Virus record (IMG/VR): IMGVR_UViG_3300034198_030914
Coordinates: 38,220-102,219 of that record
Origin: a virus
Length of the DNA: 64,000 nucleotides
Strand: one strand, 5' to 3'
Shown: positions 1-64,000 of the stretch, in pieces
How the letters are laid out: every line of letters starts with the position of its first letter
Numbering within the stretch: the first letter of the stretch is position 1
Notes under the pieces: model-generated
What the model was told of the DNA's origin: nothing
Databases searched by the model: none
The model's input: only the letters and a program-made list of their open reading frames with translations
Translations under genes and position numbers: made by a program

Positions 1-259
1 GTGTTGGATCTAGAGTTGTGTATTTCCAACCATCTGAATAATTTAAGATGCCATATTTTACAATTGTAAATCCTTTGTTTAGGAGCCACTTTTTCATTTC
101 TAACGCGCTGAAAATACCATCTAGATCATCGTGGGTGTATAAAGCTACATTTTTACCACTCTTACCTTTAGCTTTCCAGTATGATTCCGATACAGGCATT
201 CTAGCAGCAGCCTCTTCTTCTTGAATTAAGTAGAATTTACCAAATTTTTTTATTTCCAT
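1..259 (-). CDS. DHH-type phosphoesterase, N-terminal part, with capsid-targeting-like leader
   Basis: The gene starts with ATG at 259 and runs off the left edge, so only about 86 N-terminal residues are visible. After a leader reading MEIKKFGKFYLIQEEE there is THDDLDGIFSA at about residues 42-52, which fits the first metal-binding motif of DHH/RecJ-like phosphoesterases (H-x-D-x-DG). Family members hydrolyse phosphodiester bonds in nucleotides or DNA ends. The leader has the spacing and the I-x-E site seen on other leader-bearing proteins here, so the protein may be packaged in the capsid. The call rests on one motif because the rest is outside the window. Confidence 0.55.
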   Translation of the reverse strand, partial: MEIKKFGKFYLIQEEEAAARMPVSESYWKAKGKSGKNVALYTHDDLDGIFSALEMKKWLLNKGFTIVKYGILNYSDGWKYTTLDPT

Positions 260-349
260 TTTAATAATTTTTTTTATAAGACTATATATAAAAAAATTAT
301 TTTATTTTTATTTTAAAATCCATCAGGAACATTGTGCGAATTTATATAT

Positions 350-1235
350 ATGTTTATGATAATATCAATTTACAAACCAATAAAAGAAAAAAAGAAGATT
401 TTAGGATACGAAATTTTACCATTGAGTTCATTATATGATAGAGGATCTCAAAGATACAAAGTATCCTATATTTGCGATAAAATTGAATGTAGAACACCAA
501 ATAAAGTTTACAACATAACCAGAGAGCACTTGAGTGAGAAGAGATCCAGTACTGTAAATGAAAAAATACAAATTTGTCGAACTTGTCAAATGACAGGTGA
601 GAAAAATCCAAGATTCGGAGATAAAAGAACTTGGTCAGAATTATTTGATAGTAGTAAAATGTATAAGATGAAAGAATCTCTTAGAGAAAGAAATCGTGGT
701 GAGAACAATCCTTCAAAAAAAGATTCTGTCAAAAATAAAAAGAATCAATTCATCATATTTTGAGAACGTCAGTAATTCAGTCAAAGAATTTGATTTCATA
801 TTAAATTCAATAAAAGGCTCCAATAAGTTTGCCGAATTGAATTTGACTTGTTGTAATGGACACAATTTTGAAATTAAATGGTGTAGCTTCAGAGTCAGGA
901 GAATTTGTAGATATTGTTATTATGAATCACAGAGAATACCAATTGAAAAAATTAAAAGGTTTAAAATATACAATAAAAAAGTGAGATATTTAACTAGATT
1001 CAATTTCAATAAAAATTTAGAAAAAATTGAAAATAGTAAATTGAAATTAAATGACTCAAAAAAATTTCATATAGATCACATATATTCCATATCGGATGGA
1101 TTTATCAATAACATAGACTATAGAATAATAGCATCTCATCACAATCTTAGAGTTATTACCAAAGATGAAAATCTGAAAAAGGGTTCGAAATCTGATATAA
1201 CATCAGATGAATTATTAAAAAGATATAATTCATAA
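350..1235 (+). pseudogene. HNH homing endonuclease, frameshifted
   Basis: Two overlapping reading frames together make one HNH endonuclease. The first (350-763) has a cysteine-containing N-terminal module and a basic NPRFGDKR-type segment. The second (from about 735) ends with HIDHIYSISDGF and NLRVITKDENLKKGSKS, the HNH core with its conserved asparagine and lysine positions. Dropping one A from the A-rich run near 733-741 joins the frames smoothly at residues KNK-RINSSYF. It is either a decayed free-standing homing endonuclease or a sequencing indel. It is convergent with the amidoligase gene at 1238 and no intron structure was seen around it. Confidence 0.7.
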
Positions 1236-1237
1236 GT

Positions 1238-2629
1238 CTATTTTTTAAAGGCACTAATCACACCTTTATCTTTTTTGTAGTCATATTTTTCATCATCGTC
1301 ATAACTCGTATCAAAGAAATTACCACCCTGTGTCACAATCTTGGTCTCAGAGCTGATGTTTGCATAAGGGCCTAATTTGCCACTTCTAAATACACCACCA
1401 ATCATATCACTATTCAAATAACCATTCATGAAAAAACAGTCTTTGATTATTGAAGCTTCGACATTACAATTGAGTAGTTTTGTTTTATTTACTTCTGTAC
1501 CATGTAGTTTTGATTTTACAATCTGACAATTATTAATTTCTGAGTTAACAAAATGGCAATTTTCGAATATCCCATCCTGTATTGTACAGTTTATAAAATC
1601 AAAATCATTGATATTTTGTGTAATTTTGACTTGAGCATCAACAATTTCAAATCTTTGAGTTGCTGTAGTGTAGTTAATAATGCAATCTTTCAATGAATCA
1701 GTAGAATCTATCAGTGTAAATAATTTTGAATACATTCTTGGGTAATAAGCATTTATCAAGTCATAAATATAATTTTGATCTACTTGTAAAACAATACCCG
1801 GAAAATCAATGATGAAGTTGTCATATTTAGAAAGATTCTTAAAATTACTTATATTCATACTTAAAATTTCTTCTAGTTCCAACATTTCATCATTTGTAAA
1901 ACTTGTTCCAATAGATTTATAAGTATCTATTATAAATCTATCCATAAAATAAATTAACTGCCCTGTGTTTTTTTCATATTCCTTTCCACCAATATAGCGA
2001 AACTCTAATCTTTGACTGTCTCTGGAATTATTAATATGTAAAAAGTTTATACCATAATATTTATCATTTGGTAGTCTGAGTGTGTTTTTTACAATCTCAG
2101 TGCTTATACTGTTGAAGTCAAATTCCTTGAATGGGATAATTTTCTTTACACTCTTGGCATAAACATTACCTTTTCTTGATGGATAAACCCTATAAATCTC
2201 ATCTTCGTCAATCGAAAGTATTAATTTAAGTATGTTTAAGCTATTTAGATTTTTATCAATACTCTCGTCGAAGGAAATATTAAAGTGAATAGATGATTTC
2301 TCATTTGTGTATCCATAGTCTTGTATAAATTTGATTATCTTGACAAGGTAATGTTTAGCTGAAAAATAATCCATCGGTCCTGTTACTAACTCAACCATAT
2401 TTGATCCACCAGACAAATCTGGTTCAATTTTGAAATTTTGAGCATCAGGCGTAAAGTCTGAGTGATATTGTCTAAATCCCCAAACCTTTACGGGTGCTAA
2501 ATATTGATTTAGAAGTTCGAGTGTTTTATAATAAGACAGGTCTGTCATATAGAACTCGAATTCCATACCAATACGAGCATGTTTGAGTACATCAATGTTA
2601 TTAATAAAAGTTTCAGAATACTTTTTCAT
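1238..2629 (-). CDS. Amidoligase-like enzyme fused to pentapeptide-repeat domain
   Basis: The N-terminal half (about residues 15-235) has RIGMEFEFYM, EPDLSGGSNMVELVTGP, IHFNISF and LEFRYIGGKEYE, the pattern of glutamate/aspartate and histidine motifs of the putative amidoligase family, which is distantly related to glutamine synthetase and predicted to form amide or peptide bonds by ATP use. From about residue 335 the protein switches to pentapeptide-like repeats (NCTIQDGIFENCHFVNSEINNC and onward), which fold as a right-handed beta-helix. The fusion suggests a protein- or cell-wall-modifying enzyme with a docking domain. It is 463 residues long, transcribed alone, and has an AT-rich TATATATT motif 10-20 bases upstream of the ATG. 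Confidence 0.65.
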   Translation of the reverse strand: MKKYSETFINNIDVLKHARIGMEFEFYMTDLSYYKTLELLNQYLAPVKVWGFRQYHSDFTPDAQNFKIEPDLSGGSNMVELVTGPMDYFSAKHYLVKIIKFIQDYGYTNEKSSIHFNISFDESIDKNLNSLNILKLILSIDEDEIYRVYPSRKGNVYAKSVKKIIPFKEFDFNSISTEIVKNTLRLPNDKYYGINFLHINNSRDSQRLEFRYIGGKEYEKNTGQLIYFMDRFIIDTYKSIGTSFTNDEMLELEEILSMNISNFKNLSKYDNFIIDFPGIVLQVDQNYIYDLINAYYPRMYSKLFTLIDSTDSLKDCIINYTTATQRFEIVDAQVKITQNINDFDFINCTIQDGIFENCHFVNSEINNCQIVKSKLHGTEVNKTKLLNCNVEASIIKDCFFMNGYLNSDMIGGVFRSGKLGPYANISSETKIVTQGGNFFDTSYDDDEKYDYKKDKGVISAFKK

Positions 2630-2724
2630 ATTTAGTATATATTAAGATTTACAGATGGTAAATTAAACTTTGAAAAAAATTTGGTAGTTTGGTAAATAAT
2701 AAATATATTTGTAAAAAATTACAC

Positions 2725-3675
2725 ATGAAACTTACATCAGAAATTATACAATTGAATTTAATAAAATTGGAAAAGTCAATCAAACTATTCCCAATACTTG
2801 AAGAATACAAAAATCTGAATCAAAAAAAATATGAGTTCATTGCAAATGGTATTTTGTATACGGCAGCCTATAATCAAAATGAAGATTTAATCCGGAATGT
2901 TAGAGACGAAGCAAGAACCTATAAATTGCACATTTATTTAGATTTCATTGATTTTATTTTGAATACACAAAGATTCGAACAAGAAGTTTTTTATAAGAAA
3001 AAAATAAAAAATTTGGATTTACAAAATATTCTACTGAAATTTTCTATCGATGAAGATGCGAAAAAAGTTTTCAGAAATAAAACTAAAGCTAGTTTCCAAA
3101 AATTCATCAATTCACCTAGATGGCTCACACTAAGTGGCGAAAATCCTAATAGAAGGAGTAAGAAAAGATATGGTGACAATCTATTCCGTTCTTCTGCTAT
3201 AATCGCAAACTATTGCATTCAGAATGAAATTGAAATAGAGGAGCAAAATATTGGTAGAGTAAAGAATTGGTATACTAAACTTTTATCAGATCCAGACTTG
3301 TCTATTTCTAAAGAAGTCCAAAGAACTAAATCAATTATTGATTTTGTAGTTGAGAAGTTAAGCGAAGGTGACTCTGATTTTAGAAAAGTGAATTTAGAGC
3401 ATCTAAGTCTGACTTTGAAGAATGAATTAAGAAAGAGAATTCTTTCAATTCAAAATGGTGATAGAGTAAAATGTATAAGTGTAAATTCCGAGAATTTGGA
3501 AGAATTAACATTGAATAATGTCTATGAAGTGTTATCATCTAGTTTAGATGGCGGATCTCTAAGGATTGAAATCAAGAATGATTTTGATAAAAACAGATTC
3601 TACTATTTTAGAGACTTTGAGACAATTAGCGTATTAAGAGATTCTTTTATCGATGATATATTAAATGATTTGTAA
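2725..3675 (+). CDS. Uncharacterised protein, about 316 aa
   Basis: I do not recognise this protein. ATG 2725 is chosen; a TTG at 2689 would add 12 residues. It is helical and charged, with a basic stretch near NPNRRSKKRYGDNLF (about residues 149-163) and a more beta-like C-terminal part containing NGDRVKCISVNSENLEELTLNNVYEV, which looks like a small SH3-like or OB-like fold followed by RFYYFRDFE. The gene is convergent with the minus-strand gene ending at 3661 and overlaps it by 15 bases, a packing typical of phage genes. Confidence 0.5.
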   Translation: MKLTSEIIQLNLIKLEKSIKLFPILEEYKNLNQKKYEFIANGILYTAAYNQNEDLIRNVRDEARTYKLHIYLDFIDFILNTQRFEQEVFYKKKIKNLDLQNILLKFSIDEDAKKVFRNKTKASFQKFINSPRWLTLSGENPNRRSKKRYGDNLFRSSAIIANYCIQNEIEIEEQNIGRVKNWYTKLLSDPDLSISKEVQRTKSIIDFVVEKLSEGDSDFRKVNLEHLSLTLKNELRKRILSIQNGDRVKCISVNSENLEELTLNNVYEVLSSSLDGGSLRIEIKNDFDKNRFYYFRDFETISVLRDSFIDDILNDL

Positions 3676-4248
3676 TTCAGTGATTTCGGTGTTTTCCAAC
3701 AGTGTATAACCAACTTCAAGTTCGTTTTCTATTTTTACCAGGATTGTAGCCGAATCATAATTACCAAAGATGAGTTTATCAGATTCCACATTTGGATTAA
3801 GATATAGATTCAAATTTTCAAACTTACCAACACAACTTATTAGTGGGTTGTGTGATAGTCTGTTTTCACTATTTTCGACGTAAAAGTCAGATTTGGTAAT
3901 TATATTCAGATGTTTTGTTGGAATGATTATCCATGAATAATTCTGTGATATTAACTTGATTTTTTTGAAAATATTTGTGTAATCATTCTTAAAAAGAATT
4001 TTTTCAATAAAATTTCGTTTATCGAATCTTGATTTAATCTTATTGATTTTTTTGAAATTACTTAAGTCCTTGATTAAATTTTGGAATATTGTATCAAGTT
4101 TTATTGTATCTAATTTATATTCAACATATTCGTCTACTATCTTGAAAGAGTTTTTGTTCTTTATTGTCTTAGAAAAATTAAGTTTACCTTCTAATTTTTC
4201 AACAAAAATTAAATCAAAAAACTGATTGAGTAGATTTATCTGTTGCAA
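3661..4248 (-). CDS. Uncharacterised protein, 195 aa
   Basis: No family is recognised. It probably starts with TTG at 4248, four bases after the stop of the upstream gene at 4252, which suggests translational coupling with that gene. The protein is mixed helix and strand with many lysines, and the C-terminal 80 residues look beta-rich (YSWIIIPTKHLNIITK, LISCVGKFENLNLYLNPNV). Coordinated expression with the leader-bearing protein of 4252-4830 is likely. Confidence 0.5.
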   Translation of the reverse strand: MQQINLLNQFFDLIFVEKLEGKLNFSKTIKNKNSFKIVDEYVEYKLDTIKLDTIFQNLIKDLSNFKKINKIKSRFDKRNFIEKILFKNDYTNIFKKIKLISQNYSWIIIPTKHLNIITKSDFYVENSENRLSHNPLISCVGKFENLNLYLNPNVESDKLIFGNYDSATILVKIENELEVGYTLLENTEITELQII

Positions 4249-4251
4249 CTT

Positions 4252-4830
4252 TTAGGAAATTCTTTTTTTGAAAATTTGTATCAGACTTTTGATTTTATCC
4301 TTTTGAATCCTATTATATTTTGTGTCATTAAGGATAGATTCTGCTACAATAATTCTATTCTGAATTTCTCTATTGTTTTTAATTCTTTTTGAATAGTTTT
4401 CAGCAATTACTTCAAATTCTCTATCATCACTATAAATTTCTAAAAATGAGATTAATTTTTTTTCGAGATTCAAGTCTTTTTGATTTTTTTCATTGATGAT
4501 TCCCTCGTTAATCTGATGAATTTTACTATCTAGTGTGTACCAGTCATTGATTTCAAATTTAAGAGACTCTAATAGGTTAATTTTCTCTTCCCCGAATTCA
4601 TTTGATATCAAATCAATTATTGCATCAGCTAAGTTTTCTTGACCAGTTATTGAAATAGCACTATTTACTAGCTCGCTACGAGCTGCACCCGAACCTTGAA
4701 TTTTGAGAAAATCATTCATCAATTTTACTAGCTTCTCTCTTAATAAATTAATTTTTTGTTCCTGAACATTTATTTGTGGTCTTGGTTCTTCAGATATTTT
4801 CTGATTTATGACAGTGCTGAATTTTTTCAT
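4252..4830 (-). CDS. Helical protein with capsid-targeting-like leader
   Basis: The 192-residue protein is almost entirely helical and charged, with heptad-like spacing over residues 20-45 and 120-190. Its N-terminus reads MKKFSTVINQKISEEP, with I-S-E at about residues 12-14, which is compatible with an L/I-x-E prohead-protease site; it lacks the FEN core of the better matches, so it is a weaker member of that set. It is the first gene of a two-gene unit with 3661-4248. An internal core or scaffold-like protein is possible, but no homology was seen. Confidence 0.5.
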   Translation of the reverse strand: MKKFSTVINQKISEEPRPQINVQEQKINLLREKLVKLMNDFLKIQGSGAARSELVNSAISITGQENLADAIIDLISNEFGEEKINLLESLKFEINDWYTLDSKIHQINEGIINEKNQKDLNLEKKLISFLEIYSDDREFEVIAENYSKRIKNNREIQNRIIVAESILNDTKYNRIQKDKIKSLIQIFKKRIS

Positions 4831-4868
4831 CTTGAATTATAATTTGATTTTGTTTCTATATATAAAAA

Positions 4869-4900
4869 AATAAAACTCCACAAATTTGTGGAGTTTTATT
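4869..4900 (-). terminator. Intrinsic terminator after Hc1 gene
   Basis: A perfect 16-bp inverted repeat, AATAAAACTCCACAAA and its complement, forms a hairpin whose A/T-rich base gives U-rich ends in both directions. It abuts the stop codon of the minus-strand Hc1-like gene at 4901 and lies upstream of the gene starting at 4830, so it separates two transcription units. Confidence 0.75.
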
Positions 4901-5131
4901 TTAGATGTCTTTTTTGTAATTCTGAATATCTTTTCTGATATTTTCGGCTTTCTTTCTTAAAAATTGCATAATTTTTCTGACTCTTGTTCCAGCAGTTTTG
5001 TTACCTTTGACAAAAAACTTTTCGAATTCTTCTTTGAGGTAAACTTTTTTTCCATCAACTTCAACTTCGTTTATCAAAATAGCTAACAATTCGTCATAGT
5101 TATCTAAATGGTCGACATTTTCTTTCAACAT
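4901..5131 (-). CDS. Histone H1-like Hc1-family DNA-binding protein
   Basis: The 76-residue basic protein contains VKGNKTAGTRVRKIMQFLRK at about residues 46-65, matching the characteristic KGNK-AAG-R-RK core of the Hc1 histone H1-like family, which is widespread in Bacteroidota. Family members bind DNA without strong sequence preference and compact the nucleoid. In a phage it could compact the virus genome, coat host DNA or mimic the host protein. It is followed at once by a perfect terminator and preceded by a TATATATTAAAAT-type motif, so it looks like a single-gene unit with strong expression. The host affinity of this gene helps assign the phage to Bacteroidota. Confidence 0.75.
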   Translation of the reverse strand: MLKENVDHLDNYDELLAILINEVEVDGKKVYLKEEFEKFFVKGNKTAGTRVRKIMQFLRKKAENIRKDIQNYKKDI

Positions 5132-5181
5132 AGCTTAATATTTTTTTTTTATATATTAAAATATGTTTCTCTCACTCATTT

Positions 5182-6306
5182 TTAATCAATTTTGAAATAT
5201 ATTCTTAAAGATTCTTGTGAATTTTCTTTCGATTTTGATATATATTTACTACTACCAGAAGTCTTAACTATACCTAAGGAAACAAAAAGCTTGGTGAGTT
5301 CTATCATATCTTTATTCAATAATATCAATCCATTCACCTTACATAACTCTTGAATTGTTTTATTTGATGGTAATCTGTCGTTTATTTTAGTCTCAGAACT
5401 AAATATCACATCTAATACTATGTTATAGTTTATCCATTTTTGGAAATTTGGATCCTTCTCAATCTTCTTTCTATAATCATCATAACTTCTGTAAATATAG
5501 TATTGGTTAAAATATACACCACTAAGAATTAAAATTTCTATTAATGTCGATATTATAACAAACAAAAATGAGTTGGTGCTATTTTCCCTTTTCTCATCCT
5601 TTACTTTGGAGTCTATGTTGTTCTTGTAATCTTCAATCTCTACTATTGATCCATCTTTGATTGCCTTTTTTGAGTCTTCTAATTTGGTAATTTCTAATTT
5701 AATTTCAGATTTTTCTTGTTTTAAATCTTTTACACGGTTTCTTTGTTGATAACTCATAGGTTCGGAAGATTCAATATCAGTTTGTTCCTTATCCTTCTCA
5801 TTTATTTTTGATTTCAGAAGTGTTATTTCATCGTCAACTTTTGCCAAGTCATTATTCAACTTCAGTGTCAGACTATCTTCATATTTTTTCAATGTTGTGT
5901 CTGCTTTTATTTCTATTTCCTCAGCCTTTGATGAGAACTCCTCTGCTCCCTTTAAGGATGAGTAAAATGAAAGTGATATCAAGAAAGTACTTGTTATAAG
6001 TAGAGGCAAAACATCTTTAGTGAAAAAGCTTTTTGTTTTAAGTTGATTTAAACTAAACTTGTCGAAGACTTCTCTCTTAAGTAATTCAAGTCCACCCAAT
6101 AAAATTACAGAGGCAATAGAAACTAAAACCGGACTTTCGATGGCACTAGATAGGACTTTTGATACTAAGAAATAAGCAAGAAAAATTGAGGCAAACTGTC
6201 CAAAAATAGACAGGTAAAGCATCACCTGATTGATGTTCTTGTAATTTCTATTAAAATCTTGATTTTGAATGGTATTTTCTAATTTTTTAAATTCGTCTAA
6301 TTTCAT
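5182..6306 (-). CDS. Membrane protein with central coiled coil
   Basis: The 374-residue protein has three hydrophobic segments near the N-terminus (about residues 28-50, 57-75 and 97-116), a long charged coiled coil (about 118-235), a fourth membrane segment (about 246-270) and a soluble C-terminal domain of about 100 residues that looks like a winged-helix fold (SNKTIQELCKVNGLILLNKD...KYISKSKEN). No enzymatic motif is seen. The architecture suggests a membrane-anchored protein acting at the host envelope during infection. It overlaps the start of its upstream neighbour (6287-6625) by 20 bases, so the two are co-transcribed. Confidence 0.6.
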   Translation of the reverse strand: MKLDEFKKLENTIQNQDFNRNYKNINQVMLYLSIFGQFASIFLAYFLVSKVLSSAIESPVLVSIASVILLGGLELLKREVFDKFSLNQLKTKSFFTKDVLPLLITSTFLISLSFYSSLKGAEEFSSKAEEIEIKADTTLKKYEDSLTLKLNNDLAKVDDEITLLKSKINEKDKEQTDIESSEPMSYQQRNRVKDLKQEKSEIKLEITKLEDSKKAIKDGSIVEIEDYKNNIDSKVKDEKRENSTNSFLFVIISTLIEILILSGVYFNQYYIYRSYDDYRKKIEKDPNFQKWINYNIVLDVIFSSETKINDRLPSNKTIQELCKVNGLILLNKDMIELTKLFVSLGIVKTSGSSKYISKSKENSQESLRIYFKID

Positions 6307-6625
6307 TTTCTTGTATAATAATTTTTCCTTTTATTCTTTCTTTCCAAGTAAGTTTTCTATTTATCAATTGATTATATTTTTTTTCACTTCTCCATATTTC
6401 GGTGTTGAGATTATCTATCTCTTTTCTTGTAATGATTTCTTTTTCATCCAATGATCTTTTCGATCCATCTAATTCAACCCTTAGATTCTGATTAATACCA
6501 TAAATTACTCGATAGTGATATCTAAATCTAAGTAATAAAAATTTGAACTCATCTGGGGTTAAACCCTCGTTGAATTCGGATGTCATCAAGTAGTCCAGTA
6601 TGTCTTTATCCGAAAGATTTTTCAC
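6287..6625 (-). CDS. Uncharacterised coiled-coil protein, 112 aa
   Basis: The N-terminal 40 residues (LSDKDILDYLMTSEFNEGLTPDEFKFLLLRFR) look like a helical DNA- or protein-binding module and the remainder is a charged coiled coil. No family is recognised. It overlaps the downstream membrane-protein gene by 20 bases in a different frame, which suggests a two-gene operon and perhaps a shared complex. A TATATATA motif lies just upstream of the start. Confidence 0.5.
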   Translation of the reverse strand: MKNLSDKDILDYLMTSEFNEGLTPDEFKFLLLRFRYHYRVIYGINQNLRVELDGSKRSLDEKEIITRKEIDNLNTEIWRSEKKYNQLINRKLTWKERIKGKIIIQENEIRRI

Positions 6626-6709
6626 TTTATGTATATATATTTTATATTACTAATCGTAAAACACACAAATATTTAGATTGTGTGATGAATTTGTTAATTA
6701 TTTTACTGA

Positions 6710-6898
6710 ATAATTCAAAAAAGTTTAAAAAGTACTAAATTAGATAGAGATTTAAACGCAAGTAAAAATATCCTTAAAGAAGGAATTAAAAATATATCGT
6801 TGGGAACCAACGATTACAGACGTGGAGATGAAATAAGACCAGTTTTAACAGGCAAAATCGGCGAAACGTCCAAAAAAGAAGGAGCTGAAGTCTCCTGA
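6710..6898 (+). pseudogene. C-terminal remnant of IS200/IS605-type TnpB
   Basis: An open frame without a start codon reads LDRDLNASKNILKEGIKN and later GTNDYRRGDEIRP before a TGA at 6896. DRD-NAS-NIL-EG is the last RuvC motif of TnpB nucleases, with the catalytic aspartate, and the following tail matches the usual TnpB C-terminus. Everything upstream is missing, so the element has been deleted down to its right end. It is a different TnpB lineage from the intact one at 33568. Confidence 0.8.
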
Positions 6899-6925
6899 AA
6901 CTTATCAGTCTTTAACCGATAAGTA
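6875..6925 (+). ncRNA. Right-end hairpins of the lost IS605-like element, possible orphan omega-RNA end
   Basis: Two hairpins follow the TnpB remnant: AGGAG/CTCCT at 6880-6896 and CTTATC...GATAAG at 6901-6923. IS200/IS605 right ends carry such subterminal hairpins, and in intact elements the same segment forms the 3' part of the omega-RNA that guides TnpB, with the guide copied from the flank. The flank here is the 3' end of the AAA ATPase gene. No source of the RNA or active nuclease of the same type was seen nearby. Confidence 0.45.
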
Positions 6926-6927
6926 GT

Positions 6928-8019
6928 TCATTTGAAACCTAGTTCCACATTCGTGGACTTAGAAACTCTATTTTTTAAAAAATCTATTATTTTATTCTTA
7001 CCCTTGAGGTAACTCTTATGATCCAGGAATTCACACAACTCTTTACCTTTGTTTTCTGATAGTTTACCGACTTCGATTATATCTAATAGAGAATTAGATT
7101 CCAAAAGATTTTTATCAATTTCTTCTATACTACAATTCAGAGATAAAATAATATTTATATCCAAATCTTTTGCAGATATCCCATCTACTAATTGAAGTAG
7201 ATTATTGGTGTAAGAATTTGATTTTGAATAAATCTTACTGAAATATAACTCTACGTCATCTAATAAAAGTATCACATTTTTATTTTTCTTCAAAAACTTT
7301 CTGAATTCAAAATTGTTAATTGAATTTTCTATAAGGGTACTTGGTATAAATATTTTATTCTTCTTGGAATTTGATGCAATATATGAAAGCAATGTTGTCT
7401 TACCACACCCTCTTTCTCCACAGAGTATAGTTAGTCCACTCTTACTCTTATTTATACTCTTAATAACCCTTTTTGTGTCCTTGAGTATAGAGTCTTCGAA
7501 AAAGTATTCTATATTTTCGTAATTCTCAGTATCGTTGAGCTTTTCTAATTCAAAACCATTTTGACCATAATCAAGTATATTTAAATCACTTTTGATATTA
7601 TCTTGTAAATCTTCTTCTTCATCCACATTTTGAAGCGATAAACTAGATATTTGATTTACAATTTCAGTTACTTTTTCTTCTGAGTGTCGTGTATAAAAAA
7701 TAGACAAATCGGTTATTAAACTTTGTTCATGTATTTTATCAAGATGTGTATATGTTAAAAATATACCATTCTGAAAGTTCAAAAATGTCCTTTGATTAAT
7801 AATAGATATATCATCATTTGGTATTATGTCTGTGAAATTAGATATTTCGAATTTATCAAAATTATCTTCGATATATTTTAAAAATTTCTCAGAATCAAAA
7901 AATCCGTGTATAGAAGTTTTACTAGGTCTTGTTCCTAACTCTGACCAGGTATAAAGATAATCATTCAAATTCTCATCATCTTTATTTATATTAAGATTAA
8001 CTTTGATATTAGACTTCAT
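6928..8019 (-). CDS. AAA-type ATPase
   Basis: Residues 201-209 (GERGCGKTT) are a Walker A motif and residues 249-257 (VILLLDDVE) a Walker B motif, followed by a sensor-1-like NIILSLNCS. The 190 N-terminal residues are a separate acidic domain that probably selects a substrate. The protein is 363 residues long and likely couples ATP hydrolysis to remodelling of a protein or nucleic acid complex. It forms a pair with the small basic gene upstream (8028-8243), with eight bases between. The 3' end is next to the decayed TnpB right end, only a few bases away, so the element inserted harmlessly just after the gene. Confidence 0.7.
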   Translation of the reverse strand: MKSNIKVNLNINKDDENLNDYLYTWSELGTRPSKTSIHGFFDSEKFLKYIEDNFDKFEISNFTDIIPNDDISIINQRTFLNFQNGIFLTYTHLDKIHEQSLITDLSIFYTRHSEEKVTEIVNQISSLSLQNVDEEEDLQDNIKSDLNILDYGQNGFELEKLNDTENYENIEYFFEDSILKDTKRVIKSINKSKSGLTILCGERGCGKTTLLSYIASNSKKNKIFIPSTLIENSINNFEFRKFLKKNKNVILLLDDVELYFSKIYSKSNSYTNNLLQLVDGISAKDLDINIILSLNCSIEEIDKNLLESNSLLDIIEVGKLSENKGKELCEFLDHKSYLKGKNKIIDFLKNRVSKSTNVELGFK

Positions 8020-8027
8020 TTCAATAT

Positions 8028-8243
8028 TTAAATTTGTGGTCCAGAATAATTTGTTGTGGTATCAACACTCGGTTCTTGAGGTAATGGTTGTACTGGGTTA
8101 TTGAATAAACCTTTTTCTTTTTCTTTTTGTATCATTCTCATAAGAAAATCCATAGCATATTTTTCTTGAACTTTTTTGGATTCACTAATTTTTTGATTTC
8201 TTTTAGCTACTTTTTTTCTATGTTCTTTTGCATTTTTTCCCAT
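8028..8243 (-). CDS. Small basic protein, 71 aa
   Basis: The N-terminal half is strongly basic (KNAKEHRKKVAKRNQKI) and the C-terminal third is proline- and glutamine-rich (NNPVQPLPQEPS), so it looks like a nucleic-acid-binding peptide with a disordered tail. No family is recognised. It lies directly upstream of, and is probably co-transcribed with, the AAA ATPase. Confidence 0.5.
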   Translation of the reverse strand: MGKNAKEHRKKVAKRNQKISESKKVQEKYAMDFLMRMIQKEKEKGLFNNPVQPLPQEPSVDTTTNYSGPQI

Positions 8244-8339
8244 AATATAAATATTTTTTTTATTTATATTATTTTTAATTATTAAGTTCTAAAATTAACT
8301 TATAGTTGAAAGAAAAGATAATCAAAATATATATAAGGT

Positions 8340-9566
8340 ATGATTGAATTTACCAAACTACTAAAGAATGTAGAAAAACTACAAGAACTCGGATTTAATA
8401 GTGAATTTGATATAAGTCCCTTTTTACTACCAGTTGATGATGTTATAAAGAAAATTTTAAAGCAAAAAAATCCAAAATTTTCCGCGATAGAAATTGATTT
8501 AATAGTCGATTCTGAAGATATATCTCTGAGTAAATCAATAGCTAAAATTGATGAAGAGTTTAAAAAAAAGAGATCTAGTAATTTGAATTTAACACCTGAA
8601 GAAAAAAAGGCAAGAAAGGAACAGTTAAATACCGAAAAAGAAAGGCGTAAACAAGCAGCGACAGAACAAGTTAAACAAATAAAAAATATTTATAAAGATA
8701 AAATTGTTGAGTTGAAATCTGAAGCTAAAAAGACTATCAAAGAAATAAAGATAGGTTCCTACAATTTTATAAGAGAGACTAAAACAATCGTCAAGAAGTC
8801 AACTACATCTCTAATTCAAGCTGGTTCATCTTTAGGAGCTATATCCGTAATCATAGCTGCTCCACCTTGGAATATACCTTTAGCAATTTCATATACGATG
8901 TCAATAGTTGATATATTATTATCTTTAGTATCTCAATTAAAAAATATTATATCATATACTGTAGTTTTTGAAAAACTAAATCTTATCGTGGATTCAAAAA
9001 ATCTTTCGATTCTATCAATAATTTTTAACTCATTTATGAATATAATTTTAGGTATCTGGTCAAAATTAACTGGAATAGAAAGTTTAGTAAAAAAATTATT
9101 AGATTTCATAATTAAACTGATAAGTGGTGCAAACAAACAGAAGATTTTTAAAAAAGTGACTAGTAAACTTAGAAAACTGGGAAATTTCAAGGATGAGAAT
9201 AAAACATTTGTAATAGATGGTGTAAGTGTAAGGGCTAATAGTGAAGATGATGCAATAGAAGTCAAAGATTTTTTAGAAACATATAAAGTTGACTATGGTA
9301 AAAAGAAAGTCAGTGATTACAAAAATAACTCTGATAGTTCAATAAACCCAGAGCAGTTATTAACACAGCTATCGAATGATATCAATAGGACTCAAGAAAT
9401 CGAAATACCTAGTGAGGTGGAAGATAGTTATATCAATCTATATGAGGTAAAATTACCAAACGGTACAATCTTAATTAATCAGACTGAAAAAGACTTAGAA
9501 GATTTACAGAGTGCTTATAATTTGGTTATCCAGAAAATTGATAATATTACAGTCGATCAAACTTAG
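8340..9566 (+). CDS. Coiled-coil protein with hydrophobic segments, possibly virion
   Basis: Residues 70-150 form a very charged coiled coil rich in lysine and glutamate. Residues 158-205 and 215-265 contain hydrophobic stretches (SSLGAISVIIAAPPWNIPLAIS and LSIIFNSFMNIILGIWSKL), and the C-terminal 120 residues are soluble. This resembles phage proteins that insert into or cross the membrane, but no homology was recognised. It is a single plus-strand gene in a minus-strand region and overlaps the convergent zinc-peptidase gene by 20 bases. Confidence 0.5.
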   Translation: MIEFTKLLKNVEKLQELGFNSEFDISPFLLPVDDVIKKILKQKNPKFSAIEIDLIVDSEDISLSKSIAKIDEEFKKKRSSNLNLTPEEKKARKEQLNTEKERRKQAATEQVKQIKNIYKDKIVELKSEAKKTIKEIKIGSYNFIRETKTIVKKSTTSLIQAGSSLGAISVIIAAPPWNIPLAISYTMSIVDILLSLVSQLKNIISYTVVFEKLNLIVDSKNLSILSIIFNSFMNIILGIWSKLTGIESLVKKLLDFIIKLISGANKQKIFKKVTSKLRKLGNFKDENKTFVIDGVSVRANSEDDAIEVKDFLETYKVDYGKKKVSDYKNNSDSSINPEQLLTQLSNDINRTQEIEIPSEVEDSYINLYEVKLPNGTILINQTEKDLEDLQSAYNLVIQKIDNITVDQT

Positions 9567-10449
9567 ACTTAAATTCATCAACAATATTTTTGATGACTTC
9601 CTCCTCTTCATTCCTTCTGAGTTTGGAAATATATCGTTGTTTGATGAACCACTGTCTAACAATATCTTCAAATTTAACTGATTTGTCCCTAACTCTTTTT
9701 AAATCAAATAATCTTTTGAATCCAACAACTTGTGCTGGTAATTCATCTGGCAATGTGTAGTAAGTAAATCCAGTCGCATCTTCATCTCTGTCGAACTCTT
9801 CACCATAATACTCTTGCAGAAGATGTTCCATTTCATGAGCTATATCTATATTGAGTTCACCAACCATTTCATATAAGTGTGGCTTTATGTCCTCTTGGAA
9901 ATTTCTTTGTATTTCTACTTGGATATCATAGTAAGCGACTCTATCCCCCTTTTCTAGTCTGTAATGACTTCCTGCTGAAGCATTGATTCTAAATCCTTTT
10001 ATTTTCTTATTATGTTGAATTGTTAACTCAACCGAGAATTTTACTGGAAAATCATTAAAAACATATTTATGTGTTGAAAGTAATTCAGTGTTGTCATCAT
10101 CCTCGTCTTCATATCCAGCATCCGGCATCCCGTAATAGTACTCGCTCTCATCTTCTACGTCTTTCGGAACTTCCCTAACAAAGCTTGAACCCACCATTTG
10201 AAGTCTTGTTTTAATAGGGCGAGGGGGTATATAATGAAATTTACCACCTTTCATTTTTGGTTTTCTATTAGGATCTGCCGCCTTTTTGGCTTCAGCATCG
10301 GTCAATGCGTGATAAGGAAGTGAGAATCTACCATACGCATTATCCTTAACAAAATAAATAATATCCCTCACTACTGTTTTAACTGCTTGAGCACTTCCCC
10401 TTTCTTCATTTAGAGAATCAAAATTTTCGAAGGTGAATAAGTATTTCAT
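9547..10449 (-). CDS. HExxH zinc metallopeptidase-like protein with capsid-targeting-like leader
   Basis: The leader MKYLFTFENFDSLNEE carries an L-N-E site at residues 13-15, close to the T4 prohead protease consensus. The catalytic candidate is HEMEH at residues 205-209, and DELPAQ at about 235-240 could give the third zinc ligand (E236), as in gluzincin-like enzymes. An acidic, disordered stretch lies at about 95-125. The protein is the last of four overlapping or closely spaced minus-strand genes (12888 to 9547), all carrying the leader or an internal copy. I infer a packaged protease that would enter the host with the DNA. A second protein with the same HExxH plus E-x-x-A pattern is at 35374. 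Confidence 0.7.
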   Translation of the reverse strand: MKYLFTFENFDSLNEERGSAQAVKTVVRDIIYFVKDNAYGRFSLPYHALTDAEAKKAADPNRKPKMKGGKFHYIPPRPIKTRLQMVGSSFVREVPKDVEDESEYYYGMPDAGYEDEDDDNTELLSTHKYVFNDFPVKFSVELTIQHNKKIKGFRINASAGSHYRLEKGDRVAYYDIQVEIQRNFQEDIKPHLYEMVGELNIDIAHEMEHLLQEYYGEEFDRDEDATGFTYYTLPDELPAQVVGFKRLFDLKRVRDKSVKFEDIVRQWFIKQRYISKLRRNEEEEVIKNIVDEFKSKFDRL

Positions 10450-10451
10450 AA

Positions 10452-11180
10452 TTATAAATATTTTTGTATTGTAGCTGGTTTATAAACTGGTATAGACATT
10501 TTCCAGATACCTGTTCTCAGACCCGATGGTACTTTATGAAACTGACCTCTCAATCTTCCATTTTGTAAATCTGTTAAGTAAACATGAAATTGATTTGCGT
10601 ATAGACTACTATCTTCAGGATTGTTAAAATAATTTGAATCATTTTCGAAATCATCAAAGTATTGTGAACATCCATTACCCCAACCGTTTGTCTTCTTCAA
10701 GATTCTCAAAATCATATCATAATCATAGTTAGTACCAAAATTTTCAAAGTATTTTAGATGTTTCATTTTTTGATATACAGGGATTACCTCAACATTTTTT
10801 GGTATATTATAGTTTTTTGAAAATGTATATATTTCACCAATGATACTATCTGATTTGATATGATGTTCTTGTCTATTTTTAAGATTGTCAATACAAGCTT
10901 TTGGATTATTTTCGAACCAATACTCAGTTAATTCATAATCATTGTTACCTTCTAAAATCTGATTTAATTTTAAAAAATTATTACCTATAAATAAATAACT
11001 TTCAAAGTATGGTGAAGTAAGTATTATATTTTCACCATCTTCCATTAGATTTTGAATTTGGCTAATATTAGCAATGTCATCTAAAAGTGCGAAATCCGTA
11101 TTTTCAGATTTTATCTTATTGGCTAAAAAACTTTTACCCGATCCAGGCAATCCATGAATCCATATAAATTGTTTTTTCAT
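10452..11180 (-). CDS. P-loop kinase-like protein fused to a leader-bearing domain
   Basis: Residues 8-18 (IHGLPGSGKSF) are a Walker A motif, so the first 137 residues resemble a small nucleoside or polynucleotide kinase-like P-loop protein. At residue 139 a complete leader-like sequence begins, MKHLKYFENFGTNYD, with its own ATG at 10766, followed by a 90-residue domain. This suggests a recent fusion of two genes or an internal start producing a separate 104-residue protein. It overlaps the upstream gene by 4 bases and lies 2 bases before the zincin gene, in a leader-rich operon. Confidence 0.65.
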   Translation of the reverse strand: MKKQFIWIHGLPGSGKSFLANKIKSENTDFALLDDIANISQIQNLMEDGENIILTSPYFESYLFIGNNFLKLNQILEGNNDYELTEYWFENNPKACIDNLKNRQEHHIKSDSIIGEIYTFSKNYNIPKNVEVIPVYQKMKHLKYFENFGTNYDYDMILRILKKTNGWGNGCSQYFDDFENDSNYFNNPEDSSLYANQFHVYLTDLQNGRLRGQFHKVPSGLRTGIWKMSIPVYKPATIQKYL

Positions 11181-11470
11181 ATAGATTTCAAATATTGTTT
11201 TATCAATTGTGTATCAGAAACAATATCTGTAATTAAATTATCTGATTGTAAAATATTAAGTAACACTTGCTTTATTCTGTTATAACCATAGCTAGGATTC
11301 CCTTTTTCATCGAAAGAATAATAATAGACATCGCCGTCGATATTTATATAATACCTTTTTCTGCCAAATAAATCTAAATATTTGGTATCAAGCTCGATTG
11401 GAAATTTAGCCTTTAGATAATCTAATGTAAGTTCTTCCCCAAAATTTTCAAAAAGTCTTAAATGTTTCAT
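11177..11470 (-). CDS. Small protein with capsid-targeting-like leader
   Basis: The 97-residue protein begins MKHLRLFENFGEELTLDYLK, one of the cleanest copies of the leader in the window. The rest includes FGRKRYYINIDGDVYYYSFDEKGN, a beta-hairpin-rich module, and a helical end. No family is recognised. Its start overlaps the stop of the upstream gene and its stop overlaps the start of the downstream gene by four bases each, so translation is coupled across the operon. Confidence 0.55.
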   Translation of the reverse strand: MKHLRLFENFGEELTLDYLKAKFPIELDTKYLDLFGRKRYYINIDGDVYYYSFDEKGNPSYGYNRIKQVLLNILQSDNLITDIVSDTQLIKQYLKSI

Positions 11471-12888
11471 CTTTCAGATTCTTTCATTTTTTCAGTTACT
11501 AAATAATTAAAATTGTCAGCTGGTTCAAATTTATAAGAAGCGGATAATTTGCTGCTCAGCTCAGAACCAGTAAACTTTACCGTTATTATACAATCAATAA
11601 GAGGATTCTCATCTAACTCAACAAGAACTTTGAATTTAAAGTTATTATCTTCTAATTCATCAGAATCTATTAATCTAACATGATAATCAAATTTAACAAT
11701 AATAGAATCGTAAAATTCTCTAAAAAATTCCCTTGATGGTAGTAGATTAAACGAATTTCCTTTGTTGCCTAAATAATAAATATCCCTCTCAACACAACCC
11801 ATTTTTTCAACGATGTTTTTAATTAATTTCATCTTGATGTTACCAGAAACAGATTTCATACCATCTTTCAATTTTTTAACATCAGATTTATTTGTCTTTA
11901 GAATTGATTGTGTCAAGATGTGTTCCAAAATTTTAGAATTTAAAAGAAAATTCTTCTTTTCGTTCCATTCCTTCACCGCCTTATCGACTGATGCGAAATA
12001 TCTTTCTTTATTATCCCAAACTTCATCCAAAAAGTCAGAGAAGTAAACAATATTTTTATCAAAATCTTTGAAATACTCACCCAAGTTTTTGAACTTAGGA
12101 TCTTGATGTTTTATTTCAAAGTAATCAAACCAAGTGATATCACCCAATCTACTCGGTTGAATAAATTTTTCAAACTGAGCTTGTATCATTTCGTTTGAAT
12201 TATCATAAATAATTCTTACCCAGTTCTGAACTAGCTTATTCCATTTCTTTAACATTTCTTCTCCGTACAAACGTTCTACCTCGCTTCCGATTAAATCATC
12301 AGCTAGTGTAAGAAATGAAGAAGTCTTAGTGGTGCTTAAATTTTTATTTAGATAGAATCCGAATTGTTTACCATCTTCAGTTTCGATTACTATATCTTCG
12401 CCAACCTCTTTACTTTTATTCGGTCCAATCCAATATATCTTTCTAATTAAATCAGATTCTAATTTTTCGGTCATTAGGAGTTTGTCTACAATGTTTCTGG
12501 CTGTGATTCTAGCACTGTTCAAAATACTCCAATCTTCGTCTATAGAAAACTCAACCTCTTCGAATATACCATTTATTTTTGAGATTTCTACGTCCTCTAC
12601 AAATTTATCATTTTCAAGTTTACCTAAACAAAGTCTATTTTTAGCCATCAATAAATTTTTCAAATCAGTAAGAAAAACTTGTGAGTTCTCGGAGTATCTT
12701 GCTTTTAATCCCCTGTCTAAAATATTATCTAAGAATTCGTTGTTCAATAAAATCATAGACACACAAATTTCTGATACTAAATTTGTAGGTTTGTAAATAC
12801 TTTTAGGTTTTTGTATTTCATTTTGTGCTTGTACTTTATTTACAAATGAGGACTCTCTGAATAGTTGAAAGCTTTTGAAAAGTTTCAT
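11467..12888 (-). CDS. Uncharacterised 473-aa protein with capsid-targeting-like leader
   Basis: The N-terminus is MKLFKSFQLFRESSFVNKVQ, with F-R-E at residues 10-12 as a possible processing site. The body is a mix of helices and strands without a motif I recognise. It is the first gene of the four-gene minus-strand operon ending with the zincin at 9547, preceded by a TTTTAATATATATATTAAAA motif shared with the divergent gene at 12948. By context it may be a packaged protein. Confidence 0.55.
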   Translation of the reverse strand: MKLFKSFQLFRESSFVNKVQAQNEIQKPKSIYKPTNLVSEICVSMILLNNEFLDNILDRGLKARYSENSQVFLTDLKNLLMAKNRLCLGKLENDKFVEDVEISKINGIFEEVEFSIDEDWSILNSARITARNIVDKLLMTEKLESDLIRKIYWIGPNKSKEVGEDIVIETEDGKQFGFYLNKNLSTTKTSSFLTLADDLIGSEVERLYGEEMLKKWNKLVQNWVRIIYDNSNEMIQAQFEKFIQPSRLGDITWFDYFEIKHQDPKFKNLGEYFKDFDKNIVYFSDFLDEVWDNKERYFASVDKAVKEWNEKKNFLLNSKILEHILTQSILKTNKSDVKKLKDGMKSVSGNIKMKLIKNIVEKMGCVERDIYYLGNKGNSFNLLPSREFFREFYDSIIVKFDYHVRLIDSDELEDNNFKFKVLVELDENPLIDCIITVKFTGSELSSKLSASYKFEPADNFNYLVTEKMKESER

Positions 12889-12947
12889 TATATTGCTGTT
12901 GTTTAATTTTAATATATATATTAAAATATTTTAATTGAAAATATAAA

Positions 12948-13595
12948 ATGAAGCACTTAAAAAATTTTAGTAGTTTTTTTGAATCTTACTTAATAACAGT
13001 AGAATATCCAGAAACATCTATTTCAAATTTAGATTTAAATGAATCTTTGAATCTATTCTATGAAAATATTTTAAAATCAATTGGCGCAGAAGAATCAGAT
13101 TTATTTCAATCTTTCAATTTACCAAAAGACGAATACAAAAATAAAGTAAATTTAGATATATTATCCGACAATATTGAATTTATAAATTCTTTATCAAGCA
13201 TAGGGTTGAAAAAATCATTTTTACAGTCCACTGATGATTTAGAAACTTTTGTTAATAAACCTTGTCGCTTCTTAATGATTTATAGAATTGAAGCTAATGA
13301 GTTAGAAAATCCAGATTATATCTTATTTCAATCTTGGAATGATACACTAGGTAAATGGGAAGATACTAAACTTTATAAAATTACTGGGAATATAAAAAGT
13401 TTTTATGACAAATTATCCTCTAAGGTAATTGAAATTATACACGATGATGAAAGTTATATTTATCAATCATCAAACAAAAATGAATGGGAATTACAGAACT
13501 TAGATAGGGCAAATGACACTTTCAAAAAATATTTTAGGAAAGAAGAATTTGAAAAATTTATTAATGATAATAAATTTACCTTCGACATTAAATAA
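12948..13595 (+). CDS. Uncharacterised protein with capsid-targeting-like leader
   Basis: The 215-residue protein starts MKHLKNFSSFFESYLITVEY, with F-F-E at residues 10-12. The remainder has alternating helical and beta-like segments (NPDYILFQSWNDTLGKWEDTKLYKITG) and no known motif. It is divergent from the leader operon at 12888, sharing a 59-base AT-rich region that holds a near-palindromic TATATATA motif, so both directions may fire together late in infection. Confidence 0.55.
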   Translation: MKHLKNFSSFFESYLITVEYPETSISNLDLNESLNLFYENILKSIGAEESDLFQSFNLPKDEYKNKVNLDILSDNIEFINSLSSIGLKKSFLQSTDDLETFVNKPCRFLMIYRIEANELENPDYILFQSWNDTLGKWEDTKLYKITGNIKSFYDKLSSKVIEIIHDDESYIYQSSNKNEWELQNLDRANDTFKKYFRKEEFEKFINDNKFTFDIK

Positions 13596-14187
13596 TTAAA
13601 TTTTTTATGTAGTTGAGCGCAACCTTATTTTTTAGACTCTCATCTTCAGTTAGTTTCCACTGGTAAACATATGAAGATTCCAAGTAAAGAATTTTATTTC
13701 TAATGTCTCTAATTTCAGTCCCAAGTATCTCTCTTTCTTCATCCGACACTTCGTAAGACAAACCCAATCTATCACAGAGTAAAAGTATATCGATTTTATT
13801 ACCTTCTTTAAAAGCCATATTGGCTTCATTATAGAGTGTGTTTAGGTTATCACTATTTATTTTATCCGGATGTGTTACTTTTACAATTTTTCTATAAAAG
13901 TCTTTAAGCTTTGAGTCCTGATTTGTAAGTTGTTCTTCTTCCATTGATTTATCACTTTTGTTTGGTGGTATATTATGTGATAATTTAATACTTTTTTTAT
14001 TATCGTATATTTCTCTCAGCTCTGTATTCAGGGTGAGAATCTTTTCGATCCAATTATAAAAATCAATATTGTAGGATTGAATTAAATTTGATTTATATTC
14101 ATATTCTGATTTCAAATAATTCAATTCCCTTATAAGTTTGGTGTTTTCTAAATTTCTTATCATGCAATATATATTCCTAAATGACAT
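13588..14187 (-). CDS. J-domain (DnaJ-like) protein
   Basis: Residues 94-125 read as a J-domain core: LKDFYRKIVKVTHPDK with the invariant HPD at 106-108, then helix III with EANMAFKEG. Such domains stimulate the ATPase of DnaK/Hsp70, so the phage protein may recruit the host chaperone for virion assembly or protein remodelling. The N-terminal 90 residues form a coiled coil that could bind a client. The start may instead be at the internal ATG eight codons later. It is convergent with the leader-bearing gene ending at 13595 and overlaps it by 8 bases. Confidence 0.75.
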   Translation of the reverse strand: MSFRNIYCMIRNLENTKLIRELNYLKSEYEYKSNLIQSYNIDFYNWIEKILTLNTELREIYDNKKSIKLSHNIPPNKSDKSMEEEQLTNQDSKLKDFYRKIVKVTHPDKINSDNLNTLYNEANMAFKEGNKIDILLLCDRLGLSYEVSDEEREILGTEIRDIRNKILYLESSYVYQWKLTEDESLKNKVALNYIKNLII

Positions 14188-14218
14188 TTTTGATATTGAA
14201 TTTTTAATATATAAATTT

Positions 14219-14779
14219 ATGAAATACTCAAATTTAAATTTAGACGAACTTTATCATCTAAGAACTCAGATGGTTATGAACAATGAAGACTCCTCAGAAC
14301 TAAACTTTCTAATCGACTGTGGTGAATCTGAATATTACCTTTCATTATTTGAAGACACAAGTGCTACTGGTGGACCAGCAGGTTCTTCAGGTGCTGCCTC
14401 TATAGGAATCGGTGGGGGTGGTGTCGCTTATGGTAATGCTGCCTTCGGTGGAATGGGTGCTGTAACTGCTGCCCAACCATCAAATAATGCAGGTGTTACA
14501 TCAGACCCAGCCTATACATCTGGTGGTGGTAAAATCGGGAGTGGTGATGTAAGTGTTCCATACAATGCTGGTCCGAATAAAGCTTTCCAAAAAATTCCAG
14601 TTGATAATAGAAAAGGTAACAGTAAAAGGCGAAAAAATAAAATGTTGAGTAACTTAAAATCTCTTGTTTCACGTCAAGACTTTACTGCTGGTCAAGGTTC
14701 TGATAAACCAAAAAGACTTATGAGCTTCGATTCATTTTCCAAAGATGAACTGAACAAAGTAACCAAAGTCAAGGAATAA
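14219..14779 (+). CDS. Glycine-rich, basic-tailed protein, likely virion assembly
   Basis: The start ATG is at 14219. A helical N-terminus (about 45 residues) is followed by a glycine/alanine-rich disordered region (ATGGPAGSSGAASIGIGGGG), a GMGAVTAAQPS and GSGDVSVPYN segment, then a basic stretch KGNSKRRKNK and a C-terminal RLMSFDSFSKDELN. The last part resembles the leader signature found at the N-terminus of other proteins here, but at the C-terminus. The gene opens the plus-strand virion block. A role in the prohead core or as a packaged basic peptide is possible; no enzyme motif was seen. Confidence 0.5.
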   Translation: MKYSNLNLDELYHLRTQMVMNNEDSSELNFLIDCGESEYYLSLFEDTSATGGPAGSSGAASIGIGGGGVAYGNAAFGGMGAVTAAQPSNNAGVTSDPAYTSGGGKIGSGDVSVPYNAGPNKAFQKIPVDNRKGNSKRRKNKMLSNLKSLVSRQDFTAGQGSDKPKRLMSFDSFSKDELNKVTKVKE

Positions 14780-14886
14780 TTCTAAAGTTTGATGTCATTA
14801 CTTGGTTTGAAATATTCGAACATATATCATATGATAATTAAAACTTAATTGTAAGTTTCCTTATATAAATAAAAAAAGTTTTTTAT

Positions 14887-15417
14887 ATGACAGAAAAAAC
14901 AGAAAAGTTAATTATTGTCGGTCAATCTGGTAGTGGTAAAGATTTCTTGAGGAGAGGTTTAATTAAAAAGGGTTTAAGGTATTCACCAAAGTTTACAACA
15001 AGACCAAAAAGACAAAATGAAACAGACGGTGTGGATTATGATTTTATTGAAGTGGAAGAATTTTCGAGTTTAAAATGTGAAGACAAAATAAAATTTTATC
15101 AGACTTTTGAAATATTTGATAAAATTTGGAATTATGGTGTTACAGTTGATAATTTCGAAAAAAATCAATTATTTATTATGACACCTTTTGAAATTTCGCA
15201 ACTTTCAGATGCTGATTTATCAAAGTGCTTTGTTGTTTATCTTGATATACCGATTGATATAAGAACAAAACGACTACTAAGAAGAAACGATATCAATGAC
15301 TCAATAGAAAGAAGAATAAAATCAGATTTAGTAGATTTTAAAGATTATAATTATTATGATTTAAAAATAACTGATCCTGAATTTGACGCTGAGTCAATTT
15401 ATGATTTGATGTTCTAA
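14887..15417 (+). CDS. Guanylate kinase-like protein
   Basis: The N-terminus IIVGQSGSGKDFLRRGLI is a P-loop, and SPKFTTRPKRQNETDGVDYDFI matches the GMP-binding region of guanylate kinases (TTR-R-E-G-DY-F). The protein is 176 residues, somewhat shorter than bacterial guanylate kinase, with a typical lid arginine pair in KRLLRRND. It would phosphorylate GMP or dGMP to the diphosphate to supply phage DNA synthesis. It lies between virion genes with 60 bases to the baseplate gene, so it may be expressed late or the region may be mosaic. Confidence 0.75.
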   Translation: MTEKTEKLIIVGQSGSGKDFLRRGLIKKGLRYSPKFTTRPKRQNETDGVDYDFIEVEEFSSLKCEDKIKFYQTFEIFDKIWNYGVTVDNFEKNQLFIMTPFEISQLSDADLSKCFVVYLDIPIDIRTKRLLRRNDINDSIERRIKSDLVDFKDYNYYDLKITDPEFDAESIYDLMF

Positions 15418-15475
15418 TTTTTATTTAAAGAAGTTTGTTTTTTTATATATATCATATAATAAAATAAATTTCAAT

Positions 15476-17194
15476 ATGAACTTAACGGAAATAAGTTTTG
15501 GTACTTTAAAAGCTCAAATAGAATTATATTTAAGGCAAGAATTTTCTAAAACTGGTGTCAATTTCGACACAAGCTCACCCTATGGACAAATACTGCTGGT
15601 TTTAGAAAATTTATTTCAACTTTCTATGTTGTATTTGAAAAATTCAATAAACCAATTCGACTTATCATCTTCAAATTCAAACAACACCAGAGTTATTAGA
15701 AATGCGGCAATTTTCGCTGGTCATAACCCAACAAGGAGTATAAGTGCCACCGGTACTCTCAAAGTCAATATAAAAACCTCTACTGATATAAGAACTGATA
15801 TCCCAGGTGGAAGAATCACACTTTCAAATAGACAATTACTTAAAAATAAAACGAATGGGCTTTTCTATTCGATAAATTTAGGTTCTGAAAGAATAACCTA
15901 CAATTTAACAAATATGACAAGTTTTACAATTGACATAATACAAGGTGAATGGCAAAGAAGAAATTTCACTGGATCCGGAAACGAAAACCAAACTTATCAA
16001 ATTACAGTCAGGGGAAATAATAGAGAAATAGAAAACTTCAACTATGAAGTACTCGTCAACGGTGAGTATTGGTCTGTGAAAAAACATATTTACGAACTCC
16101 TACCGGATGAGAAAGCTTGTGTTATTAAATCAAGTTTCAATAAAGGTATAGATTTAATTTTTGGTAATGGTGGGTTCGGCGCAAAACCTACTGTTGGGTC
16201 TTCAATAGAAGTTAATTATCTAGTGAGTGATGGCTCATCAGGTTCTATTTTCAGAAGAACAATAAATGATTGGAATTTCGTAGAAGATGCCCTCGATGGT
16301 TTTGGTAACTCGATTGATATGGCTGATTTATTTGATATATCTTTTTTTAATGATATAAATTTTGGTGCCGATAGCGAATCAACCGCTTTCACAAAAAATA
16401 TTTTACCTATTGCTAGTAATAATTTTGTTATTGGTTTACCTCAACAGTTTGCTTACCAAATCAAGAAATTAGGTGTATTTTCTCATGTAAATGCCTATTC
16501 AGAAAACGGCACAGTATTCGTTGCAGCCACCCCAAATATTAAGTTATTCAAAAGCGAAAATGCTGATTACTTTTCAATTGATGTAAGAGCATTCGAGTTG
16601 GATAATTATGAGAAATCAAAAATTTTAAAGTATCTAAGAACAGGTGGGAATATCTTATTGACATCCAAGGTAGAAATTGTTTCACCGAATTTATCATTCT
16701 ACATAATAAATATTTTTATCATCACCTATTCAGATGCTCAAGATAATTCTGTAAACTCGCAAATTTACAATAAAATTTCAGAATATTTTCTTAATTTTAA
16801 CAGAATGGATAGAGTTCCGAAAAGTGATATTATTTCAGAAATTTCTTCAATATCTGATATTTATTCCGTCGACATTAGTTTCCTTAGTAAAAAGAACGAA
16901 GATTATCACAAAGCTCAAATCACATTAGATGAGAATAAAAGAAATCAATTTGCTACAAGGGAAGCTCTCAAACTAGACAAGCCAAATCCAAACTATAATC
17001 CAAAAATTACTCCAGGCTTGGATCCAATTTTAGGTGATATTGTCTTTACAGCTCAAGAAATACCTGTTATTAGGGGTGGTTGGTACGATAGATCTAATGT
17101 TTATTACTCTGATAGCATAGAAGACAAAGGATTGAAATCTGTAAATATAATCAAAAAAGGTACAGTAGATGTATCAAAAAAACAAAAGATATAA
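15476..17194 (+). CDS. Baseplate wedge protein, T4 gp6-like / baseplate J family
   Basis: The 572-residue protein begins with a helical segment (LKAQIELYLRQEFSKTGVNF, then SSPYGQILLVLENLFQLSMLY) and NTRVIRNAAIFAGHNPTRSISATGTLKV, typical of gp6/baseplate J-like wedge proteins that form the iris ring around the tail hub. It is slightly shorter than T4 gp6. The body is beta-rich with repeated small domains, ending with a disordered proline-rich tail before the C-terminus. It is followed four bases later by a small gene that is probably another baseplate component. The recognisable wedge protein is the best evidence for a contractile tail. Confidence 0.75.
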   Translation: MNLTEISFGTLKAQIELYLRQEFSKTGVNFDTSSPYGQILLVLENLFQLSMLYLKNSINQFDLSSSNSNNTRVIRNAAIFAGHNPTRSISATGTLKVNIKTSTDIRTDIPGGRITLSNRQLLKNKTNGLFYSINLGSERITYNLTNMTSFTIDIIQGEWQRRNFTGSGNENQTYQITVRGNNREIENFNYEVLVNGEYWSVKKHIYELLPDEKACVIKSSFNKGIDLIFGNGGFGAKPTVGSSIEVNYLVSDGSSGSIFRRTINDWNFVEDALDGFGNSIDMADLFDISFFNDINFGADSESTAFTKNILPIASNNFVIGLPQQFAYQIKKLGVFSHVNAYSENGTVFVAATPNIKLFKSENADYFSIDVRAFELDNYEKSKILKYLRTGGNILLTSKVEIVSPNLSFYIINIFIITYSDAQDNSVNSQIYNKISEYFLNFNRMDRVPKSDIISEISSISDIYSVDISFLSKKNEDYHKAQITLDENKRNQFATREALKLDKPNPNYNPKITPGLDPILGDIVFTAQEIPVIRGGWYDRSNVYYSDSIEDKGLKSVNIIKKGTVDVSKKQKI

Positions 17195-17197
17195 TAT

Positions 17198-17452
17198 ATG
17201 TATTTCGAAGAAAAAGACCTCCCTGAATTACACTTCATGAAGCATAGACACGATGACGAAAAAGACTTTGTCGATTATGAGAAAAACATACTCAATAAAA
17301 CAGTTTCACCATATCTTTTTTATAATGATTTAATGTTTCGTTTTTTGAATTTATTGCAAAGACCAGTCTCTATGTTTTTCGATAATGTCAACATAATAAA
17401 AAATTTTAAAAATTATACAGTTGACAAATATTACTACAAACATAAAAACTAA
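17198..17452 (+). CDS. Small protein downstream of baseplate gene
   Basis: The 84-residue protein is aromatic- and histidine-rich (MKHRHDDEKDFVDYEKN, SPYLFYNDLMFRFLNLLQ). It starts four bases after the baseplate wedge stop, so it is translated from the same message and may be a baseplate or tail component. No homology is recognised. The next gene is a homing endonuclease, which may have landed between this gene and 19187. Confidence 0.5.
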   Translation: MYFEEKDLPELHFMKHRHDDEKDFVDYEKNILNKTVSPYLFYNDLMFRFLNLLQRPVSMFFDNVNIIKNFKNYTVDKYYYKHKN

Positions 17453-17480
17453 TATATACTTATAAAATATAAGTATATAT
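17452..17480 (+). promoter_or_regulatory. Perfect palindrome covering the endonuclease start
   Basis: ATATATACTTATA and its exact complement, spaced by three A residues, end inside the start codon of the endonuclease at 17479. As RNA this hairpin would sequester the initiation site; as DNA it could be an operator. Hairpins that block early translation are known for T4 homing endonuclease genes. Confidence 0.5.
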
Positions 17481-19128
17481 GATTATAACAAAGGAATTAG
17501 AAATTAAAGTTCAATGTCCTACATTGAATTATTATAGAACTCTTAACTATGATGTATCAGTTGGTGATGTTATTAAGATACCAATCGAACACTTAAAAAA
17601 ATCCTCAAATTTGAGGGTTTTAGTTTCTTGTGATTCTTGTTTTATAGAAAAGGAATGTTTTTATAACGCGTATAATAAACAAGTTCAAAAATCCGATGAT
17701 GGTAAATATAGGTGTATAAAGTGTTCAATTCCATATAAAAGTAATAAAAAATGGGGAGTAGATCACTATTCTAAAACTGATGATTTTAAGAAAAAGTTTA
17801 AAGAAACGTGTGAGTCTAAATATGGTGGACATTTTAATAAATTAGATGACTTTAAGAAAAAAATAGTTAATACGAATGTTGATAGATACGGGGTTAATTA
17901 TCCAATTCAAAAAAAAGAAATAAGAGATAAAATGGAACAAAGTATGTTTCATTTGTATGGATCTACACATTCACTTCATAACGAATTTTTAAGAAATAAA
18001 TCATTAGAAAAAATGATTGAAAAATATGGTTCCGCTTATAGTATGCAAATTCCATCTATAAGAGATAAAATTATATCATCCTCAAAAATCACAAAAAAAA
18101 ATATTTTCATAAATAAAAATCCGGACATAATAGAAATAGACTATGAGGAAGGGCTCTATATAGTTAAATGTGAGTCCTGTAAAAATAATTTTAAAATTAC
18201 TGGGCATATGTATCATATGCGGAAAAAGTACAACACAACAATATGCACTATATGTAACAATGTTGGCAAATCCGGATCCGAATTACAAGTCTATGAGTTC
18301 ATAAAAGATAACTATAATAATGAAATTTTACAAAATAAAAGAAATATTGTGGATAATATTGAGTTAGATATTTATTTACCTGATATAAAAATAGCATTTG
18401 AATTCAATGGATTATATTGGCACTCTGAGCTGTATAAAGAGAAAAGATATCACCTTAATAAGACAAATATATGTAAAGAGAAAAATATTGAATTAATTCA
18501 TATATGGGAAGATGATTGGATGTTCAAAAAGGATATAGTTAAATCAATTATACTAAATAAATTGAAAAAAACATCTAATAAAATATTTGCCAGAAATTGT
18601 AGAATTAAGGAAATATCTGATAATAAATTAATTAGAGAATTTTTAGAAACTAATCACATTCAAGGATTTGTTGGATCGAAAATAAAAATTGGACTTTTTT
18701 ATGAAGATGAATTAGTTAGTTTAATGACATTTGGTCAGTTAAGAATATCTCTTGGACAAAAGAGTGAAGAAGGAACATATGAATTACTTAGATTTTGTAA
18801 TAAATTAAATACAACAGTTGTTGGTGGTGCTTCTAAGTTATTTAAGTATTTTTTAGATAAATATATTCCTAATAAAGTTATTAGTTATAGTGATTATTCT
18901 AGATCTAATGGGAATATGTATTATAAACTTGGATTTAATTTAGAACATAACTCAGAACCAAATTACTTCTATATAATAGATGGAATTAGAAGTCACAGAT
19001 TCAATTTCAGAAAAGATAAGCTAGTTAGAGAAGGAGCTAATCCCGAAATGACAGAATTAGAAATAATGGCAAGTAAAAAAATATATAGAATATTCGATTG
19101 TGGTACACAAAAATGGATTTTTTATTAA
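17479..19128 (+). CDS. Hef-like free-standing homing endonuclease
   Basis: The 549-residue protein has an N-terminal zinc-finger-like module (VSCDSC...CIKC, about residues 50-80), an array of four to five repeats of about 27 residues built on KYG or RYG followed by P-x-Q-like variable positions (about 90-210), a second CxxC pair, and a nuclease core DIYLPDIKIAFEFNGLYWHS with HIWEDDW (about 300-355) of the Vsr-like/EDxHD type. A C-terminal domain (VSLMTFGQLRIS...RFCNKL) is shared with 41282 and 47383. It would cut a cognate DNA site and spread its own gene. It interrupts the virion gene block between 17452 and 19187. Confidence 0.85.
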   Translation: MIITKELEIKVQCPTLNYYRTLNYDVSVGDVIKIPIEHLKKSSNLRVLVSCDSCFIEKECFYNAYNKQVQKSDDGKYRCIKCSIPYKSNKKWGVDHYSKTDDFKKKFKETCESKYGGHFNKLDDFKKKIVNTNVDRYGVNYPIQKKEIRDKMEQSMFHLYGSTHSLHNEFLRNKSLEKMIEKYGSAYSMQIPSIRDKIISSSKITKKNIFINKNPDIIEIDYEEGLYIVKCESCKNNFKITGHMYHMRKKYNTTICTICNNVGKSGSELQVYEFIKDNYNNEILQNKRNIVDNIELDIYLPDIKIAFEFNGLYWHSELYKEKRYHLNKTNICKEKNIELIHIWEDDWMFKKDIVKSIILNKLKKTSNKIFARNCRIKEISDNKLIREFLETNHIQGFVGSKIKIGLFYEDELVSLMTFGQLRISLGQKSEEGTYELLRFCNKLNTTVVGGASKLFKYFLDKYIPNKVISYSDYSRSNGNMYYKLGFNLEHNSEPNYFYIIDGIRSHRFNFRKDKLVREGANPEMTELEIMASKKIYRIFDCGTQKWIFY

Positions 19129-19186
19129 AAAATTAAAAAGCCAACAAAAAATATTAATATATAATAATATAAACATAAATTTTAAT

Positions 19187-19810
19187 ATGAGCAACAAAAA
19201 CGAAAAAGAACAAATAATATCTTCATTCAAAAAATTTTCAGAGATATCTAAATCAGATAAGAATAAAATGACAGACAACTCAGATTTTACACAACTACCA
19301 TTTGATGATGGTGATTTACCAGCTAATCCAAATGTACCTAAAAAGTCGGGTAGGTTTGAATCACCTATGTCCACTAAGCATATGATGCCATCAGGTCAGA
19401 AAGTAGAACCAGAACAAGAATTAAAAGAAGGTAAAGTAGAATTCTATGGGAAAGTCGCAAAATTACCAAAGGGAACCAAAGCATCTAAAGGTTACAACTT
19501 TTTAGAAAATGTGAAAATTTCTAAATCTTCTATCTGGTATATTATGGTGGAGAAACAAGATAATGAACTTCAAATGGTTAAGTATAACTATAAGAAAGGT
19601 GTGGATTTAGCTAAGTTCGTAGTTGACTTGAAAGAGTATTACAAATCAAAATTCAGTGGCAATCCAAAGGTTCAAAAACTGATTGAAGCAATTGATATAG
19701 ATGGTAATGATAAATACTCTTGGGTTAAGAATATTCCACTAATAGAGATCGAAGGTAGAAAAATGATTGCTAAGATTACAGAAGATTTAATTAAACTACT
19801 AAGTAAATAG
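19187..19810 (+). CDS. Uncharacterised protein in virion block, 207 aa
   Basis: The start ATG at 19187 follows an AT-rich region right after the endonuclease. The N-terminal 80 residues are disordered and charged, with FKKFSEISKSDKNKMTDN, and the C-terminal 125 residues form a compact alpha/beta domain (VEFYGKVAKLPKGTKASKGYNFL, WYIMVEKQDNELQMVKYNYKKG). No family is recognised. It was probably adjacent to the 84-residue gene before the endonuclease inserted. It ends next to three strong hairpins, so it closes the plus-strand virion transcript. Confidence 0.5.
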   Translation: MSNKNEKEQIISSFKKFSEISKSDKNKMTDNSDFTQLPFDDGDLPANPNVPKKSGRFESPMSTKHMMPSGQKVEPEQELKEGKVEFYGKVAKLPKGTKASKGYNFLENVKISKSSIWYIMVEKQDNELQMVKYNYKKGVDLAKFVVDLKEYYKSKFSGNPKVQKLIEAIDIDGNDKYSWVKNIPLIEIEGRKMIAKITEDLIKLLSK

Positions 19811-19817
19811 AACCCCT

Positions 19818-19862
19818 CTTTGAGTAGTCCTCAAAGACCGACACACTCCCAAAAGAGTGTGT
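19818..19862 (+). other. Two tandem hairpins after virion block
   Basis: CTTTGAG/CTCAAAG (19818-19836, 5-base loop) and ACACACTC/GAGTGTGT (19841-19862, 6-base loop) follow the stop codon of 19187-19810. Neither has a long U-run, so they look like transcript-stabilising 3' hairpins or part of a small RNA rather than terminators. Confidence 0.5.
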
Positions 19863-19876
19863 TTCTTCTTAAAAAG

Positions 19877-19908
19877 AAAATACTCCGATTATTGGAGTAT
19901 TTTTTTTA
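19877..19908 (+). terminator. Bidirectional intrinsic terminator
   Basis: AAAATACTCC and GGAGTATTTT pair across a 7-base loop, followed by a T-run on the plus strand and a purine-rich mirror on the minus strand. It ends the plus-strand virion block and overlaps the stop codon of the kinase-gene fragment on the minus strand. Confidence 0.75.
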
Positions 19909-20005
19909 TTATATGATTTGTTCTGCCTTTTAAATCTATTTGAGTCAAATCGTCGTAATTGATATTCTCCAAATCTAAATATGATTTTATTAACCTATCT
20001 AATTT
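19889..20005 (-). pseudogene. C-terminal fragment of a second copy of the P-loop kinase
   Basis: The frame reads KLDRLIKSYLDLENINYDDL before a stop at 19889, closely matching the C-terminal ELDRWIKSYLELENIEHIDL of the intact kinase that starts just upstream (20038-20601). It has no start codon and a stop just before the homologous part. It is the far end of a diverged paralogue whose N-terminal end survives at 22238-22378. Confidence 0.75.
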
Positions 20006-20037
20006 GGAAATACTGAAATGTATTCATTTAAACTAAA

Positions 20038-20601
20038 TTATTCACCATTAAGATTGTTCAATATAAATTTAACTCTATCTACCATGTCAACATCACTCAG
20101 ATCTATATGCTCTATATTTTCTAATTCCAAATAAGATTTAATCCATCTATCTAATTCATCTATATCATCACTATTGTGATATCTTATTCCATCATTTGTT
20201 TCAATTTTTTTCATTGGTGGAACATAAAATATCTTATCTATATCATTGATATGTTTCAATATTTCTTTTTGTAGGTGATTTATTGTTGCAATATTCTTAT
20301 TTGATAATTTAGATGGAAATAATTTTCTAAAGTAAAAATAATTTAAAATAGAACTAGAATCACATACAACAAATTCTTTAGATTCTAAAAACATCTTTTC
20401 TTTATTTAATTGTTTATAGAAAATAACTATTTGGTCTATCGGTGAATTAGGTATTCCGTATTCGGCAATGAAATCCGTACAAACTTCTCCTACAAATATA
20501 GAATTTTCACCAATTTTCTTCAATTCGGTATGCACTTCAGAAGCCAGTGTTGATTTTCCTGATGCGGGTGCACCTAATATTTGTATTAATTTGCCTTTCA
20601 T
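20038..20601 (-). CDS. P-loop kinase-like protein (AAA_28/NadR-like)
   Basis: Residues 7-19 (ILGAPASGKSTLA) form a Walker A motif and the pattern continues with VHTELKKIGENSIFVGEVCTDFIAEYG and VVCDSSSILNYFYFRKL, as in the small ATPase domain of NadR-like nucleoside/nucleotide kinases. It is 187 residues, without an attached adenylyltransferase. Substrate is not clear; nicotinamide riboside or a nucleotide is possible. Its start codon lies in the short palindrome CATATAAATTATATG that it shares with the divergent endonuclease. Fragments of a second copy of this gene flank the region. Confidence 0.7.
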   Translation of the reverse strand: MKGKLIQILGAPASGKSTLASEVHTELKKIGENSIFVGEVCTDFIAEYGIPNSPIDQIVIFYKQLNKEKMFLESKEFVVCDSSSILNYFYFRKLFPSKLSNKNIATINHLQKEILKHINDIDKIFYVPPMKKIETNDGIRYHNSDDIDELDRWIKSYLELENIEHIDLSDVDMVDRVKFILNNLNGE

Positions 20602-20649
20602 ATAAATTATATGGGATTTGGTAAAAAATGTTTTTTTATATATAAAGAA

Positions 20650-21564
20650 ATGTGTGGATTTTCAAAAAAATATGATAAGGATGAATTTATAAGAAGAGCT
20701 AATATAATTCATAATAATATATATGATTATATACTCTCTGATTATAAAAATAGTCGTGATAAAATAGAAATAATATGTTCTATACATGGTATATTTACTC
20801 AAATTCCATATAATCACTTACAGGGGAAAGGCTGCCATCATTGTTCCAGGAATCAAAAGATCTCTATTGATGATTTTATATTAAAAGCGAAAGAAAAACA
20901 CAACAGTAAATATAACTATCCTGATCGTAATTATATAAATAATGTTACTACATTAAATATAGAGTGTCCCGAACACGGTTTATTTAAACAAGCACCTGGT
21001 GCACACTTGAAGGGTATTGGTTGCTCAAAATGTAGTGGTAATAGAAGATTAACAATTGATGAATTTATTGATTTAGCAAATAAAAAACATAACAATTTAT
21101 ATAGTTATCCTGATAAAAATTATAAAAATTATGATAGTAAATTAAATATAGATTGTTCAAAACATGGCATTTTCACTCAGACTGTAAGATATCATTTAAC
21201 TGGAAGAGGTTGTCCGATTTGCAGAAACTCAAAAGGTGAGTTGAAAATATTGGAGATTTTAAAAAATAATAAGATAAAATATAAATCACAACATACTTTC
21301 AGTGATTTAAAACATAAAAGTTTATTAAAATTTGACTTCGCTGTATTTGATAATAATGGTGAAATTAAATATCTAATAGAATATAATGGTGAACAACATT
21401 ATAAATTTAAGACTCTATTTCATAAGAATCATGACAATTTTATAATTAATCAACATAGAGACAAATTGAAAGAAGAATATTGTAATATCAATCAGATTAA
21501 ATTATATATAATAACATATCAAGATAATATAGATGACAGAATGAGAGAAATTATAAAAAATTAA
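20650..21564 (+). CDS. DUF723-repeat homing endonuclease
   Basis: Three repeats of about 62 residues carry HGIF-Q-P-HL-G-GC-C and DEFI-A-H-NxYDY/SYP patterns, each ending in a C-x2-C pair, as in phage endonucleases of the DUF723 type (about residues 10-195). The C-terminal part (about 215-300) has KSQHTFSDLK...LKFDFAVFDN...LIEYNGEQHYKF, an endonuclease core with D, E and QH positions. ATG 20650 is chosen because it follows an AT-rich leader; ATG 20611 would add 13 residues. It probably cuts the kinase gene next to which it lies. Confidence 0.75.
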   Translation: MCGFSKKYDKDEFIRRANIIHNNIYDYILSDYKNSRDKIEIICSIHGIFTQIPYNHLQGKGCHHCSRNQKISIDDFILKAKEKHNSKYNYPDRNYINNVTTLNIECPEHGLFKQAPGAHLKGIGCSKCSGNRRLTIDEFIDLANKKHNNLYSYPDKNYKNYDSKLNIDCSKHGIFTQTVRYHLTGRGCPICRNSKGELKILEILKNNKIKYKSQHTFSDLKHKSLLKFDFAVFDNNGEIKYLIEYNGEQHYKFKTLFHKNHDNFIINQHRDKLKEEYCNINQIKLYIITYQDNIDDRMREIIKN

Positions 21565-21635
21565 AATTTATATTTTTCATATTGTCGAATTAATTTTCAT
21601 CATATGGTTCATGGTGATTTTGATTGGTATGAAAC

Positions 21636-21863
21636 ATGAAGAAAATAACTAAATTTGAAAATTATATGGGACAATTAATAAACACCACAGATTTAATTAA
21701 CTATGAACAACAAAGTTCTAGTTCAATTAATTATAATTCTATTCAAAACTCTTCTTGTCCAGAAAGTTTCCCTGTATTAATGGAAAATGGAATAATTGTG
21801 CGGTACGAATTGGTAAAATTTGCTTCTGAAATTGTATCAGAACAAGGAGTTTCCAACAAATAA
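21636..21863 (+). CDS. Small protein with capsid-targeting-like leader
   Basis: The 75-residue protein begins MKKITKFENYMGQLINTTDL, a leader-like start without a clear early E site. The remainder is polar with SSSS-rich segments. No family is recognised. It is the only such gene inside the segment bounded by the two kinase fragments, and its stop is followed at once by a GC-rich, pseudoknot-forming sequence. Confidence 0.45.
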   Translation: MKKITKFENYMGQLINTTDLINYEQQSSSSINYNSIQNSSCPESFPVLMENGIIVRYELVKFASEIVSEQGVSNK

Positions 21864-21985
21864 CCTCACATAACAGCACCTACCCAAAAGGCGGGGTTTC
21901 GTGTTCCAAAGACAGATTTTTGGTTAATCAAAATTTAGTTTTTCAAATCAAGTTATGTGGTAAAAGTCCCGCCCTTCTTGTATAT
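21864..21985 (+). ncRNA. Pseudoknotted structured RNA or 3' UTR element
   Basis: CACATAAC (21867-21874) pairs with GTTATGTG (21952-21959), and GGCGGG (21890-21895), which lies inside that stem, pairs with CCCGCC (21968-21973), which lies outside it. These interleaved perfect helices form an H-type pseudoknot. The GC-rich second stem stands out in a very AT-rich genome. It directly follows the stop codon of 21636-21863. Strand is set by the neighbouring gene; transcription is not shown. Confidence 0.5.
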
Positions 21986-22237
21986 TTTTCATTCGAAACT
22001 TAATTACATCGTTTTCTAATTATGAGAAATGTAATAATCACAAAAGGCACCATCAAATTCAGTTGGTTATAGGTTTCTGTAACACTAATTATCAATAAAT
22101 TGTCATGAAAAGTTAAAAGTGATTTTTATGATGAATTAACCACTTCAAACCTTTATAATTTCTTCTTTATGAGATTCTAAAAATTAATCAAAAGAGCATA
22201 AATCAGCTAAAAATGGTGAAATTGAAGATAAAAGAGT
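21986..22237. other. Non-coding AT-rich stretch
   Basis: No open frame of note and no strong hairpin was seen between the pseudoknot and the kinase fragment at 22238. Short A/T tracts and stops occur in all frames. It looks like decayed sequence at the edge of the segment bounded by the two kinase-gene fragments. Confidence 0.4.
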
Positions 22238-22378
22238 TTAGAAAGATATCAAAAAAACTTCAGTTATATAAATAGAATTTCTACCAAGCTTCTTAAGTTC
22301 AGTATGAACATCAGAAGCTAAGGTAGATTTTCCACTTGCGGGTGCACCAATAATTGTAATTAATTTAGATTTAGTCAT
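22238..22378 (-). pseudogene. N-terminal fragment of a second copy of the P-loop kinase
   Basis: From an ATG at 22378 the frame reads 46 residues, including IIGAPASGKSTLASDVHTEL, then KKLGRNSIYITEV before an abrupt end and a stop. It matches the intact kinase of 20038-20601 to residue 40 (EVHTELKKIGENSIFVGEV). The C-terminal end of a similar copy sits at 19889-20005, so the two fragments look like one old gene whose middle was replaced by the segment between them. Confidence 0.8.
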
Positions 22379-22380
22379 CT

Positions 22381-23556
22381 TTATTGAAAGAATTGTGCGT
22401 TAGAATTAATTTTGTTAATATCTTCTTGTGTGAAATATTGAGGATACTTTTTGATTGCATCCAGGAGTTCTTTGTAGGCAAGTTTCCCTTCGTCTTTTTT
22501 TCCGGTATAGAAACAGGATGCAGCATGTACCTCTAAGAACCTCCAAACATAAAGCGACTCATCAACAAACAACAATCTTGTTGGGTAAGGATTTTTACCG
22601 TGGAAGTTTTCTTTTGCGAATTTAGTATAAAGAAAAGCCATATGCCAATCACCTACCGTTAAGTAGTAATCAATAATTGCCTTGATAGGTTCTGCTCTAA
22701 GTGGATCCATTGAATAAGCTTTCAATAATTCTTGATGAACTTCCGGCCAAGGGAATTCCAATGCCTTTTTAATTGTACCAACACGGAACTGTGAATAGAA
22801 TCTTTCTTCTTCATACCCATCAGATCTACCAATTCTTTCCTTGTAGTATTTAAGAGCTCTTCTTAATCTCTCTTCATTCTCAGCTCTGTTATCAGGAATA
22901 GAAGCCGAATCGTGATAGGATTGAGCCGTATAGAATACCCAACGTGAGTTTCTATCTTTGTTGTCGATATAATCTTCGAGGATTGCTGCGTGTTTCTTGT
23001 ACTTATCTGGAATGTTGCCTTTCCAGGATCCACCGTCCATTTTGACATCTACGTGCAATCTTTCTGCTAATCCAGAAGTGATATTGTTGGTTTCACAGAT
23101 TATGAACTCGTGAACTGGACCAAACCATCTAAAGGGTTTTGATACTTTAAAGAAAGTGTTTCTTGTATATTTCATAGAACCTATATAGGTATTTATCATA
23201 TATAAGTCATTTGTAAATTGCTTCTTATCGAATCCATCTTCGATTACTAATTGCTCATCACAATCTATCCAATATCCATGAACATCATTAGGATTCCAAC
23301 CTAATTCGTTGACTACTTCACGTAATTTCTCCATCGCATGATTTCTTGAATTTTCAAAATTGTCGAATGGTCTTTCAAAAACATATGTAGGTATTCCGTT
23401 ATCTTTACCCCATTTCTTAATAATATCTTGCGTACCATCTGATGATCCAGTATCATTACAAACTATAAGATCTACTACATTTTTATTGCTATTGAGCATT
23501 CTCTCGACTACATGTGACTCATTTTTACATATAAAGTTTAAAGCAAGTTTGTTCAT
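22381..23556 (-). CDS. GT2-family glycosyltransferase
   Basis: The N-terminus (LALNFICKNESHVVERML...IVCNDTGSSDGTQDII) is the nucleotide-sugar-binding start of a GT-A fold family 2 enzyme, and DCD in YWIDCDEQLV at about residues 97-101 is the metal-binding DxD-like motif. The C-terminal 200 residues are helical with TPR-like spacing. The 391-residue enzyme would transfer a sugar to a virion protein, host surface component or modified base. Base composition is richer in G+C than the neighbours, which hints at horizontal gain. Confidence 0.8.
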   Translation of the reverse strand: MNKLALNFICKNESHVVERMLNSNKNVVDLIVCNDTGSSDGTQDIIKKWGKDNGIPTYVFERPFDNFENSRNHAMEKLREVVNELGWNPNDVHGYWIDCDEQLVIEDGFDKKQFTNDLYMINTYIGSMKYTRNTFFKVSKPFRWFGPVHEFIICETNNITSGLAERLHVDVKMDGGSWKGNIPDKYKKHAAILEDYIDNKDRNSRWVFYTAQSYHDSASIPDNRAENEERLRRALKYYKERIGRSDGYEEERFYSQFRVGTIKKALEFPWPEVHQELLKAYSMDPLRAEPIKAIIDYYLTVGDWHMAFLYTKFAKENFHGKNPYPTRLLFVDESLYVWRFLEVHAASCFYTGKKDEGKLAYKELLDAIKKYPQYFTQEDINKINSNAQFFQ

Positions 23557-23609
23557 ATTTATTCTTTGTTTTTATTTTATATAAAAATATAAGATTTTTG
23601 TTGAGGACA

Positions 23610-23640
23610 AACTATTTTTAATATATAATTAAAAATAGTT
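23610..23640 (+). promoter_or_regulatory. Perfect inverted repeat upstream of endonuclease
   Basis: AACTATTTTTAAT pairs with ATTAAAAATAGTT across a 5-base spacer and ends eight bases before the ATG at 23648. The 13-bp stem has the same form and placement as the palindrome at 17452-17480 in front of another endonuclease, which suggests a common translational or transcriptional control. Confidence 0.5.
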
Positions 23641-23647
23641 AAATATA

Positions 23648-24388
23648 ATGATATTATCTGAAACAGTAGAAACATCGTTTCATCAAAAAAATATAAAATT
23701 ATACCATTCACTTGGTTATATTGGAAAACTGTATGAAAAAGTGATAGTAAAAGTTGAACATTTACCGAAAAATTCCAGGGTTAGAATTAACGTTAAGTGT
23801 GATACCTGTGACTCGACAAATTATATTATTTATAACAACTACAATAAGCAAATAAATAGGCAGAATTATTATTGTTGTCACCCTTGCTCATTTGATAAAA
23901 ATAAAAAAACAAATCTTGAAAAATTCGGAGTCGAACATACTTTTCAATCAGAGTTAGTAAAATCTAAAATTAAAAAGACCCTAATAGATAAGTATGGGTT
24001 CGATCATCCAACAAAGTGTCCTGAAATATTTGAGAAGGCTCAATCATCAGCTTATAAAACACATAAGTATGGAGATACTGATATAAAATATCAAGGATCA
24101 TATGAATTAGATTTTATCCAATATTGTATTAGAAATAAGATTGAATTTACTAAAGGTCCAAGCATCAGATATTTAATGGGTAATAAGAATAGAGTTTATC
24201 ATTCCGACTTTTTTTTATCCAAATATAATTTAGTATGTGAGGTTAAGTCGGAATATACTTTCAATGATGATTACGAGGAAAATATAATAAAAAAAGAATA
24301 TACAATAAGTGCTGGATATAACTTTTTATTTATTATTGATAAAAATTATATTGAAATAGAAAAAATAATTTCAGAAAATGATAAATAA
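23648..24388 (+). CDS. Homing endonuclease with PD-(D/E)XK-like core
   Basis: The N-terminal module (YHSLGY...VEHLPKNSRVRINVKCDTC) is shared with the endonuclease at 17479. It is followed by a C-x2-C pair, two KYG-type repeats (NLEKFGVEHTFQSELVKSKI and DKYGFDHPTKCPEI), and a nuclease domain (YQGSYELDFIQYC...YHSDFFLSKYNLVCEVKSE) with E, D and E-x-K positions of a PD-(D/E)XK fold. The protein is 246 residues. The stop overlaps the start of a ribbon-helix-helix gene by 11 bases, so the two form one unit. Confidence 0.8.
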   Translation: MILSETVETSFHQKNIKLYHSLGYIGKLYEKVIVKVEHLPKNSRVRINVKCDTCDSTNYIIYNNYNKQINRQNYYCCHPCSFDKNKKTNLEKFGVEHTFQSELVKSKIKKTLIDKYGFDHPTKCPEIFEKAQSSAYKTHKYGDTDIKYQGSYELDFIQYCIRNKIEFTKGPSIRYLMGNKNRVYHSDFFLSKYNLVCEVKSEYTFNDDYEENIIKKEYTISAGYNFLFIIDKNYIEIEKIISENDK

Positions 24389-24560
24389 AAATAAAAAAGT
24401 AGAATTCAAAATAGAAGAACAATTATTGAAAGAATGGAAACAAATCTGTGATAAAAACGGATATGACATGTCTAAAAGATTGAGAATCTATATTCAAAAA
24501 GAAATAGAGTTAGATTCAAAAGGGGTGAATTTGGTAAATTTGATTGAGGAATCAATCTAA
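24378..24560 (+). CDS. Ribbon-helix-helix DNA-binding protein
   Basis: The 60-residue protein has a strand KKVEFKIEEQL followed by helices WKQICDKNGYDMSKRLRIYIQKEIE, the layout of CopG/Arc-type ribbon-helix-helix repressors. It begins inside the last codons of the endonuclease gene (11-base overlap) and may repress that gene. It is convergent with the PRPP synthetase gene, with 4 bases overlapped. Confidence 0.6.
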   Translation: MINKNKKVEFKIEEQLLKEWKQICDKNGYDMSKRLRIYIQKEIELDSKGVNLVNLIEESI

Positions 24561-25525
24561 ATTTTAGATTGATTTAAACTATCGATTTGATAAACCCTAT
24601 TAATCTCATGAATTGACTTCTTTTCTACTAGAGCTGATATTGATTTTGCTATTAACTTTGCACAACTAATTATTTTAATTCGGTTATTTAACTTAGATTT
24701 ATCATAAACTGAATGTAATGTGTCAATGACGATTACCTCTTCTATTTTTGAGTTGTGTAGGTTTTCTAAAGCTTTACCACTTAATATACCATGGGTAGCA
24801 ACACATCTTACGGATAGTGCGCCCTTTTCTAGTAGTAGTTCGCAGGCTTTTGACATAGTTCCTAAGGTATCAGCCATATCATCAACTATTATCACATTCT
24901 TACCTTTTACTTCACCAACTAATTCCATTGAATGAATTTCATTTGGTTTGATTCTTCTTTTATTAATAAGTGCAAATGTTGCTTCTGGGAATGCCTTACA
25001 GAAGTCTGAAGCTCTTTTTACAGCACCTTGGTCTGGTGCCACTATACAAAGATTTACTAAATCGAGTGATTTTATATAATCAATTGATACTACATTTCCG
25101 TTTAAATGTATTACTGGAAAATTGTAAAAACCTTGAATAGAGGAGGAGTGTAGATCTATTGTGATTAATCTATTGACTCCGGCTTTTTCAAAAATATCGG
25201 CTAAGAGTTTCGAACCTATGGATGATCTAAGGTGGTCTGTTTTGTCTTGTCTAGAATATCCGGAGTAGGGTGAAACTAGGGTAAAGGATTTACAACCTGC
25301 TCTTTTGGCAGCATCTACAACTAGTAGTGTTTCCATTATGGAGTCAGATGAATCACTGCTATTGATAAAAAATACATCAATATCTCGTATTGACTCTTTG
25401 AAACAGGGTAGGATTTCTCCATCTGAGAATTTATCTATTTGTAAATTTCCAATAGTGAAATCTTCAAAGTTTTTGGAAATGTCAAGTGCTAAGTGTAGAT
25501 AATTTGTCCCTGCGAATATTTTCAT
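24557..25525 (-). CDS. prs: Ribose-phosphate pyrophosphokinase (PRPP synthetase)
   Basis: The protein (322 aa, the usual size) has the DGEILPCFKESIRD segment, SPYSGYSRQDK at about residues 83-93, IDLHSSSIQGF, and the PRPP-binding VIIVDDMADTLGT motif at about residues 210-222. It converts ribose 5-phosphate and ATP to PRPP and AMP, feeding nucleotide and NAD synthesis. It sits next to a MazG-like pyrophosphatase and an unknown gene on the same strand, so the unit remodels nucleotide pools. Known phage PRPP synthetases can act with nicotinamide-salvage enzymes; no such partner is in this window. Confidence 0.9.
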   Translation of the reverse strand: MKIFAGTNYLHLALDISKNFEDFTIGNLQIDKFSDGEILPCFKESIRDIDVFFINSSDSSDSIMETLLVVDAAKRAGCKSFTLVSPYSGYSRQDKTDHLRSSIGSKLLADIFEKAGVNRLITIDLHSSSIQGFYNFPVIHLNGNVVSIDYIKSLDLVNLCIVAPDQGAVKRASDFCKAFPEATFALINKRRIKPNEIHSMELVGEVKGKNVIIVDDMADTLGTMSKACELLLEKGALSVRCVATHGILSGKALENLHNSKIEEVIVIDTLHSVYDKSKLNNRIKIISCAKLIAKSISALVEKKSIHEINRVYQIDSLNQSKI

Positions 25526-25527
25526 AG

Positions 25528-25875
25528 TTATCTATTTTGTGAGTTAATAATTAATTCTGAAGTAATAAAAATTCTTGTTGTAGTAAAGTTATCAATAGTA
25601 GTAAAAACATCGACTACGGGTATTTTTACTATATTACCAGAATATCCATTTGTATATTGTTCTTCTGAAAGATGGTACTTTGTGATTATACCGAGGGTTC
25701 TATAACTTTCCAATATCGGTAAAAAATATGAAAAGTATCCGGGGTTTATAACACCGGCTTGTAATAGATTTTTTTCGAAACAAACTTGAAGTTCTGATTT
25801 CAAATCTTTTAAATCTTGTGAAAGATTATTGTTTCTAGATTCAATATTTTTTAGTGCTAAATTTATATTATTCAT
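25528..25875 (-). CDS. Uncharacterised protein, 115 aa
   Basis: The N-terminal half is a coiled coil (LALKNIESRNNNLSQDLKDLKSEL) and the C-terminal half is beta-rich (YFSYFLPILESYRTLGIITKYHL, IVKIPVVDVFTTIDNF). No family is recognised. It lies 3 bases before the PRPP synthetase start and overlaps the MazG-like gene by 8 bases, so it is translated within that operon and may serve nucleotide metabolism. Confidence 0.5.
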   Translation of the reverse strand: MNNINLALKNIESRNNNLSQDLKDLKSELQVCFEKNLLQAGVINPGYFSYFLPILESYRTLGIITKYHLSEEQYTNGYSGNIVKIPVVDVFTTIDNFTTTRIFITSELIINSQNR

Positions 25876-26416
25876 TTTCCAATATTTTTTTCTCTATTTC
25901 TAAGTCTCTATTAATCGCCTTTTCCGAACTGAATTTATCTCCGTATCGAGCCTTTAGTTTTGCTATATTTTTATACCAAACATCCTCTATGTTTAGATTA
26001 TATTTTTCTAAAAAGAGAATTAAATCTGAATTAATTGAAATGATTAATTCAATTAATGAATTTTCTTGTATTGGTTTGTTATAGAAAAGTTTCTTTTTAA
26101 TTATATCTTGAATTTTAAGTATAGATTTTAACATATCCATAACTATTTTTTCTGGTGATTTTGTCTCAGAATCTAATTTTATCATTTTTTCTGAACCAGG
26201 ATATTCTCTATAGAATATAGAGAGGTACCAACAAATATCACCAATTTCCTCTATGAGGTTTGTGTGGTCTATTTGACTTTCGTAATTTTCCAGCAATTCA
26301 TCGATTTCAGTTGCTAGTCCAAGTGCGGCATGTAAAATTTTTTCTATTTGTCCATCCGAATGAAACTGATTGGATAAAGTCTTTTGTGATAAATTATTAT
26401 ATTCTTGTAGATTCAT
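25868..26416 (-). CDS. MazG-like nucleoside triphosphate pyrophosphohydrolase
   Basis: Residues 25-62 contain ILHAALGLATEIDELLENYES and LIEEIGDICWYLSIFYRE, the metal-binding E-x2-E and E-x2-D helices of the all-alpha MazG family. Members cut NTPs, dNTPs or (p)ppGpp-related nucleotides; in phages they tune nucleotide pools or the host stringent response. It is the first gene of a three-gene operon with the 115-residue protein and PRPP synthetase. The 182-residue protein has one MazG domain and a variable helical C-terminus. Confidence 0.75.
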   Translation of the reverse strand: MNLQEYNNLSQKTLSNQFHSDGQIEKILHAALGLATEIDELLENYESQIDHTNLIEEIGDICWYLSIFYREYPGSEKMIKLDSETKSPEKIVMDMLKSILKIQDIIKKKLFYNKPIQENSLIELIISINSDLILFLEKYNLNIEDVWYKNIAKLKARYGDKFSSEKAINRDLEIEKKILENE

Positions 26417-26534
26417 GTACTTATATTTTTTTTATTTTATAAAAATAGGCAAATAAAGTTTTAAGTAAATATTGAATAATAAAATACAAATGAATTTTTT
26501 ATATATAGACTATATACAAAAAAAAATTTATCCT

Positions 26535-27659
26535 ATGGAAATTGAGAAGTTCAGTAGATTCAGGGAAAGCGAATTAATAAAAGAAGAGTTCATAATGAGA
26601 GCAATTAAGGGAGCGTTAGGTAAACTCGCTAATTTTTTCGCAGCCCCTTTCAAAGATTTGGCTAAAGACTTCAAAGATATGTTCAAAGAGAGTGAGCCAA
26701 ATTCTTTAGTCAATGTAATTATGACTAATTTCAATCAGGCTATAGATGGATCTCAAAAGGAATTAAATAACATTCAAGATGAAACTGCCGTAATTGGTAT
26801 TATGGATAATTTTTGTACAAGTCTCATAGATTTGGCAAATAACATCGGCAAAGATATAGAAACTGCACTGGGTAAGGGCAAATCAAAAGCTGTAATTGAA
26901 CTTTCGAAGGCGATAATATTAGGTAACAAACAAATAGATTTTGTCGGTATTGTTGGCTTAATAGACCCACTAAAGGGTTTAACGAAAAAAGATGTTAAGT
27001 ATAAATTCTCGAAGCAAGTTTATATCAACGAACTTAACAAAGGTAAGGATTTGAAATCTAAAAAGGCTATTGCTATCAAATTTCTTGATAGTTTTCAAGC
27101 CGATCTGAAAAAAAGAATATCAGTTGATGTCACACCAGAGGAAATGGAAGAACTTTACAAAACACTTAAGGAAAAAGCTGGTGTCAAAGAAGAAGGTAAA
27201 ATTATCTTAGACTGGGGTGATATAGAAATAGAGTTAGTGGGTGTTGAAGGTGAAAAGGGTATTTATACGGTAACAAAATCTGGTAGTAAAGTTTTAGTAG
27301 TTGAAGAGGGAAAAGATATTACAGCTAAGATATCCGGTACTGCAAAAAAGGGGCAAAAAATTAAATTAACAGAATTAAAAAAGGGTGGTGGTCCTCTAAG
27401 TATTAAGGGAAGAACAGAATATGAAACAGGCGCTCTTGAAAGAATAGTTGTAAATGATAAAGAAGTCGAAGAATATACTTTCTCGGAAGCTGACGCTGGT
27501 GAGAATGTAAAGAAGACTCAGGACGCACTGGGTAAAATCAAAAGTGATCCTGATAAATTAGATAAGGTCACCAAGTTTGCTGAATTCCTACAAGATGAAA
27601 AGAATAAAGATAAAGCTGAGGAAATAATCAAACAAATGTCAGGTGGAGGGGGTGAGTAA
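26535..27659 (+). CDS. Lysine-rich protein with capsid-targeting-like leader
   Basis: ATG 26535 is chosen because it places MEIEKFSRFRESELIKEE at the N-terminus, a leader-like sequence with I-K-E at residues 15-17. The protein is about 374 residues, very lysine- and glutamate-rich, with an amphipathic helix segment (GALGKLANFFAAPFKDLAKDF) early on and a beta-rich domain at about 220-320. It ends with a helix and MSGGGGE. By composition and leader it could be an abundant internal head or prohead core protein. It lies 2 bases before the next plus-strand gene, which suggests a shared transcript. Confidence 0.55.
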   Translation: MEIEKFSRFRESELIKEEFIMRAIKGALGKLANFFAAPFKDLAKDFKDMFKESEPNSLVNVIMTNFNQAIDGSQKELNNIQDETAVIGIMDNFCTSLIDLANNIGKDIETALGKGKSKAVIELSKAIILGNKQIDFVGIVGLIDPLKGLTKKDVKYKFSKQVYINELNKGKDLKSKKAIAIKFLDSFQADLKKRISVDVTPEEMEELYKTLKEKAGVKEEGKIILDWGDIEIELVGVEGEKGIYTVTKSGSKVLVVEEGKDITAKISGTAKKGQKIKLTELKKGGGPLSIKGRTEYETGALERIVVNDKEVEEYTFSEADAGENVKKTQDALGKIKSDPDKLDKVTKFAEFLQDEKNKDKAEEIIKQMSGGGGE

Positions 27660-27661
27660 TT

Positions 27662-28378
27662 ATGACGCCAAGAAGGAGAGAATTCAATAAAATATACATC
27701 AAAATTAATAAGCTAGCTCAAAAAGGTAGTGATCAAGTATTTGAGTACTATAATTATATTGATGAACTTATTGCAAGTGGTAAATATTCAATTTTAGAAG
27801 ACATAATGCTAACAAAATATGAAATTTCTATGAGGTCATTTCTTTCAGTAAATGATTTCAAAGAATTTTCATTTAAAGACATAAGAAAGTTCACTAATTT
27901 TAATTCAGCTGAGTCCATACAGAAACTTTTAGATACAAAATCTGTCTATTTAATCGGATTTAGATTGTTCGACAGCCAAACTAATCATTATTTGGGTGAC
28001 TTGAGAGAAGAGCAAATTGAAAACGGAGTTTTCAGATATAATAGAAAATTATTTGAAATGACAATTGAAGTAGTAGCAGAAGTCGGTATAAAAGGGTCTG
28101 CACTTGAAGTTATTCCTGTGTTTGAAGATAACACAAAGTTAATAAATTTTTATGATATGGACGAACACATAGTCTATTGGGAAGAAATTTATCAATGTGT
28201 TCAAAGTTACACCTACAGCTCTACTAATAGAATAACTCCGACATTCTCTAGTTTCTGGACATCGGTGAACCTACCAGATTACTCAAAACTTGGGGTAACG
28301 AGTAGTAATTTAACACTTGTTGATAAGTATTCTCAAGCCATAGACTTCTTAAAAGGATTCACTTATAGTTTCACCTAA
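27662..28378 (+). CDS. Uncharacterised, likely virion, protein, 238 aa
   Basis: The protein starts 2 bases after the leader-bearing gene. Its N-terminal part is helical (QVFEYYNYIDELIASGKYSILEDI) and the central part is beta-rich (VYLIGFRLFDSQTNHYLGDL, FEMTIEVVAEVG), ending with aromatic and serine-rich YTYSSTNRITPTFSSFW. No family is recognised. Context with the likely internal head protein supports a virion role. Confidence 0.5.
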   Translation: MTPRRREFNKIYIKINKLAQKGSDQVFEYYNYIDELIASGKYSILEDIMLTKYEISMRSFLSVNDFKEFSFKDIRKFTNFNSAESIQKLLDTKSVYLIGFRLFDSQTNHYLGDLREEQIENGVFRYNRKLFEMTIEVVAEVGIKGSALEVIPVFEDNTKLINFYDMDEHIVYWEEIYQCVQSYTYSSTNRITPTFSSFWTSVNLPDYSKLGVTSSNLTLVDKYSQAIDFLKGFTYSFT

Positions 28379-28408
28379 ACAATAACAAAGTTATAAGATA
28401 TAATTTGG

Positions 28409-28531
28409 ATGAAAGATGAAATTATATCAAAATTAGAATGTTTTAAAGACCCACTCTTTAAATTTGATCCTACAAAACGGAAATGGACATATGATGATGT
28501 TATTTTACATATCGTTATAGGGGTATTTTAA
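28409..28531 (+). pseudogene. Short fragment resembling the exonuclease N-terminus
   Basis: A 40-codon frame has KLECFKDPLFKFDPTKRKWTY, resembling KLKIFDDSNFKFDPIQHKYY at the start of the exonuclease encoded at 29475-30230 on the other strand. It stops early, and a nearby frame continues for about 30 codons. The fragment and the exonuclease flank the LAGLIDADG gene. The similarity is short, so this is only a suggestion. Confidence 0.35.
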
Positions 28532-28609
28532 GATTCCTGAATATAGATGGTAGTATGAAAGCAGTAGGAAATTTAGATGAAACATTTTCATCTTATTATT
28601 GTTCTTTTT

Positions 28610-29464
28610 TCAAATACTATTATATTTACTTTTATATTCTAAAAATTGTTGGTATTTTATATACTTTCTTTCTAATCTTAGATGCTCACTATCATTATAG
28701 ATAAAATCACAAAAGTGATGGATTGATTTTGAATTAAAAATGTTTAATTGTGAAGATTTTCCCAATTTATCAAAACATATTCTATCTTTAAACTTAACAT
28801 TTAATTTATTGAGTATGTTAATTAAATAGCTCCAATCTTGATCGTGTGTCGAAGAAAAAGCTATATTAAACTGTTTATATTTTGTATTTTTTATTTCTGA
28901 TATACAGAAAGAACCGTCACCATCAAAAATACCTCTAATAAAGTGCGAAATTAATTTTTCATCTTCAAATAATTCATAGATAAAAGTTCCTTTGCTTTTA
29001 TCTCTAAAGTTATTCTCAATCAATAAGTTGCCTAATTCTCTACTAGACAACCAATGTGCAGACATTGTATTTTTGCCAATAGATTTTTTATTTTCGGAAT
29101 AAAAGTGTCTCCAATTTAATTCATTGAATATTTTTGTTATAATTTCCGAATCATATTTAACACAAGTATGTTTAATAACAGGTGTTTTACTTTTATTATT
29201 AGCAAAAGTGACTGTACCATCAGTCCATATCAATCCCAAAATATATGCTATTTTTTTATCAGAAACATTTCTATAGTCATCTATATTTATAGTATTTTTG
29301 GACATATTTTTCCTAACAATATCTCTATCAACAAATAATCCTAATTTATTAGCTTTTTGTTGAATAGAACTTTTACTTTTATTCAACAATTGACTACAAT
29401 ATTTGGATCCATTTTTTGGAAAATTTTCTATTAATATGTCAATTTCATCTTTAGACCAAATCAT
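28610..29464 (-). CDS. LAGLIDADG homing endonuclease
   Basis: The 284-residue protein carries two dodecapeptide-like motifs, ILGLIWTDGTV at about residues 70-80 and FIRGIFDGDGSF at about residues 173-184, with catalytic aspartates in both. An N-terminal helical module (WSKDEIDILIENFPKNGSKYCSQLL) looks like a Myb/SANT-type DNA-binding domain. It would cleave a specific long site as a monomer and home into genes lacking it. Its cognate is probably the exonuclease gene 10 bases upstream on the same strand. Confidence 0.85.
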   Translation of the reverse strand: MIWSKDEIDILIENFPKNGSKYCSQLLNKSKSSIQQKANKLGLFVDRDIVRKNMSKNTINIDDYRNVSDKKIAYILGLIWTDGTVTFANNKSKTPVIKHTCVKYDSEIITKIFNELNWRHFYSENKKSIGKNTMSAHWLSSRELGNLLIENNFRDKSKGTFIYELFEDEKLISHFIRGIFDGDGSFCISEIKNTKYKQFNIAFSSTHDQDWSYLINILNKLNVKFKDRICFDKLGKSSQLNIFNSKSIHHFCDFIYNDSEHLRLERKYIKYQQFLEYKSKYNSI

Positions 29465-29474
29465 GCAAATATTT

Positions 29475-30230
29475 TTATTTTATATATAAATTATTTATTT
29501 GTTCCTGTATCAAGTATTTTTCTAAAATATCAGAAAAATCATGTGTTTTGTATATTTTAGCTTCCTCATTTGGGCCGATATAAAGTAGGTATGATGCTTT
29601 TATATCAATACCAACTTCTCTTAGAATTAATTTATATAAACTAACTTGTATTGAATACTCATTAAGATGATTTTTATAATAATCTTCGAATGGATATAGT
29701 AATTTTTCAAATTTGCCTTTATCATGTTCGTCATGAGTAAATTGTTTATTTGTTTTATAATCAAATATAAAAACACTATCGTTAAAACCAAATATTGCAT
29801 CCATCATTCCAGCAATTTTCCATTTTCTTGAGAAAATACGCTGTTCGAATTTGATAGGCGTTAATTTATATAACCACTTGGCATAAGCTATATTAAATTT
29901 ATTAATTCTATCAATTACATCTAAATCAGTGGGTAATTGTTGATATATACCATTATAGTAATTTTCTATCCAATTATGTGTAGCGGTACCAATCTCATTG
30001 GCTCTATCATTCAGTTGTTTCCATTCAAGTAAAATTTGGTCTTGTGATACACCGGCATCATCAGCCTTTTTCTTTGACCAAAATTCAGTATCAAATTTTT
30101 GATGAAATTTTGATATAAATTGTGTAACTGAAATAAAATGCTCACCGTCTAAATAATACTTATGTTGTATTGGGTCGAACTTGAAATTGGAATCGTCAAA
30201 TATCTTAAGTTTTTTTAGCACTTCTTCCAT
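29475..30230 (-). CDS. PD-(D/E)XK exonuclease, RecB/Cas4-like
   Basis: The protein has IGTATHNWIE (about residues 79-88, the GT-x2-H motif), IAGMMDAIFGF (about 138-148) and VFIFDYKTNK (about 151-160) with D and D-x-K, then YSIQVSLYKLIL, the usual Q-x3-Y motif. This is the catalytic layout of RecB-family nucleases used by phages for recombination and replication. It is 251 residues. The start codon sits in a 31-base palindrome. The LAGLIDADG gene follows directly. Confidence 0.8.
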   Translation of the reverse strand: MEEVLKKLKIFDDSNFKFDPIQHKYYLDGEHFISVTQFISKFHQKFDTEFWSKKKADDAGVSQDQILLEWKQLNDRANEIGTATHNWIENYYNGIYQQLPTDLDVIDRINKFNIAYAKWLYKLTPIKFEQRIFSRKWKIAGMMDAIFGFNDSVFIFDYKTNKQFTHDEHDKGKFEKLLYPFEDYYKNHLNEYSIQVSLYKLILREVGIDIKASYLLYIGPNEEAKIYKTHDFSDILEKYLIQEQINNLYIK

Positions 30231-30250
30231 ATAAATTATATGGAAGAAGT
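30220..30250. repeat. 31-base palindrome at exonuclease start
   Basis: ACTTCTTCCATATA and its exact complement are spaced by three bases, so the exonuclease start codon on the minus strand and an ATG on the plus strand (30240) are mirror images. The core CATATAAATTATATG is the same as at 20599-20613 at the kinase start. It may be an operator or an initiation-sequestering RNA hairpin. Confidence 0.5.
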
Positions 30251-30311
30251 TATTATGAGTTTAACTATTTCTGAAAACGAATACGGATTATTCAACAATA
30301 CTTCGATAATA

Positions 30312-30341
30312 AAAAAGACTCACTTTAAAGTGAGTCTTTTT
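30312..30341 (-). terminator. Intrinsic terminator
   Basis: AAAAAGACTCACTTT and AAAGTGAGTCTTTTT form a perfect palindromic hairpin with T-runs in both directions. It follows the minus-strand gene ending at 30343 directly and insulates it from the exonuclease unit. Confidence 0.75.
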
Positions 30342-30342
30342 G

Positions 30343-31533
30343 CTAAACGAAAAGTTCGGGTATGTCAGCGAGATTGTATTTTTTTAAAGTTTCTATATCT
30401 AACTCTGATTTACCGGTAATACATTTTAATCTTTCAATTTTTCCAGAACTACTATTCAGACTATTATCTATGAAAATATAGTCATCTAAAAAACGACAAT
30501 AGACAGCGTCCCATTCGTGTATATAACAGTCATTAGTCTGAGAGTAATAAACACTATCACCGAATACTCTACCATTTAGATAACCAAGAAAAACAGTATC
30601 ACACCTTTGATAGTAAAGATTGGTTTTAATATCTAGTGCCAAATATTCAACACTGTTACTTCTACCATCAGCAGTGGTAAGAGTTATTATATCATCTACA
30701 TCTGTAGGTATATAGTTATAGATTGTCTTTTTTGAAGGTGATAAAAATTTGAAAGTATCCAAATAAGGATAGTGTTTGAAATCTACATTATCGAGTTCTA
30801 TTGAAAGATGATGATTTGTACTCACACCATTTGAGGTGAAAGCAAATGTATTATTCCACTTTTGTTCAGTCTTATAGAGATATCCATTTTCTTGTGCCCA
30901 TTTTTTAAACTGTGGTGCAAATAAATCATCATTTACTGTGTAAATTCTATCCATAACTTTCGGTGTAGTTTGCCAAAGTAAACTTCTACCGACCAAGTCC
31001 CCTGTCTTGTTTACGAGTATCAACATGGTGATTTGGTCAGGGTTGTCTGTATAGATATTGAACCAATTTTGACATTCATCATATCTCATACAAGAAGCTC
31101 CTAAAGAAGATCTCACAGAAGCATAACTTTCTTCATTATAGTATTGTGAGATATTTCTTCCACTGACAACTTTGAATTGTAAGTTGTTGACTGTTTGTTC
31201 ACTTCTGAAAAGACTTGAAAAAATTTCAATATCTTTTTCTGAGATGTTTTTGAATACTTTTTTAACAAAGGCACCTGGCTTTATCATAAAGCGTCTATTT
31301 GAGTCCCAGAAATCGGTAGTTTGTTTTTGTCGCTCTTGTGATATGTAGGAAAGTTTGGTACTATCATCTTTAGATACAGAGATGTAGTTGACATAATCCT
31401 CGACTAAATCTTCTAAGGGGTGACGTTTCTTTAGAAGAAGTTTAGCCACCACAGATCCATTTTGGATTTTTTCTAAGATTGATGTTAATTCATCAGAGAT
31501 GAAAATATCAGTTGTTTTTCTTGTATAAGACAT
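30343..31533 (-). CDS. Uncharacterised phage protein, 396 aa
   Basis: I do not know a function. The central part has SSLGASCMRYDE, LILVNKTGDLVGRSLLWQTTP and VMDRIYTVND, a combination seen in hypothetical proteins of other large phages; it looks like an alpha/beta domain with a possible C-x10-15 element, and the C-terminus has further aromatic, cysteine-containing strands (CDTVFLGYLNGRVFGDSVYYS). The upstream neighbour 31567-32454 is on the same strand 33 bases away. The pair follows one Bacteroidota-like promoter, so it is probably expressed early. Confidence 0.5.
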   Translation of the reverse strand: MSYTRKTTDIFISDELTSILEKIQNGSVVAKLLLKKRHPLEDLVEDYVNYISVSKDDSTKLSYISQERQKQTTDFWDSNRRFMIKPGAFVKKVFKNISEKDIEIFSSLFRSEQTVNNLQFKVVSGRNISQYYNEESYASVRSSLGASCMRYDECQNWFNIYTDNPDQITMLILVNKTGDLVGRSLLWQTTPKVMDRIYTVNDDLFAPQFKKWAQENGYLYKTEQKWNNTFAFTSNGVSTNHHLSIELDNVDFKHYPYLDTFKFLSPSKKTIYNYIPTDVDDIITLTTADGRSNSVEYLALDIKTNLYYQRCDTVFLGYLNGRVFGDSVYYSQTNDCYIHEWDAVYCRFLDDYIFIDNSLNSSSGKIERLKCITGKSELDIETLKKYNLADIPELFV

Positions 31534-31566
31534 AATTTTTATTTTAAGGTAAATATATTTTTAAAA

Positions 31567-32454
31567 TTAATCAAGAAGTAAATCTAGGAGAGAACTAATT
31601 TTTTCATCTCTGAGGAAACATTGTGTGATTTTTAGTATCTTTTCGGTTTCTTTCTTCACTATATAAGAGTCTTGTCTTGAGAAAACCTGTATGTAACAAT
31701 TAAATATTTTGTAGGCATCTATTGAAAAATCATTTTTATGATCTATCACCAGAGTCTCTGAAGTGGTACAAAGTGTATTCAACTGGTCTTTTGTCAAGGT
31801 ATCCATCTTATCTGATGGTGAGTATCTCAGGGAGTTTTTAAGTGCATCAAATTTTCTATGGTTAATTTGTAAATCTTTATCCACAATGATTTCTCTAACC
31901 TTAGAAAGAAGTACTCTTTGTCCTACTAGGGATTTGATTGCTTCGATTTGCTCATCAAAAGTTTCGATGTCTATTGTTTGAGATATTTCTTCTGCCTTCT
32001 TGGTAACTCCAGTTAGGTGTTTTGTTGAAAGTGTTAGATTTCTGATTGAACCTACTACATAAGAGTTGTTATCTGCTCTATACAAACCCATATTCATATT
32101 GAGTCTTCTGGATTTGTCAGAAGAGTTCAGGATATAGAATGATTTGTAGAAGAGGGTTTTATTGATTTCTACTTCGTCTGAGATTAGTGTAAGTTCTTGT
32201 ACACCGGCTTTGAGTCTGAACTTATAGAAGTTGATTGGAAAATTAGCTTCTATTTGTTCGATTTTGGATTTCATAAAAGATCGAATATCAAATACTTCGT
32301 ATCTTTTAGAAACATTTGTTACATTGGTTACTACATCTCCGATTTTAGTGATAACTTGATCTTCAAGTCTGAAGATGTTAATTTTATCAATTTGGTTAAA
32401 AAGTTCTTCTTTGTTCCAAGTTCTGAAACCGTACTGTGAAAGATATTTGCTCAT
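31567..32454 (-). CDS. DUF932-like phage protein, tentative
   Basis: The 295-residue protein has a beta-rich N-terminal half (YEVFDIRSFMKSKIEQIEANFPINFYKFRLKAGVQELTLIS) and a helical second half, similar in layout to DUF932 proteins of phages and plasmids. Nothing catalytic was seen. It is first in a two-gene minus-strand unit, behind a TTG-N20-TATCTTTG promoter at 32482-32512, which is the host form of promoter, so it is likely transcribed by unmodified host RNA polymerase. Confidence 0.45.
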   Translation of the reverse strand: MSKYLSQYGFRTWNKEELFNQIDKINIFRLEDQVITKIGDVVTNVTNVSKRYEVFDIRSFMKSKIEQIEANFPINFYKFRLKAGVQELTLISDEVEINKTLFYKSFYILNSSDKSRRLNMNMGLYRADNNSYVVGSIRNLTLSTKHLTGVTKKAEEISQTIDIETFDEQIEAIKSLVGQRVLLSKVREIIVDKDLQINHRKFDALKNSLRYSPSDKMDTLTKDQLNTLCTTSETLVIDHKNDFSIDAYKIFNCYIQVFSRQDSYIVKKETEKILKITQCFLRDEKISSLLDLLLD

Positions 32455-32481
32455 AATTTATCGTTTTTAAATTTGTTTAGA

Positions 32482-32512
32482 CAAAGATAGGTAAATATTT
32501 CCAATAAAACAA
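32482..32512 (-). promoter_or_regulatory. Bacteroidota-type promoter
   Basis: On the minus strand TATCTTTG (complement of 32482-32489) is a -7 element of the form TAnnTTTG, with TTG at 32510-32512 about 20 bases further upstream as the -33 element. It lies about 28 bases before the ATG at 32454. Confidence 0.6.
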
Positions 32513-32530
32513 TACTTATGAAGAAAAAAA

Positions 32531-32890
32531 TTAATTATTTATGAATTTATAGAATTTGAGTTTTCCTCTTACTTCATCACCGATGAACTTTAATCCATAA
32601 TTGTCTAAAAAATGTTTCTTTAATGCGGTCTCTTTCTCATCAGTCACTAAAGTTGACATGTTATCTATTTTGTGATAGGATCGTGTATTTCCCTTTCTAA
32701 TATAGTAAAATTTAGAATCTGGTTTGATTTCAACTATAACATTCAAATCTTCATCAACAGTAAATTTAAGTTTAACATCGCGCGGATATCCATCTATATC
32801 ATTATCGTAGGGAAAATAACCCCCACTTAAATCCAAGTCGCTTGGATATCCTAAAAGATTTGTAAGTTTTTTGATGTTATAAACAGGAGA
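32531..32890 (-). pseudogene. C-terminal part of a gene split by the IS607 element
   Basis: The open frame extends upstream to about 32890 without an ATG; a TTG gives a 101-residue version from 32836. Its end (KKHFLDNYGLKF...GKLKFYKF) resembles the end of the leader-bearing protein of 52742-53377 (IEHFTTMYDLEF...LTFGFHYYF), while the strand pattern VKLKFTVDEDLNVIVEI matches its VEFIVNVNTYEVTAEI. The N-terminal half of the same gene lies at 34867-35214, on the other side of the transposon. The similarity is weak but the order, strand and junction fit. Confidence 0.5.
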
Positions 32891-32932
32891 TGATATAAAT
32901 AATATATATAACTAAAATAATTTTAATAATTT

Positions 32933-33529
32933 ATGTTATGGTTAAAATCTAAAGAATATTGTTCAAAGTATAAAATATCAAATACTACACTTAAAAGGTG
33001 GGTGGATGATGGAAAAATTAAATGTAATAAAGTATCATCAAGAAAATTCCTATACTTAGACCAAAATATTGAAGAAGATAAAAAATTAAATGTTGTCTAT
33101 AGTAGAGTTTCAAATACTAGTCAAAAAGAAGACCTAAATAGACAAATTGATCTTATAAAAAATTATATGATATATAATGGATATATTGTGGACCAAGTAT
33201 TTAAAGATATCGCTTCTGGTATGAATGAAGATAGGCTGGATTTTAATAAACTAATTAATATGGTTTTGGAAAATAAAGTATCAAATATTTTTATTTCAAC
33301 AAAAGATAGGTTATCAAGATTTGGGTATGATTATTTAAAAAATATATTTAATAAGTATAACTGTAATATAGTTATACTTGATAATTCTGATACTAAAACT
33401 TATGAAAATGAGTTAACTGATGATTTATTAACAATAATAAATCATTTTAGTATGAAATACTATTCTAAAAGAAGAAATTTATTAAAAAATATTAAAAAAA
33501 GTTTAGAAAATTCAAAAAATGAGTTTTGA
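32933..33529 (+). CDS. tnpA: IS607-family serine recombinase TnpA
   Basis: The N-terminal 45 residues form a MerR-like helix-turn-helix (YCSKYKISNTTLKRWVDDGKI), which binds element ends. The catalytic domain has VVYSRVSN at residues 54-61 with the likely nucleophile Ser60, and TKDRLSRFG at about 122-130 with the conserved arginines. At 198 residues it has the usual length and is intact. It would move the element by serine recombination with little target specificity. TnpB follows 38 bases later. Confidence 0.85.
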   Translation: MLWLKSKEYCSKYKISNTTLKRWVDDGKIKCNKVSSRKFLYLDQNIEEDKKLNVVYSRVSNTSQKEDLNRQIDLIKNYMIYNGYIVDQVFKDIASGMNEDRLDFNKLINMVLENKVSNIFISTKDRLSRFGYDYLKNIFNKYNCNIVILDNSDTKTYENELTDDLLTIINHFSMKYYSKRRNLLKNIKKSLENSKNEF

Positions 33530-33567
33530 AAGTTAATATATACTATATAAAATTATAATTAATAACT

Positions 33568-34863
33568 TTGATAACTATTAAATTACCTTATAAATCAACT
33601 TTAGAATTTCAAGATAAATTGTTTTCTCTAAGAAAACAATATTCTTCAGTTGTTAGGTATTCTTATAATAGATTAAAAGATGGTTTAACAGAAAAGGAAA
33701 TTAGAGATTCATTTTATAAATTGAACAATATCAACTACTTAGATGTCTGGACTAAACAATGTGGTATAATTGAAGGTAAAAGTATTTTAAACAAAAATGG
33801 TGATGATAAAGTAATTTTTGGAGGAAAACATAACTTCTTAAACAGAACTAAAAACAAGATTTCTGGTGATTTTTTAAAGTATAAAAGATTACTCCCTTTA
33901 ACAATTTTTGGGGAAAAATCACAAAAAGGAAATAGAAAATTTAAACTAGACATCTTAAATAATAATCAAATTATTTATAAATTAAATAAAAAAGAACATT
34001 TTATACTCGAACTTCCAAATTTAAGAAATAATTTTAAGAAAAAACTATCTAATCTTCAATTACTTAATGAAAATGTTGGGTTAACATATCAAATTAAATT
34101 AACAGACAAATATATCTATTTTTCTTTTGAAGAAATTAAAATTGATAAAGTTTTAGATGATGATATTTATATGGGAATTGATTTAAACCCAGAATTTATT
34201 GGATTATCTATCAAAAAAGGCGATGATATTTTACATACTGAATGTTTTAATCTAAGTAAAATAATTGAGAAATTTAAGAAATTAAATAAATCTAATAATT
34301 CCTCAGAAATGAAGTACTTAAATAATAAATTAAATCATGAAATACTTGAAATATCAAAAAAAATATCTGAAATATCATTAAAAAATAAATGTAAATTTAT
34401 TTTCATAGAAGATTTAAAATTTAAGAATGAAAAAAATCATAAATCATTTAATAGATTAACTAAAAATTTATGGAAAAGAAATATTTTCATAGATAATTTA
34501 GAAAAGAGATGTGTCTTAAATGGACAAAAAATTTATAAAATAAATCCTGTATATACTTCATTTATAGGTAATTGTATTTATGAATATGTTGACCCAATCA
34601 ATGCCAGTTTAGAAATTGGAAGGAGGGGATTTGAAGTAATAATAAAAAAGACAAAGAAATTTTACCCAGAATTATGGATTAAAAATTCACTGAAAGACCA
34701 ATGGAAGGAATATTTCAGTGAATTACCAGAAAGTTGGAATAAATTATTTGGATTAGTAAAAAATTCTAAATTGAGATATAGAGTTTCAACAAATATTGTT
34801 GTTTTTAGTAAGTTTAAAACTGATAAAAGTTACATAAGTTATTTGTGTAATCAAAGTTGTTAA
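33568..34863 (+). CDS. tnpB: TnpB RuvC-like nuclease, zinc-ribbon-less variant
   Basis: The RuvC residues are D205 in GIDLNPEF, E281 in FIFIEDLKF and D342 in VDPINASLEIGRRG, so the nuclease looks active. The usual C-x2-C...C-x2-C ribbon between E and the last D is absent; the region instead reads INPVYTSFIGNCIYEY. TnpB proteins cleave DNA guided by an omega-RNA copied from the right end, protecting the element from loss. Start is TTG at 33568; no better ATG was seen. The 431-residue length is normal. Confidence 0.8.
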   Translation: MITIKLPYKSTLEFQDKLFSLRKQYSSVVRYSYNRLKDGLTEKEIRDSFYKLNNINYLDVWTKQCGIIEGKSILNKNGDDKVIFGGKHNFLNRTKNKISGDFLKYKRLLPLTIFGEKSQKGNRKFKLDILNNNQIIYKLNKKEHFILELPNLRNNFKKKLSNLQLLNENVGLTYQIKLTDKYIYFSFEEIKIDKVLDDDIYMGIDLNPEFIGLSIKKGDDILHTECFNLSKIIEKFKKLNKSNNSSEMKYLNNKLNHEILEISKKISEISLKNKCKFIFIEDLKFKNEKNHKSFNRLTKNLWKRNIFIDNLEKRCVLNGQKIYKINPVYTSFIGNCIYEYVDPINASLEIGRRGFEVIIKKTKKFYPELWIKNSLKDQWKEYFSELPESWNKLFGLVKNSKLRYRVSTNIVVFSKFKTDKSYISYLCNQSC

Positions 34864-34866
34864 AAT

Positions 34867-35214
34867 TTATATCTTATCTGGTACTGGTAATTTGACTTCC
34901 CATTCTTTTGCGCCTAAATCTATGAGGTAATCACCGAATGTACCAATTCTAGACATTGCTTGTCTAAAATCTCTCAACAAGTTTTCGAGTGTCTCAAGTT
35001 TTTGGATTGAATCTATTTTACCCAAATCTTTAGTGATAGAGTATCTAGTGACGATTTGAGGTGCTCCGATTCCCTCTTCTTCTTCTGTTTCGATTAGGAA
35101 GGAGGGTTTATTTTTCAACTTTAGTATTCCTTGATCTTGTAATGATAAGAGTAAATCATCTACCTCTTCAAAAGAAGAGTAATTAAAATTTTCAAATAGT
35201 TTGATTTTTTCCAT
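34867..35214 (-). pseudogene. N-terminal part of a leader-bearing gene split by the IS607 element
   Basis: The start MEKIKLFENFNYSSFEE is a clear leader with F-E-E at residues 15-17. It is similar along its length to the first half of the protein of 52742-53377: the EVKLPVPDKI at its end matches EIKLDLPIPEN, but the paralogue continues another 100 residues. Translation here stops at the element edge. The apparent missing half is 32531-32890. The shortened 116-residue product could still be expressed. Confidence 0.6.
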
Positions 35215-35371
35215 CGTCATTAGAATTTTTTTCTAGAGTATTATCTTCTGATTTTTCACTTTTGTCTTTCTCAAAAATTTCTTTGACGAATTGTGGTTTT
35301 TCTTTTACTAAATTTGATTCACCTTTTAGTTTGTGCCAAAGTTCCCAGTTCCAAATTGATTGTAGTTTCAT
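35192..35371 (-). CDS. Small protein, 59 aa
   Basis: ATG at 35371 gives MKLQSIWNWELWHKLKGESN, a tryptophan-rich amphipathic start, followed by a highly charged, disordered lysine/glutamate tail. The stop overlaps the start of the leader-bearing gene at 35214 by 23 bases. No family is recognised. It lies 3 bases after the zincin gene stop, so it is in the same transcript. Confidence 0.45.
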   Translation of the reverse strand: MKLQSIWNWELWHKLKGESNLVKEKPQFVKEIFEKDKSEKSEDNTLEKNSNDDGKNQTI

Positions 35372-35373
35372 AG

Positions 35374-36480
35374 TTATTTCTTTTTATAAATGTCTGTAAG
35401 TGCGTATAATCCAGAAAGTTTTTTGATCATTTTAGTTGATTCAGATTTCAAGAACTTTTCTTCGTTTTCATAGAACTTCTTATAATCGGATCCAAATTTA
35501 AGGATTTTATTTAAATAATCATCAAAATATTCATCTTTTTTTCCAATGAATCTCATAGGATGTTTTCCTAATGGGAATAAAAATTTTTCTAATGTGTCTC
35601 CTTTCCAAGTTAGAATATTTTCATAGAACTCTTTCAATATTAATTCAACAATCGAATCTGAACCAAGTTTAATAATTTGTATTGGGTTATATCCCAAGTC
35701 ACACAATATCGATACCATTTGTATTAGGTAATTTTTCAAATCATTTTTGAGGTTCGAAAGAGAGAAATTCTGACCCTGTTTCAAAAATTGATAGATTTCA
35801 GTATTAACAAAATATTCTTTAAACTTATCTGGTGTTATCTTATGAATATCTAACATTGCTGCAAATTCAGTAGGTCTAACTAAATTTTCAAATTCATGCA
35901 AATAGTATGACAAGAAAAGATAGTCATTAAGTGGCTTTACTCCACCAAAATTGTTTTTGGATATAGTGGAGTATTCCGTCCAGACGGCTAACGGTTGTCT
36001 TGGTTTTTTGAATTTATCATAAAAATGTTTTAATTCGTGTGCAAAGATAGGTATAAAATAATTTTTAAGTGATATCAAGTAATCGATAATACTTTGTCCA
36101 ATAATTTCTTGGGAGACTGCTAAGTCAATACTAATTAAAATCTCATCTGTATCATTTGTCTTCACATAAGGTACTCTAAATTTTTTACTCACACCACTAT
36201 GACTCTGAAAGTGTGAACCCATACCTAAGAAATCAATTTTTCCTTTACCACTAATGTATACGTTGAAATTTAATCCAAGTATTATCTTTTTGATTTTCAT
36301 ATCATTTATGGAAAAATTACCTTCCATCAAAATAGGAATCTTTATTAAATCCTCAAGACTATCTTGTTTTTCAATGTTATCCACAAGGTGGTCGAATAAC
36401 TGTTTAGCTAGTGGTATAATTCCAGTTGGAACACCAAGTGCTTCAGTTACAAAATCTTTAAATTTTACTATTCTCTCCAT
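35374..36480 (-). CDS. HExxH zinc metallopeptidase-like protein with capsid-targeting-like leader
   Basis: ATG 36480 gives MERIVKFKDFVTEALGVP, close in form to the T4 internal-protein leader MKTYQEFIAE. HELKH at residues 148-152 is the zinc-binding motif in IFAHELKHFYDKF, and PTEFAAML at about 203-210 (E205) may give the third ligand, an arrangement like that of 9547-10449. The 368-residue protein is longer and shares little else. I infer a second packaged peptidase with a different target. The genes at 35192 and 34867 follow on the same strand. Confidence 0.65.
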   Translation of the reverse strand: MERIVKFKDFVTEALGVPTGIIPLAKQLFDHLVDNIEKQDSLEDLIKIPILMEGNFSINDMKIKKIILGLNFNVYISGKGKIDFLGMGSHFQSHSGVSKKFRVPYVKTNDTDEILISIDLAVSQEIIGQSIIDYLISLKNYFIPIFAHELKHFYDKFKKPRQPLAVWTEYSTISKNNFGGVKPLNDYLFLSYYLHEFENLVRPTEFAAMLDIHKITPDKFKEYFVNTEIYQFLKQGQNFSLSNLKNDLKNYLIQMVSILCDLGYNPIQIIKLGSDSIVELILKEFYENILTWKGDTLEKFLFPLGKHPMRFIGKKDEYFDDYLNKILKFGSDYKKFYENEEKFLKSESTKMIKKLSGLYALTDIYKKK

Positions 36481-36571
36481 TATTTTACACAAGTATATTT
36501 TTGAGAATCCATTCTTATTGAATCCTTTATTCCATTTTTGAGATTCTCATAATTCTATATATTAAAAATGA

Positions 36572-36604
36572 AAAATGAATCCCTACTTTTAATAGGGATT
36601 CTTA
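36572..36604 (-). terminator. Intrinsic terminator
   Basis: GAATCCCTA and TAGGGATTC pair across a six-base loop (minus-strand reading) and are followed by a CATTTTTCATTTTT tail. It closes a minus-strand transcript from the 36769-38444 region or from a small RNA, upstream of the zincin gene. Confidence 0.7.
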
Positions 36605-36768
36605 GAATCTTGTCTGAGGATTAACCAACTACCTCAACCTCACTATTTGTACAAGCATGATGTACAATCTATAAGCCAGAGCAGGTACAGTGTGTGCTTT
36701 TAGGCAGCCACCAAGAGCTTTTTACACCACCAAGATTACACAATTTATATTTATTTTCGATATGTAGT
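36605..36768 (-). ncRNA. GC-rich candidate small RNA or 3' UTR
   Basis: About 160 bases without a convincing frame are richer in G+C than their surroundings. On the minus strand two hairpins are visible (TTGTAC/GTACAA and GAGG/CCTC types) plus a repeated TTGGTGG motif, and the stretch ends at the terminator at 36572. It is either a small RNA or the long 3' UTR of 36769-37074. I recognise no RNA family. Confidence 0.4.
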
Positions 36769-37074
36769 TTATTCTAAAATTAGGTTAATTTTCAAAATTC
36801 TTTTTAAGGTTTTATACTCATTTCTTTCAATGTCTATAATCCAATCAATGTTTCCAGAAGTGTGTCTATAAACTAAAGTTTTACCAAAAGTAGATAATTG
36901 GAATATATCGTTAATGTTGAGTACTCTCGATGATTCATAAAATACCGAGGTTATTCTTCTCAAACAACAGAGTGATGGTCTTCCCGAACTTAAATCTTCG
37001 ATAGAAACTAGAGTCTCTAAATCTGGGCTGGAACATAATGTAGCTTTTTGTGTAACTAATTTGTACAACCTCAT
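36769..37074 (-). CDS. Uncharacterised protein, 101 aa
   Basis: A small mixed alpha/beta protein with two cysteines (CSSPDLETLVSIEDLSSGRPSLCCLRR). No family is recognised. Its start overlaps the stop of the DUF2158-like gene by four bases, so the two are coupled. It is the last protein gene before the GC-rich stretch and terminator. Confidence 0.5.
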   Translation of the reverse strand: MRLYKLVTQKATLCSSPDLETLVSIEDLSSGRPSLCCLRRITSVFYESSRVLNINDIFQLSTFGKTLVYRHTSGNIDWIIDIERNEYKTLKRILKINLILE

Positions 37075-37286
37075 TTAAGTAATTGATTGATTAAATCTTC
37101 TCTTTTTTCTCCTCTTCTAATTTTATCGTATTGATTGAGTGGTAAAAGTTCTTTGACATTAAATGTTGATTCGTGAAAATTTTCTGTAATCCAAACACAA
37201 TTAGCGGTTTCATCAGTGCAGGAAACTATTGTCATTTTGTTACCACCAGTATTTTTTATAACTCTATCACCTGGTTTAAAAAACAT
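37071..37286 (-). CDS. DUF2158/YodC-like small protein
   Basis: The 71-residue protein has FFKPGDRVIKNTGGNKMTIVSC, CVW at about residues 29-31 and TFNVKELLP, the pattern of the DUF2158 family (F-GD-V-S-GG-MTV...CVW...F...L-P). Family function is unknown; it is a compact SH3-like beta barrel. It overlaps the next gene by 4 bases. Confidence 0.65.
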   Translation of the reverse strand: MFFKPGDRVIKNTGGNKMTIVSCTDETANCVWITENFHESTFNVKELLPLNQYDKIRRGEKREDLINQLLK

Positions 37287-37306
37287 AAAAAAATTTTAAT
37301 TTTTTA

Positions 37307-37633
37307 TTATTTATTAATTTGGACGTCTCTCTCTTCATCAAAGTCCAAAATTTCACTAATTAATTCATCTCTTAAAAAATCTATCGGTATGACGTAACTC
37401 TTATTCACTTTATACTCCCGTATTTTTAGAAATTTATGTGCTTCGTGGTCTATATCTTCAATCAAAACTAAATCATCAAGTAGAGTGTATTTGACCCTAT
37501 AAACAACACCGTCTTTCATTGAACGAGGATATCCATTAACCTTTCTTCTAAATACAACGACCTTCTGATCAGTATAATATTTTACTAAACCATTTTTGAT
37601 AGCATCCCTAATCCAGATTTTACTTCTTTTCAT
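37307..37633 (-). CDS. Uncharacterised protein, 108 aa
   Basis: The N-terminal 20 residues are basic (MKRSKIWIRDAIKNGLVKYY) and the remainder beta-rich with VNGYPRSMKDGVVYRVKYTL. No family recognised. It sits one base after the Dam gene stop and 20 bases before the DUF2158 gene, so the three are in a common minus-strand unit with the methylase. Confidence 0.5.
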   Translation of the reverse strand: MKRSKIWIRDAIKNGLVKYYTDQKVVVFRRKVNGYPRSMKDGVVYRVKYTLLDDLVLIEDIDHEAHKFLKIREYKVNKSYVIPIDFLRDELISEILDFDEERDVQINK

Positions 37634-37634
37634 A

Positions 37635-38444
37635 TTAATAATTCATTACTAATAATTCAGTTGCTTTAGTCTGTGCTTTACCAGCTTTTGCCATAGCCGC
37701 CTTATTAAATTCTTTTTCCTGCCAATTATATTGATTCTTAGGAAACCATTTTTCCAAATCTTCAAAGTAGTAATAACTCATTGCAAATCTACCTTTAATT
37801 GATTTCAAAACGTTTGCTAGTCTTTCGTGGTCTTCTTTTGAGAAAACATTATTACTATAATAATGTTCTGTTGTGTAATATGGTGCATCAACGTAGAAAA
37901 ATGCGTTTTCATTGTCGTATTTTTCTATCACTTTCTGGAAATCTAGATTTTCAAAGTTTGTAATTCTATCTAAGTTGTCTGTAAACTTTCTATTGATTAG
38001 TTTATCTTTGAAAGTATCAAATTTCGATTTATATTTATCCTTTAAATCTATAAACTTATTTGTCTCACTATTTAAACCACTCCAAACTTGAGTACATAAA
38101 TAAGCAAACTTAACAGCTGTAGCATGATCCGGCATCTGATATGATAATCTGTCCTTATAAAGCTCTTTTTGAAACTTATAAAATAATTCTTTGTCCTGAG
38201 ATTTATATTTCGATACAAACTTATGGAAGGTTTCATGTTCTTTACAGCACATAAAAAAGTTTACCAAGTAATCATTGTAATCGTTATAAACAATTTCCTC
38301 CAAATCTTTATATTTAGAAAGATCCATCTTCAGATATACCCAATAGGCTCCACTGAAGGGTTCACAATATGTTTTAATATTTTCGGGTATGTATGGTATT
38401 ATCCATTTGCTTATGGAGGATTTTCCCCCTATCCATGAAATCAT
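37635..38444 (-). CDS. dam: DNA adenine methylase (D12 class, Dam-like)
   Basis: WIGGKSSISKWIIPYIPE is the SAM-binding motif I and FYVDAPYYTTEHYY (about residues 178-191) is the catalytic DPPY, here as DAPY, of D12-class N6-adenine methylases. CEPFSGAYWVY at about 27-37 is also typical. The protein is 269 residues. It would methylate adenines in phage DNA, protecting against restriction or marking replication. The P-to-A change in DPPY should be tested for its effect; some phage enzymes vary at this position. Confidence 0.8.
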   Translation of the reverse strand: MISWIGGKSSISKWIIPYIPENIKTYCEPFSGAYWVYLKMDLSKYKDLEEIVYNDYNDYLVNFFMCCKEHETFHKFVSKYKSQDKELFYKFQKELYKDRLSYQMPDHATAVKFAYLCTQVWSGLNSETNKFIDLKDKYKSKFDTFKDKLINRKFTDNLDRITNFENLDFQKVIEKYDNENAFFYVDAPYYTTEHYYSNNVFSKEDHERLANVLKSIKGRFAMSYYYFEDLEKWFPKNQYNWQEKEFNKAAMAKAGKAQTKATELLVMNY

Positions 38445-38469
38445 AGTTTAAATATATTTTTTTTTAAAG

Positions 38470-39057
38470 TTATTTACTCATTTTTTTTAGTTCGTTTATT
38501 CTATCTCTTAATTGAGATGCGATTTCATATTCTTCATTTTCAATAGCCTTATCTAACATCGATTGTAGATTATCCACAGATAATACTGATTTATAATCTC
38601 TATCTTGTTTATTTTGTGTCTCTTGAGATTCTGAAACTTCTCCATCTTCACTCATATGAATACCAGAAATTGACATCACCTCTTTTGAGCACATAATTGG
38701 GCAACTATAATAAAGTGACAGTGATATGGCATCACCAATTGAACAGTTAATTTCGAATTCTTCAGTAGGTGTAGTAAAGATTAATTTACAATAAAATACA
38801 CCCTCCAATATATGTGAAATTAGAACCTGTTGTAAATCCACTCCTAAATTTTCTGTTAGATTATACACAACCTCTTGTAATAGTGGCTTCGGTGATTCTA
38901 TATTTTCTAACTTTAGCGCAATGATCTGAGCCTCATGTGCTTTTATAATAACGGGCAATTTTAAATTACCAGTCATCTGACCCAAGACTAATATATAAGA
39001 CCCGGAATTCGAGTGTGCATAGGATAGTCCGTAAATTTTTAATTCTTCTTTTTTCAT
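38470..39057 (-). CDS. Bifunctional nuclease (BFN/DUF151) domain with UVR motif
   Basis: Residues 1-130 match the BFN fold, with LPVIIKAHEAQIIALKLENI and the CSIGDAISLSLYYSCPI metal/nucleic-acid segment; residues 170-195 carry MLDKAIENEEYEIASQLRDRI, a UVR coiled-coil motif like that of UvrB/UvrC. Proteins with just this two-domain layout are common in Bacteroidota genomes, so the gene was probably taken from a host. It may act on RNA or damaged DNA, or bind the host excision repair machinery. It lies 25 bases upstream of the Dam gene. Confidence 0.8.
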   Translation of the reverse strand: MKKEELKIYGLSYAHSNSGSYILVLGQMTGNLKLPVIIKAHEAQIIALKLENIESPKPLLQEVVYNLTENLGVDLQQVLISHILEGVFYCKLIFTTPTEEFEINCSIGDAISLSLYYSCPIMCSKEVMSISGIHMSEDGEVSESQETQNKQDRDYKSVLSVDNLQSMLDKAIENEEYEIASQLRDRINELKKMSK

Positions 39058-39087
39058 ATTTTTTATAATTATAAATTTAATTAAAGT

Positions 39088-39744
39088 TTAATCTTGAACA
39101 AGTAAATCAGCCGCAGAGCTACTAGCGTGTGCGGATGGTTTAGCCCAAACTCTGAAACCAGTACCTCTTAACCAAGGTACAAAACTCCTGTAAGCAACGT
39201 TTGAACGATTTTTAGCATAACCTCTACTGTCATTTTGACCTTCTTTAGGATTGAAATCTAAGTGAATATCTACAAGTTTGTATTTAAAATTCTTTTCTAT
39301 TTCTGTAAGAGTCAAATTTTTAGTTACTGTATATTCTTCGTAGTTAGATAGGTTAGAGAATTCTCCGTTACATTTTGCAAGATGAAATTTATACTTTTTC
39401 AACTCTAATTCGGATAAATCCTCTCTTTGATAGATTGGTGACAATTCATTCTCTAAATATTCAGCCAACTCATGTGCAAATGTAACCTCACGAGTCAATC
39501 TCTCAAAGTTATCACGTATTTTTGGTAAGTTCTCCCTGAAGAAAACAACATGTGCCCCATTCTTAATATCTTGGTTATATAACATGATAGTAATTGCAAA
39601 AAGAGTTTTTCTCTTCTTTTGTATAGAATCACAACCAACACTAATTGTTACACCAGGTTGATTTTTCAAAAACTCATTTAGATATTCAATAATATCCGGT
39701 ATGAATTCACCACCAAATCGTTTGAATTTTTTTCTTATTTCCAT
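39088..39744 (-). CDS. RNase H-like protein (DUF458/YkuK-type)
   Basis: VTISVGCDSIQKKRKTLFAITI at about residues 33-54 resembles the VG-DS core strand of the RNase H-like DUF458 family, with an acidic residue in place and a second D at VDIHLDFNP about residue 158. The C-terminus (RGTGFRVWAKPSAHASSSAADLL) gives a further conserved tail with H and D that fits. It could be a nuclease of RNA or DNA. It overlaps nothing and lies one base after the small gene at 39745. Confidence 0.55.
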   Translation of the reverse strand: MEIRKKFKRFGGEFIPDIIEYLNEFLKNQPGVTISVGCDSIQKKRKTLFAITIMLYNQDIKNGAHVVFFRENLPKIRDNFERLTREVTFAHELAEYLENELSPIYQREDLSELELKKYKFHLAKCNGEFSNLSNYEEYTVTKNLTLTEIEKNFKYKLVDIHLDFNPKEGQNDSRGYAKNRSNVAYRSFVPWLRGTGFRVWAKPSAHASSSAADLLVQD

Positions 39745-39957
39745 TTATTCGACTACTTGTATAATTAGTATTGATTTTTTCAAAATTTCTGGTCCTACTA
39801 CCATAAAACCATTTGGTAGATACATTTCATATCCATTAAGATAAAAATCTTTAGATACTTCCATTAGTCCCCTATATTGTTCCTCTGTGACACTCATCTC
39901 TTCAGATATGAATTCACCGAGTTCGTTTTTTAATTTGATAACAATTTTAAATTTCAT
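39745..39957 (-). CDS. Small uncharacterised protein, 70 aa
   Basis: A strand-rich small protein (FKIVIKLKNELGEFISEEMSV) with PNGFMVVGPEI near the end. No family recognised. It begins 30 bases after a strong terminator hairpin and is adjacent to the RNase H-like gene, with which it is probably co-translated. Confidence 0.5.
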   Translation of the reverse strand: MKFKIVIKLKNELGEFISEEMSVTEEQYRGLMEVSKDFYLNGYEMYLPNGFMVVGPEILKKSILIIQVVE

Positions 39958-39981
39958 TTTTTACATTTTTGTTTATACAAA

Positions 39982-40015
39982 AAAAAACTCTCTCTGTTTC
40001 AATTTCAGAGAGAGT
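39982..40015 (-). terminator. Intrinsic terminator after MoxR gene
   Basis: On the minus strand ACTCTCTCTG pairs with CAGAGAGAGT across a nine-base loop and is followed by nine T residues. It closes the transcript of the MoxR-like ATPase gene ending at 40025. Confidence 0.8.
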
Positions 40016-40024
40016 AACTTAAAA

Positions 40025-41182
40025 CTATTTAGAATCCTTCGTAGGCTTGTTGATTCGTTTGATATTAACCAGAACGTCTCTGAAGTTCTGCATGAATTTC
40101 TTAATCTTCGGATCTGCTACATCAGCAACATTGTCCAAAATGTGAAGAAGATATGCTGTCAACTCATCGTCACTAACTCTCTTCAAGAACTTAGTCACAT
40201 TTTCAAGTTGTTTCTCTGTAAACTTCTTGATGTCGAACTCTTTCAGTGATTGAATCAACTCGGAGTTTTTATCACGGTTGTACTTATCAAGTTCTTTCTC
40301 AACTTTATCATATCTGTCGATGATATCTTGGATTGTGATATTCACCATTTCTTGACAGTATTGTAAGAATCTTTGAGCACCATTACCAATGTAACCGTGA
40401 GCTACTTCTTGTAGGTAAGGTAGAAACTCTCTTGGAGAACATTCCATACCAAAGTTTTTAGTGATAAAGTCACTCAAGAATAACCAAGAACGTGGTGTAG
40501 CGTAAGCCTTTGTGTTCTCAGTAGGATTCTGATACAGTTTCTCTGGATACGCTCTGATATAAGATACTATTGTAGGGTGACAGTTTGTTTTACCAAAGTT
40601 ATCAACCCATTCATCAGCACCAAGTGTATGTGAGAAGTGAATTAGGCGGTTGTTAAGAGCGTTATCGAATTCTTCAACATCGGTACCATCTTCGTCACCA
40701 AGATTCCCACTCGCCATCATTAAGACAGTGTTATTGAATTTGAATTCACCAATCTGTCTCTCAAGTAGAATTTGAAGAGCGGCATTTCTAACAAACTGTG
40801 GTGCTCTGTTCAACTCTTCAAAGTGAATGATTGTTGGTTGGTTATTTGATTCAAATGCCCATTCAGGTACAGCATATCCAGATACTTTGAAGATATTGCC
40901 TTTGTACTCGGCGTCTTTCAAGAAGGGAAATTTGAAGTCGGTTTCGTCGGACATTGCAAGTCGAACATCAAGGTATTTGAAACCCATTTTATCTGCGATT
41001 GAACGTGCGATTGCAGATTTGGCGACACCGGGTTTTGAAGTGATGTAAAGTACACCAGATTTGGGCCACATCGTCATAAAATACTTACGCTCACGGGGAG
41101 TTAGGGTATTCATTCTTTCGCGGATTTCTTGTGGCATTGTTGAAAAATCTGTTACTTTGGATAAATCGAGAAAATTCGTCAT
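40025..41182 (-). CDS. MoxR-like AAA ATPase
   Basis: The 385-residue protein has a degenerate Walker A (SKPGVAKSAIA, residues 49-59, missing the usual final glycine), a Walker B/sensor region IIHFEELNRAP with E-L-N, and NAALQILLERQIGEF plus MMASGNLGDEDGTDVEEFDNALNNR as in MoxR chaperone ATPases. MoxR proteins work with VWA proteins to mature or remove targets; the likely partner is encoded at 49180-50559. It has its own Bacteroidota-type promoter and terminator, so it is an independent single-gene unit. Confidence 0.8.
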   Translation of the reverse strand: MTNFLDLSKVTDFSTMPQEIRERMNTLTPRERKYFMTMWPKSGVLYITSKPGVAKSAIARSIADKMGFKYLDVRLAMSDETDFKFPFLKDAEYKGNIFKVSGYAVPEWAFESNNQPTIIHFEELNRAPQFVRNAALQILLERQIGEFKFNNTVLMMASGNLGDEDGTDVEEFDNALNNRLIHFSHTLGADEWVDNFGKTNCHPTIVSYIRAYPEKLYQNPTENTKAYATPRSWLFLSDFITKNFGMECSPREFLPYLQEVAHGYIGNGAQRFLQYCQEMVNITIQDIIDRYDKVEKELDKYNRDKNSELIQSLKEFDIKKFTEKQLENVTKFLKRVSDDELTAYLLHILDNVADVADPKIKKFMQNFRDVLVNIKRINKPTKDSK

Positions 41183-41210
41183 AATTTTTAATTTTGTATT
41201 TTTGATAATG

Positions 41211-41240
41211 TAAAGATAAGGAGTTTATTTGAAATATCAA
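41211..41240 (-). promoter_or_regulatory. Bacteroidota-type promoter for MoxR gene
   Basis: On the minus strand TATCTTTA (complement of 41211-41218) with TTG 19 bases upstream (41238-41240) gives the host form of promoter, about 29 bases before ATG 41182. This suggests early transcription by host RNA polymerase. Confidence 0.55.
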
Positions 41241-41281
41241 TTTTTTTTTATCTTTTTTTTATTTTTTTGATATGATTTTAG

Positions 41282-42874
41282 ATGAGGAAAGAACCTATGT
41301 TGAATATATACTATATAAGCACTATGGATACAAATATTTTCTTCGACAACGGTTGTTTAAACAAAAACAAATTAAGGGAGCAATGGGTTCAAAAAAATTT
41401 AAAAAATTTTTATTTAGATTTAAAAAATTTTCAAAATTTAAATAATCAGAATGGTTTAAAGTTTTCTCAAGTAATTTATAACTATTTGAATAATCATGAA
41501 TTAACTCCGAAATGTTGTGTCTGTTTTGACAAAGATAAAAGATTTATTGGATTTAAAGAAGGATATAACGACTTTTGTTCGAAAAATTGTGCTGTTAAGT
41601 ATTCATTGCCTCAAGCTTTAGAAAAAAGAAAGTCAAATACTTTAGAAAAGTGGGGAGTTGAGCACACGTCAAAGTTAGAGTCAGTAAAGGAAAAACAAAA
41701 GAATACAAATATACAAAAGTATGGATTTGTTTCACCTACACTCAATTCTGATGTAAAGGAGAAACAGATAAATACAATGTTAAATAAATATAATGTTGAA
41801 TATTCTGGACAAAATTGTTTATTATTGAAGAAAAGTTTACAAACCAGATTTAATCTATATAAAAAGAATATCTATTCTTTGTATCAGGATTTAAATATTA
41901 AAAATATACCAAAAGAGGGCGAGTTAGAAATTCTATGTACTAAATGTGGTAGGGAATATTTAATCAGAAATTCTCTGTTGAGATTAAGATACTTCAGATA
42001 TAAGGTAGAACCTTGTCTTAACTGCAATCCGATTAGTTCATATAAATTTACCACCCAGAGAGATATATTTGATGAGTTATCAAAATATTTTAGTGTTGAA
42101 TTCGGAGATCGTAAGATTCTTGGTGGTAAAGAATTAGATATATTTATCCCAGAGAAAAAAATAGCTATAGAATTTAATGGTATATATTGGCACTCTGACT
42201 TATTCAAAGATAAAAGATATCACATAAATAAAAAAGAAACTTGTGAAAATAAGGGTGTTAACCTTATACACATTTGGGAAGATGATTGGGTATACAAAAA
42301 GGAAATTGTGTTATCTAGATTATATAATTTATTAGGTTTAGGTAAAATTAAGATAATGGCTAGAAAGTGCCAAATAATGGAAATTAATCATAAAGATTCT
42401 TCTGAATTTTTGGAAAATAATCATTTACAAGGTAATATCAATTCTTCAATAAGATATGGATTATATTTTGAGAATGAGTTAGTTAGTGTTATGACATTTG
42501 GTAAACTTAGAATATCTACCGGGAACAAATCAAAGTCAGGAACTTATGAATTATACAGATTTGCGTCTAAACTGGAATACAATGTTATTGGTGCATTTTC
42601 AAAAATACTGAAACATTTTGAAAGAGAGATAAATCCCGAGGAAATCGTGACTTATGCAAATAGAGATTGGAGTATAGATAATAATGTTTATGAAAAAAAT
42701 GGGTTTGAATTTATTCACAATACAGAACCGAATTTTTGGTATTATGATAAACAATTGAAAAAACAACACAGATTTACATTCAGAAAGGGTAAAATGGATA
42801 ATATAAATTTAGATGAATATTTAAGGATATATGATTGTGTTAGCAAAAAATACATAAAAAAACTGAATCGTTAG
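41282..42874 (+). CDS. Hef-like free-standing homing endonuclease
   Basis: The 530-residue protein begins with a helical module, then a zinc-finger-like segment (CCVCFDKDKRF...CSKNC), about four KYG/KWG repeats (NTLEKWGVEHTSKLESVKE and similar), a CTKCG-CLNC pair, the nuclease core IFIPEKKIAIEFNGIYWHS with HIWEDDW, and the C-terminal domain shared with 17479 and 47383 (LVSVMTFGKLRIS, YELYRFASKL). It lies between two host-promoter genes as a probable insertion. ATG 41282, 41297 or 41324 could be the start. Confidence 0.85.
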   Translation: MRKEPMLNIYYISTMDTNIFFDNGCLNKNKLREQWVQKNLKNFYLDLKNFQNLNNQNGLKFSQVIYNYLNNHELTPKCCVCFDKDKRFIGFKEGYNDFCSKNCAVKYSLPQALEKRKSNTLEKWGVEHTSKLESVKEKQKNTNIQKYGFVSPTLNSDVKEKQINTMLNKYNVEYSGQNCLLLKKSLQTRFNLYKKNIYSLYQDLNIKNIPKEGELEILCTKCGREYLIRNSLLRLRYFRYKVEPCLNCNPISSYKFTTQRDIFDELSKYFSVEFGDRKILGGKELDIFIPEKKIAIEFNGIYWHSDLFKDKRYHINKKETCENKGVNLIHIWEDDWVYKKEIVLSRLYNLLGLGKIKIMARKCQIMEINHKDSSEFLENNHLQGNINSSIRYGLYFENELVSVMTFGKLRISTGNKSKSGTYELYRFASKLEYNVIGAFSKILKHFEREINPEEIVTYANRDWSIDNNVYEKNGFEFIHNTEPNFWYYDKQLKKQHRFTFRKGKMDNINLDEYLRIYDCVSKKYIKKLNR

Positions 42875-42888
42875 TATGATTCAGTTTT
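42859..42888 (+). terminator. Intrinsic terminator overlapping endonuclease stop
   Basis: AAAACTGAATC and GATTCAGTTTT pair across an eight-base loop that holds the stop codon of 41282-42874; a T-rich tail follows. It ends the endonuclease transcript. Confidence 0.65.
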
Positions 42889-42979
42889 AAGTTTTTATTT
42901 ACGATTATTTAAAGTTGAGTGTTCAATCTTGTTAAGAACCAAGAAGTTAGAAAGACTTACGTATATATATATATATTAG

Positions 42980-43237
42980 TTAGGCAACATTTAGCGGAAT
43001 CACCACATCTTTTAATGTTTCATCTATTGTCATCCATTTCAATTCACAGTGGCAATACGTTGAAGTTGTATCAAATTCCGCAATCAGTTCTTTGGTAAAT
43101 TTATGTCTTTTTATCGCTTTTATCACACCTTCCAATCCCATACCTTGTTTAATTATTTCACCATCTTTTGTTTTTCGGTATCTGTATCTTTCACTTTTTC
43201 TCGAGAGAATTTTTCAAACTTTTCCTTTGCTTCCCAT
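42980..43237 (-). pseudogene. Small gene remnant with in-frame TGA
   Basis: From ATG 43237 the frame hits TGA at codon 8 and then stays open for 77 codons with a protein-like composition (RYRYRKTKDGEIIKQGMGL, then KRHKFTKELIAEFDTTSTY, then CHCELKWMTIDETLKDV). An ATG within the frame at GMGLEG could start a 45-residue product. It was probably a small gene that acquired a nonsense change. Confidence 0.4.
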
Positions 43238-43246
43238 AATTAGTGA

Positions 43247-43864
43247 CTAACCCTTGATAATTTCAACGTTTTTAAGAGCTACTACTGGTTTAACTTCTTC
43301 CATAACCTCTTTAACATCTCCATACTGTCTCATTTTGTCGATAGTACCTTTAGCTACAGAGAAAGTAGTTGCGGCTTTGATGATTTTATCTTTGTCTCTT
43401 ACATCGATTTCAGAACACTCTTCGATTAGGCGAGAAAGAACATCACCATATTTCTCAATCATAAAGTTGTCGAAAGAGAAAGTAGTTTTTTCTTCAACAA
43501 TACCTTCACCATATTTTTCAACCAATTCTTCTGCTCTGTCACCACCGATTGTGATGTATTTGTCAGAAGGTACAAACATTACAGAAGCAGTCTCGTCACC
43601 CATTTCAGATTCAATCAAGATAGAACCAGGATTTACACCAGTTTTAGTGTATAGAGATGTCCACTCATCTTTAGATACTTCTTTGATTTCATCAGCTAAC
43701 ATATCGGCTTTAGCCTTATCACGCTTCATATTCTCTTGAAGAATTTCAAGCATTTTGACTTTGTTGAAAAAGTCAGGGTCGTTGACAATACAAGAAGCTT
43801 TAGAATCTTTAGCTTTAGGAGTAGTTGTTTTTGCAGTTGCTTTTGCCTTACTAAAAAGTGACAT
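43247..43864 (-). CDS. Uncharacterised 205-aa protein with strong host-type promoter
   Basis: The N-terminal 25 residues are lysine/alanine-rich, followed by a coiled coil (FFNKVKMLEILQENMKRDKAKADMLADEIKEVS) and an alpha/beta domain (ILIESEMGDETASVMFVPSDKYITIGGDRAEELVEKYGEG). Codon and base use are closer to the MoxR and VWA genes, which are also driven by host-type promoters, so it may belong to the same early set. I do not recognise a family. Confidence 0.5.
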   Translation of the reverse strand: MSLFSKAKATAKTTTPKAKDSKASCIVNDPDFFNKVKMLEILQENMKRDKAKADMLADEIKEVSKDEWTSLYTKTGVNPGSILIESEMGDETASVMFVPSDKYITIGGDRAEELVEKYGEGIVEEKTTFSFDNFMIEKYGDVLSRLIEECSEIDVRDKDKIIKAATTFSVAKGTIDKMRQYGDVKEVMEEVKPVVALKNVEIIKG

Positions 43865-43904
43865 AGTGTTATATTTTTTAAGTGTGTTATTTAATTTGAT
43901 GTTA

Positions 43905-43936
43905 CAAAGATAAGGCGAGAATTTTAGAATTTCAAA
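43905..43936 (-). promoter_or_regulatory. Bacteroidota-type promoter
   Basis: TATCTTTG (complement of 43905-43912) with TTTG 20 bases upstream (43933-43936) on the minus strand is close to the consensus, about 41 bases before ATG 43864. A second TATCTTTG at 44000-44007 follows a pyrimidine tract and lacks a clear -33 element. Confidence 0.65.
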
Positions 43937-44051
43937 TTTTAGACTGTTTATTTTAAAACTTTTTTTCTTCTTTTTTTTCTCTTTCCCTCTTCACTGTTAC
44001 AAAGATAAGGACAAATTTTTAAAAATGGAACACTTTGTGATTTTTTTTTAA

Positions 44052-44330
44052 TTAAAAATCGTCATCTTCATATTCATCCTCATCATCGAAATCTTCATCC
44101 TCTTCTTCTTCCTCTTCTTCCCATTCGTTATATTCAATAACATCATTTTCTTCAAAAAGTTTCACGAGTTCCTTTTTTTCTTTGACGGTGAGAGATAAAT
44201 CTTTAATTCTGATTACATCATCTTCTACTATTTCATAATCAATTTTAGAATTATCTGAAAGTTCATCTAATTTGTCATAAATTGTGTCTTGTTCAAAACA
44301 TTCATCCAGGCTGTAGTATTTTGCTAACAT
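44052..44330 (-). CDS. Small acidic protein, 92 aa
   Basis: The C-terminal 30 residues are almost entirely aspartate and glutamate (EWEEEEEEEDEDFDDEDEYE). The first 60 residues are helical with a conserved-looking LSLTVKEKKELVKLFEEND. Acidic proteins of this sort can mimic DNA and sequester DNA-binding proteins, but that is only a suggestion. It follows the 246-residue gene after 15 bases on the same strand. Confidence 0.5.
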   Translation of the reverse strand: MLAKYYSLDECFEQDTIYDKLDELSDNSKIDYEIVEDDVIRIKDLSLTVKEKKELVKLFEENDVIEYNEWEEEEEEEDEDFDDEDEYEDDDF

Positions 44331-44345
44331 AGTTTAAAATTTTTT

Positions 44346-45086
44346 TTATAGTTCTTTAAATTTTCTTTTTACAATTGTATTTGATAGAATCGGTATATCT
44401 GCTTTACCAAACCATTCCGCAACTATCCTGAATTCATTCTCGACTAATGAAACAGTGAAGTATAAATTTTTACCGATTCTAAATGTTGCCGAAGTTTCTC
44501 CAATTTTTATCGGATCTATTTCTAACTCGGAGTCCGCACTGAAATTAGAAATGTTTTTTAAAAATTCAAAAGTTTCGTGATGATTATAAAAATTATCGGA
44601 CAAAAGTTGAATAAAGTCTGATTTTTCTTTAATAATTTGATTTTTTCTCACACCATAAACATCTTTCCACTTAAAACCCAAAATTATATGTAAATCTATT
44701 TTAGGTAAATCATATTTCTCCCTAATTTGATTCAATTTATCCGAATCACAAACTATGAAATAAGCCGTGTTGACACCATCTGATGCCTTACCTAAACCTA
44801 ACATCTTCAAATCGTCAATTTCATATTTGAAAACTACATCCAAAGAATTTATGAAATTGTCCATACCCAAATCTCTGGATAATGTATCATATTCTAAAAC
44901 GTTTATGACACTAAGGTGATATCCATCCACATCTCTTAATTTTTGATTGTTGATATAAGTTTCAAAATTATCACCTAAAACTTTCTCCAATCTCTCTAAG
45001 TAAGGTTCTACCCCATGTTGAAATATTTTTAAACCGAGAAAATTACTACCGAGTGTGTCTTTAAGATATTGTATATAAGTTGACAT
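44346..45086 (-). CDS. Uncharacterised protein, 246 aa
   Basis: An alpha/beta protein with no recognised motif; segments such as VNTAYFIVCDSDKLNQIREKYDLPKIDLHIILGFKWKDVYGV suggest a small nucleotide-related or cyclic-phosphodiesterase-like fold (the DLHIILGFKW stretch recalls an H-x-T/S-x element but is not diagnostic). Its start is divergent from 45145, sharing a TATATATA-rich 58-base region. Confidence 0.5.
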   Translation of the reverse strand: MSTYIQYLKDTLGSNFLGLKIFQHGVEPYLERLEKVLGDNFETYINNQKLRDVDGYHLSVINVLEYDTLSRDLGMDNFINSLDVVFKYEIDDLKMLGLGKASDGVNTAYFIVCDSDKLNQIREKYDLPKIDLHIILGFKWKDVYGVRKNQIIKEKSDFIQLLSDNFYNHHETFEFLKNISNFSADSELEIDPIKIGETSATFRIGKNLYFTVSLVENEFRIVAEWFGKADIPILSNTIVKRKFKEL

Positions 45087-45144
45087 AATTATTGTATTGT
45101 AGAATTTTATATATATTCTATATATAAAAAAATATTACAAAATT

Positions 45145-45390
45145 GTGCCTAAATTAAAGTATCTAAAAATTTTCGAAGACTTCAAACAAAATAATATCAC
45201 TATTGAAGATATTATAAAATGCATCAATAGTGATGGATTTTTAGAGACAGATATAGTAAAAGATTTACCAGATAACCCAGATACACCGATTAGGCCAGTT
45301 AGTGTTGATGATAATGGAGAAATCACAGTTGAAATAGATGGTAGTCTGTATGAGGTTGATTTAAAAAATGTGAAAAAAATAACTTACTAA
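45145..45390 (+). CDS. Small protein with capsid-targeting-like leader
   Basis: It starts with GTG 45145 to give MPKLKYLKIFEDFKQNNITI, or possibly lower in the frame. The leader pattern is L-K-I-F-E-D-F with I-E-D following. The remaining 55 residues look like a small beta domain (NDNGEITVEIDGSLYEVDL-type pattern). It is 3 bases upstream of the glutamine-amidotransferase-like gene, which also has a leader, so the two form a likely packaged pair. Confidence 0.5.
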   Translation: MPKLKYLKIFEDFKQNNITIEDIIKCINSDGFLETDIVKDLPDNPDTPIRPVSVDDNGEITVEIDGSLYEVDLKNVKKITY

Positions 45391-45393
45391 ATA

Positions 45394-46656
45394 ATGAAGT
45401 GGTTAAAAAAGTTCGAAAATGCACATAGATTCATGGATGAATCAATAAAAGAAATTTTCCCAAAACTTGTAAAGATTTACAGCACAACCGGTAATTTTAC
45501 CCTAACTCTTGCTGATTTTACAAGGGAAGGAAATGTAATAAAGGCAGACTACTATCACAACACATATAAAGAATCTAATCCCCTTAGAGACGGTGAACCA
45601 GATTTTTTAATTTTCGATTTCTATTTTGTGAATAACGAATCCGGATTAAAAACTATTGTAGATATAACATACGGTGATTCAACAAAGTATGCATTTTCTA
45701 TAGAAGCTTCAAATAAAATAACAATCACACATTATAATGGCATTGATTCACTTTTAGATAGTGACACTCAATTCGGATTCGAAGATGAAACCATTTTAGA
45801 TTTAGTCAAATTGTTCAACAATTTCTCAACAGATTATGATATTACTAAGGAAGATTTAGTCTTCTTAGATAAATACCCAGATACTTTCGATCCAACAACT
45901 TTGAAATTTGTACCTGACACTAAAAAGACTTATAATAAGTTAGATAGTGAATTAGAACTTCCAACAAATAGCGAAAGACCCGATGAAACTGCTCTTTCTC
46001 ACGGAAAAAAAGTTCTTGTAATCAATAACTCGAAGCCACCCAAACATAGATACCTTGCTAATCTTTTGAAGTATCTCCAACTAAGAGGTATTAATAATGT
46101 AGTAGTATCAAATATTGATGAATTGGGAAAAGCACTTTCTAAATATAAATTTTCTTGTGTAATATCAACTGGTTCAGAAAATATGGTAAGTGATGATAGA
46201 GCTACTAAGATGACTTACGGAGTTTTAGATAGGACTAAAGTGCCTTATTTAGGTATTTGTTTTGGATTTCAAAGTTTAGCTAAATATTACGGTTCGAAAA
46301 TTGGTAGGGTAGACTTCACTCACCAAAACAAAAATATAGATAGAAGGGAACATCCACTTTTCAATGATTTGTTCGAAGATGAAAAGAGTTTTAGTTTTTC
46401 ATTTAACGACTACCCAGAAAACTGCCCAGATGGTTTTAGTGTACTATGTACAGTTGATGGGAAAATTGCTGGTATTGCAAATGATAAACTAAAAAGATAT
46501 GGTGTACTTTTTCACCCGGAAGACATTGAATATAGTTATAAAGTTTTAGATAATTTTATCGGCTTAACAGACAAACAAAGTGTCGAACAAGACAAACTTA
46601 AATTAGGTAAATTCGAAAGTCTAATGAGGTTTAAGGATTTTAAGAGAATGAATTAA
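45394..46656 (+). CDS. Class I glutamine amidotransferase-like protein with capsid-targeting-like leader
   Basis: After MKWLKKFENAHRFMDESIKE comes a 200-residue domain of unknown type, then a class I glutamine amidotransferase fold: KVLVINNSKPPKHRYL, nucleophile C289 in YLGICFGFQSLA, and H374 and E376 in LFHPEDIE. All triad residues are present. Such domains release ammonia from glutamine for another reaction or act as a peptidase-like hydrolase. The leader suggests it is packaged, which would be unusual for an amidotransferase. It is coupled to the leader-bearing gene at 45145. Confidence 0.75.
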   Translation: MKWLKKFENAHRFMDESIKEIFPKLVKIYSTTGNFTLTLADFTREGNVIKADYYHNTYKESNPLRDGEPDFLIFDFYFVNNESGLKTIVDITYGDSTKYAFSIEASNKITITHYNGIDSLLDSDTQFGFEDETILDLVKLFNNFSTDYDITKEDLVFLDKYPDTFDPTTLKFVPDTKKTYNKLDSELELPTNSERPDETALSHGKKVLVINNSKPPKHRYLANLLKYLQLRGINNVVVSNIDELGKALSKYKFSCVISTGSENMVSDDRATKMTYGVLDRTKVPYLGICFGFQSLAKYYGSKIGRVDFTHQNKNIDRREHPLFNDLFEDEKSFSFSFNDYPENCPDGFSVLCTVDGKIAGIANDKLKRYGVLFHPEDIEYSYKVLDNFIGLTDKQSVEQDKLKLGKFESLMRFKDFKRMN

Positions 46657-46747
46657 GTTCTAATTTGGAAAAAATATTATCTAAATCAGAATAGTGTTTG
46701 ATATTTACCCACATATCTATCTTTTTTGAAATTATTTCAAGTGGACT

Positions 46748-47170
46748 TTATAGTTTTATCTTTTTACCTCTAAATTCTATTTCCTCGTAGGAAGCACCTT
46801 CGTTGGTAAAAAAATCTACCTCAATTTTAGTTGATTTCAAACCAAAAAAAGTTTTATATTTGAATTCTTTTAATCCTAATCTATTTTCAAGTTCATTATC
46901 ACCGTAATTAAGAAAACTTTCGTAATCATCATATCTATCACTATCTTTTATTAAAAAGTCAATGTCACTACCTTTAACTGATCTATTTATTAAACCATAT
47001 AAACTAAGACAAAGGGAACCGCTTATTACATCATCTTCTTTTAAATACTTTGTAATAAATTTTAATTGTTTCTTGTTTTCTTGAATTCTCCTCTTATCAA
47101 TTTTGAAAATCTCTTCTCCATCTAAAATTATTAATTTCAAATCTCTTAAAATACTTTTATAATTATTCAT
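46748..47170 (-). CDS. Nucleotidyltransferase-like protein, interrupted by an in-frame TAA
   Basis: GSLCLSLYGLINRSVKGSDIDFLI (residues 51-74) and TKIEVDFF give the G-S and D-x-D plus third D of a pol-beta-like nucleotidyltransferase. The frame ends at TAA 46748 after RGKKIKL, but the same frame continues as SPLEIISKKIDMWVNIKHYS and on to 46640, a typical continuation of such proteins. So the gene is probably shortened by one nonsense change, or the stop is read through. Length to 46640 would be 176 residues. Confidence 0.65.
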   Translation of the reverse strand: MNNYKSILRDLKLIILDGEEIFKIDKRRIQENKKQLKFITKYLKEDDVISGSLCLSLYGLINRSVKGSDIDFLIKDSDRYDDYESFLNYGDNELENRLGLKEFKYKTFFGLKSTKIEVDFFTNEGASYEEIEFRGKKIKL

Positions 47171-47255
47171 ATTTTTTTATTTGTGATTATATGATTGGGT
47201 AATTTTTTTGGTTAGTTTTATAAAAAGGAAGGACAAGTTTTTTAATATATATAAT

Positions 47256-47396
47256 ATGAAATGTCAATATAGAAACTGTAAGAACGAAATAGCTGGAAGA
47301 CCCAATAAAAAATTTTGTAAAGTTCAATGTAAAAGAAACGAACTAAAATACAAACAAAGAACGAAAAATAAAATTAAGAAAGATGATAATCAGTGA
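47256..47396 (+). CDS. Small zinc-finger-like protein before endonuclease
   Basis: ATG 47256 gives a 46-residue basic protein with C-x4-C and C-x3-C pairs (CQYRNCKNEIAGRPNKKFCK then VQCKRNE), a zinc-ribbon pattern seen in small companions of homing endonucleases. It overlaps the endonuclease start by 14 bases, so both are translated from one transcript. It may bind DNA or regulate the endonuclease. Confidence 0.5.
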   Translation: MKCQYRNCKNEIAGRPNKKFCKVQCKRNELKYKQRTKNKIKKDDNQ

Positions 47397-49167
47397 TGTT
47401 ACAAATATTTCGAGGGGATCGAGAAAATTGATAGAAGCCAAATGTATCTATTGTGATTCAATTGTCTCTGTACAAATGATAAAATACACTAGAAGTACTA
47501 AAGATTTTGCTTTAAATTTTTGTTGCTCTAAAAAATGTGCTGCAATAAGGTCAAAAGAAATTCTAACAGAAAAATATGGTGTGACAAATATATCGCAAGT
47601 TCCAATTGTAAAAGAAAAAATAAAAAAAACAAATTTGGAAAAATACGGATCGGAGACATATATGTCATCTACAGATTCCGTGGATAAAAGAAAAAAAACT
47701 TGTTTAGAGAGATATGGATTTGAAATTTATACAAAATCAGAAGAATATACAGAAAAGGTTAAGAAAACTAATTTGGAAAAATATGGTGTTGAGTGGTACT
47801 TACAATCAGAAGATAAACAAAAAAAATCAGAAAAAACTAATTTAGAGAAATATGGATTCACATCACCATCAAAATCTGAAGAGGTTAAAAATAAAATTAA
47901 GAACACAAACCTTGAAAGATATGGATATATGTCACCGTTACAAAATAATGATGTGTTTTCAAAGTCAATCAATACGTTGTTGGTGAAATGGGGAGTCACT
48001 AATCCTCAGAAATCTATTGAATTGAGGGAAAAAACTAAAAATACAAATTTGGAAAGGTATGGATTCTATCATCCAATTCAGTCTGAAGAAATAAAGAATA
48101 GAAGAGAGTTTAATTATATTCTAAAATACGGTGTGAAGAATTCATCTCAAAATGAAGAATTTAGACGAAACAACTTCAATATCGCCAATCATCCAAATTA
48201 TATAAACTATGTTGGTAATTCTATAAGTTTATTCAAATGTGATTTATGTAATAATAATTTCGAAATAAACACTGATAACTTTTTTAGAAGGACAAAAAGT
48301 GGTGTGTCAATTTGTACAATATGCAATCCAATTGGTGAACATAAATCAATAAAGGAGAAGGATATTTATAATTTTATAAAAAATAATTTCAGAGGTGAAA
48401 TAATACAATCGTATCGTGATGGTTTAGAAATTGATATCTATCTTCCGAATTTGAAAATTGGTTTTGAATTTAATGGATTATACTTTCATTCCGATAAATT
48501 TAGAAGCAAAGATTACCATATTGATAAATTAAATCGTTTTAGAGATAAGGGTATTAGAATTATAAATATTTGGGAAGATGATTGGGATTTCAAAAGATCC
48601 ATAATAGAATCTCAAATAATGAACGTTTTAGGATTATCTACTAAAATACATGCAAGAAAATGTGATGTGAAGGAAATAATTGATTATAACATTTGTAGGC
48701 AATTTCTTAAAATAAATCATATCCAAGGAGATTATCCAAATATAAATAAATCTTTCGGGCTCTATTATCAAGATGAACTAGTTGGGGTAATGACTTTCGA
48801 TAAATTTGAAGGTAGAAAAAAAATGGCTAATAATGAATGGAATTTATCTAGATTCTGCAATATATCAAATCATTATGTAGTTGGTGGTGCATCAAAATTA
48901 TTGAATCATTTTATTAAAGAATATAATCCAAATAGAATAATTTCATACGCAGATAAAGATTGGAGTCAGGGTAATTTATATGAAAAAATCGGATTCATAA
49001 AATTATATGAAACAAAACCAGACTACAAATATGTACTAAACGGAGTTAGAAAACATAAGTCTGGGTTCAAGAAGTCTATAACTGGTGTGTCTGAATCAAA
49101 ACTGGATCTAAATAAAGTATGGGATTGTGGGAAAATCAAATATGAAATTAAAAAAAGTCTCACTTAA
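47383..49167 (+). CDS. Hef-like free-standing homing endonuclease with long repeat array
   Basis: The 594-residue protein has an N-terminal C-x2-C module, then about eight repeats of about 27 residues of the form K-x-TNLEKYG-x5-P/S-x-QSEE (about residues 60-270), a CDLC-CTIC pair, the nuclease core DIYLPNLKIGFEFNGLYFHS with NIWEDDW, and the shared C-terminal domain (VGVMTFDKFEG...LSRFCNISNHYVVGGASKL). The repeat array is the longest of the four related endonucleases in this window. A palindromic terminator follows the stop. Confidence 0.85.
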   Translation: MIISDVTNISRGSRKLIEAKCIYCDSIVSVQMIKYTRSTKDFALNFCCSKKCAAIRSKEILTEKYGVTNISQVPIVKEKIKKTNLEKYGSETYMSSTDSVDKRKKTCLERYGFEIYTKSEEYTEKVKKTNLEKYGVEWYLQSEDKQKKSEKTNLEKYGFTSPSKSEEVKNKIKNTNLERYGYMSPLQNNDVFSKSINTLLVKWGVTNPQKSIELREKTKNTNLERYGFYHPIQSEEIKNRREFNYILKYGVKNSSQNEEFRRNNFNIANHPNYINYVGNSISLFKCDLCNNNFEINTDNFFRRTKSGVSICTICNPIGEHKSIKEKDIYNFIKNNFRGEIIQSYRDGLEIDIYLPNLKIGFEFNGLYFHSDKFRSKDYHIDKLNRFRDKGIRIINIWEDDWDFKRSIIESQIMNVLGLSTKIHARKCDVKEIIDYNICRQFLKINHIQGDYPNINKSFGLYYQDELVGVMTFDKFEGRKKMANNEWNLSRFCNISNHYVVGGASKLLNHFIKEYNPNRIISYADKDWSQGNLYEKIGFIKLYETKPDYKYVLNGVRKHKSGFKKSITGVSESKLDLNKVWDCGKIKYEIKKSLT

Positions 49168-49181
49168 GTGAGACTTTTTTT
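49151..49181 (+). terminator. Bidirectional terminator
   Basis: AAAAAAGTCTCACTT and AAGTGAGACTTTTTT form a fully palindromic hairpin between the convergent endonuclease (plus) and VWA (minus) genes, with T-runs in both directions. Confidence 0.8.
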
Positions 49182-50559
49182 AATGAGTGTTTTCAATACA
49201 AATCTGTTTAACCTTACCATTAGATTTTAGAATTGGACAAGGGACACCAACAGAAATTATCAAAACATTTCCTTTTACTTTAGAGAAATCTAAAGAATCA
49301 GTGTATCCGTCCGTTAGTAAAACTGTTGAACAGTCATTGTGATGTTCAACGATATAATCTATCATCGGGCTCAAGCAAGTTCCACCCAAACCTTTTATAG
49401 GTATTGACTCTAATTGTTTTTTAGACTTTAATTTTTCAACCCAGTTCACTTGTGTGTCAGATTCCATAAAGTTAATCTCGATATCGTTTTGATAGACATA
49501 AGAAAGAACTCTTTCGAACGTTCCATGGCCACCCATGCTGCCACTGGTGTCAAGCCCCACATTAATCTTAGTCTTAACTTTACGATTGCCCTTTACTCCT
49601 TGAATACCTTTTCTATTTGGTTTCTTAATAGTCTTTTCTTTCTTTGTACCAAAAATCAAATTAGAAACAGTTCTCTTGATTTCTTTCAAGTAATCTTTTC
49701 TTTGTTTTCTCAGTTTGTTTAGGGTAGTCTCGATGTTACCTGCAGAAAGTCCACGTGCTTGTAGTCTATCCATAGCATCTTTCACCATAGATTCTCTCAT
49801 TTCTTCTGGGATTTCATCACCTAAGTGAGTATCTAAGTATTGACCTCCATTTGAATCTAAGTTGTCAAGAATCTGATCTAATGACCAGGTGTCAATAGTT
49901 TCTTTTTCGTTCTTAGGATTCTTACCATATGGACCGTACTTATCATCACCTTTCTCATTTCCATCACCACTACTCTGGTCACCATTGCCGTTTTTATCAC
50001 TTTTACTGCCTTTGCCTTTACTTTTAGAATCACCTTGTTCATCACCATCTTGTGATTGTTGAGACTGTTTCTGTTTATCTCTTTTTTCTTTTTCGTCTCT
50101 TAGCCATTCATAAACTTCTTCAAAGATTAGTTTACCTGTGTATTCTTTCGGAATAAAAAGAGCCATGTTCTTACCATCTTTATCTTTTGGTATTTCGACA
50201 TAGGAGTTAGGTATATCTTCCCAAATGATATGGTTGATAATCATATCTTGGGCAATGTTAGAAAGTCGGTGGTCGTATTGACCGGTAATTGTTCTTTTAG
50301 GGTGGTTCCAAAGAAGGTGAAAATCTTCGTGAAGTGTAATGAAGTTGACTTCTTTTTGAGTAAGTCTATCGAGGAATTCTGAATTGAAATAGAAATTCAT
50401 GCCTTTAGCAGTCATATTTACAGCACAGGTATCGATGTCTTTTCTTTCAGCAAAATTGACGAACAGATTGAAGCTTCCGTAGTAAGGTAGTGAAACCTTA
50501 GTGTCAATCAACATTTGTTGAACAGATTCCATTAGTTTTTCGTGAATGTTCTTAATCAT
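49180..50559 (-). CDS. VWA-domain protein with HExxH-containing N-terminal domain, MoxR partner
   Basis: The N-terminal domain has ITLHEDFHLLWNH (about residues 74-86), an HExxH-type motif, and a low-complexity serine/lysine/glycine linker (about 165-215). The C-terminal VWA domain has NVGLDTSGSMGG (MIDAS D-x-S-x-S) and LLTDGYTDS. This layout is that of DUF2201/VWA proteins that work with MoxR ATPases in a metal-dependent complex. The MoxR-like gene lies at 40025-41182 on the same strand. Phage pairs of this kind are thought to remodel host or virion proteins; the exact role here is unknown. A good host-type promoter precedes it. Confidence 0.8.
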   Translation of the reverse strand: MIKNIHEKLMESVQQMLIDTKVSLPYYGSFNLFVNFAERKDIDTCAVNMTAKGMNFYFNSEFLDRLTQKEVNFITLHEDFHLLWNHPKRTITGQYDHRLSNIAQDMIINHIIWEDIPNSYVEIPKDKDGKNMALFIPKEYTGKLIFEEVYEWLRDEKEKRDKQKQSQQSQDGDEQGDSKSKGKGSKSDKNGNGDQSSGDGNEKGDDKYGPYGKNPKNEKETIDTWSLDQILDNLDSNGGQYLDTHLGDEIPEEMRESMVKDAMDRLQARGLSAGNIETTLNKLRKQRKDYLKEIKRTVSNLIFGTKKEKTIKKPNRKGIQGVKGNRKVKTKINVGLDTSGSMGGHGTFERVLSYVYQNDIEINFMESDTQVNWVEKLKSKKQLESIPIKGLGGTCLSPMIDYIVEHHNDCSTVLLTDGYTDSLDFSKVKGNVLIISVGVPCPILKSNGKVKQICIENTH

Positions 50560-50579
50560 ATCTTTAGTTTTATTTTAAA

Positions 50580-50610
50580 CAAAATTAGTAATTAAATTTG
50601 AAATATCAAA
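50580..50610 (-). promoter_or_regulatory. Bacteroidota-type promoter for VWA gene
   Basis: On the minus strand TTTG (complement of 50607-50610), a 19-base spacer and TAATTTTG (complement of 50580-50587) match the TTTG-N19-TAnnTTTG consensus almost exactly, about 21 bases before ATG 50559. It is the best promoter match in the window. Confidence 0.75.
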
Positions 50611-50630
50611 GCTTTTCTGAAAATATTTAA

Positions 50631-50667
50631 AAAAAAAAGAGGCCCTTAGATATTCAAAGTGCCTCTT
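50631..50667 (-). terminator. Intrinsic terminator
   Basis: AAGAGGC and GCCTCTT form a hairpin with a T-run on the minus strand, just downstream of the leader-bearing gene ending at 50691 and upstream of the VWA promoter. It separates the two units. Confidence 0.75.
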
Positions 50668-50690
50668 ATAGATTTTATTTATTTTAAGTT

Positions 50691-51329
50691 TTAATATCTA
50701 CGGTATTTTTTTGACTCAACTGTAGGTGCCTGTCCACCCATTTTAGTGACGGGTCTTTGTTGTCCAGGTCCACCAGTTTGTGGTGCTCTACCGGGCACTT
50801 GTGTCTGAGTCTGTGTTTGTCCACCTTGAGCTTGTGCTCTTTGATTACCACTTCTTTGTGCTTGTGCTGGACTTCCTGGTTCCATTGTTGTAACATATTC
50901 AATTACATCTTGAATAGTTTTAAGTTCCATTTTCTTTCCACCTACATTTAATTTAACTTGTCCATTGATTGCAAAAGACATTGGTTCTGAATAAAATTCA
51001 ATTTCCATACCATTATAGTTGATAACATTACCAACTTTTTCAGCACCGAGTTCTGTTGCTAATTCATTCAAATCAGTATCGATTTGATTATCTGATTCTT
51101 CTTCTTCAGTCATTTTTCTTTGTGGTGTTTCGACTGGTTGTTTGATAACTGGAGGGGCTGTCTGTGGTTCTTTAGGTTTTGTTGGAACTATTGGTGGTGC
51201 TATTGTTGGTTTCGTAGTTCCTGACATCATTAATTCATCAGACATCTCTTCTGGTTCAGGCATCAAATCTGTTTGGTTTTCATTGAGTTTTCTATTTTTA
51301 GCAAAGTTGCTGAATTTCTGTAGTTTCAT
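50691..51329 (-). CDS. Proline/glutamine-rich protein with capsid-targeting-like leader
   Basis: MKLQKFSNFAKNRKLNENQT has L-N-E at residues 15-17. The remaining 195 residues include a proline-rich segment (TTKPTIAPPIVPTKPKEPQ), a compact beta domain near NYNGMEIEFYSEPMSFAING, and a disordered QAQAQGGQTQTQTQVPG-type tail. No family is recognised. A structural or internal head protein is the leading guess from composition and leader. Another terminator follows it. Confidence 0.5.
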   Translation of the reverse strand: MKLQKFSNFAKNRKLNENQTDLMPEPEEMSDELMMSGTTKPTIAPPIVPTKPKEPQTAPPVIKQPVETPQRKMTEEEESDNQIDTDLNELATELGAEKVGNVINYNGMEIEFYSEPMSFAINGQVKLNVGGKKMELKTIQDVIEYVTTMEPGSPAQAQRSGNQRAQAQGGQTQTQTQVPGRAPQTGGPGQQRPVTKMGGQAPTVESKKYRRY

Positions 51330-51364
51330 TTCTTTAGGTAATTTTTTTATTATATATTAAAAAT

Positions 51365-51832
51365 TTATCGGCTATTTTTTTCATCATTTAAAGTTTCAAT
51401 GACATAATCTATAAAGTTATCTAATTCATATTCTAGCCCATTACAAAAATCTATAATATCATGACCTTCACTTTGGAAGAAGGGAATTTTATCTCCGTTC
51501 TTTTGTACAGAAATATATCCATTCATACTACCTAATATTCTACTACCATCTTCAAAGGTCAAATTTGGTACAGTAATCCTACCAAAATAGTTTATAGTAC
51601 CCTTTAGATTTACTGTATGTGAAAAGGTAAATAGAAATTTACCATCACTAGATTTAAATTCTTTAAGATCACCCTCTTTTAATAGTCTTTCAAGAGTAAT
51701 TTCATCTGAATTACCCCAAGCCTCTAAAAATTCTATTTCATTTTTAGTAAGTGATTTAAGACCAAATGATAATATTCTATCCAAAATCTGATTCAATCTC
51801 GCCTCTCTATCAGATATCTTGTAATTTCTCAT
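51365..51832 (-). CDS. Uncharacterised protein, 155 aa
   Basis: The N-terminal 60 residues are helical with a repeated leucine pattern (ARLNQILDRILSFGLKSLTKNEIEFLEAWGN), and the second half is beta-rich (NYFGRITVPNLTFEDGSRILGSMNGYISV). No family is recognised. It is a separate minus-strand gene with AT-rich flanks. Confidence 0.5.
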   Translation of the reverse strand: MRNYKISDREARLNQILDRILSFGLKSLTKNEIEFLEAWGNSDEITLERLLKEGDLKEFKSSDGKFLFTFSHTVNLKGTINYFGRITVPNLTFEDGSRILGSMNGYISVQKNGDKIPFFQSEGHDIIDFCNGLEYELDNFIDYVIETLNDEKNSR

Positions 51833-51944
51833 ACTCTGAAAAAAACTTTAATTTTCAATATATATTAAAAAAAAATAATATATAAGTAAGCCCACTCTTG
51901 TAAATTTGAAAAAATATCAAGTGATAAAAAAAAAATTAATTACT

Positions 51945-52301
51945 ATGTTTGATTATTTATACCATTACAAAGCATCAGTTTTAGAAATATATGATGCTGA
52001 CACTATAAGGGTTGAAATTGATTTAGGATTTGGATTAAAATGGAGGGGCTCTGATGGTAGGGGAGTTCAAATTAGACTATTCGGGTTGGATGCCCCAGAA
52101 ATGAAGGGTACAGAAAGGGAAAAGGGTATAATCTCAAGAGATTACCTCAGAAATCTCCTTTTAGGTAAGGAGGTAACTCTTAAGACAGTAAAGGATTCAA
52201 GTGAGAAGTGGGGTAGATATTTAGGTATAATCCTTCTTGATTCACTCAATGTAAATGAACATTTAATTACTGAAGGTTTAGCTAGAAGGGTAGATTATTA
52301 A
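51945..52301 (+). CDS. Staphylococcal nuclease-like (SNase) protein
   Basis: ATG 51945 (chosen over TTG 51906) gives a 118-residue protein with VLEIYDADTIRVEIDLG and IRLFGLDAPEMKG, the calcium-binding and active-site loops of the SNase fold, and then VTLKTVKDSSEKWGRYLGIIL with the catalytic R-E-like pair. It is shorter than the Staphylococcus enzyme but complete. It would degrade DNA or RNA in a calcium-dependent way. No signal peptide was seen, so it acts in the cytoplasm or is delivered in the virion. Confidence 0.8.
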   Translation: MFDYLYHYKASVLEIYDADTIRVEIDLGFGLKWRGSDGRGVQIRLFGLDAPEMKGTEREKGIISRDYLRNLLLGKEVTLKTVKDSSEKWGRYLGIILLDSLNVNEHLITEGLARRVDY

Positions 52302-52687
52302 AAATCAAAAATGTCATCTTCCAAATCATTCTGTTTTGAGGTTTTTATATCTAAATTATCTAAGAAAATTTCAAATTCATCATCTTTTAATAACTCTTCG
52401 ATGTTCTTATTTCTATCATCTTGAATGAATACATTTTCATCTAAGGTTTCAAAAAAAGTGTCATAGACATCTTGTTCAAGAACTACTTCAATATTTTCAT
52501 CTCTCCTTTGTGATATCAGTAGGTTTTCCCATTTTTCCTTAAATCCTGGTTGAAGTTGCCATTTTTTTTGGAAATCAAAGAATAGTGACTCTGAAATTTC
52601 AGCTAGTTTCTTTGCCCCACTATTCATTTTTTTGGTTTCTAAATAGTGTAGGTAATAAGGATATAGGTCGTGAGATTTTATTAGCAT
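52298..52687 (-). CDS. Uncharacterised acidic protein, 129 aa
   Basis: ATG 52687 (MLIKSHDLYPYYLHYLETK) is preferred to TTG 52699, which overlaps the upstream terminator hairpin. The C-terminal half is very acidic (NVFIQDDRNKNIEELLKDDEFE). It is convergent with the SNase gene, with 4 bases overlapped. No family recognised. Confidence 0.5.
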   Translation of the reverse strand: MLIKSHDLYPYYLHYLETKKMNSGAKKLAEISESLFFDFQKKWQLQPGFKEKWENLLISQRRDENIEVVLEQDVYDTFFETLDENVFIQDDRNKNIEELLKDDEFEIFLDNLDIKTSKQNDLEDDIFDF

Positions 52688-52691
52688 AAAA

Positions 52692-52726
52692 AAAGTCAAT
52701 TTTGACTATATATCAAAATTGACTTT
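52692..52726 (-). terminator. Intrinsic terminator
   Basis: AAAGTCAATTTTGA and TCAAAATTGACTTT pair perfectly over 14 bp with a seven-base loop. It follows the leader-bearing gene ending at 52742 and ends with T-rich bases on the minus strand. Confidence 0.75.
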
Positions 52727-52741
52727 CTCTAAGAATTTATT

Positions 52742-53377
52742 TTACTTGAAATAATAATGAAATCCAAATGTTAATTCGTTTTGCCTCTGAAACTCCAAGT
52801 CGTACATTGTAGTAAAATGTTCTATTATTTCTTTTGAAATATCATCTATAATTTGTTTATTCTGATCATACCAATCTTTTGGTCGATCTTTTCCGAAATA
52901 AATTTCAGCGGTAACTTCATAAGTATTCACATTAACAATAAATTCTACCATCAACCACTTAGGTAACTTTGAATAGTGAGGAGCATATAGAAATACCCAA
53001 TTATCATTTCTGAAGGAAATATTTCTAAGATCTGAAAATAATTTTTGTAAATTTTCGGGTATTGGTAAATCCAATTTGATTTCCGGTTTCGAAAAATCAA
53101 CGGTTAATTTAATCTTACCTTGATAAAAATGATTAAATCTATTGAGAGCTGTAGTTAGATCAGATATTGATTGGTTGAATTCTATCAAAATATTTAAATC
53201 TTGTATAACTTGGAATTTTTTATCAATATCGAATACTAATTCAATTTTACCTAAATCATCAACAATTGGTTCCTTCTTTTTAATAATGAATTTTCTATCA
53301 GTAAGACTATTCAAGATATCCTCAATCTCTTCAGAGAGCTGTATATCAAAGTTTTCAAATATTTTTAGGTACTTCAT
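52742..53377 (-). CDS. Leader-bearing protein, intact paralogue of the gene split by IS607
   Basis: MKYLKIFENFDIQLSEEIED is one of the best leaders, with L-S-E at residues 14-16. The 211-residue body has an N-terminal helical hairpin and a beta-rich C-terminal half (KWLMVEFIVNVNTYEVTAEIYF). The first half is similar to 34867-35214 and the end to 32531-32890. No enzyme motif is seen. It is divergent from the nuclease-like leader gene at 53423, sharing a TATATATAA-rich region. Confidence 0.6.
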   Translation of the reverse strand: MKYLKIFENFDIQLSEEIEDILNSLTDRKFIIKKKEPIVDDLGKIELVFDIDKKFQVIQDLNILIEFNQSISDLTTALNRFNHFYQGKIKLTVDFSKPEIKLDLPIPENLQKLFSDLRNISFRNDNWVFLYAPHYSKLPKWLMVEFIVNVNTYEVTAEIYFGKDRPKDWYDQNKQIIDDISKEIIEHFTTMYDLEFQRQNELTFGFHYYFK

Positions 53378-53422
53378 ATTACTATATATAATTTTTAATA
53401 TATAACTAAAATTAATTATCGA

Positions 53423-54508
53423 ATGAAATTTTTACTTGAATATAATAAATTTATTCCAAAGTATAGACCTACTATAAATTTTATTTCTCCATCAGAAGAT
53501 AGAAAAACATATGACTCATTTATTAGTGTTGAAGCAATAGTAAAATGGGCAGATGATGGGCAAATATGGTTAAAATTAAATGGTGAATTTGTTAGTAAAT
53601 TGAATTATAAGGTGAAAAATGGAAAGTTATTCGCCGAAAAAATTAAACTTGAACCAGGTGAAAATATTTTAAAGGTTGTGGCTAAAAATGAGGCTGGTAC
53701 AATTGATTATAGTAGAAAAATATTTTACGATGAAATAGGTGCCACATATACAGATGATGAAAATAAAATAGTCATGAATACTATTGCAGATATAATTAAA
53801 GAATATTATTCACATATAGATCCATTTAAATCAAATAGAATAGTTGATGAAAAGGGTGTAATTTTAAACACGGAATATTTATCAAAGTGGGTAAACAACA
53901 GAACTTTTAGAATGGCAATTATTAGAGATTTCAATTTATCAAATGATTATAGAGAATTATTGGATTTTTTAGAAGAAAATAAGTTTGATATTTTTAATAT
54001 TAAAGGAAAATATTTTGATAAATATTACAGAATAATGGAGATAACAACTCTAAAAGGTAAAGATACAGAAGATAGAGCACTCAAAGTTTTTGGTGATTAT
54101 ACGATAGAACTTGGCAAAGGCACTCAGATAGAATTTAAAAAGCCAACTACCGAGGAAGATAAAAAGGGTATAGATGCTTTTGCAATTATAAACAATAGGA
54201 GAAAAGTTACCATACAAGTAAAACCTTTAGCGAGAATTAAGTCAAGAACATCTGATTATATTGAGCTAGTCTCAGCAGGAGATGTAAGAAAAATAACAAC
54301 TGACATATTAATTGTAGCTAATGACAAATCTTATTTCATAATCAAGGTACCTCTCAACGAAATAGACCCATTGTATCTACAGACAGAAAAATCAGATGAT
54401 GAAACTTTAGATGAAATTAAATTACCTAACTTCGAAACTAGAGATGCGGACAAAGTAATTAGATTTTCAACTAAACAACTCTTATTAGAAAAAAACTTGA
54501 ATATATAA
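53423..54508 (+). CDS. Leader-bearing protein with Ig-like and PD-(D/E)XK-like nuclease domains
   Basis: MKFLLEYNKFIPKYRP is a leader-like start (no clear E site). Residues 18-105 are an Ig-like or Big-type domain (INFISPSEDRKTYDSFISVEAIVKWADDGQIWLKLNG, ending in GENILKVVAKNEAG). The C-terminal half has E217, GIDAFAIINN with D251 and KVTIQVKPLA with Q265 and K267, the layout of a PD-(D/E)XK nuclease in which the usual E of E-x-K is Q. A packaged nuclease that attacks host DNA upon entry is a plausible role. A palindromic terminator follows. Confidence 0.6.
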   Translation: MKFLLEYNKFIPKYRPTINFISPSEDRKTYDSFISVEAIVKWADDGQIWLKLNGEFVSKLNYKVKNGKLFAEKIKLEPGENILKVVAKNEAGTIDYSRKIFYDEIGATYTDDENKIVMNTIADIIKEYYSHIDPFKSNRIVDEKGVILNTEYLSKWVNNRTFRMAIIRDFNLSNDYRELLDFLEENKFDIFNIKGKYFDKYYRIMEITTLKGKDTEDRALKVFGDYTIELGKGTQIEFKKPTTEEDKKGIDAFAIINNRRKVTIQVKPLARIKSRTSDYIELVSAGDVRKITTDILIVANDKSYFIIKVPLNEIDPLYLQTEKSDDETLDEIKLPNFETRDADKVIRFSTKQLLLEKNLNI

Positions 54509-54537
54509 AAAAAGAGTCACCATTTGGTGACTCTTTT
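54508..54537 (+). terminator. Bidirectional terminator
   Basis: AAAAAGAGTCACC and GGTGACTCTTTTT pair over 13 bp with a four-base loop and flank T-runs. It separates the convergent nuclease gene (plus) and polymerase gene (minus). Confidence 0.8.
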
Positions 54538-54540
54538 TTT

Positions 54541-55863
54541 TTAAAACCCAGAACTAAAAATATCCATTACAACTGATAATCTTTTATTTATTAGTGGTAA
54601 TCCCAAGGGTTCGATAATCGAATTTATCGGAGATAGGATACATTTCTCGAACTGTGTATCAAGATCTATTTCTGGTGGATTCATTTCAACTGGAAAAGAA
54701 CCTCTGATGTAAGCAAATATATCATTGAGAGATTTGTCTTTGCAATAATAATATTTTATCTTTGTTCCAGATTTAATAAACTCATACTTATATTGTAAAT
54801 TCTTATTTCTATGAAGTAGATAGTTAAAATGGGCACTAGCTTTAACAGCAAAGTGTGCACCCGTAGCAAATTCTAATTTATCCTTGTCATTCAAAACCTT
54901 TTCTTCATACTTTGAACAAGAAGACTGCATTGATATTTCATCAATTCTATCAGGTACACATAAGTCAAATTCCTTTCTTAAATTCTTAACCAGTTTCAAT
55001 AACTCCTTAATATTGAAGGTATCAGGATGTTCAAAAAGATATTTAACGATACCAATAATCTTATCTCTGGCAAATAGAGGTGTAGAAGATCTAACGAGTT
55101 CAACACCTTTAGGGAATATGTAAGTCAATCTATCGTAAGGTATACCATCTTCATATACAATATGTTGAATATACTTCTTCTTAGCAATATTAATAATTGA
55201 TTCAGAAACCCTCTCTAACTCAAAATCTTGTTTGTTGTCAACACCGTAGGAAGCTGCCAAATCATCTAAACACTGTTTAAAATAATCTGCGAACCTTACT
55301 TTGTCAATCCCGTGAATGAAGTCTAGTTCTCTTTGCCAATTATAATAAACCTCTAAGGGGTAATCATTTAAGATTTTATCTAAATTCCAATCTTTGACAA
55401 ACTCACCATCAACCAGAACTACCTTGGATTTTTGTAAAGCAATCTTTATTTTGTTTTCAGTTACATCATCTAACTTATCAATTAGTATGGCTGACTGTAG
55501 GTTAGAATTAGAAAACTTAGCCTTAAATTTAGACTTAGTAAGTATAGTAAAAGGTTTATCAACTGAATTCAAGTATTCAGAATTAAATAATTGATTCTTC
55601 CACTCACAAGAATTGATTGCTGGTTCAAATCCTACAAAGACGCTGTCAGTATCCCCATAGACACTAACATGTTGATTATCAGGTATTTGTGTAACATTTT
55701 TAATCTTAAGTTTTTCATGAACCCAAGATTCAGTATGCCACATAGTATACCAATATCTTTCATTGTCATCAGACATGGTTTTGGTTAGATTACGACCTTC
55801 TGCTGTTATTGTGCCTGCTACATTTGGATTGAAAAGTATAAAATATGGCGTGGCGAATGCTCC
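54541..55863 (-). CDS. Family B DNA polymerase, C-terminal part (motif C and thumb)
   Basis: The frame opens just after an in-frame TAA and reads GAFATPYFILFNPNVAGTIT and AEGRNLTKTM, the sequence that follows motif B, then VSVYGDTDSVFVGFE, motif C with both catalytic aspartates, and a thumb of about 350 residues. There is no ATG before residue 30 (55776), so translation must come from upstream. It therefore depends on 55894-56025 across a 36-nt hairpin insert. The N-terminal exonuclease domain and motif A are not in this window. The polymerase is thus split, as in some T4-like phages. Confidence 0.85.
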   Translation of the reverse strand, partial: GAFATPYFILFNPNVAGTITAEGRNLTKTMSDDNERYWYTMWHTESWVHEKLKIKNVTQIPDNQHVSVYGDTDSVFVGFEPAINSCEWKNQLFNSEYLNSVDKPFTILTKSKFKAKFSNSNLQSAILIDKLDDVTENKIKIALQKSKVVLVDGEFVKDWNLDKILNDYPLEVYYNWQRELDFIHGIDKVRFADYFKQCLDDLAASYGVDNKQDFELERVSESIINIAKKKYIQHIVYEDGIPYDRLTYIFPKGVELVRSSTPLFARDKIIGIVKYLFEHPDTFNIKELLKLVKNLRKEFDLCVPDRIDEISMQSSCSKYEEKVLNDKDKLEFATGAHFAVKASAHFNYLLHRNKNLQYKYEFIKSGTKIKYYYCKDKSLNDIFAYIRGSFPVEMNPPEIDLDTQFEKCILSPINSIIEPLGLPLINKRLSVVMDIFSSGF

Positions 55864-55899
55864 TTAAATCACCCCCACTATTGCTAGTGGGGGCTAAAA
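55864..55899 (-). other. 36-nt hairpin insert within DNA polymerase motif B
   Basis: Between the codons for GSY and GAF lie 36 nt with in-frame TAG and TAA. The centre folds to a 9-bp stem, CCCCCACUA with UAGUGGGGG, closed by a GCAA tetraloop. A second, 7-bp pairing of UCCUUAA (in the preceding exon) with UUAAGGA (at the junction) brings both ends together. The insert is a multiple of three. It looks like a recoding or bypass element, but splicing, or an inactive gene, is not excluded. Confidence 0.8.
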
Positions 55900-56025
55900 A
55901 TAACTACCGTTAAGGATCAACTTCAGCGATAATTGGAGACTGTTATAGTAATCAACGTCCATTTTCAATTCAGAAGCTTTTTTCCTCAGGTAGTCTAATT
56001 TATTCAATTTTTCCTGATTGTTCAT
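55894..56025 (-). CDS. DNA polymerase segment with motif B
   Basis: The 43-codon frame (MNNQEKLNKLDYLRKKASEL and on to YYNSLQLSLKLILNGSYF) ends at TAG 55894. YNSLQLSLKLILNGSY is the fingers helix and motif B of family B polymerases (K-x3-NSxYG), and GSY would continue to GAF after the insert. An in-frame TAG lies 18 bases before the ATG, so translation of the polymerase C-terminal half starts here. As it stands it would make a 43-residue peptide. Confidence 0.75.
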   Translation of the reverse strand: MNNQEKLNKLDYLRKKASELKMDVDYYNSLQLSLKLILNGSYF

Positions 56026-56146
56026 AAATATTAGAATTAAAATCTATTTGTTTTTATATAATTATATAGAATTAAGTTTAAAGGTACATACAGAGCTTTT
56101 ATATATAATATATGTTAAAAAATTAAAAAATTAAAATTAATATTTC

Positions 56147-56550
56147 CTATCGTGTAAATGATATATTGTATATATTCTCATTTTTGCACTCACCGATTGT
56201 ATCTTTTAAGTAAATAAAGTCAACAACGTATCTATTACCAGAAATGGTTTGAAATTTATATATGTAGTTGAATTCGTCTTCAAAAAAAGATGATTTTTCA
56301 AAATCAAAAGAAAAATCTGTTTTTAATTCTTCATATTTTATTTCAGTAATGTACCCCTCAAAATTTTCTATTTTCTTTTTGAATGTTGGTATAACTGAGG
56401 TTTTTTACTTTGATAGTATTTTTTTTTTGGGTGATAAAAAAGCTTATCATTTTTAAAATAGTTTCTTATAAATTCAGGAGATTTATTTTCTTTTATAAAT
56501 TCTCTCATTTTATCATTATCTTCCCTTGTCCAATTCTTATTTAAATCCAT
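56147..56550 (-). pseudogene. SANT/Myb-like small protein gene with frame change at an A-run
   Basis: ATG 56550 gives MDLNKNWTREDNDKMREFIK, a SANT/Myb-like helix layout, up to YYHPKKKYYQSKK; the matching continuation, TSVIPTFKKKIENFEGYITE and on to NISFTR at 56147, is in the -1 frame, 74 codons long. The join is at a six-A run near 56398-56404. Either the gene is damaged or it uses -1 frameshifting. The unshifted product would have 62 residues. It lies between the tail protein and the polymerase segment. Confidence 0.55.
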
Positions 56551-56563
56551 AGTATTTTTATTT

Positions 56564-58855
56564 TTAAACCTCACCTTCACCAATTTGACCAATTGAAAAA
56601 TTAGGTAGGACTAATTTTTTATTAGCGTTATCACCTAATAGTAAATATTTAGTATCATCTCTCAGTATATTCTGGTTCATAAGTTTATTAATTTCTGTTT
56701 CAGGTACTGTTTCAGTGAATAGTCTAATATTGGTAATTTTCATGTCAGAACTTAATAACTTAGCTTCAATACCATCTAAGGTGAATATTACTGGTGTCAA
56801 GTCCTCTTCCATTTTATAAACTTGTCTCAAGTGGGTTGATGTCAATTGTTCTGCATCTTCTTCATCATCTACATTTCTTTTATAGATGTATTGGGTTATT
56901 TTTCTTTGTCTTTGGTTCACATTTACTAAATAACCATACCAAGTTTCTTCTTCAAGTGAGTTATTGAGTGTCATAGAGTAACTATTGGAGTTCCACTTCA
57001 CGGTAGAAATATTATTTGTTATGTTAACATCAAAACCAAAAAGATTGGTGTTATCATAGTAGTTAAAAAGATGATAATTATCGTTTATAGCAAAGTTATT
57101 AATATTAAACCAACACATAAAAGAGAGGTTACTACCTTCATTGAAATATCTTTTGAAGTTTTGATAGATTACTGCTGGGTTAGACTGTGTTGCTGTAAAG
57201 TTTACAGTGGATAGGTCGTAATGGTAATTGCTTATTATATTCTCTGCATTGAAGACAAATTCTTTAACAATTTGTGCACTGATAATAGATCTGACTGGGT
57301 CTTGAGTGAGTGTTCTAAATTGATTTTGGTTAGCAACAGAGTCTTTATCTTGTTGATTTTCTAATCCAAATAACTCATCAATAGTTGAATTTCTTGTGAG
57401 TGCATTGAGTTTATCTGAAATTGTTTTATTATTACCAATAACATTTGCTTTTTGATTGTATTTTTTCAACATGAGTTTATAATAGATAGAATTATTATTG
57501 AAACTTCTAAAAGCTTGTGAGTGTTCTACAAGAAACATTTTATTTATATCGCAAAACCACAAGAAGTCTTCTTTAGATGGTCTTTTATCTGCACCAAATG
57601 ATTCTTTAAAAACTTTTTTAGGAATATGAATTTCAAAAGAGTCAAAAAGTGAGAGGTCGAATTGGTTTATAGCTCCGGTATTCTCAGGAAATTGATTATT
57701 TTCTACAGAAACTTTAATAAGACATTCAGATACAAAGTTATAGAGTTGATATTCATGGAAAGAGTAATCAATTCCTTTTTTATCTGGGTCAGTTAGAAAA
57801 TAAACAACCTCGTGTCCGAAAATTGAATTAGCATCATTACTCATTTTATTCAGCAAGTCAGTAGCTTGTTGTAATTGGTAAGGTTTAAACAGGTTTGCCT
57901 GTTGTTCATTTGATAATTGGGGTAGAGGTGAAAGAGCTTCCACGCCAGTAGGTAGTGTTTTAATCTCTACACCGGGATGAATTTCGGGAAAAGTCGATGG
58001 ATCATTTACGATACCCAATTTCAAACAATTGCAATCTTCTCGAATTCCATATAAATTAGTTTTGAAGTAGTCTAGGCTCACGTTTTGAAAATCCCCAATT
58101 AGGTTGATGTCATAGATAATTACTGATGTGTTGTTAACTTGCAGGAGGTATTCAATTTGGAAAAATCTAATTGGTGTAATTCTAGCTGAACTTATATTTT
58201 CTTTTGTTAAGAATTCCCAGTCTGTAACAGATTTACCATAATCTTGTGAAAATCTATATTTGACTGTAAAGTCTACATCTATTGTGCTATTTGAAATGAT
58301 TTCAATATCTTCAATTTTGAAAACTTTATAAATAAACGGTGGTTTTATTATAACCGGGTCGGTAGTGGTTGTTAACGCAACTTGACTAAGTCCGTCTACT
58401 ATATTCCTCTCAAGTGTTCCTTGAAGTTGATATTCTAGTAATTTTATGTTTCCAATATTCGAAAGTCCCTCTCTTGTAAACTTAAGGTCAAGAAACATAG
58501 TGTCTCTTGAACTAAATGGTGGAAAGTTAGTGATACGTGTAGTATTTTCATAAAAGCTTATAGAATCATTTCTAAGTGTAAGTTTATTATCTGTGATTGA
58601 TAACCAATCTGTCCATGCAATTTGATCTCTACTAATTCGGTAGTAAACTTCTAAATATCTCAATTCGGTTTGCCCAGTGTAATCAAAGTTGAAATTTTTA
58701 AGAGTCTCAACGTGTTCTAAATTTATATAACTGTAGATAAATTCATCACCAGCTTGAGAAAACTGAGGTGGTCCACTGGGTCCGGTTGCTGATATAGACC
58801 AAGAGTCACTTAATATTAATTCGCCTGTGGTAGTATTAGTTGATATATTCGCCAT
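56564..58855 (-). CDS. Large tail/baseplate protein with concanavalin-like domain
   Basis: The 763-residue protein begins as a virion protein (MANISTNTTTGELILSDSWS), with beta-rich N-terminal repeats (FIYSYINLEHVETLKNFNFDY, LRYLEVYYRISRDQIAWTDW), and contains a laminin-G/concanavalin-like segment near residues 570-680 (LSFMCWFNINNFAINDNYHL, then WNSNSYSMTLNNSLEEETWY). Such domains bind glycans, so a host-receptor or baseplate role is likely. Its stop overlaps nothing and its start is behind a TATATATAAAAAAA motif of the kind that precedes many genes here. Confidence 0.7.
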   Translation of the reverse strand: MANISTNTTTGELILSDSWSISATGPSGPPQFSQAGDEFIYSYINLEHVETLKNFNFDYTGQTELRYLEVYYRISRDQIAWTDWLSITDNKLTLRNDSISFYENTTRITNFPPFSSRDTMFLDLKFTREGLSNIGNIKLLEYQLQGTLERNIVDGLSQVALTTTTDPVIIKPPFIYKVFKIEDIEIISNSTIDVDFTVKYRFSQDYGKSVTDWEFLTKENISSARITPIRFFQIEYLLQVNNTSVIIYDINLIGDFQNVSLDYFKTNLYGIREDCNCLKLGIVNDPSTFPEIHPGVEIKTLPTGVEALSPLPQLSNEQQANLFKPYQLQQATDLLNKMSNDANSIFGHEVVYFLTDPDKKGIDYSFHEYQLYNFVSECLIKVSVENNQFPENTGAINQFDLSLFDSFEIHIPKKVFKESFGADKRPSKEDFLWFCDINKMFLVEHSQAFRSFNNNSIYYKLMLKKYNQKANVIGNNKTISDKLNALTRNSTIDELFGLENQQDKDSVANQNQFRTLTQDPVRSIISAQIVKEFVFNAENIISNYHYDLSTVNFTATQSNPAVIYQNFKRYFNEGSNLSFMCWFNINNFAINDNYHLFNYYDNTNLFGFDVNITNNISTVKWNSNSYSMTLNNSLEEETWYGYLVNVNQRQRKITQYIYKRNVDDEEDAEQLTSTHLRQVYKMEEDLTPVIFTLDGIEAKLLSSDMKITNIRLFTETVPETEINKLMNQNILRDDTKYLLLGDNANKKLVLPNFSIGQIGEGEV

Positions 58856-58945
58856 AATGAAAGTATATATATAAAAAAATTGTGTTGAAAAATTTTTAAA
58901 TGTTAATTTTTTTATTTATATTTGTATTATCAAAAATTACTTACA

Positions 58946-60097
58946 ATGAATATTAAGGAAACATTTTTAAAATTAACATCAGAAACTTATCCACACGGCA
59001 CTGAGTCAGGCTTGTTTCACTTATTACCAAGTGGACTTCATTCAGACGAATTCGGTAATCTATACATCCAATTAGGTGAAAGTCCCAATACAATGTTTAC
59101 TTCACACTTAGATACTGCCTCCAGTGATAAAAGGGCAGTAAATCACATATTTGAAGGGAATTTGATTAAAACAGATGGAACTTCCATATTAGGTGCTGAT
59201 GATAAAGCAGGTGTAACAATTATGATCTATCTAATAGAGAAAGGTATCCCTGGATTATATTATTTCTTTTTAGGAGAGGAAAGGGGCTGTATCGGTTCAA
59301 AAGCTGTATCAAAACTACACAGAGAGAATCCACTTCCAAATATAAAAAAGGTAATTTCATTTGATAGACGTGGTACTGGTTCAGTAATTACTTTTCAATC
59401 TAGTAGTAGATGTTGCTCAGAAACTTTTGCTGAGGCACTTTCTATGGAATTGAATAGAAAATCTAAAGTGGAAGATACTATACTATGTGACTTCAACTAT
59501 AGTGCAGATCCAACTGGTGTTTACACTGATTCATATCAGTTTATGTCAATATATCCAGAATGTACGAATATTTCAGTAGGTTATCAAAATGAGCATACTG
59601 GGAGAGAGACGCAAGACATTCTACACTTAGAGAAATTATGTAGGGTTGCATCTTTGGTAGATTGGGAAGGTTTGCCTGTTGAACGTGATCAGAAAATATG
59701 TGAGAGCCGTAGCAGATATTCCTACTATAACGATTTAGGGGATGATATTTGGGAATATAATTACCGATCGTTTAAGAAGGAAAAGAAGAAAAATTGGTTC
59801 ATAGACGAAGAGTTCGACAATCACGTATCATATTTCGAAGTAGACAGCAGTGGTGAAGTATCAGAGGTGGACATGAGCCGAGGGAGAATAGAAAGGGAAA
59901 AGAAAGAAATAAGTGAGTTCCTAAGGGAAACTGAAATCGAATTCAGGAGTATGAGCTGGAACGGAATGACACTCGAAGTCGAACACACAGAGAAGAGTGG
60001 AGAACACTGTACAAAAATTAACAGAAGTGAATTAGGTGGATACCTTGAAATTTTAAATTTTTGGAAGTCTAGACAAAAAAATGAAGTAAGTGTTTAA
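58946..60097 (+). CDS. M28/M20/M42-like metallopeptidase
   Basis: ATG 58946 is preferred to TTG 58922. TSHLDTA (H and D), LGADDKAG (bridging D), LGEERG (E-E), SFDRRG (D) and NEHTG (H) give the two-zinc site of M28/M20/M42-type aminopeptidases in order over residues 45-215. The C-terminal 140 residues are an unusual charged domain (SRYSYYNDLGDDIWEYN...MSWNGMTLEVEHTEKSGEHC). The 383-residue enzyme probably trims peptides. It opens a plus-strand block of about nine genes. Confidence 0.8.
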   Translation: MNIKETFLKLTSETYPHGTESGLFHLLPSGLHSDEFGNLYIQLGESPNTMFTSHLDTASSDKRAVNHIFEGNLIKTDGTSILGADDKAGVTIMIYLIEKGIPGLYYFFLGEERGCIGSKAVSKLHRENPLPNIKKVISFDRRGTGSVITFQSSSRCCSETFAEALSMELNRKSKVEDTILCDFNYSADPTGVYTDSYQFMSIYPECTNISVGYQNEHTGRETQDILHLEKLCRVASLVDWEGLPVERDQKICESRSRYSYYNDLGDDIWEYNYRSFKKEKKKNWFIDEEFDNHVSYFEVDSSGEVSEVDMSRGRIEREKKEISEFLRETEIEFRSMSWNGMTLEVEHTEKSGEHCTKINRSELGGYLEILNFWKSRQKNEVSV

Positions 60098-60115
60098 TAT
60101 ATATCATGATCTTAC

Positions 60116-60577
60116 ATGAAGAAACACAGAATTTACCACATAAACTACTCCAGACAGGTGGATACCGTGATTTGGGAATATACTAACCTTAGTGAGGTAG
60201 ATAGGACTAACCTTGCACAAGTAAATTTTGATGCTAGTTTGGACTGGGAAGATAAGTGGGATTTTTACAATATGATAGTCATTTGCCAACCCAAGGAAAT
60301 GGACAAGTATAGGGGAATTTTAGTGAACAATCTAATTTTCCAACATACAAGGGACATAAGCCAATCGGTACTAAAGAACCAATACGATTTTTTGAAGGTG
60401 AAGGAACACATTAGACCCTCACTGCACAGAATATTTGATTTATTCATAGACAAAGTGGATGGGTGGGTAGAAGTAAACACAGACTTAGATACGGTATTAG
60501 ATTTAATTAATGAGAAGGGTATTGAAAATTTAAGAAGAGCTGAAAAAAAATTTTTAGAAAATTATGCAAAAAGATAA
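60116..60577 (+). CDS. Uncharacterised protein, 153 aa
   Basis: A mixed helical protein with several tryptophans (DASLDWEDKWDFYNMIVICQ) and two lysine-rich helical segments. No family is recognised. It starts 18 bases after the peptidase and overlaps the receiver gene by 14 bases, so it belongs to the same operon. Confidence 0.5.
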   Translation: MKKHRIYHINYSRQVDTVIWEYTNLSEVDRTNLAQVNFDASLDWEDKWDFYNMIVICQPKEMDKYRGILVNNLIFQHTRDISQSVLKNQYDFLKVKEHIRPSLHRIFDLFIDKVDGWVEVNTDLDTVLDLINEKGIENLRRAEKKFLENYAKR

Positions 60578-61001
60578 AAAACTAGCCATATTCCTAGATG
60601 ACGAAAGGGCACCTCAGTTTGTCAACAACTTGGTACCAAACTTTGACGGGTACGATTGGGTTGTAATAAGAAATTATTTCGACTTCACAAAATATGTCGA
60701 CCAAAACATTCAAAATATAGACTTAGTTTCTTTCGATCACGATATAGATAGTTTTGATGGGAGTGGCAGGGAGTGGAACGGCAAAGATGCTGCTGATTAC
60801 CTGTTAGATATATGTATAGACGGTGAAATGGAACTTCCGGATTTCATTGTGCACTCCATGAATCCGATTGGTAAGGGAAATATCATCGGTCTTTACAAGA
60901 ACTACCTTGATAAAGTTGAGGGAAAAATTGATAGAGATAGTTGGACTGACTACCATATTGGAATGGTTGATGGAAGACTTATTTTACCAAATATCAAGTA
61001 A
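60564..61001 (+). CDS. Cyclic-phosphate processing receiver (cREC)-like protein
   Basis: The 145-residue protein has AIFLDDERAPQF at the N-terminus, DLVSFDHDIDSFDG, GKDAADYLLD and FIVHSMNPIGKGNIIG, the order of motifs of the cREC family, derived from response-regulator receivers and predicted to process cyclic phosphates of RNA or cyclic nucleotides. A role in RNA repair with the PNK-like kinase at 61757 is a reasonable inference. It overlaps the upstream gene by 14 bases and the downstream one by a base. Confidence 0.75.
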   Translation: MQKDKKLAIFLDDERAPQFVNNLVPNFDGYDWVVIRNYFDFTKYVDQNIQNIDLVSFDHDIDSFDGSGREWNGKDAADYLLDICIDGEMELPDFIVHSMNPIGKGNIIGLYKNYLDKVEGKIDRDSWTDYHIGMVDGRLILPNIK

Positions 61002-61705
61002 TGATAACAAATGATTTTATAGACTCCGTTAAATACGAGACAGTTGAAAAAAACAACTGTAAGGAACACGGCTGCCACGAAGAAGGGGTTTGTAGGTGTG
61101 CTACAATAGTATCAGTGACATTGACTGGTGTGGATTTACCATCGGTCAGAGCTAAGATAGTCAGGAGATATTTCGGTTCAGGAAAAAACAAGGATAGAAA
61201 TAATACCATAACTGGGTTATTATTTGGTTATGATGCTAATGTTGTTTTTGAATATTGTGTCGATAGAATTTTATCTCATTATAGAATTTGGGATTTAGGT
61301 AATTGGTTTTATACAATTGATAATGGATTTTACGGTGAGGAAATTAATAGTATTTTTATCAACCCAGAAATTTTCAATAAAATCGTTAGTGATTTAGACA
61401 AAATTGAGGAGCTTGATGACTTGAGGGATATAGTTTTTTACCTCCTAAAATTAGAATATGGTACTATATTAGATAAACTATTAGATAAGAATTATACTAT
61501 AGAATATGTAAAAAAATCTAAAATTATCTTTAGTCAAAAATCACATCTGAAAAAGGTTCAATCGGAGGATTTGTCTTACTATCATTACCCGCTTATCCCA
61601 AAAGGTCTGGTTCTAGAAGTAGATGATAATTATTTTGTGATAGATGGATATCATAGATTGACTGAATCACAATCTGAGAAAGTTATGGTAATTGTTGCCA
61701 AATAA
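61001..61705 (+). CDS. ParB-like domain protein with N-terminal cysteine cluster
   Basis: The C-terminal VIDGYHRLTESQ segment is the D-G-x-H-R motif of ParB/Srx-like nuclease or CTP-binding domains. The N-terminal 30 residues hold NNCKEHGCHEEGVCRCATIV, a dense cluster of cysteines and histidines that may bind zinc or a metal cluster. The centre is a variable helical region. The 234-residue protein starts immediately at the end of the cREC gene, sharing a base, so translation is coupled. Confidence 0.6.
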   Translation: MITNDFIDSVKYETVEKNNCKEHGCHEEGVCRCATIVSVTLTGVDLPSVRAKIVRRYFGSGKNKDRNNTITGLLFGYDANVVFEYCVDRILSHYRIWDLGNWFYTIDNGFYGEEINSIFINPEIFNKIVSDLDKIEELDDLRDIVFYLLKLEYGTILDKLLDKNYTIEYVKKSKIIFSQKSHLKKVQSEDLSYYHYPLIPKGLVLEVDDNYFVIDGYHRLTESQSEKVMVIVAK

Positions 61706-61756
61706 TTTTGAAATTTGGTAAATTTTATTTATCTTTATTTTATAAAATTTCATAAT

Positions 61757-62272
61757 ATGAATTTACAGAATTTAAAAACTTATATTTACTCACTTAATCA
61801 ACCTTTTGTGATTTTCTTGGTTGGACCACCTCTTTCTGGTAAAGATACCTTGATAAGAAATTTACAATTATCAAATGTAGTAGTTGTTTCTCGTGATGAT
61901 ATTGTTTTAGAGTTATGTCCAGGTATGAATTATAATGACGCATTCAAATCTGTTAATCAAAAGTTGGTTAATCGAATGTTGAAAGATAAATTGATTGATT
62001 TGGCAAATTCTGGTAATAGTGTTATTATAAATTTGACTAATCTACGAAGAAAGGGTAGAAATTTGTTTAGTTCATATTTTTCGAATGAATTTAAAAAAAT
62101 GGCAATCATTTTCCCTATACTGTCTTTAGAAGAATACCAAAGTAGAAATAGTGTTAGGTTTGTTGATGAGGGTAAATCTATACCTGGCTCTGTAATTGAG
62201 GAAATGATTAATGGATACGAGGCAATAGATGATTCTGAAAATTTTGATGGGGTAATAAATTATAAATATTAA
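61757..62272 (+). CDS. T4 PNK-like P-loop kinase
   Basis: ATG 61757 gives a 171-residue protein with FLVGPPLSGKDTLIRNL (Walker A), VVVSRDDIVLEL (the kinase S-R-D-D motif) and GKSIPGSVIEEMINGYE, as in the 5'-kinase domain of T4 polynucleotide kinase. It would phosphorylate 5'-OH ends of RNA or DNA. The phosphatase domain is absent. With the cREC-like protein upstream it may form an RNA-end repair set. Confidence 0.75.
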   Translation: MNLQNLKTYIYSLNQPFVIFLVGPPLSGKDTLIRNLQLSNVVVVSRDDIVLELCPGMNYNDAFKSVNQKLVNRMLKDKLIDLANSGNSVIINLTNLRRKGRNLFSSYFSNEFKKMAIIFPILSLEEYQSRNSVRFVDEGKSIPGSVIEEMINGYEAIDDSENFDGVINYKY

Positions 62273-62275
62273 AAT

Positions 62276-62995
62276 ATGCCAAATTGGGTTATAAATAAAT
62301 TAAGTATTGAAGGCAATACTCAAGAAGTAGAGAAATTATACTCACATATTTCAGATGGTGGAAAAGTCATAGATTTTGAAAAGATAGTACCTATGCCACC
62401 TTCTCTCAGAATAGATGCCTCTACAGATTCTGATATAGGATTTGCTATTGTTTTATACCAAGAAACTGGTGATAGTAAATATCTTGATGAAATACTTTCA
62501 AGAAACTGGCCTGTAAACTTAGGTATTCATACCATTGAAGGTTTAATCGATTACTTTTCTAAAAAAGAAGATTATGATAAAATTTTAGAAGTTGGTATGA
62601 TATGTTATCAGAATAAAATAAACTATGGTTATAAAAACTGGTACAATTGGGCAATTGATAATTGGGGTACAAAATGGGGTGCTTCAGGATCTTACATAGA
62701 AGATGGTGAGATTTTCTTCCAAACTGCTTGGTCTACACCCCTTCCAGTAATCAAAAGATTGTCAGAAATATTCCCAGATTTGACTTTGAAGGTTAGGTTC
62801 GCTGATGAGTGCATTGGTGATAACTGTGGTGAATACCACTTAAAGGGTGGACAGGTGATATATGATTGGGAAATTGATGAAGTAGAGGCTTGTATTTTAT
62901 GGGGTTATGATCCGGCAGAGATGTTCTCACATGTAAAAAGAGACAATATAATAGATGAAATTTTAGATAATGATAACACTAATAGCAGCTTGTAG
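62276..62995 (+). CDS. YubB/Api92-like ferredoxin-fold protein
   Basis: The protein has MPNWVINKLSIEGN, NWGTKWGASGS, FFQTAWSTPLPVIKRLSEIFP and FADECIGDNCGEY, motifs of DUF1281/YubB-type ferredoxin-like proteins found in phages and plasmids. Function is unknown. It is 239 residues and overlaps the next gene by 26 bases, starting 3 bases after the kinase stop. Confidence 0.7.
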   Translation: MPNWVINKLSIEGNTQEVEKLYSHISDGGKVIDFEKIVPMPPSLRIDASTDSDIGFAIVLYQETGDSKYLDEILSRNWPVNLGIHTIEGLIDYFSKKEDYDKILEVGMICYQNKINYGYKNWYNWAIDNWGTKWGASGSYIEDGEIFFQTAWSTPLPVIKRLSEIFPDLTLKVRFADECIGDNCGEYHLKGGQVIYDWEIDEVEACILWGYDPAEMFSHVKRDNIIDEILDNDNTNSSL

Positions 62996-63437
62996 TAAAA
63001 ATAGAGTCATCGGTGGTGATGGGAAATTATTGTGGTACTTACCAGAAGACTTGAAAAGGTTTAAATCGTTGACTACTGGAAATCCAATAGTAATGGGTAG
63101 AAAGACTTATGAATCAATAGGTAAGGCACTTCCAGGAAGATTGAATATTATATTAACCAAGAACAGAGATTTTAAGGCAGATAATTGTTTAATTTATAAT
63201 AACATATATGATATGTTAGAAATATATCAACAAAGTAATTTGTTTGTAATTGGTGGTGGTGAGATGTATAATATGTTTTTGCCACATGCTAAAAAGATTG
63301 AATTAACACTAATCGATAAAGATTTTGAGGGAGATACTTTTTTTCCTGAGTTGGGAAGTGATTGGATTGAATCAAATGTGGAAATCAATTCAAATGGTGA
63401 ATTTGAATACAAATACATTACTTATCAGAACTTGTGA
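62970..63437 (+). CDS. folA: Dihydrofolate reductase
   Basis: ITLIAACSKNRVIGGDGKLLWYLPEDLKRFKSLT holds the NADPH/folate-binding W and D (here E), VMGRKTYESIG is the NADPH-binding motif, and FVIGGGEMYNMFLPHAKKIELT is the second glycine-rich motif. At 155 residues the enzyme is the usual length. It regenerates tetrahydrofolate for thymidylate synthesis, as in T4. It overlaps the previous gene by 26 bases. Confidence 0.9.
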   Translation: MITLIAACSKNRVIGGDGKLLWYLPEDLKRFKSLTTGNPIVMGRKTYESIGKALPGRLNIILTKNRDFKADNCLIYNNIYDMLEIYQQSNLFVIGGGEMYNMFLPHAKKIELTLIDKDFEGDTFFPELGSDWIESNVEINSNGEFEYKYITYQNL

Positions 63438-63568
63438 AAGCTATATCATTTTATTTTTTAATACTTTTTTTAGTAGACTTATTTTATCAGTTCGATAATC
63501 TTTACTGGTTTTGGTTTTTACTTTGTATTATTTTTTATTTTTTAAACGAAGAAAAGAAAAATGAATAA
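63434..63568 (+). CDS. Small single-span membrane protein, 44 aa
   Basis: GTG 63434 overlaps the folA stop. The frame gives MKAISFYFLILFLVDLFYQF and a second hydrophobic half YWFWFLLCIIFYFL with a charged NEEKKNE end; its stop overlaps the start of the next gene by 8 bases. It looks like a small membrane peptide of one or two short spans, translated as part of the operon. Confidence 0.5.
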   Translation: MKAISFYFLILFLVDLFYQFDNLYWFWFLLCIIFYFLNEEKKNE

Positions 63569-63890
63569 ACATATTTACATAAATGATAAACAAATAGAAT
63601 ATTTTTCTAAACATGGAACTTCCTTCTTGTTCGAAAAAGGGCATCTAAGTTTTTTTGAACGTCTTCAACATATCGTTTTCACCAAGATGAACAAGGAACT
63701 AGAATTTTATGTAGTTGACAAAGAGTGTCTAGACCTTGTTAATTACAAAGGATTCAAGATATATAAAAATGTTGCTAGGTTTGAAAATTTTTTTGAAGTT
63801 AAATTTTTAGATTCTACTATTACAAAAGCTGATAAATCACATTACAGAGATATTTTACTTGGAAAATTATTAATAGATTCTGATGAATAG
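63561..63890 (+). CDS. Uncharacterised protein, 109 aa
   Basis: A small protein with an N-terminal helix and FEKGHLSFFERLQHIVFTKM, then VDKECLDLVNYKGFKIYKNVARFENFFEVKF. No family is recognised. It is the last gene of the plus-strand block in the window, followed by about 110 bases with no gene seen. Confidence 0.5.
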   Translation: MNKHIYINDKQIEYFSKHGTSFLFEKGHLSFFERLQHIVFTKMNKELEFYVVDKECLDLVNYKGFKIYKNVARFENFFEVKFLDSTITKADKSHYRDILLGKLLIDSDE

Positions 63891-64000
63891 ATATTTTTCT
63901 TCGGTGCGAAAACTGTGAAGTAAGAGATTTTAAAATAAAAAATTTTAAATTTTACTAAACTTTCATAAACTCTTTATATTATAAAGAATATAATACTTAA

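Follow-up and report, generated by a model that had tools for sequence, protein, structure and literature searches.

How could a DNA polymerase be made from a gene whose motif B is broken by a short non-coding gap with stop codons in frame? The question arises on the minus strand of the 64-kb stretch of viral DNA analyzed here (the window), which carries the C-terminal half of a family-B DNA polymerase (PF00136 match, with motifs B and C present; Table 1). A preliminary description of this DNA had placed exactly 36 nt containing TAG and TAA between intact LNGSY and GAFATPYF codons, and this was confirmed to the base: the intact motif-B codons border the gap on both sides, placing it in the polymerase active site and in the best-conserved stretch of the gene. 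The window gap opens with TTT TAG, so its first codon is a sense codon. The perfect 9-bp stem with a GNRA loop was recovered as described, with GCAA as the loop and a tenth pair if an outer G-U is included, and the outer 7-bp UCCUUAA/UUAAGGA pairing is present in the minimum-energy fold of the coding strand. We also found, as had been cautioned, that UAU and UAA agree at only two of their three positions.

Table 1. Features of the interrupted polymerase locus (window coordinates)
Feature	Position	Strand	Details
Polymerase C-half, coding part 1	55900..56025	-	42 codons, MNNQEKLNKLDYLRKKASELKMDVDYYNSLQLSLKLILNGSY, MNNQEKL...LILNGSY; last codon is the proposed take-off UAU
Proposed take-off codon UAU (Tyr of motif B)	55900..55902	-	
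Non-coding gap, 36 nt	55864..55899	-	Sequence TTTTAGCCCCCACTAGCAATAGTGGGGGTGATTTAA; in-frame TAG (second codon) and TAA (last codon)
Stem-loop CCCCCACTA-GCAA-TAGTGGGGG	55872..55893	-	9 bp, GNRA loop; starts 6 nt past the take-off codon
Outer pairing, 5' strand UCCUUAA	55910..55916	-	
Outer pairing, 3' strand UUAAGGA	55861..55867	-	Overlaps the resume codon GGA
UAA, triplet before the resume codon, candidate landing position	55864..55866	-	2 of 3 positions match UAU
Polymerase C-half, coding part 2	54541..55863	-	440 aa, then stop; GAFATPYF..., rest of motif B, motif C YGDTDS, thumb
Fossil start of homing-endonuclease gene	56112..56171	+	MLKN*KIKINISYRVNDILY versus MIKNDKIKVNISYRNITHYI of L023; E 0.004, E 5e-5

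This polymerase is naturally encoded in two parts. The C-half gene of intact relatives begins at the same place (MTKEEKIKK...), and the start codon of the first coding part, a leader rich in lysine, has the same position in the intact relatives L006, L012 and L057. Exonuclease and motif A belong to the N-half (~515 aa; PF03104 and PF00136 positions 18-165), a separate gene that sits tens to hundreds of kb from the C-half. Both the 102-kb contig of the window and its 139-kb twin (L003, from a second assembly) are incomplete and lack the N-half; the twin carries the same element, and its polymerase second half is identical to the window's. Sequence comparison found no matching solved structure. 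In four relatives (L037, L043, L044 and L047) the polymerase C-half is ~76 aa shorter (354-355 aa) than in the others. We found no relatives in bacterial genome contigs, and annotated phage isolates gave only distant or unannotated ones, among huge uncultured phages, Lak phages and a Flavobacterium phage. From the AT-richness and the distant similarity to Prevotella and Flavobacterium phages, our guess is that the host belongs to the Bacteroidota.

Relatives were gathered by a polymerase search of viral contigs (54) and by a second, alignment-based scan that added more; two scans of the viral collection for DNA patterns gave largely unrelated matches, yet contributed L208, L265/L338 and L280. 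A scripted search then located the best break in the motif-B reading frame, and only hairpin loci with a placeable break were counted. The alignment with homologous phages that the preliminary description had proposed revealed that the gap recurs in motif B: among ~50 distinct relatives there are 31 distinct hairpin gaps at six motif-B codon positions, elements that are not independent of one another, versus 19 distinct relatives that are uninterrupted. Within QLALKLVLNGSY, the breaks follow A (5 elements), the L next to it (14), V (1), G (2), S (1) or Y (8). Other elements at the window's codon and at neighboring codons occur in ~30 other contigs. The gaps measure 36-48 nt, cover all three mod-3 length classes and lie 33-42 codons into the C-half gene; all 31 carry stops or shift the frame. 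In nearly all elements the stem begins ~6 nt past the take-off codon. Pairs 1-3 of the stem are C-G throughout, pairs 6-10 span every canonical type, and the loops differ among relatives. Since the stem is kept while pairs 6-10 vary, it is the structure that is conserved and not the sequence. We found no earlier report of such a gap in phage polymerases in the literature searched, which was largely without subscription papers.

The hairpin is also specific to this site. A hairpin scan of the 64-kb window returned no other hairpin of equal strength. The strict pattern CCCCC-N5-18-GGGGG was nearly confined to the polymerase site in 32 records (30 viral contigs and two huge-phage records), and a control pattern read backwards was almost missing from the same records. 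The four extra occurrences comprised hairpins at gene ends, a terminator and a match that fell by chance within another gene, and across the 32 records the pattern scan found no gap of this kind in any other gene of these phages. As the sole hairpin of such strength in the window, with a pattern nearly restricted to the polymerase site, the gap hairpin is more than a chance structure. An intrinsic terminator was rejected: the GC hairpin has no T-run and was called by the terminator scan on neither strand. We likewise rejected a known RNA family or a self-splicing group I or II intron, given a length of 36 nt and no Rfam match at gathering threshold or at E<=1. An alternative genetic code or stop readthrough was rejected as well, because all mod-3 classes occur among the gap lengths and in-frame reading fails for each of the 31 gaps.

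Ribosome bypassing requires that the peptidyl-tRNA re-pair with a triplet readable by the same tRNA, and synonymous triplets on the two sides are therefore what it needs. In all 23 non-Tyr elements (Ala, Leu, Val, Gly and Ser sites) we found that the codon before the gap and the triplet at the end of the gap encode the same amino acid: GCT is paired with GCT or GCA, CTT or CTG with CTA, GTT with GTT, GGT with GGT, and TCT with TCA. From linker composition, the chance of a synonymous match is ~0.02-0.13 per site, and five sites agree. The Tyr-site class, to which the window belongs, breaks this rule, with no matched landing codon in any of its eight elements (UAA, UAA, AAC three times, AGC, GAC and CAA). 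In Tyr-site elements the coding RNA on the flanks tends to pair around the gap (UCC/GGA type). The title of Herr et al. 2004, as cited in PMC3014915, indicates that T4 can manage with minimal pairing, which keeps the Tyr class compatible with bypassing; this class remains the weak point of that reading. A stop occupies gap codon 1 in 4 of the 31 elements, codon 2 in 24, and one or the other in 27; the codon right after take-off is sense in most elements, unlike the stop of T4.

The leaders of interrupted and intact genes differ too. A nucleotide motif at leader codons 11-13, GAGTCA/GAGTCT (Glu-Ser-Leu), is common to interrupted genes (L015, L023, L208, L338, L383, L390 and others) and absent from intact ones, and Ser-Leu-Lys/Arg (SL[KR]) occurs in the leader of 25/31 interrupted versus 0/19 intact genes. 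At Leu sites the motif is complementary to the landing linker (AGUCAUU/AAUGACU, AGUCUUU/AAAGACU), and these pairs beat swapped pairs (p 0.006, post hoc). The motif may form a long-range RNA helix or may be the mark of a co-converted cassette. We do not claim the difference as a nascent-peptide signal: its conservation is at the nucleotide level (GAGTCA), and co-conversion with the cassette is possible.

Several explanations other than bypassing have to be weighed. With stops and frame shifts inside an essential motif, the interrupted gene might be dead or a sequencing artefact, a reading that we consider scarcely tenable and that selection and recurrence already contradict. The same elements were recovered from separate metagenomes. 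Between closely related interrupted copies, dN/dS downstream of the gap is 0.03-0.09, like that of intact-intact comparisons, and the interrupted polymerases retain their active-site motifs, metal-binding residues and other conserved residues. Moreover, no motif-B/C copy besides the interrupted gene was found in G005, G010 or G024 (contigs of 178-465 kb). Judged from these substitution rates, the interrupted genes are alive and under strong purifying selection. Nor did we find an intact polymerase elsewhere for the window phage, which would have spoken against the bypassing first proposed; the search covered the 102-kb fragment and the 139-kb twin, both incomplete. The gap might instead split the protein further, with translation stopping in the gap and restarting after it, and a peptide of 33-42 aa assembling with the remainder. 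Two points speak for such a split: the polymerase is divided already, with the N-half encoded tens to hundreds of kb from the C-half, and the split gp43 of T4-like phages is functional (PMC2988022). We nonetheless rate this reading as very unlikely. The resume site has no consistent in-frame start codon, and in the window TAA stands directly before GGA; the break would run through NGSY|G of motif B, and the matched codons and the strict 6-nt stem spacing would be left unexplained.

The gap could also be removed at the RNA level, as a minimal intron-like hairpin that is excised before the mRNA is rejoined, for example by phage RNA-processing enzymes. Such removal would account for the frame-independence and for the conservation of the stem, and, needing no matched codons, it fits the eight Tyr-site elements with their pairing coding flanks. 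We nevertheless judge it unlikely for the family, since it gives no reason for the synonymous take-off and landing triplets of the other 23 elements, 36 nt is far below any known self-splicing intron and has no match in Rfam, and beyond the stem there is no conserved splice-site sequence. For the Tyr sites, including the window, we entertain with considerable doubt a narrower proposal: the resume point would be set by the outer helix of the flanking RNA and not by codon-anticodon re-pairing, or a tiny hairpin intron of a new kind would be removed. If this is true, either Tyr-site mechanism would be a form of recoding or processing without precedent, beside matched-codon bypassing in the same gene family. 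The removal of a tiny intron is a possible alternative to bypassing, most of all at Tyr sites, the window's own copy included.

The gap may also, like that of T4 gene 60, be part of a mobile element. The preliminary description had linked such gaps to homing endonucleases, and the relatives bear this out. Of the 31 interrupted loci, 17 have a homing-endonuclease-like ORF immediately upstream of the polymerase C-half, and none of the 19 intact ones does (Fisher 3e-5); phylogenetically independent pairs stand at ~6-7 to 0 when intact endonuclease genes are counted and at 8 to 0 with remnants. An endonuclease or a remnant is present in 21 of the 31 interrupted loci and neither in 10, with remnants in L009, L047, L056 and the window. 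The ORF, 287-385 aa long (a contig end shortens the L015 and L016 copies), lies on the opposite strand in divergent orientation, mostly with ~55-90 nt between it and the polymerase start. Its matches are to PF24308 (DUF7487) and to PHROG 3339, 12131 and 5104 (homing endonucleases), and an HNH-like motif, PTIDHK...NLCITKR.INS.K, was spotted by eye at its end. On these matches and this motif we call it homing-endonuclease-like. In an AlphaFold model the C-terminal domain is of low confidence, and the predicted fold is too poor to test the assignment. The fossil in the window has the same place and strand as the intact gene in relatives, and it matches most closely the short endonucleases that accompany other Tyr/Ser-site elements. 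In their tree the endonucleases form two clades (100/99), one with Gly, Ser and Tyr sites and the other with Ala, Leu and Val sites; clade fits site class with 2 changes, and there is one exception in each (L047, L027). Endonuclease type thus largely predicts gap position, as expected if gap and endonuclease travel together.

Further DUF7487 genes are found in the window at 47383-49167 and around 17845, 23843 and 41603, as well as at contig position 4317 outside it, and the window phage contig appears rich in homing-endonuclease-like genes of this type. In L024 (+1371 to +1751 from GAF) and L030, an endonuclease-like fragment lies directly downstream of an uninterrupted polymerase.

On the C-half tree, copies with and without a gap are mixed together: well-supported branches require at least 13 gain/loss changes, and the identity of the insertion site needs 25 changes on the same tree. 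By this measure the turnover of the gap is rapid. For instance, L020 (intact) and L023 (with a gap) are closely related, and the C-halves of L014 and L015 differ by only ~3 amino-acid changes, yet these two carry different gaps at different codons. DNA similarity between L014 and L015 sets in sharply at the gap's 3' edge, which is consistent with recombination or co-conversion ending there. A second kind of insert was seen in some of these genes: an intein in motif C (YxDTD|S) of the polymerases of L004, L042, L045, L049, L056 and L280/L375, all of which also bear gaps. Its halves lie in separate ORFs with an ORF of ~370 aa between them, which suggests a split intein. In L019 and L038 the motif-C intein is continuous or otherwise placed (~167 aa).

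Taken together, the locus is probably best explained by a cassette of a homing endonuclease and a bypass hairpin, like T4 mobA/gene 60, with the gap decoded by ribosome bypassing. The bypassing or RNA processing put forward in the preliminary description draws support from an insertion that is recurrent and conserved in structure within a gene under strong purifying selection. The DNA cutting, the protection by the gap and the translation of an unprocessed RNA by bypassing are what we infer from these patterns. The full cassette would consist of a DUF7487-type endonuclease gene divergent from the C-half together with a hairpin gap of 36-48 nt in motif B, and the window's gap would be the surviving half of such a mobile homing cassette in the split polymerase of a huge-phage group. 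The endonuclease would cut gap-less polymerase alleles of co-infecting relatives, repair would copy endonuclease, leader and gap together, and the gap would destroy the cut site. During translation, the ribosome would halt at the take-off codon before the hairpin and the peptidyl-tRNA would be released, slide across the gap and re-pair with the synonymous landing triplet, so that active polymerase would still be made. The endonuclease may later decay, as in the window, while the gap stays or is lost.

The nearest known system is T4 gene 60, which encodes the C-terminal fragment of a split topoisomerase subunit and has a 50-nt gap after codon 46; mobA lies between genes 60 and 39, and relatives have neither the gap nor mobA (PMC3014915, PMC5009743). 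The two systems share a short non-coding gap with a stem-loop and stops, relatives without the gap, a position ~33-46 codons into a fragment gene of a split replication protein, and an upstream homing endonuclease. The gaps of 36-48 nt also fall within the range over which T4 sliding stays processive, up to ~56 nt (PMC11194080). However, the interrupted gene here encodes motif B of a polymerase and not a topoisomerase, the phages are different, the endonuclease is of the DUF7487 type and divergently oriented, and there are at least 31 variants at six sites in place of one. In addition, the GC-rich stem starts 6 nt past the take-off codon, the stop mostly comes one codon later and the Tyr site has no codon match. 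Because the details differ and the Tyr class fails the matched-codon rule, we propose by analogy that the polymerase gap works like the T4 cassette in kind, and assert neither descent from that cassette nor a full fit to its definition.

Other systems resemble parts of this arrangement. The mitochondrial byps of Magnusiomyces (81 sites in 12 genes of one genome; PMC5009743) are likewise many short inserts with recoding, whereas here a single gene is concerned, in phages and with an associated endonuclease. In T4-like Aeromonas phages a family-B polymerase is also encoded in two genes, gp43A and gp43B, with an associated homing endonuclease in phage 25 (PMC2988022). There the halves are adjacent, separated by intercistronic sequence or by the endonuclease (PMC2988022), whereas here they lie tens to hundreds of kb apart and the hairpin gap interrupts the C-half as well. 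Inteins and group I introns of phage polymerases are mobile inserts in conserved motifs too, and several relatives here carry the motif-C intein; in contrast, the gap of 36-48 nt encodes nothing, is too short for self-splicing and has no Rfam match.

To our knowledge, T4 gene 60 has been the one bacterial-phage case of efficient long-gap bypassing, and a homing-cassette origin of such bypassing has likewise had a single example. The polymerase family described here supplies 31 natural variants at six take-off codons, together with close gap-less relatives, and puts all stages of the endonuclease on view, from intact to decayed to lost. The sequence rules of take-off and landing thereby become testable by comparison. 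Gene finders will label such polymerases broken or truncated. The family also shows that ribosome bypassing may time and again let a selfish element hide within the catalytic core of a replicative polymerase.
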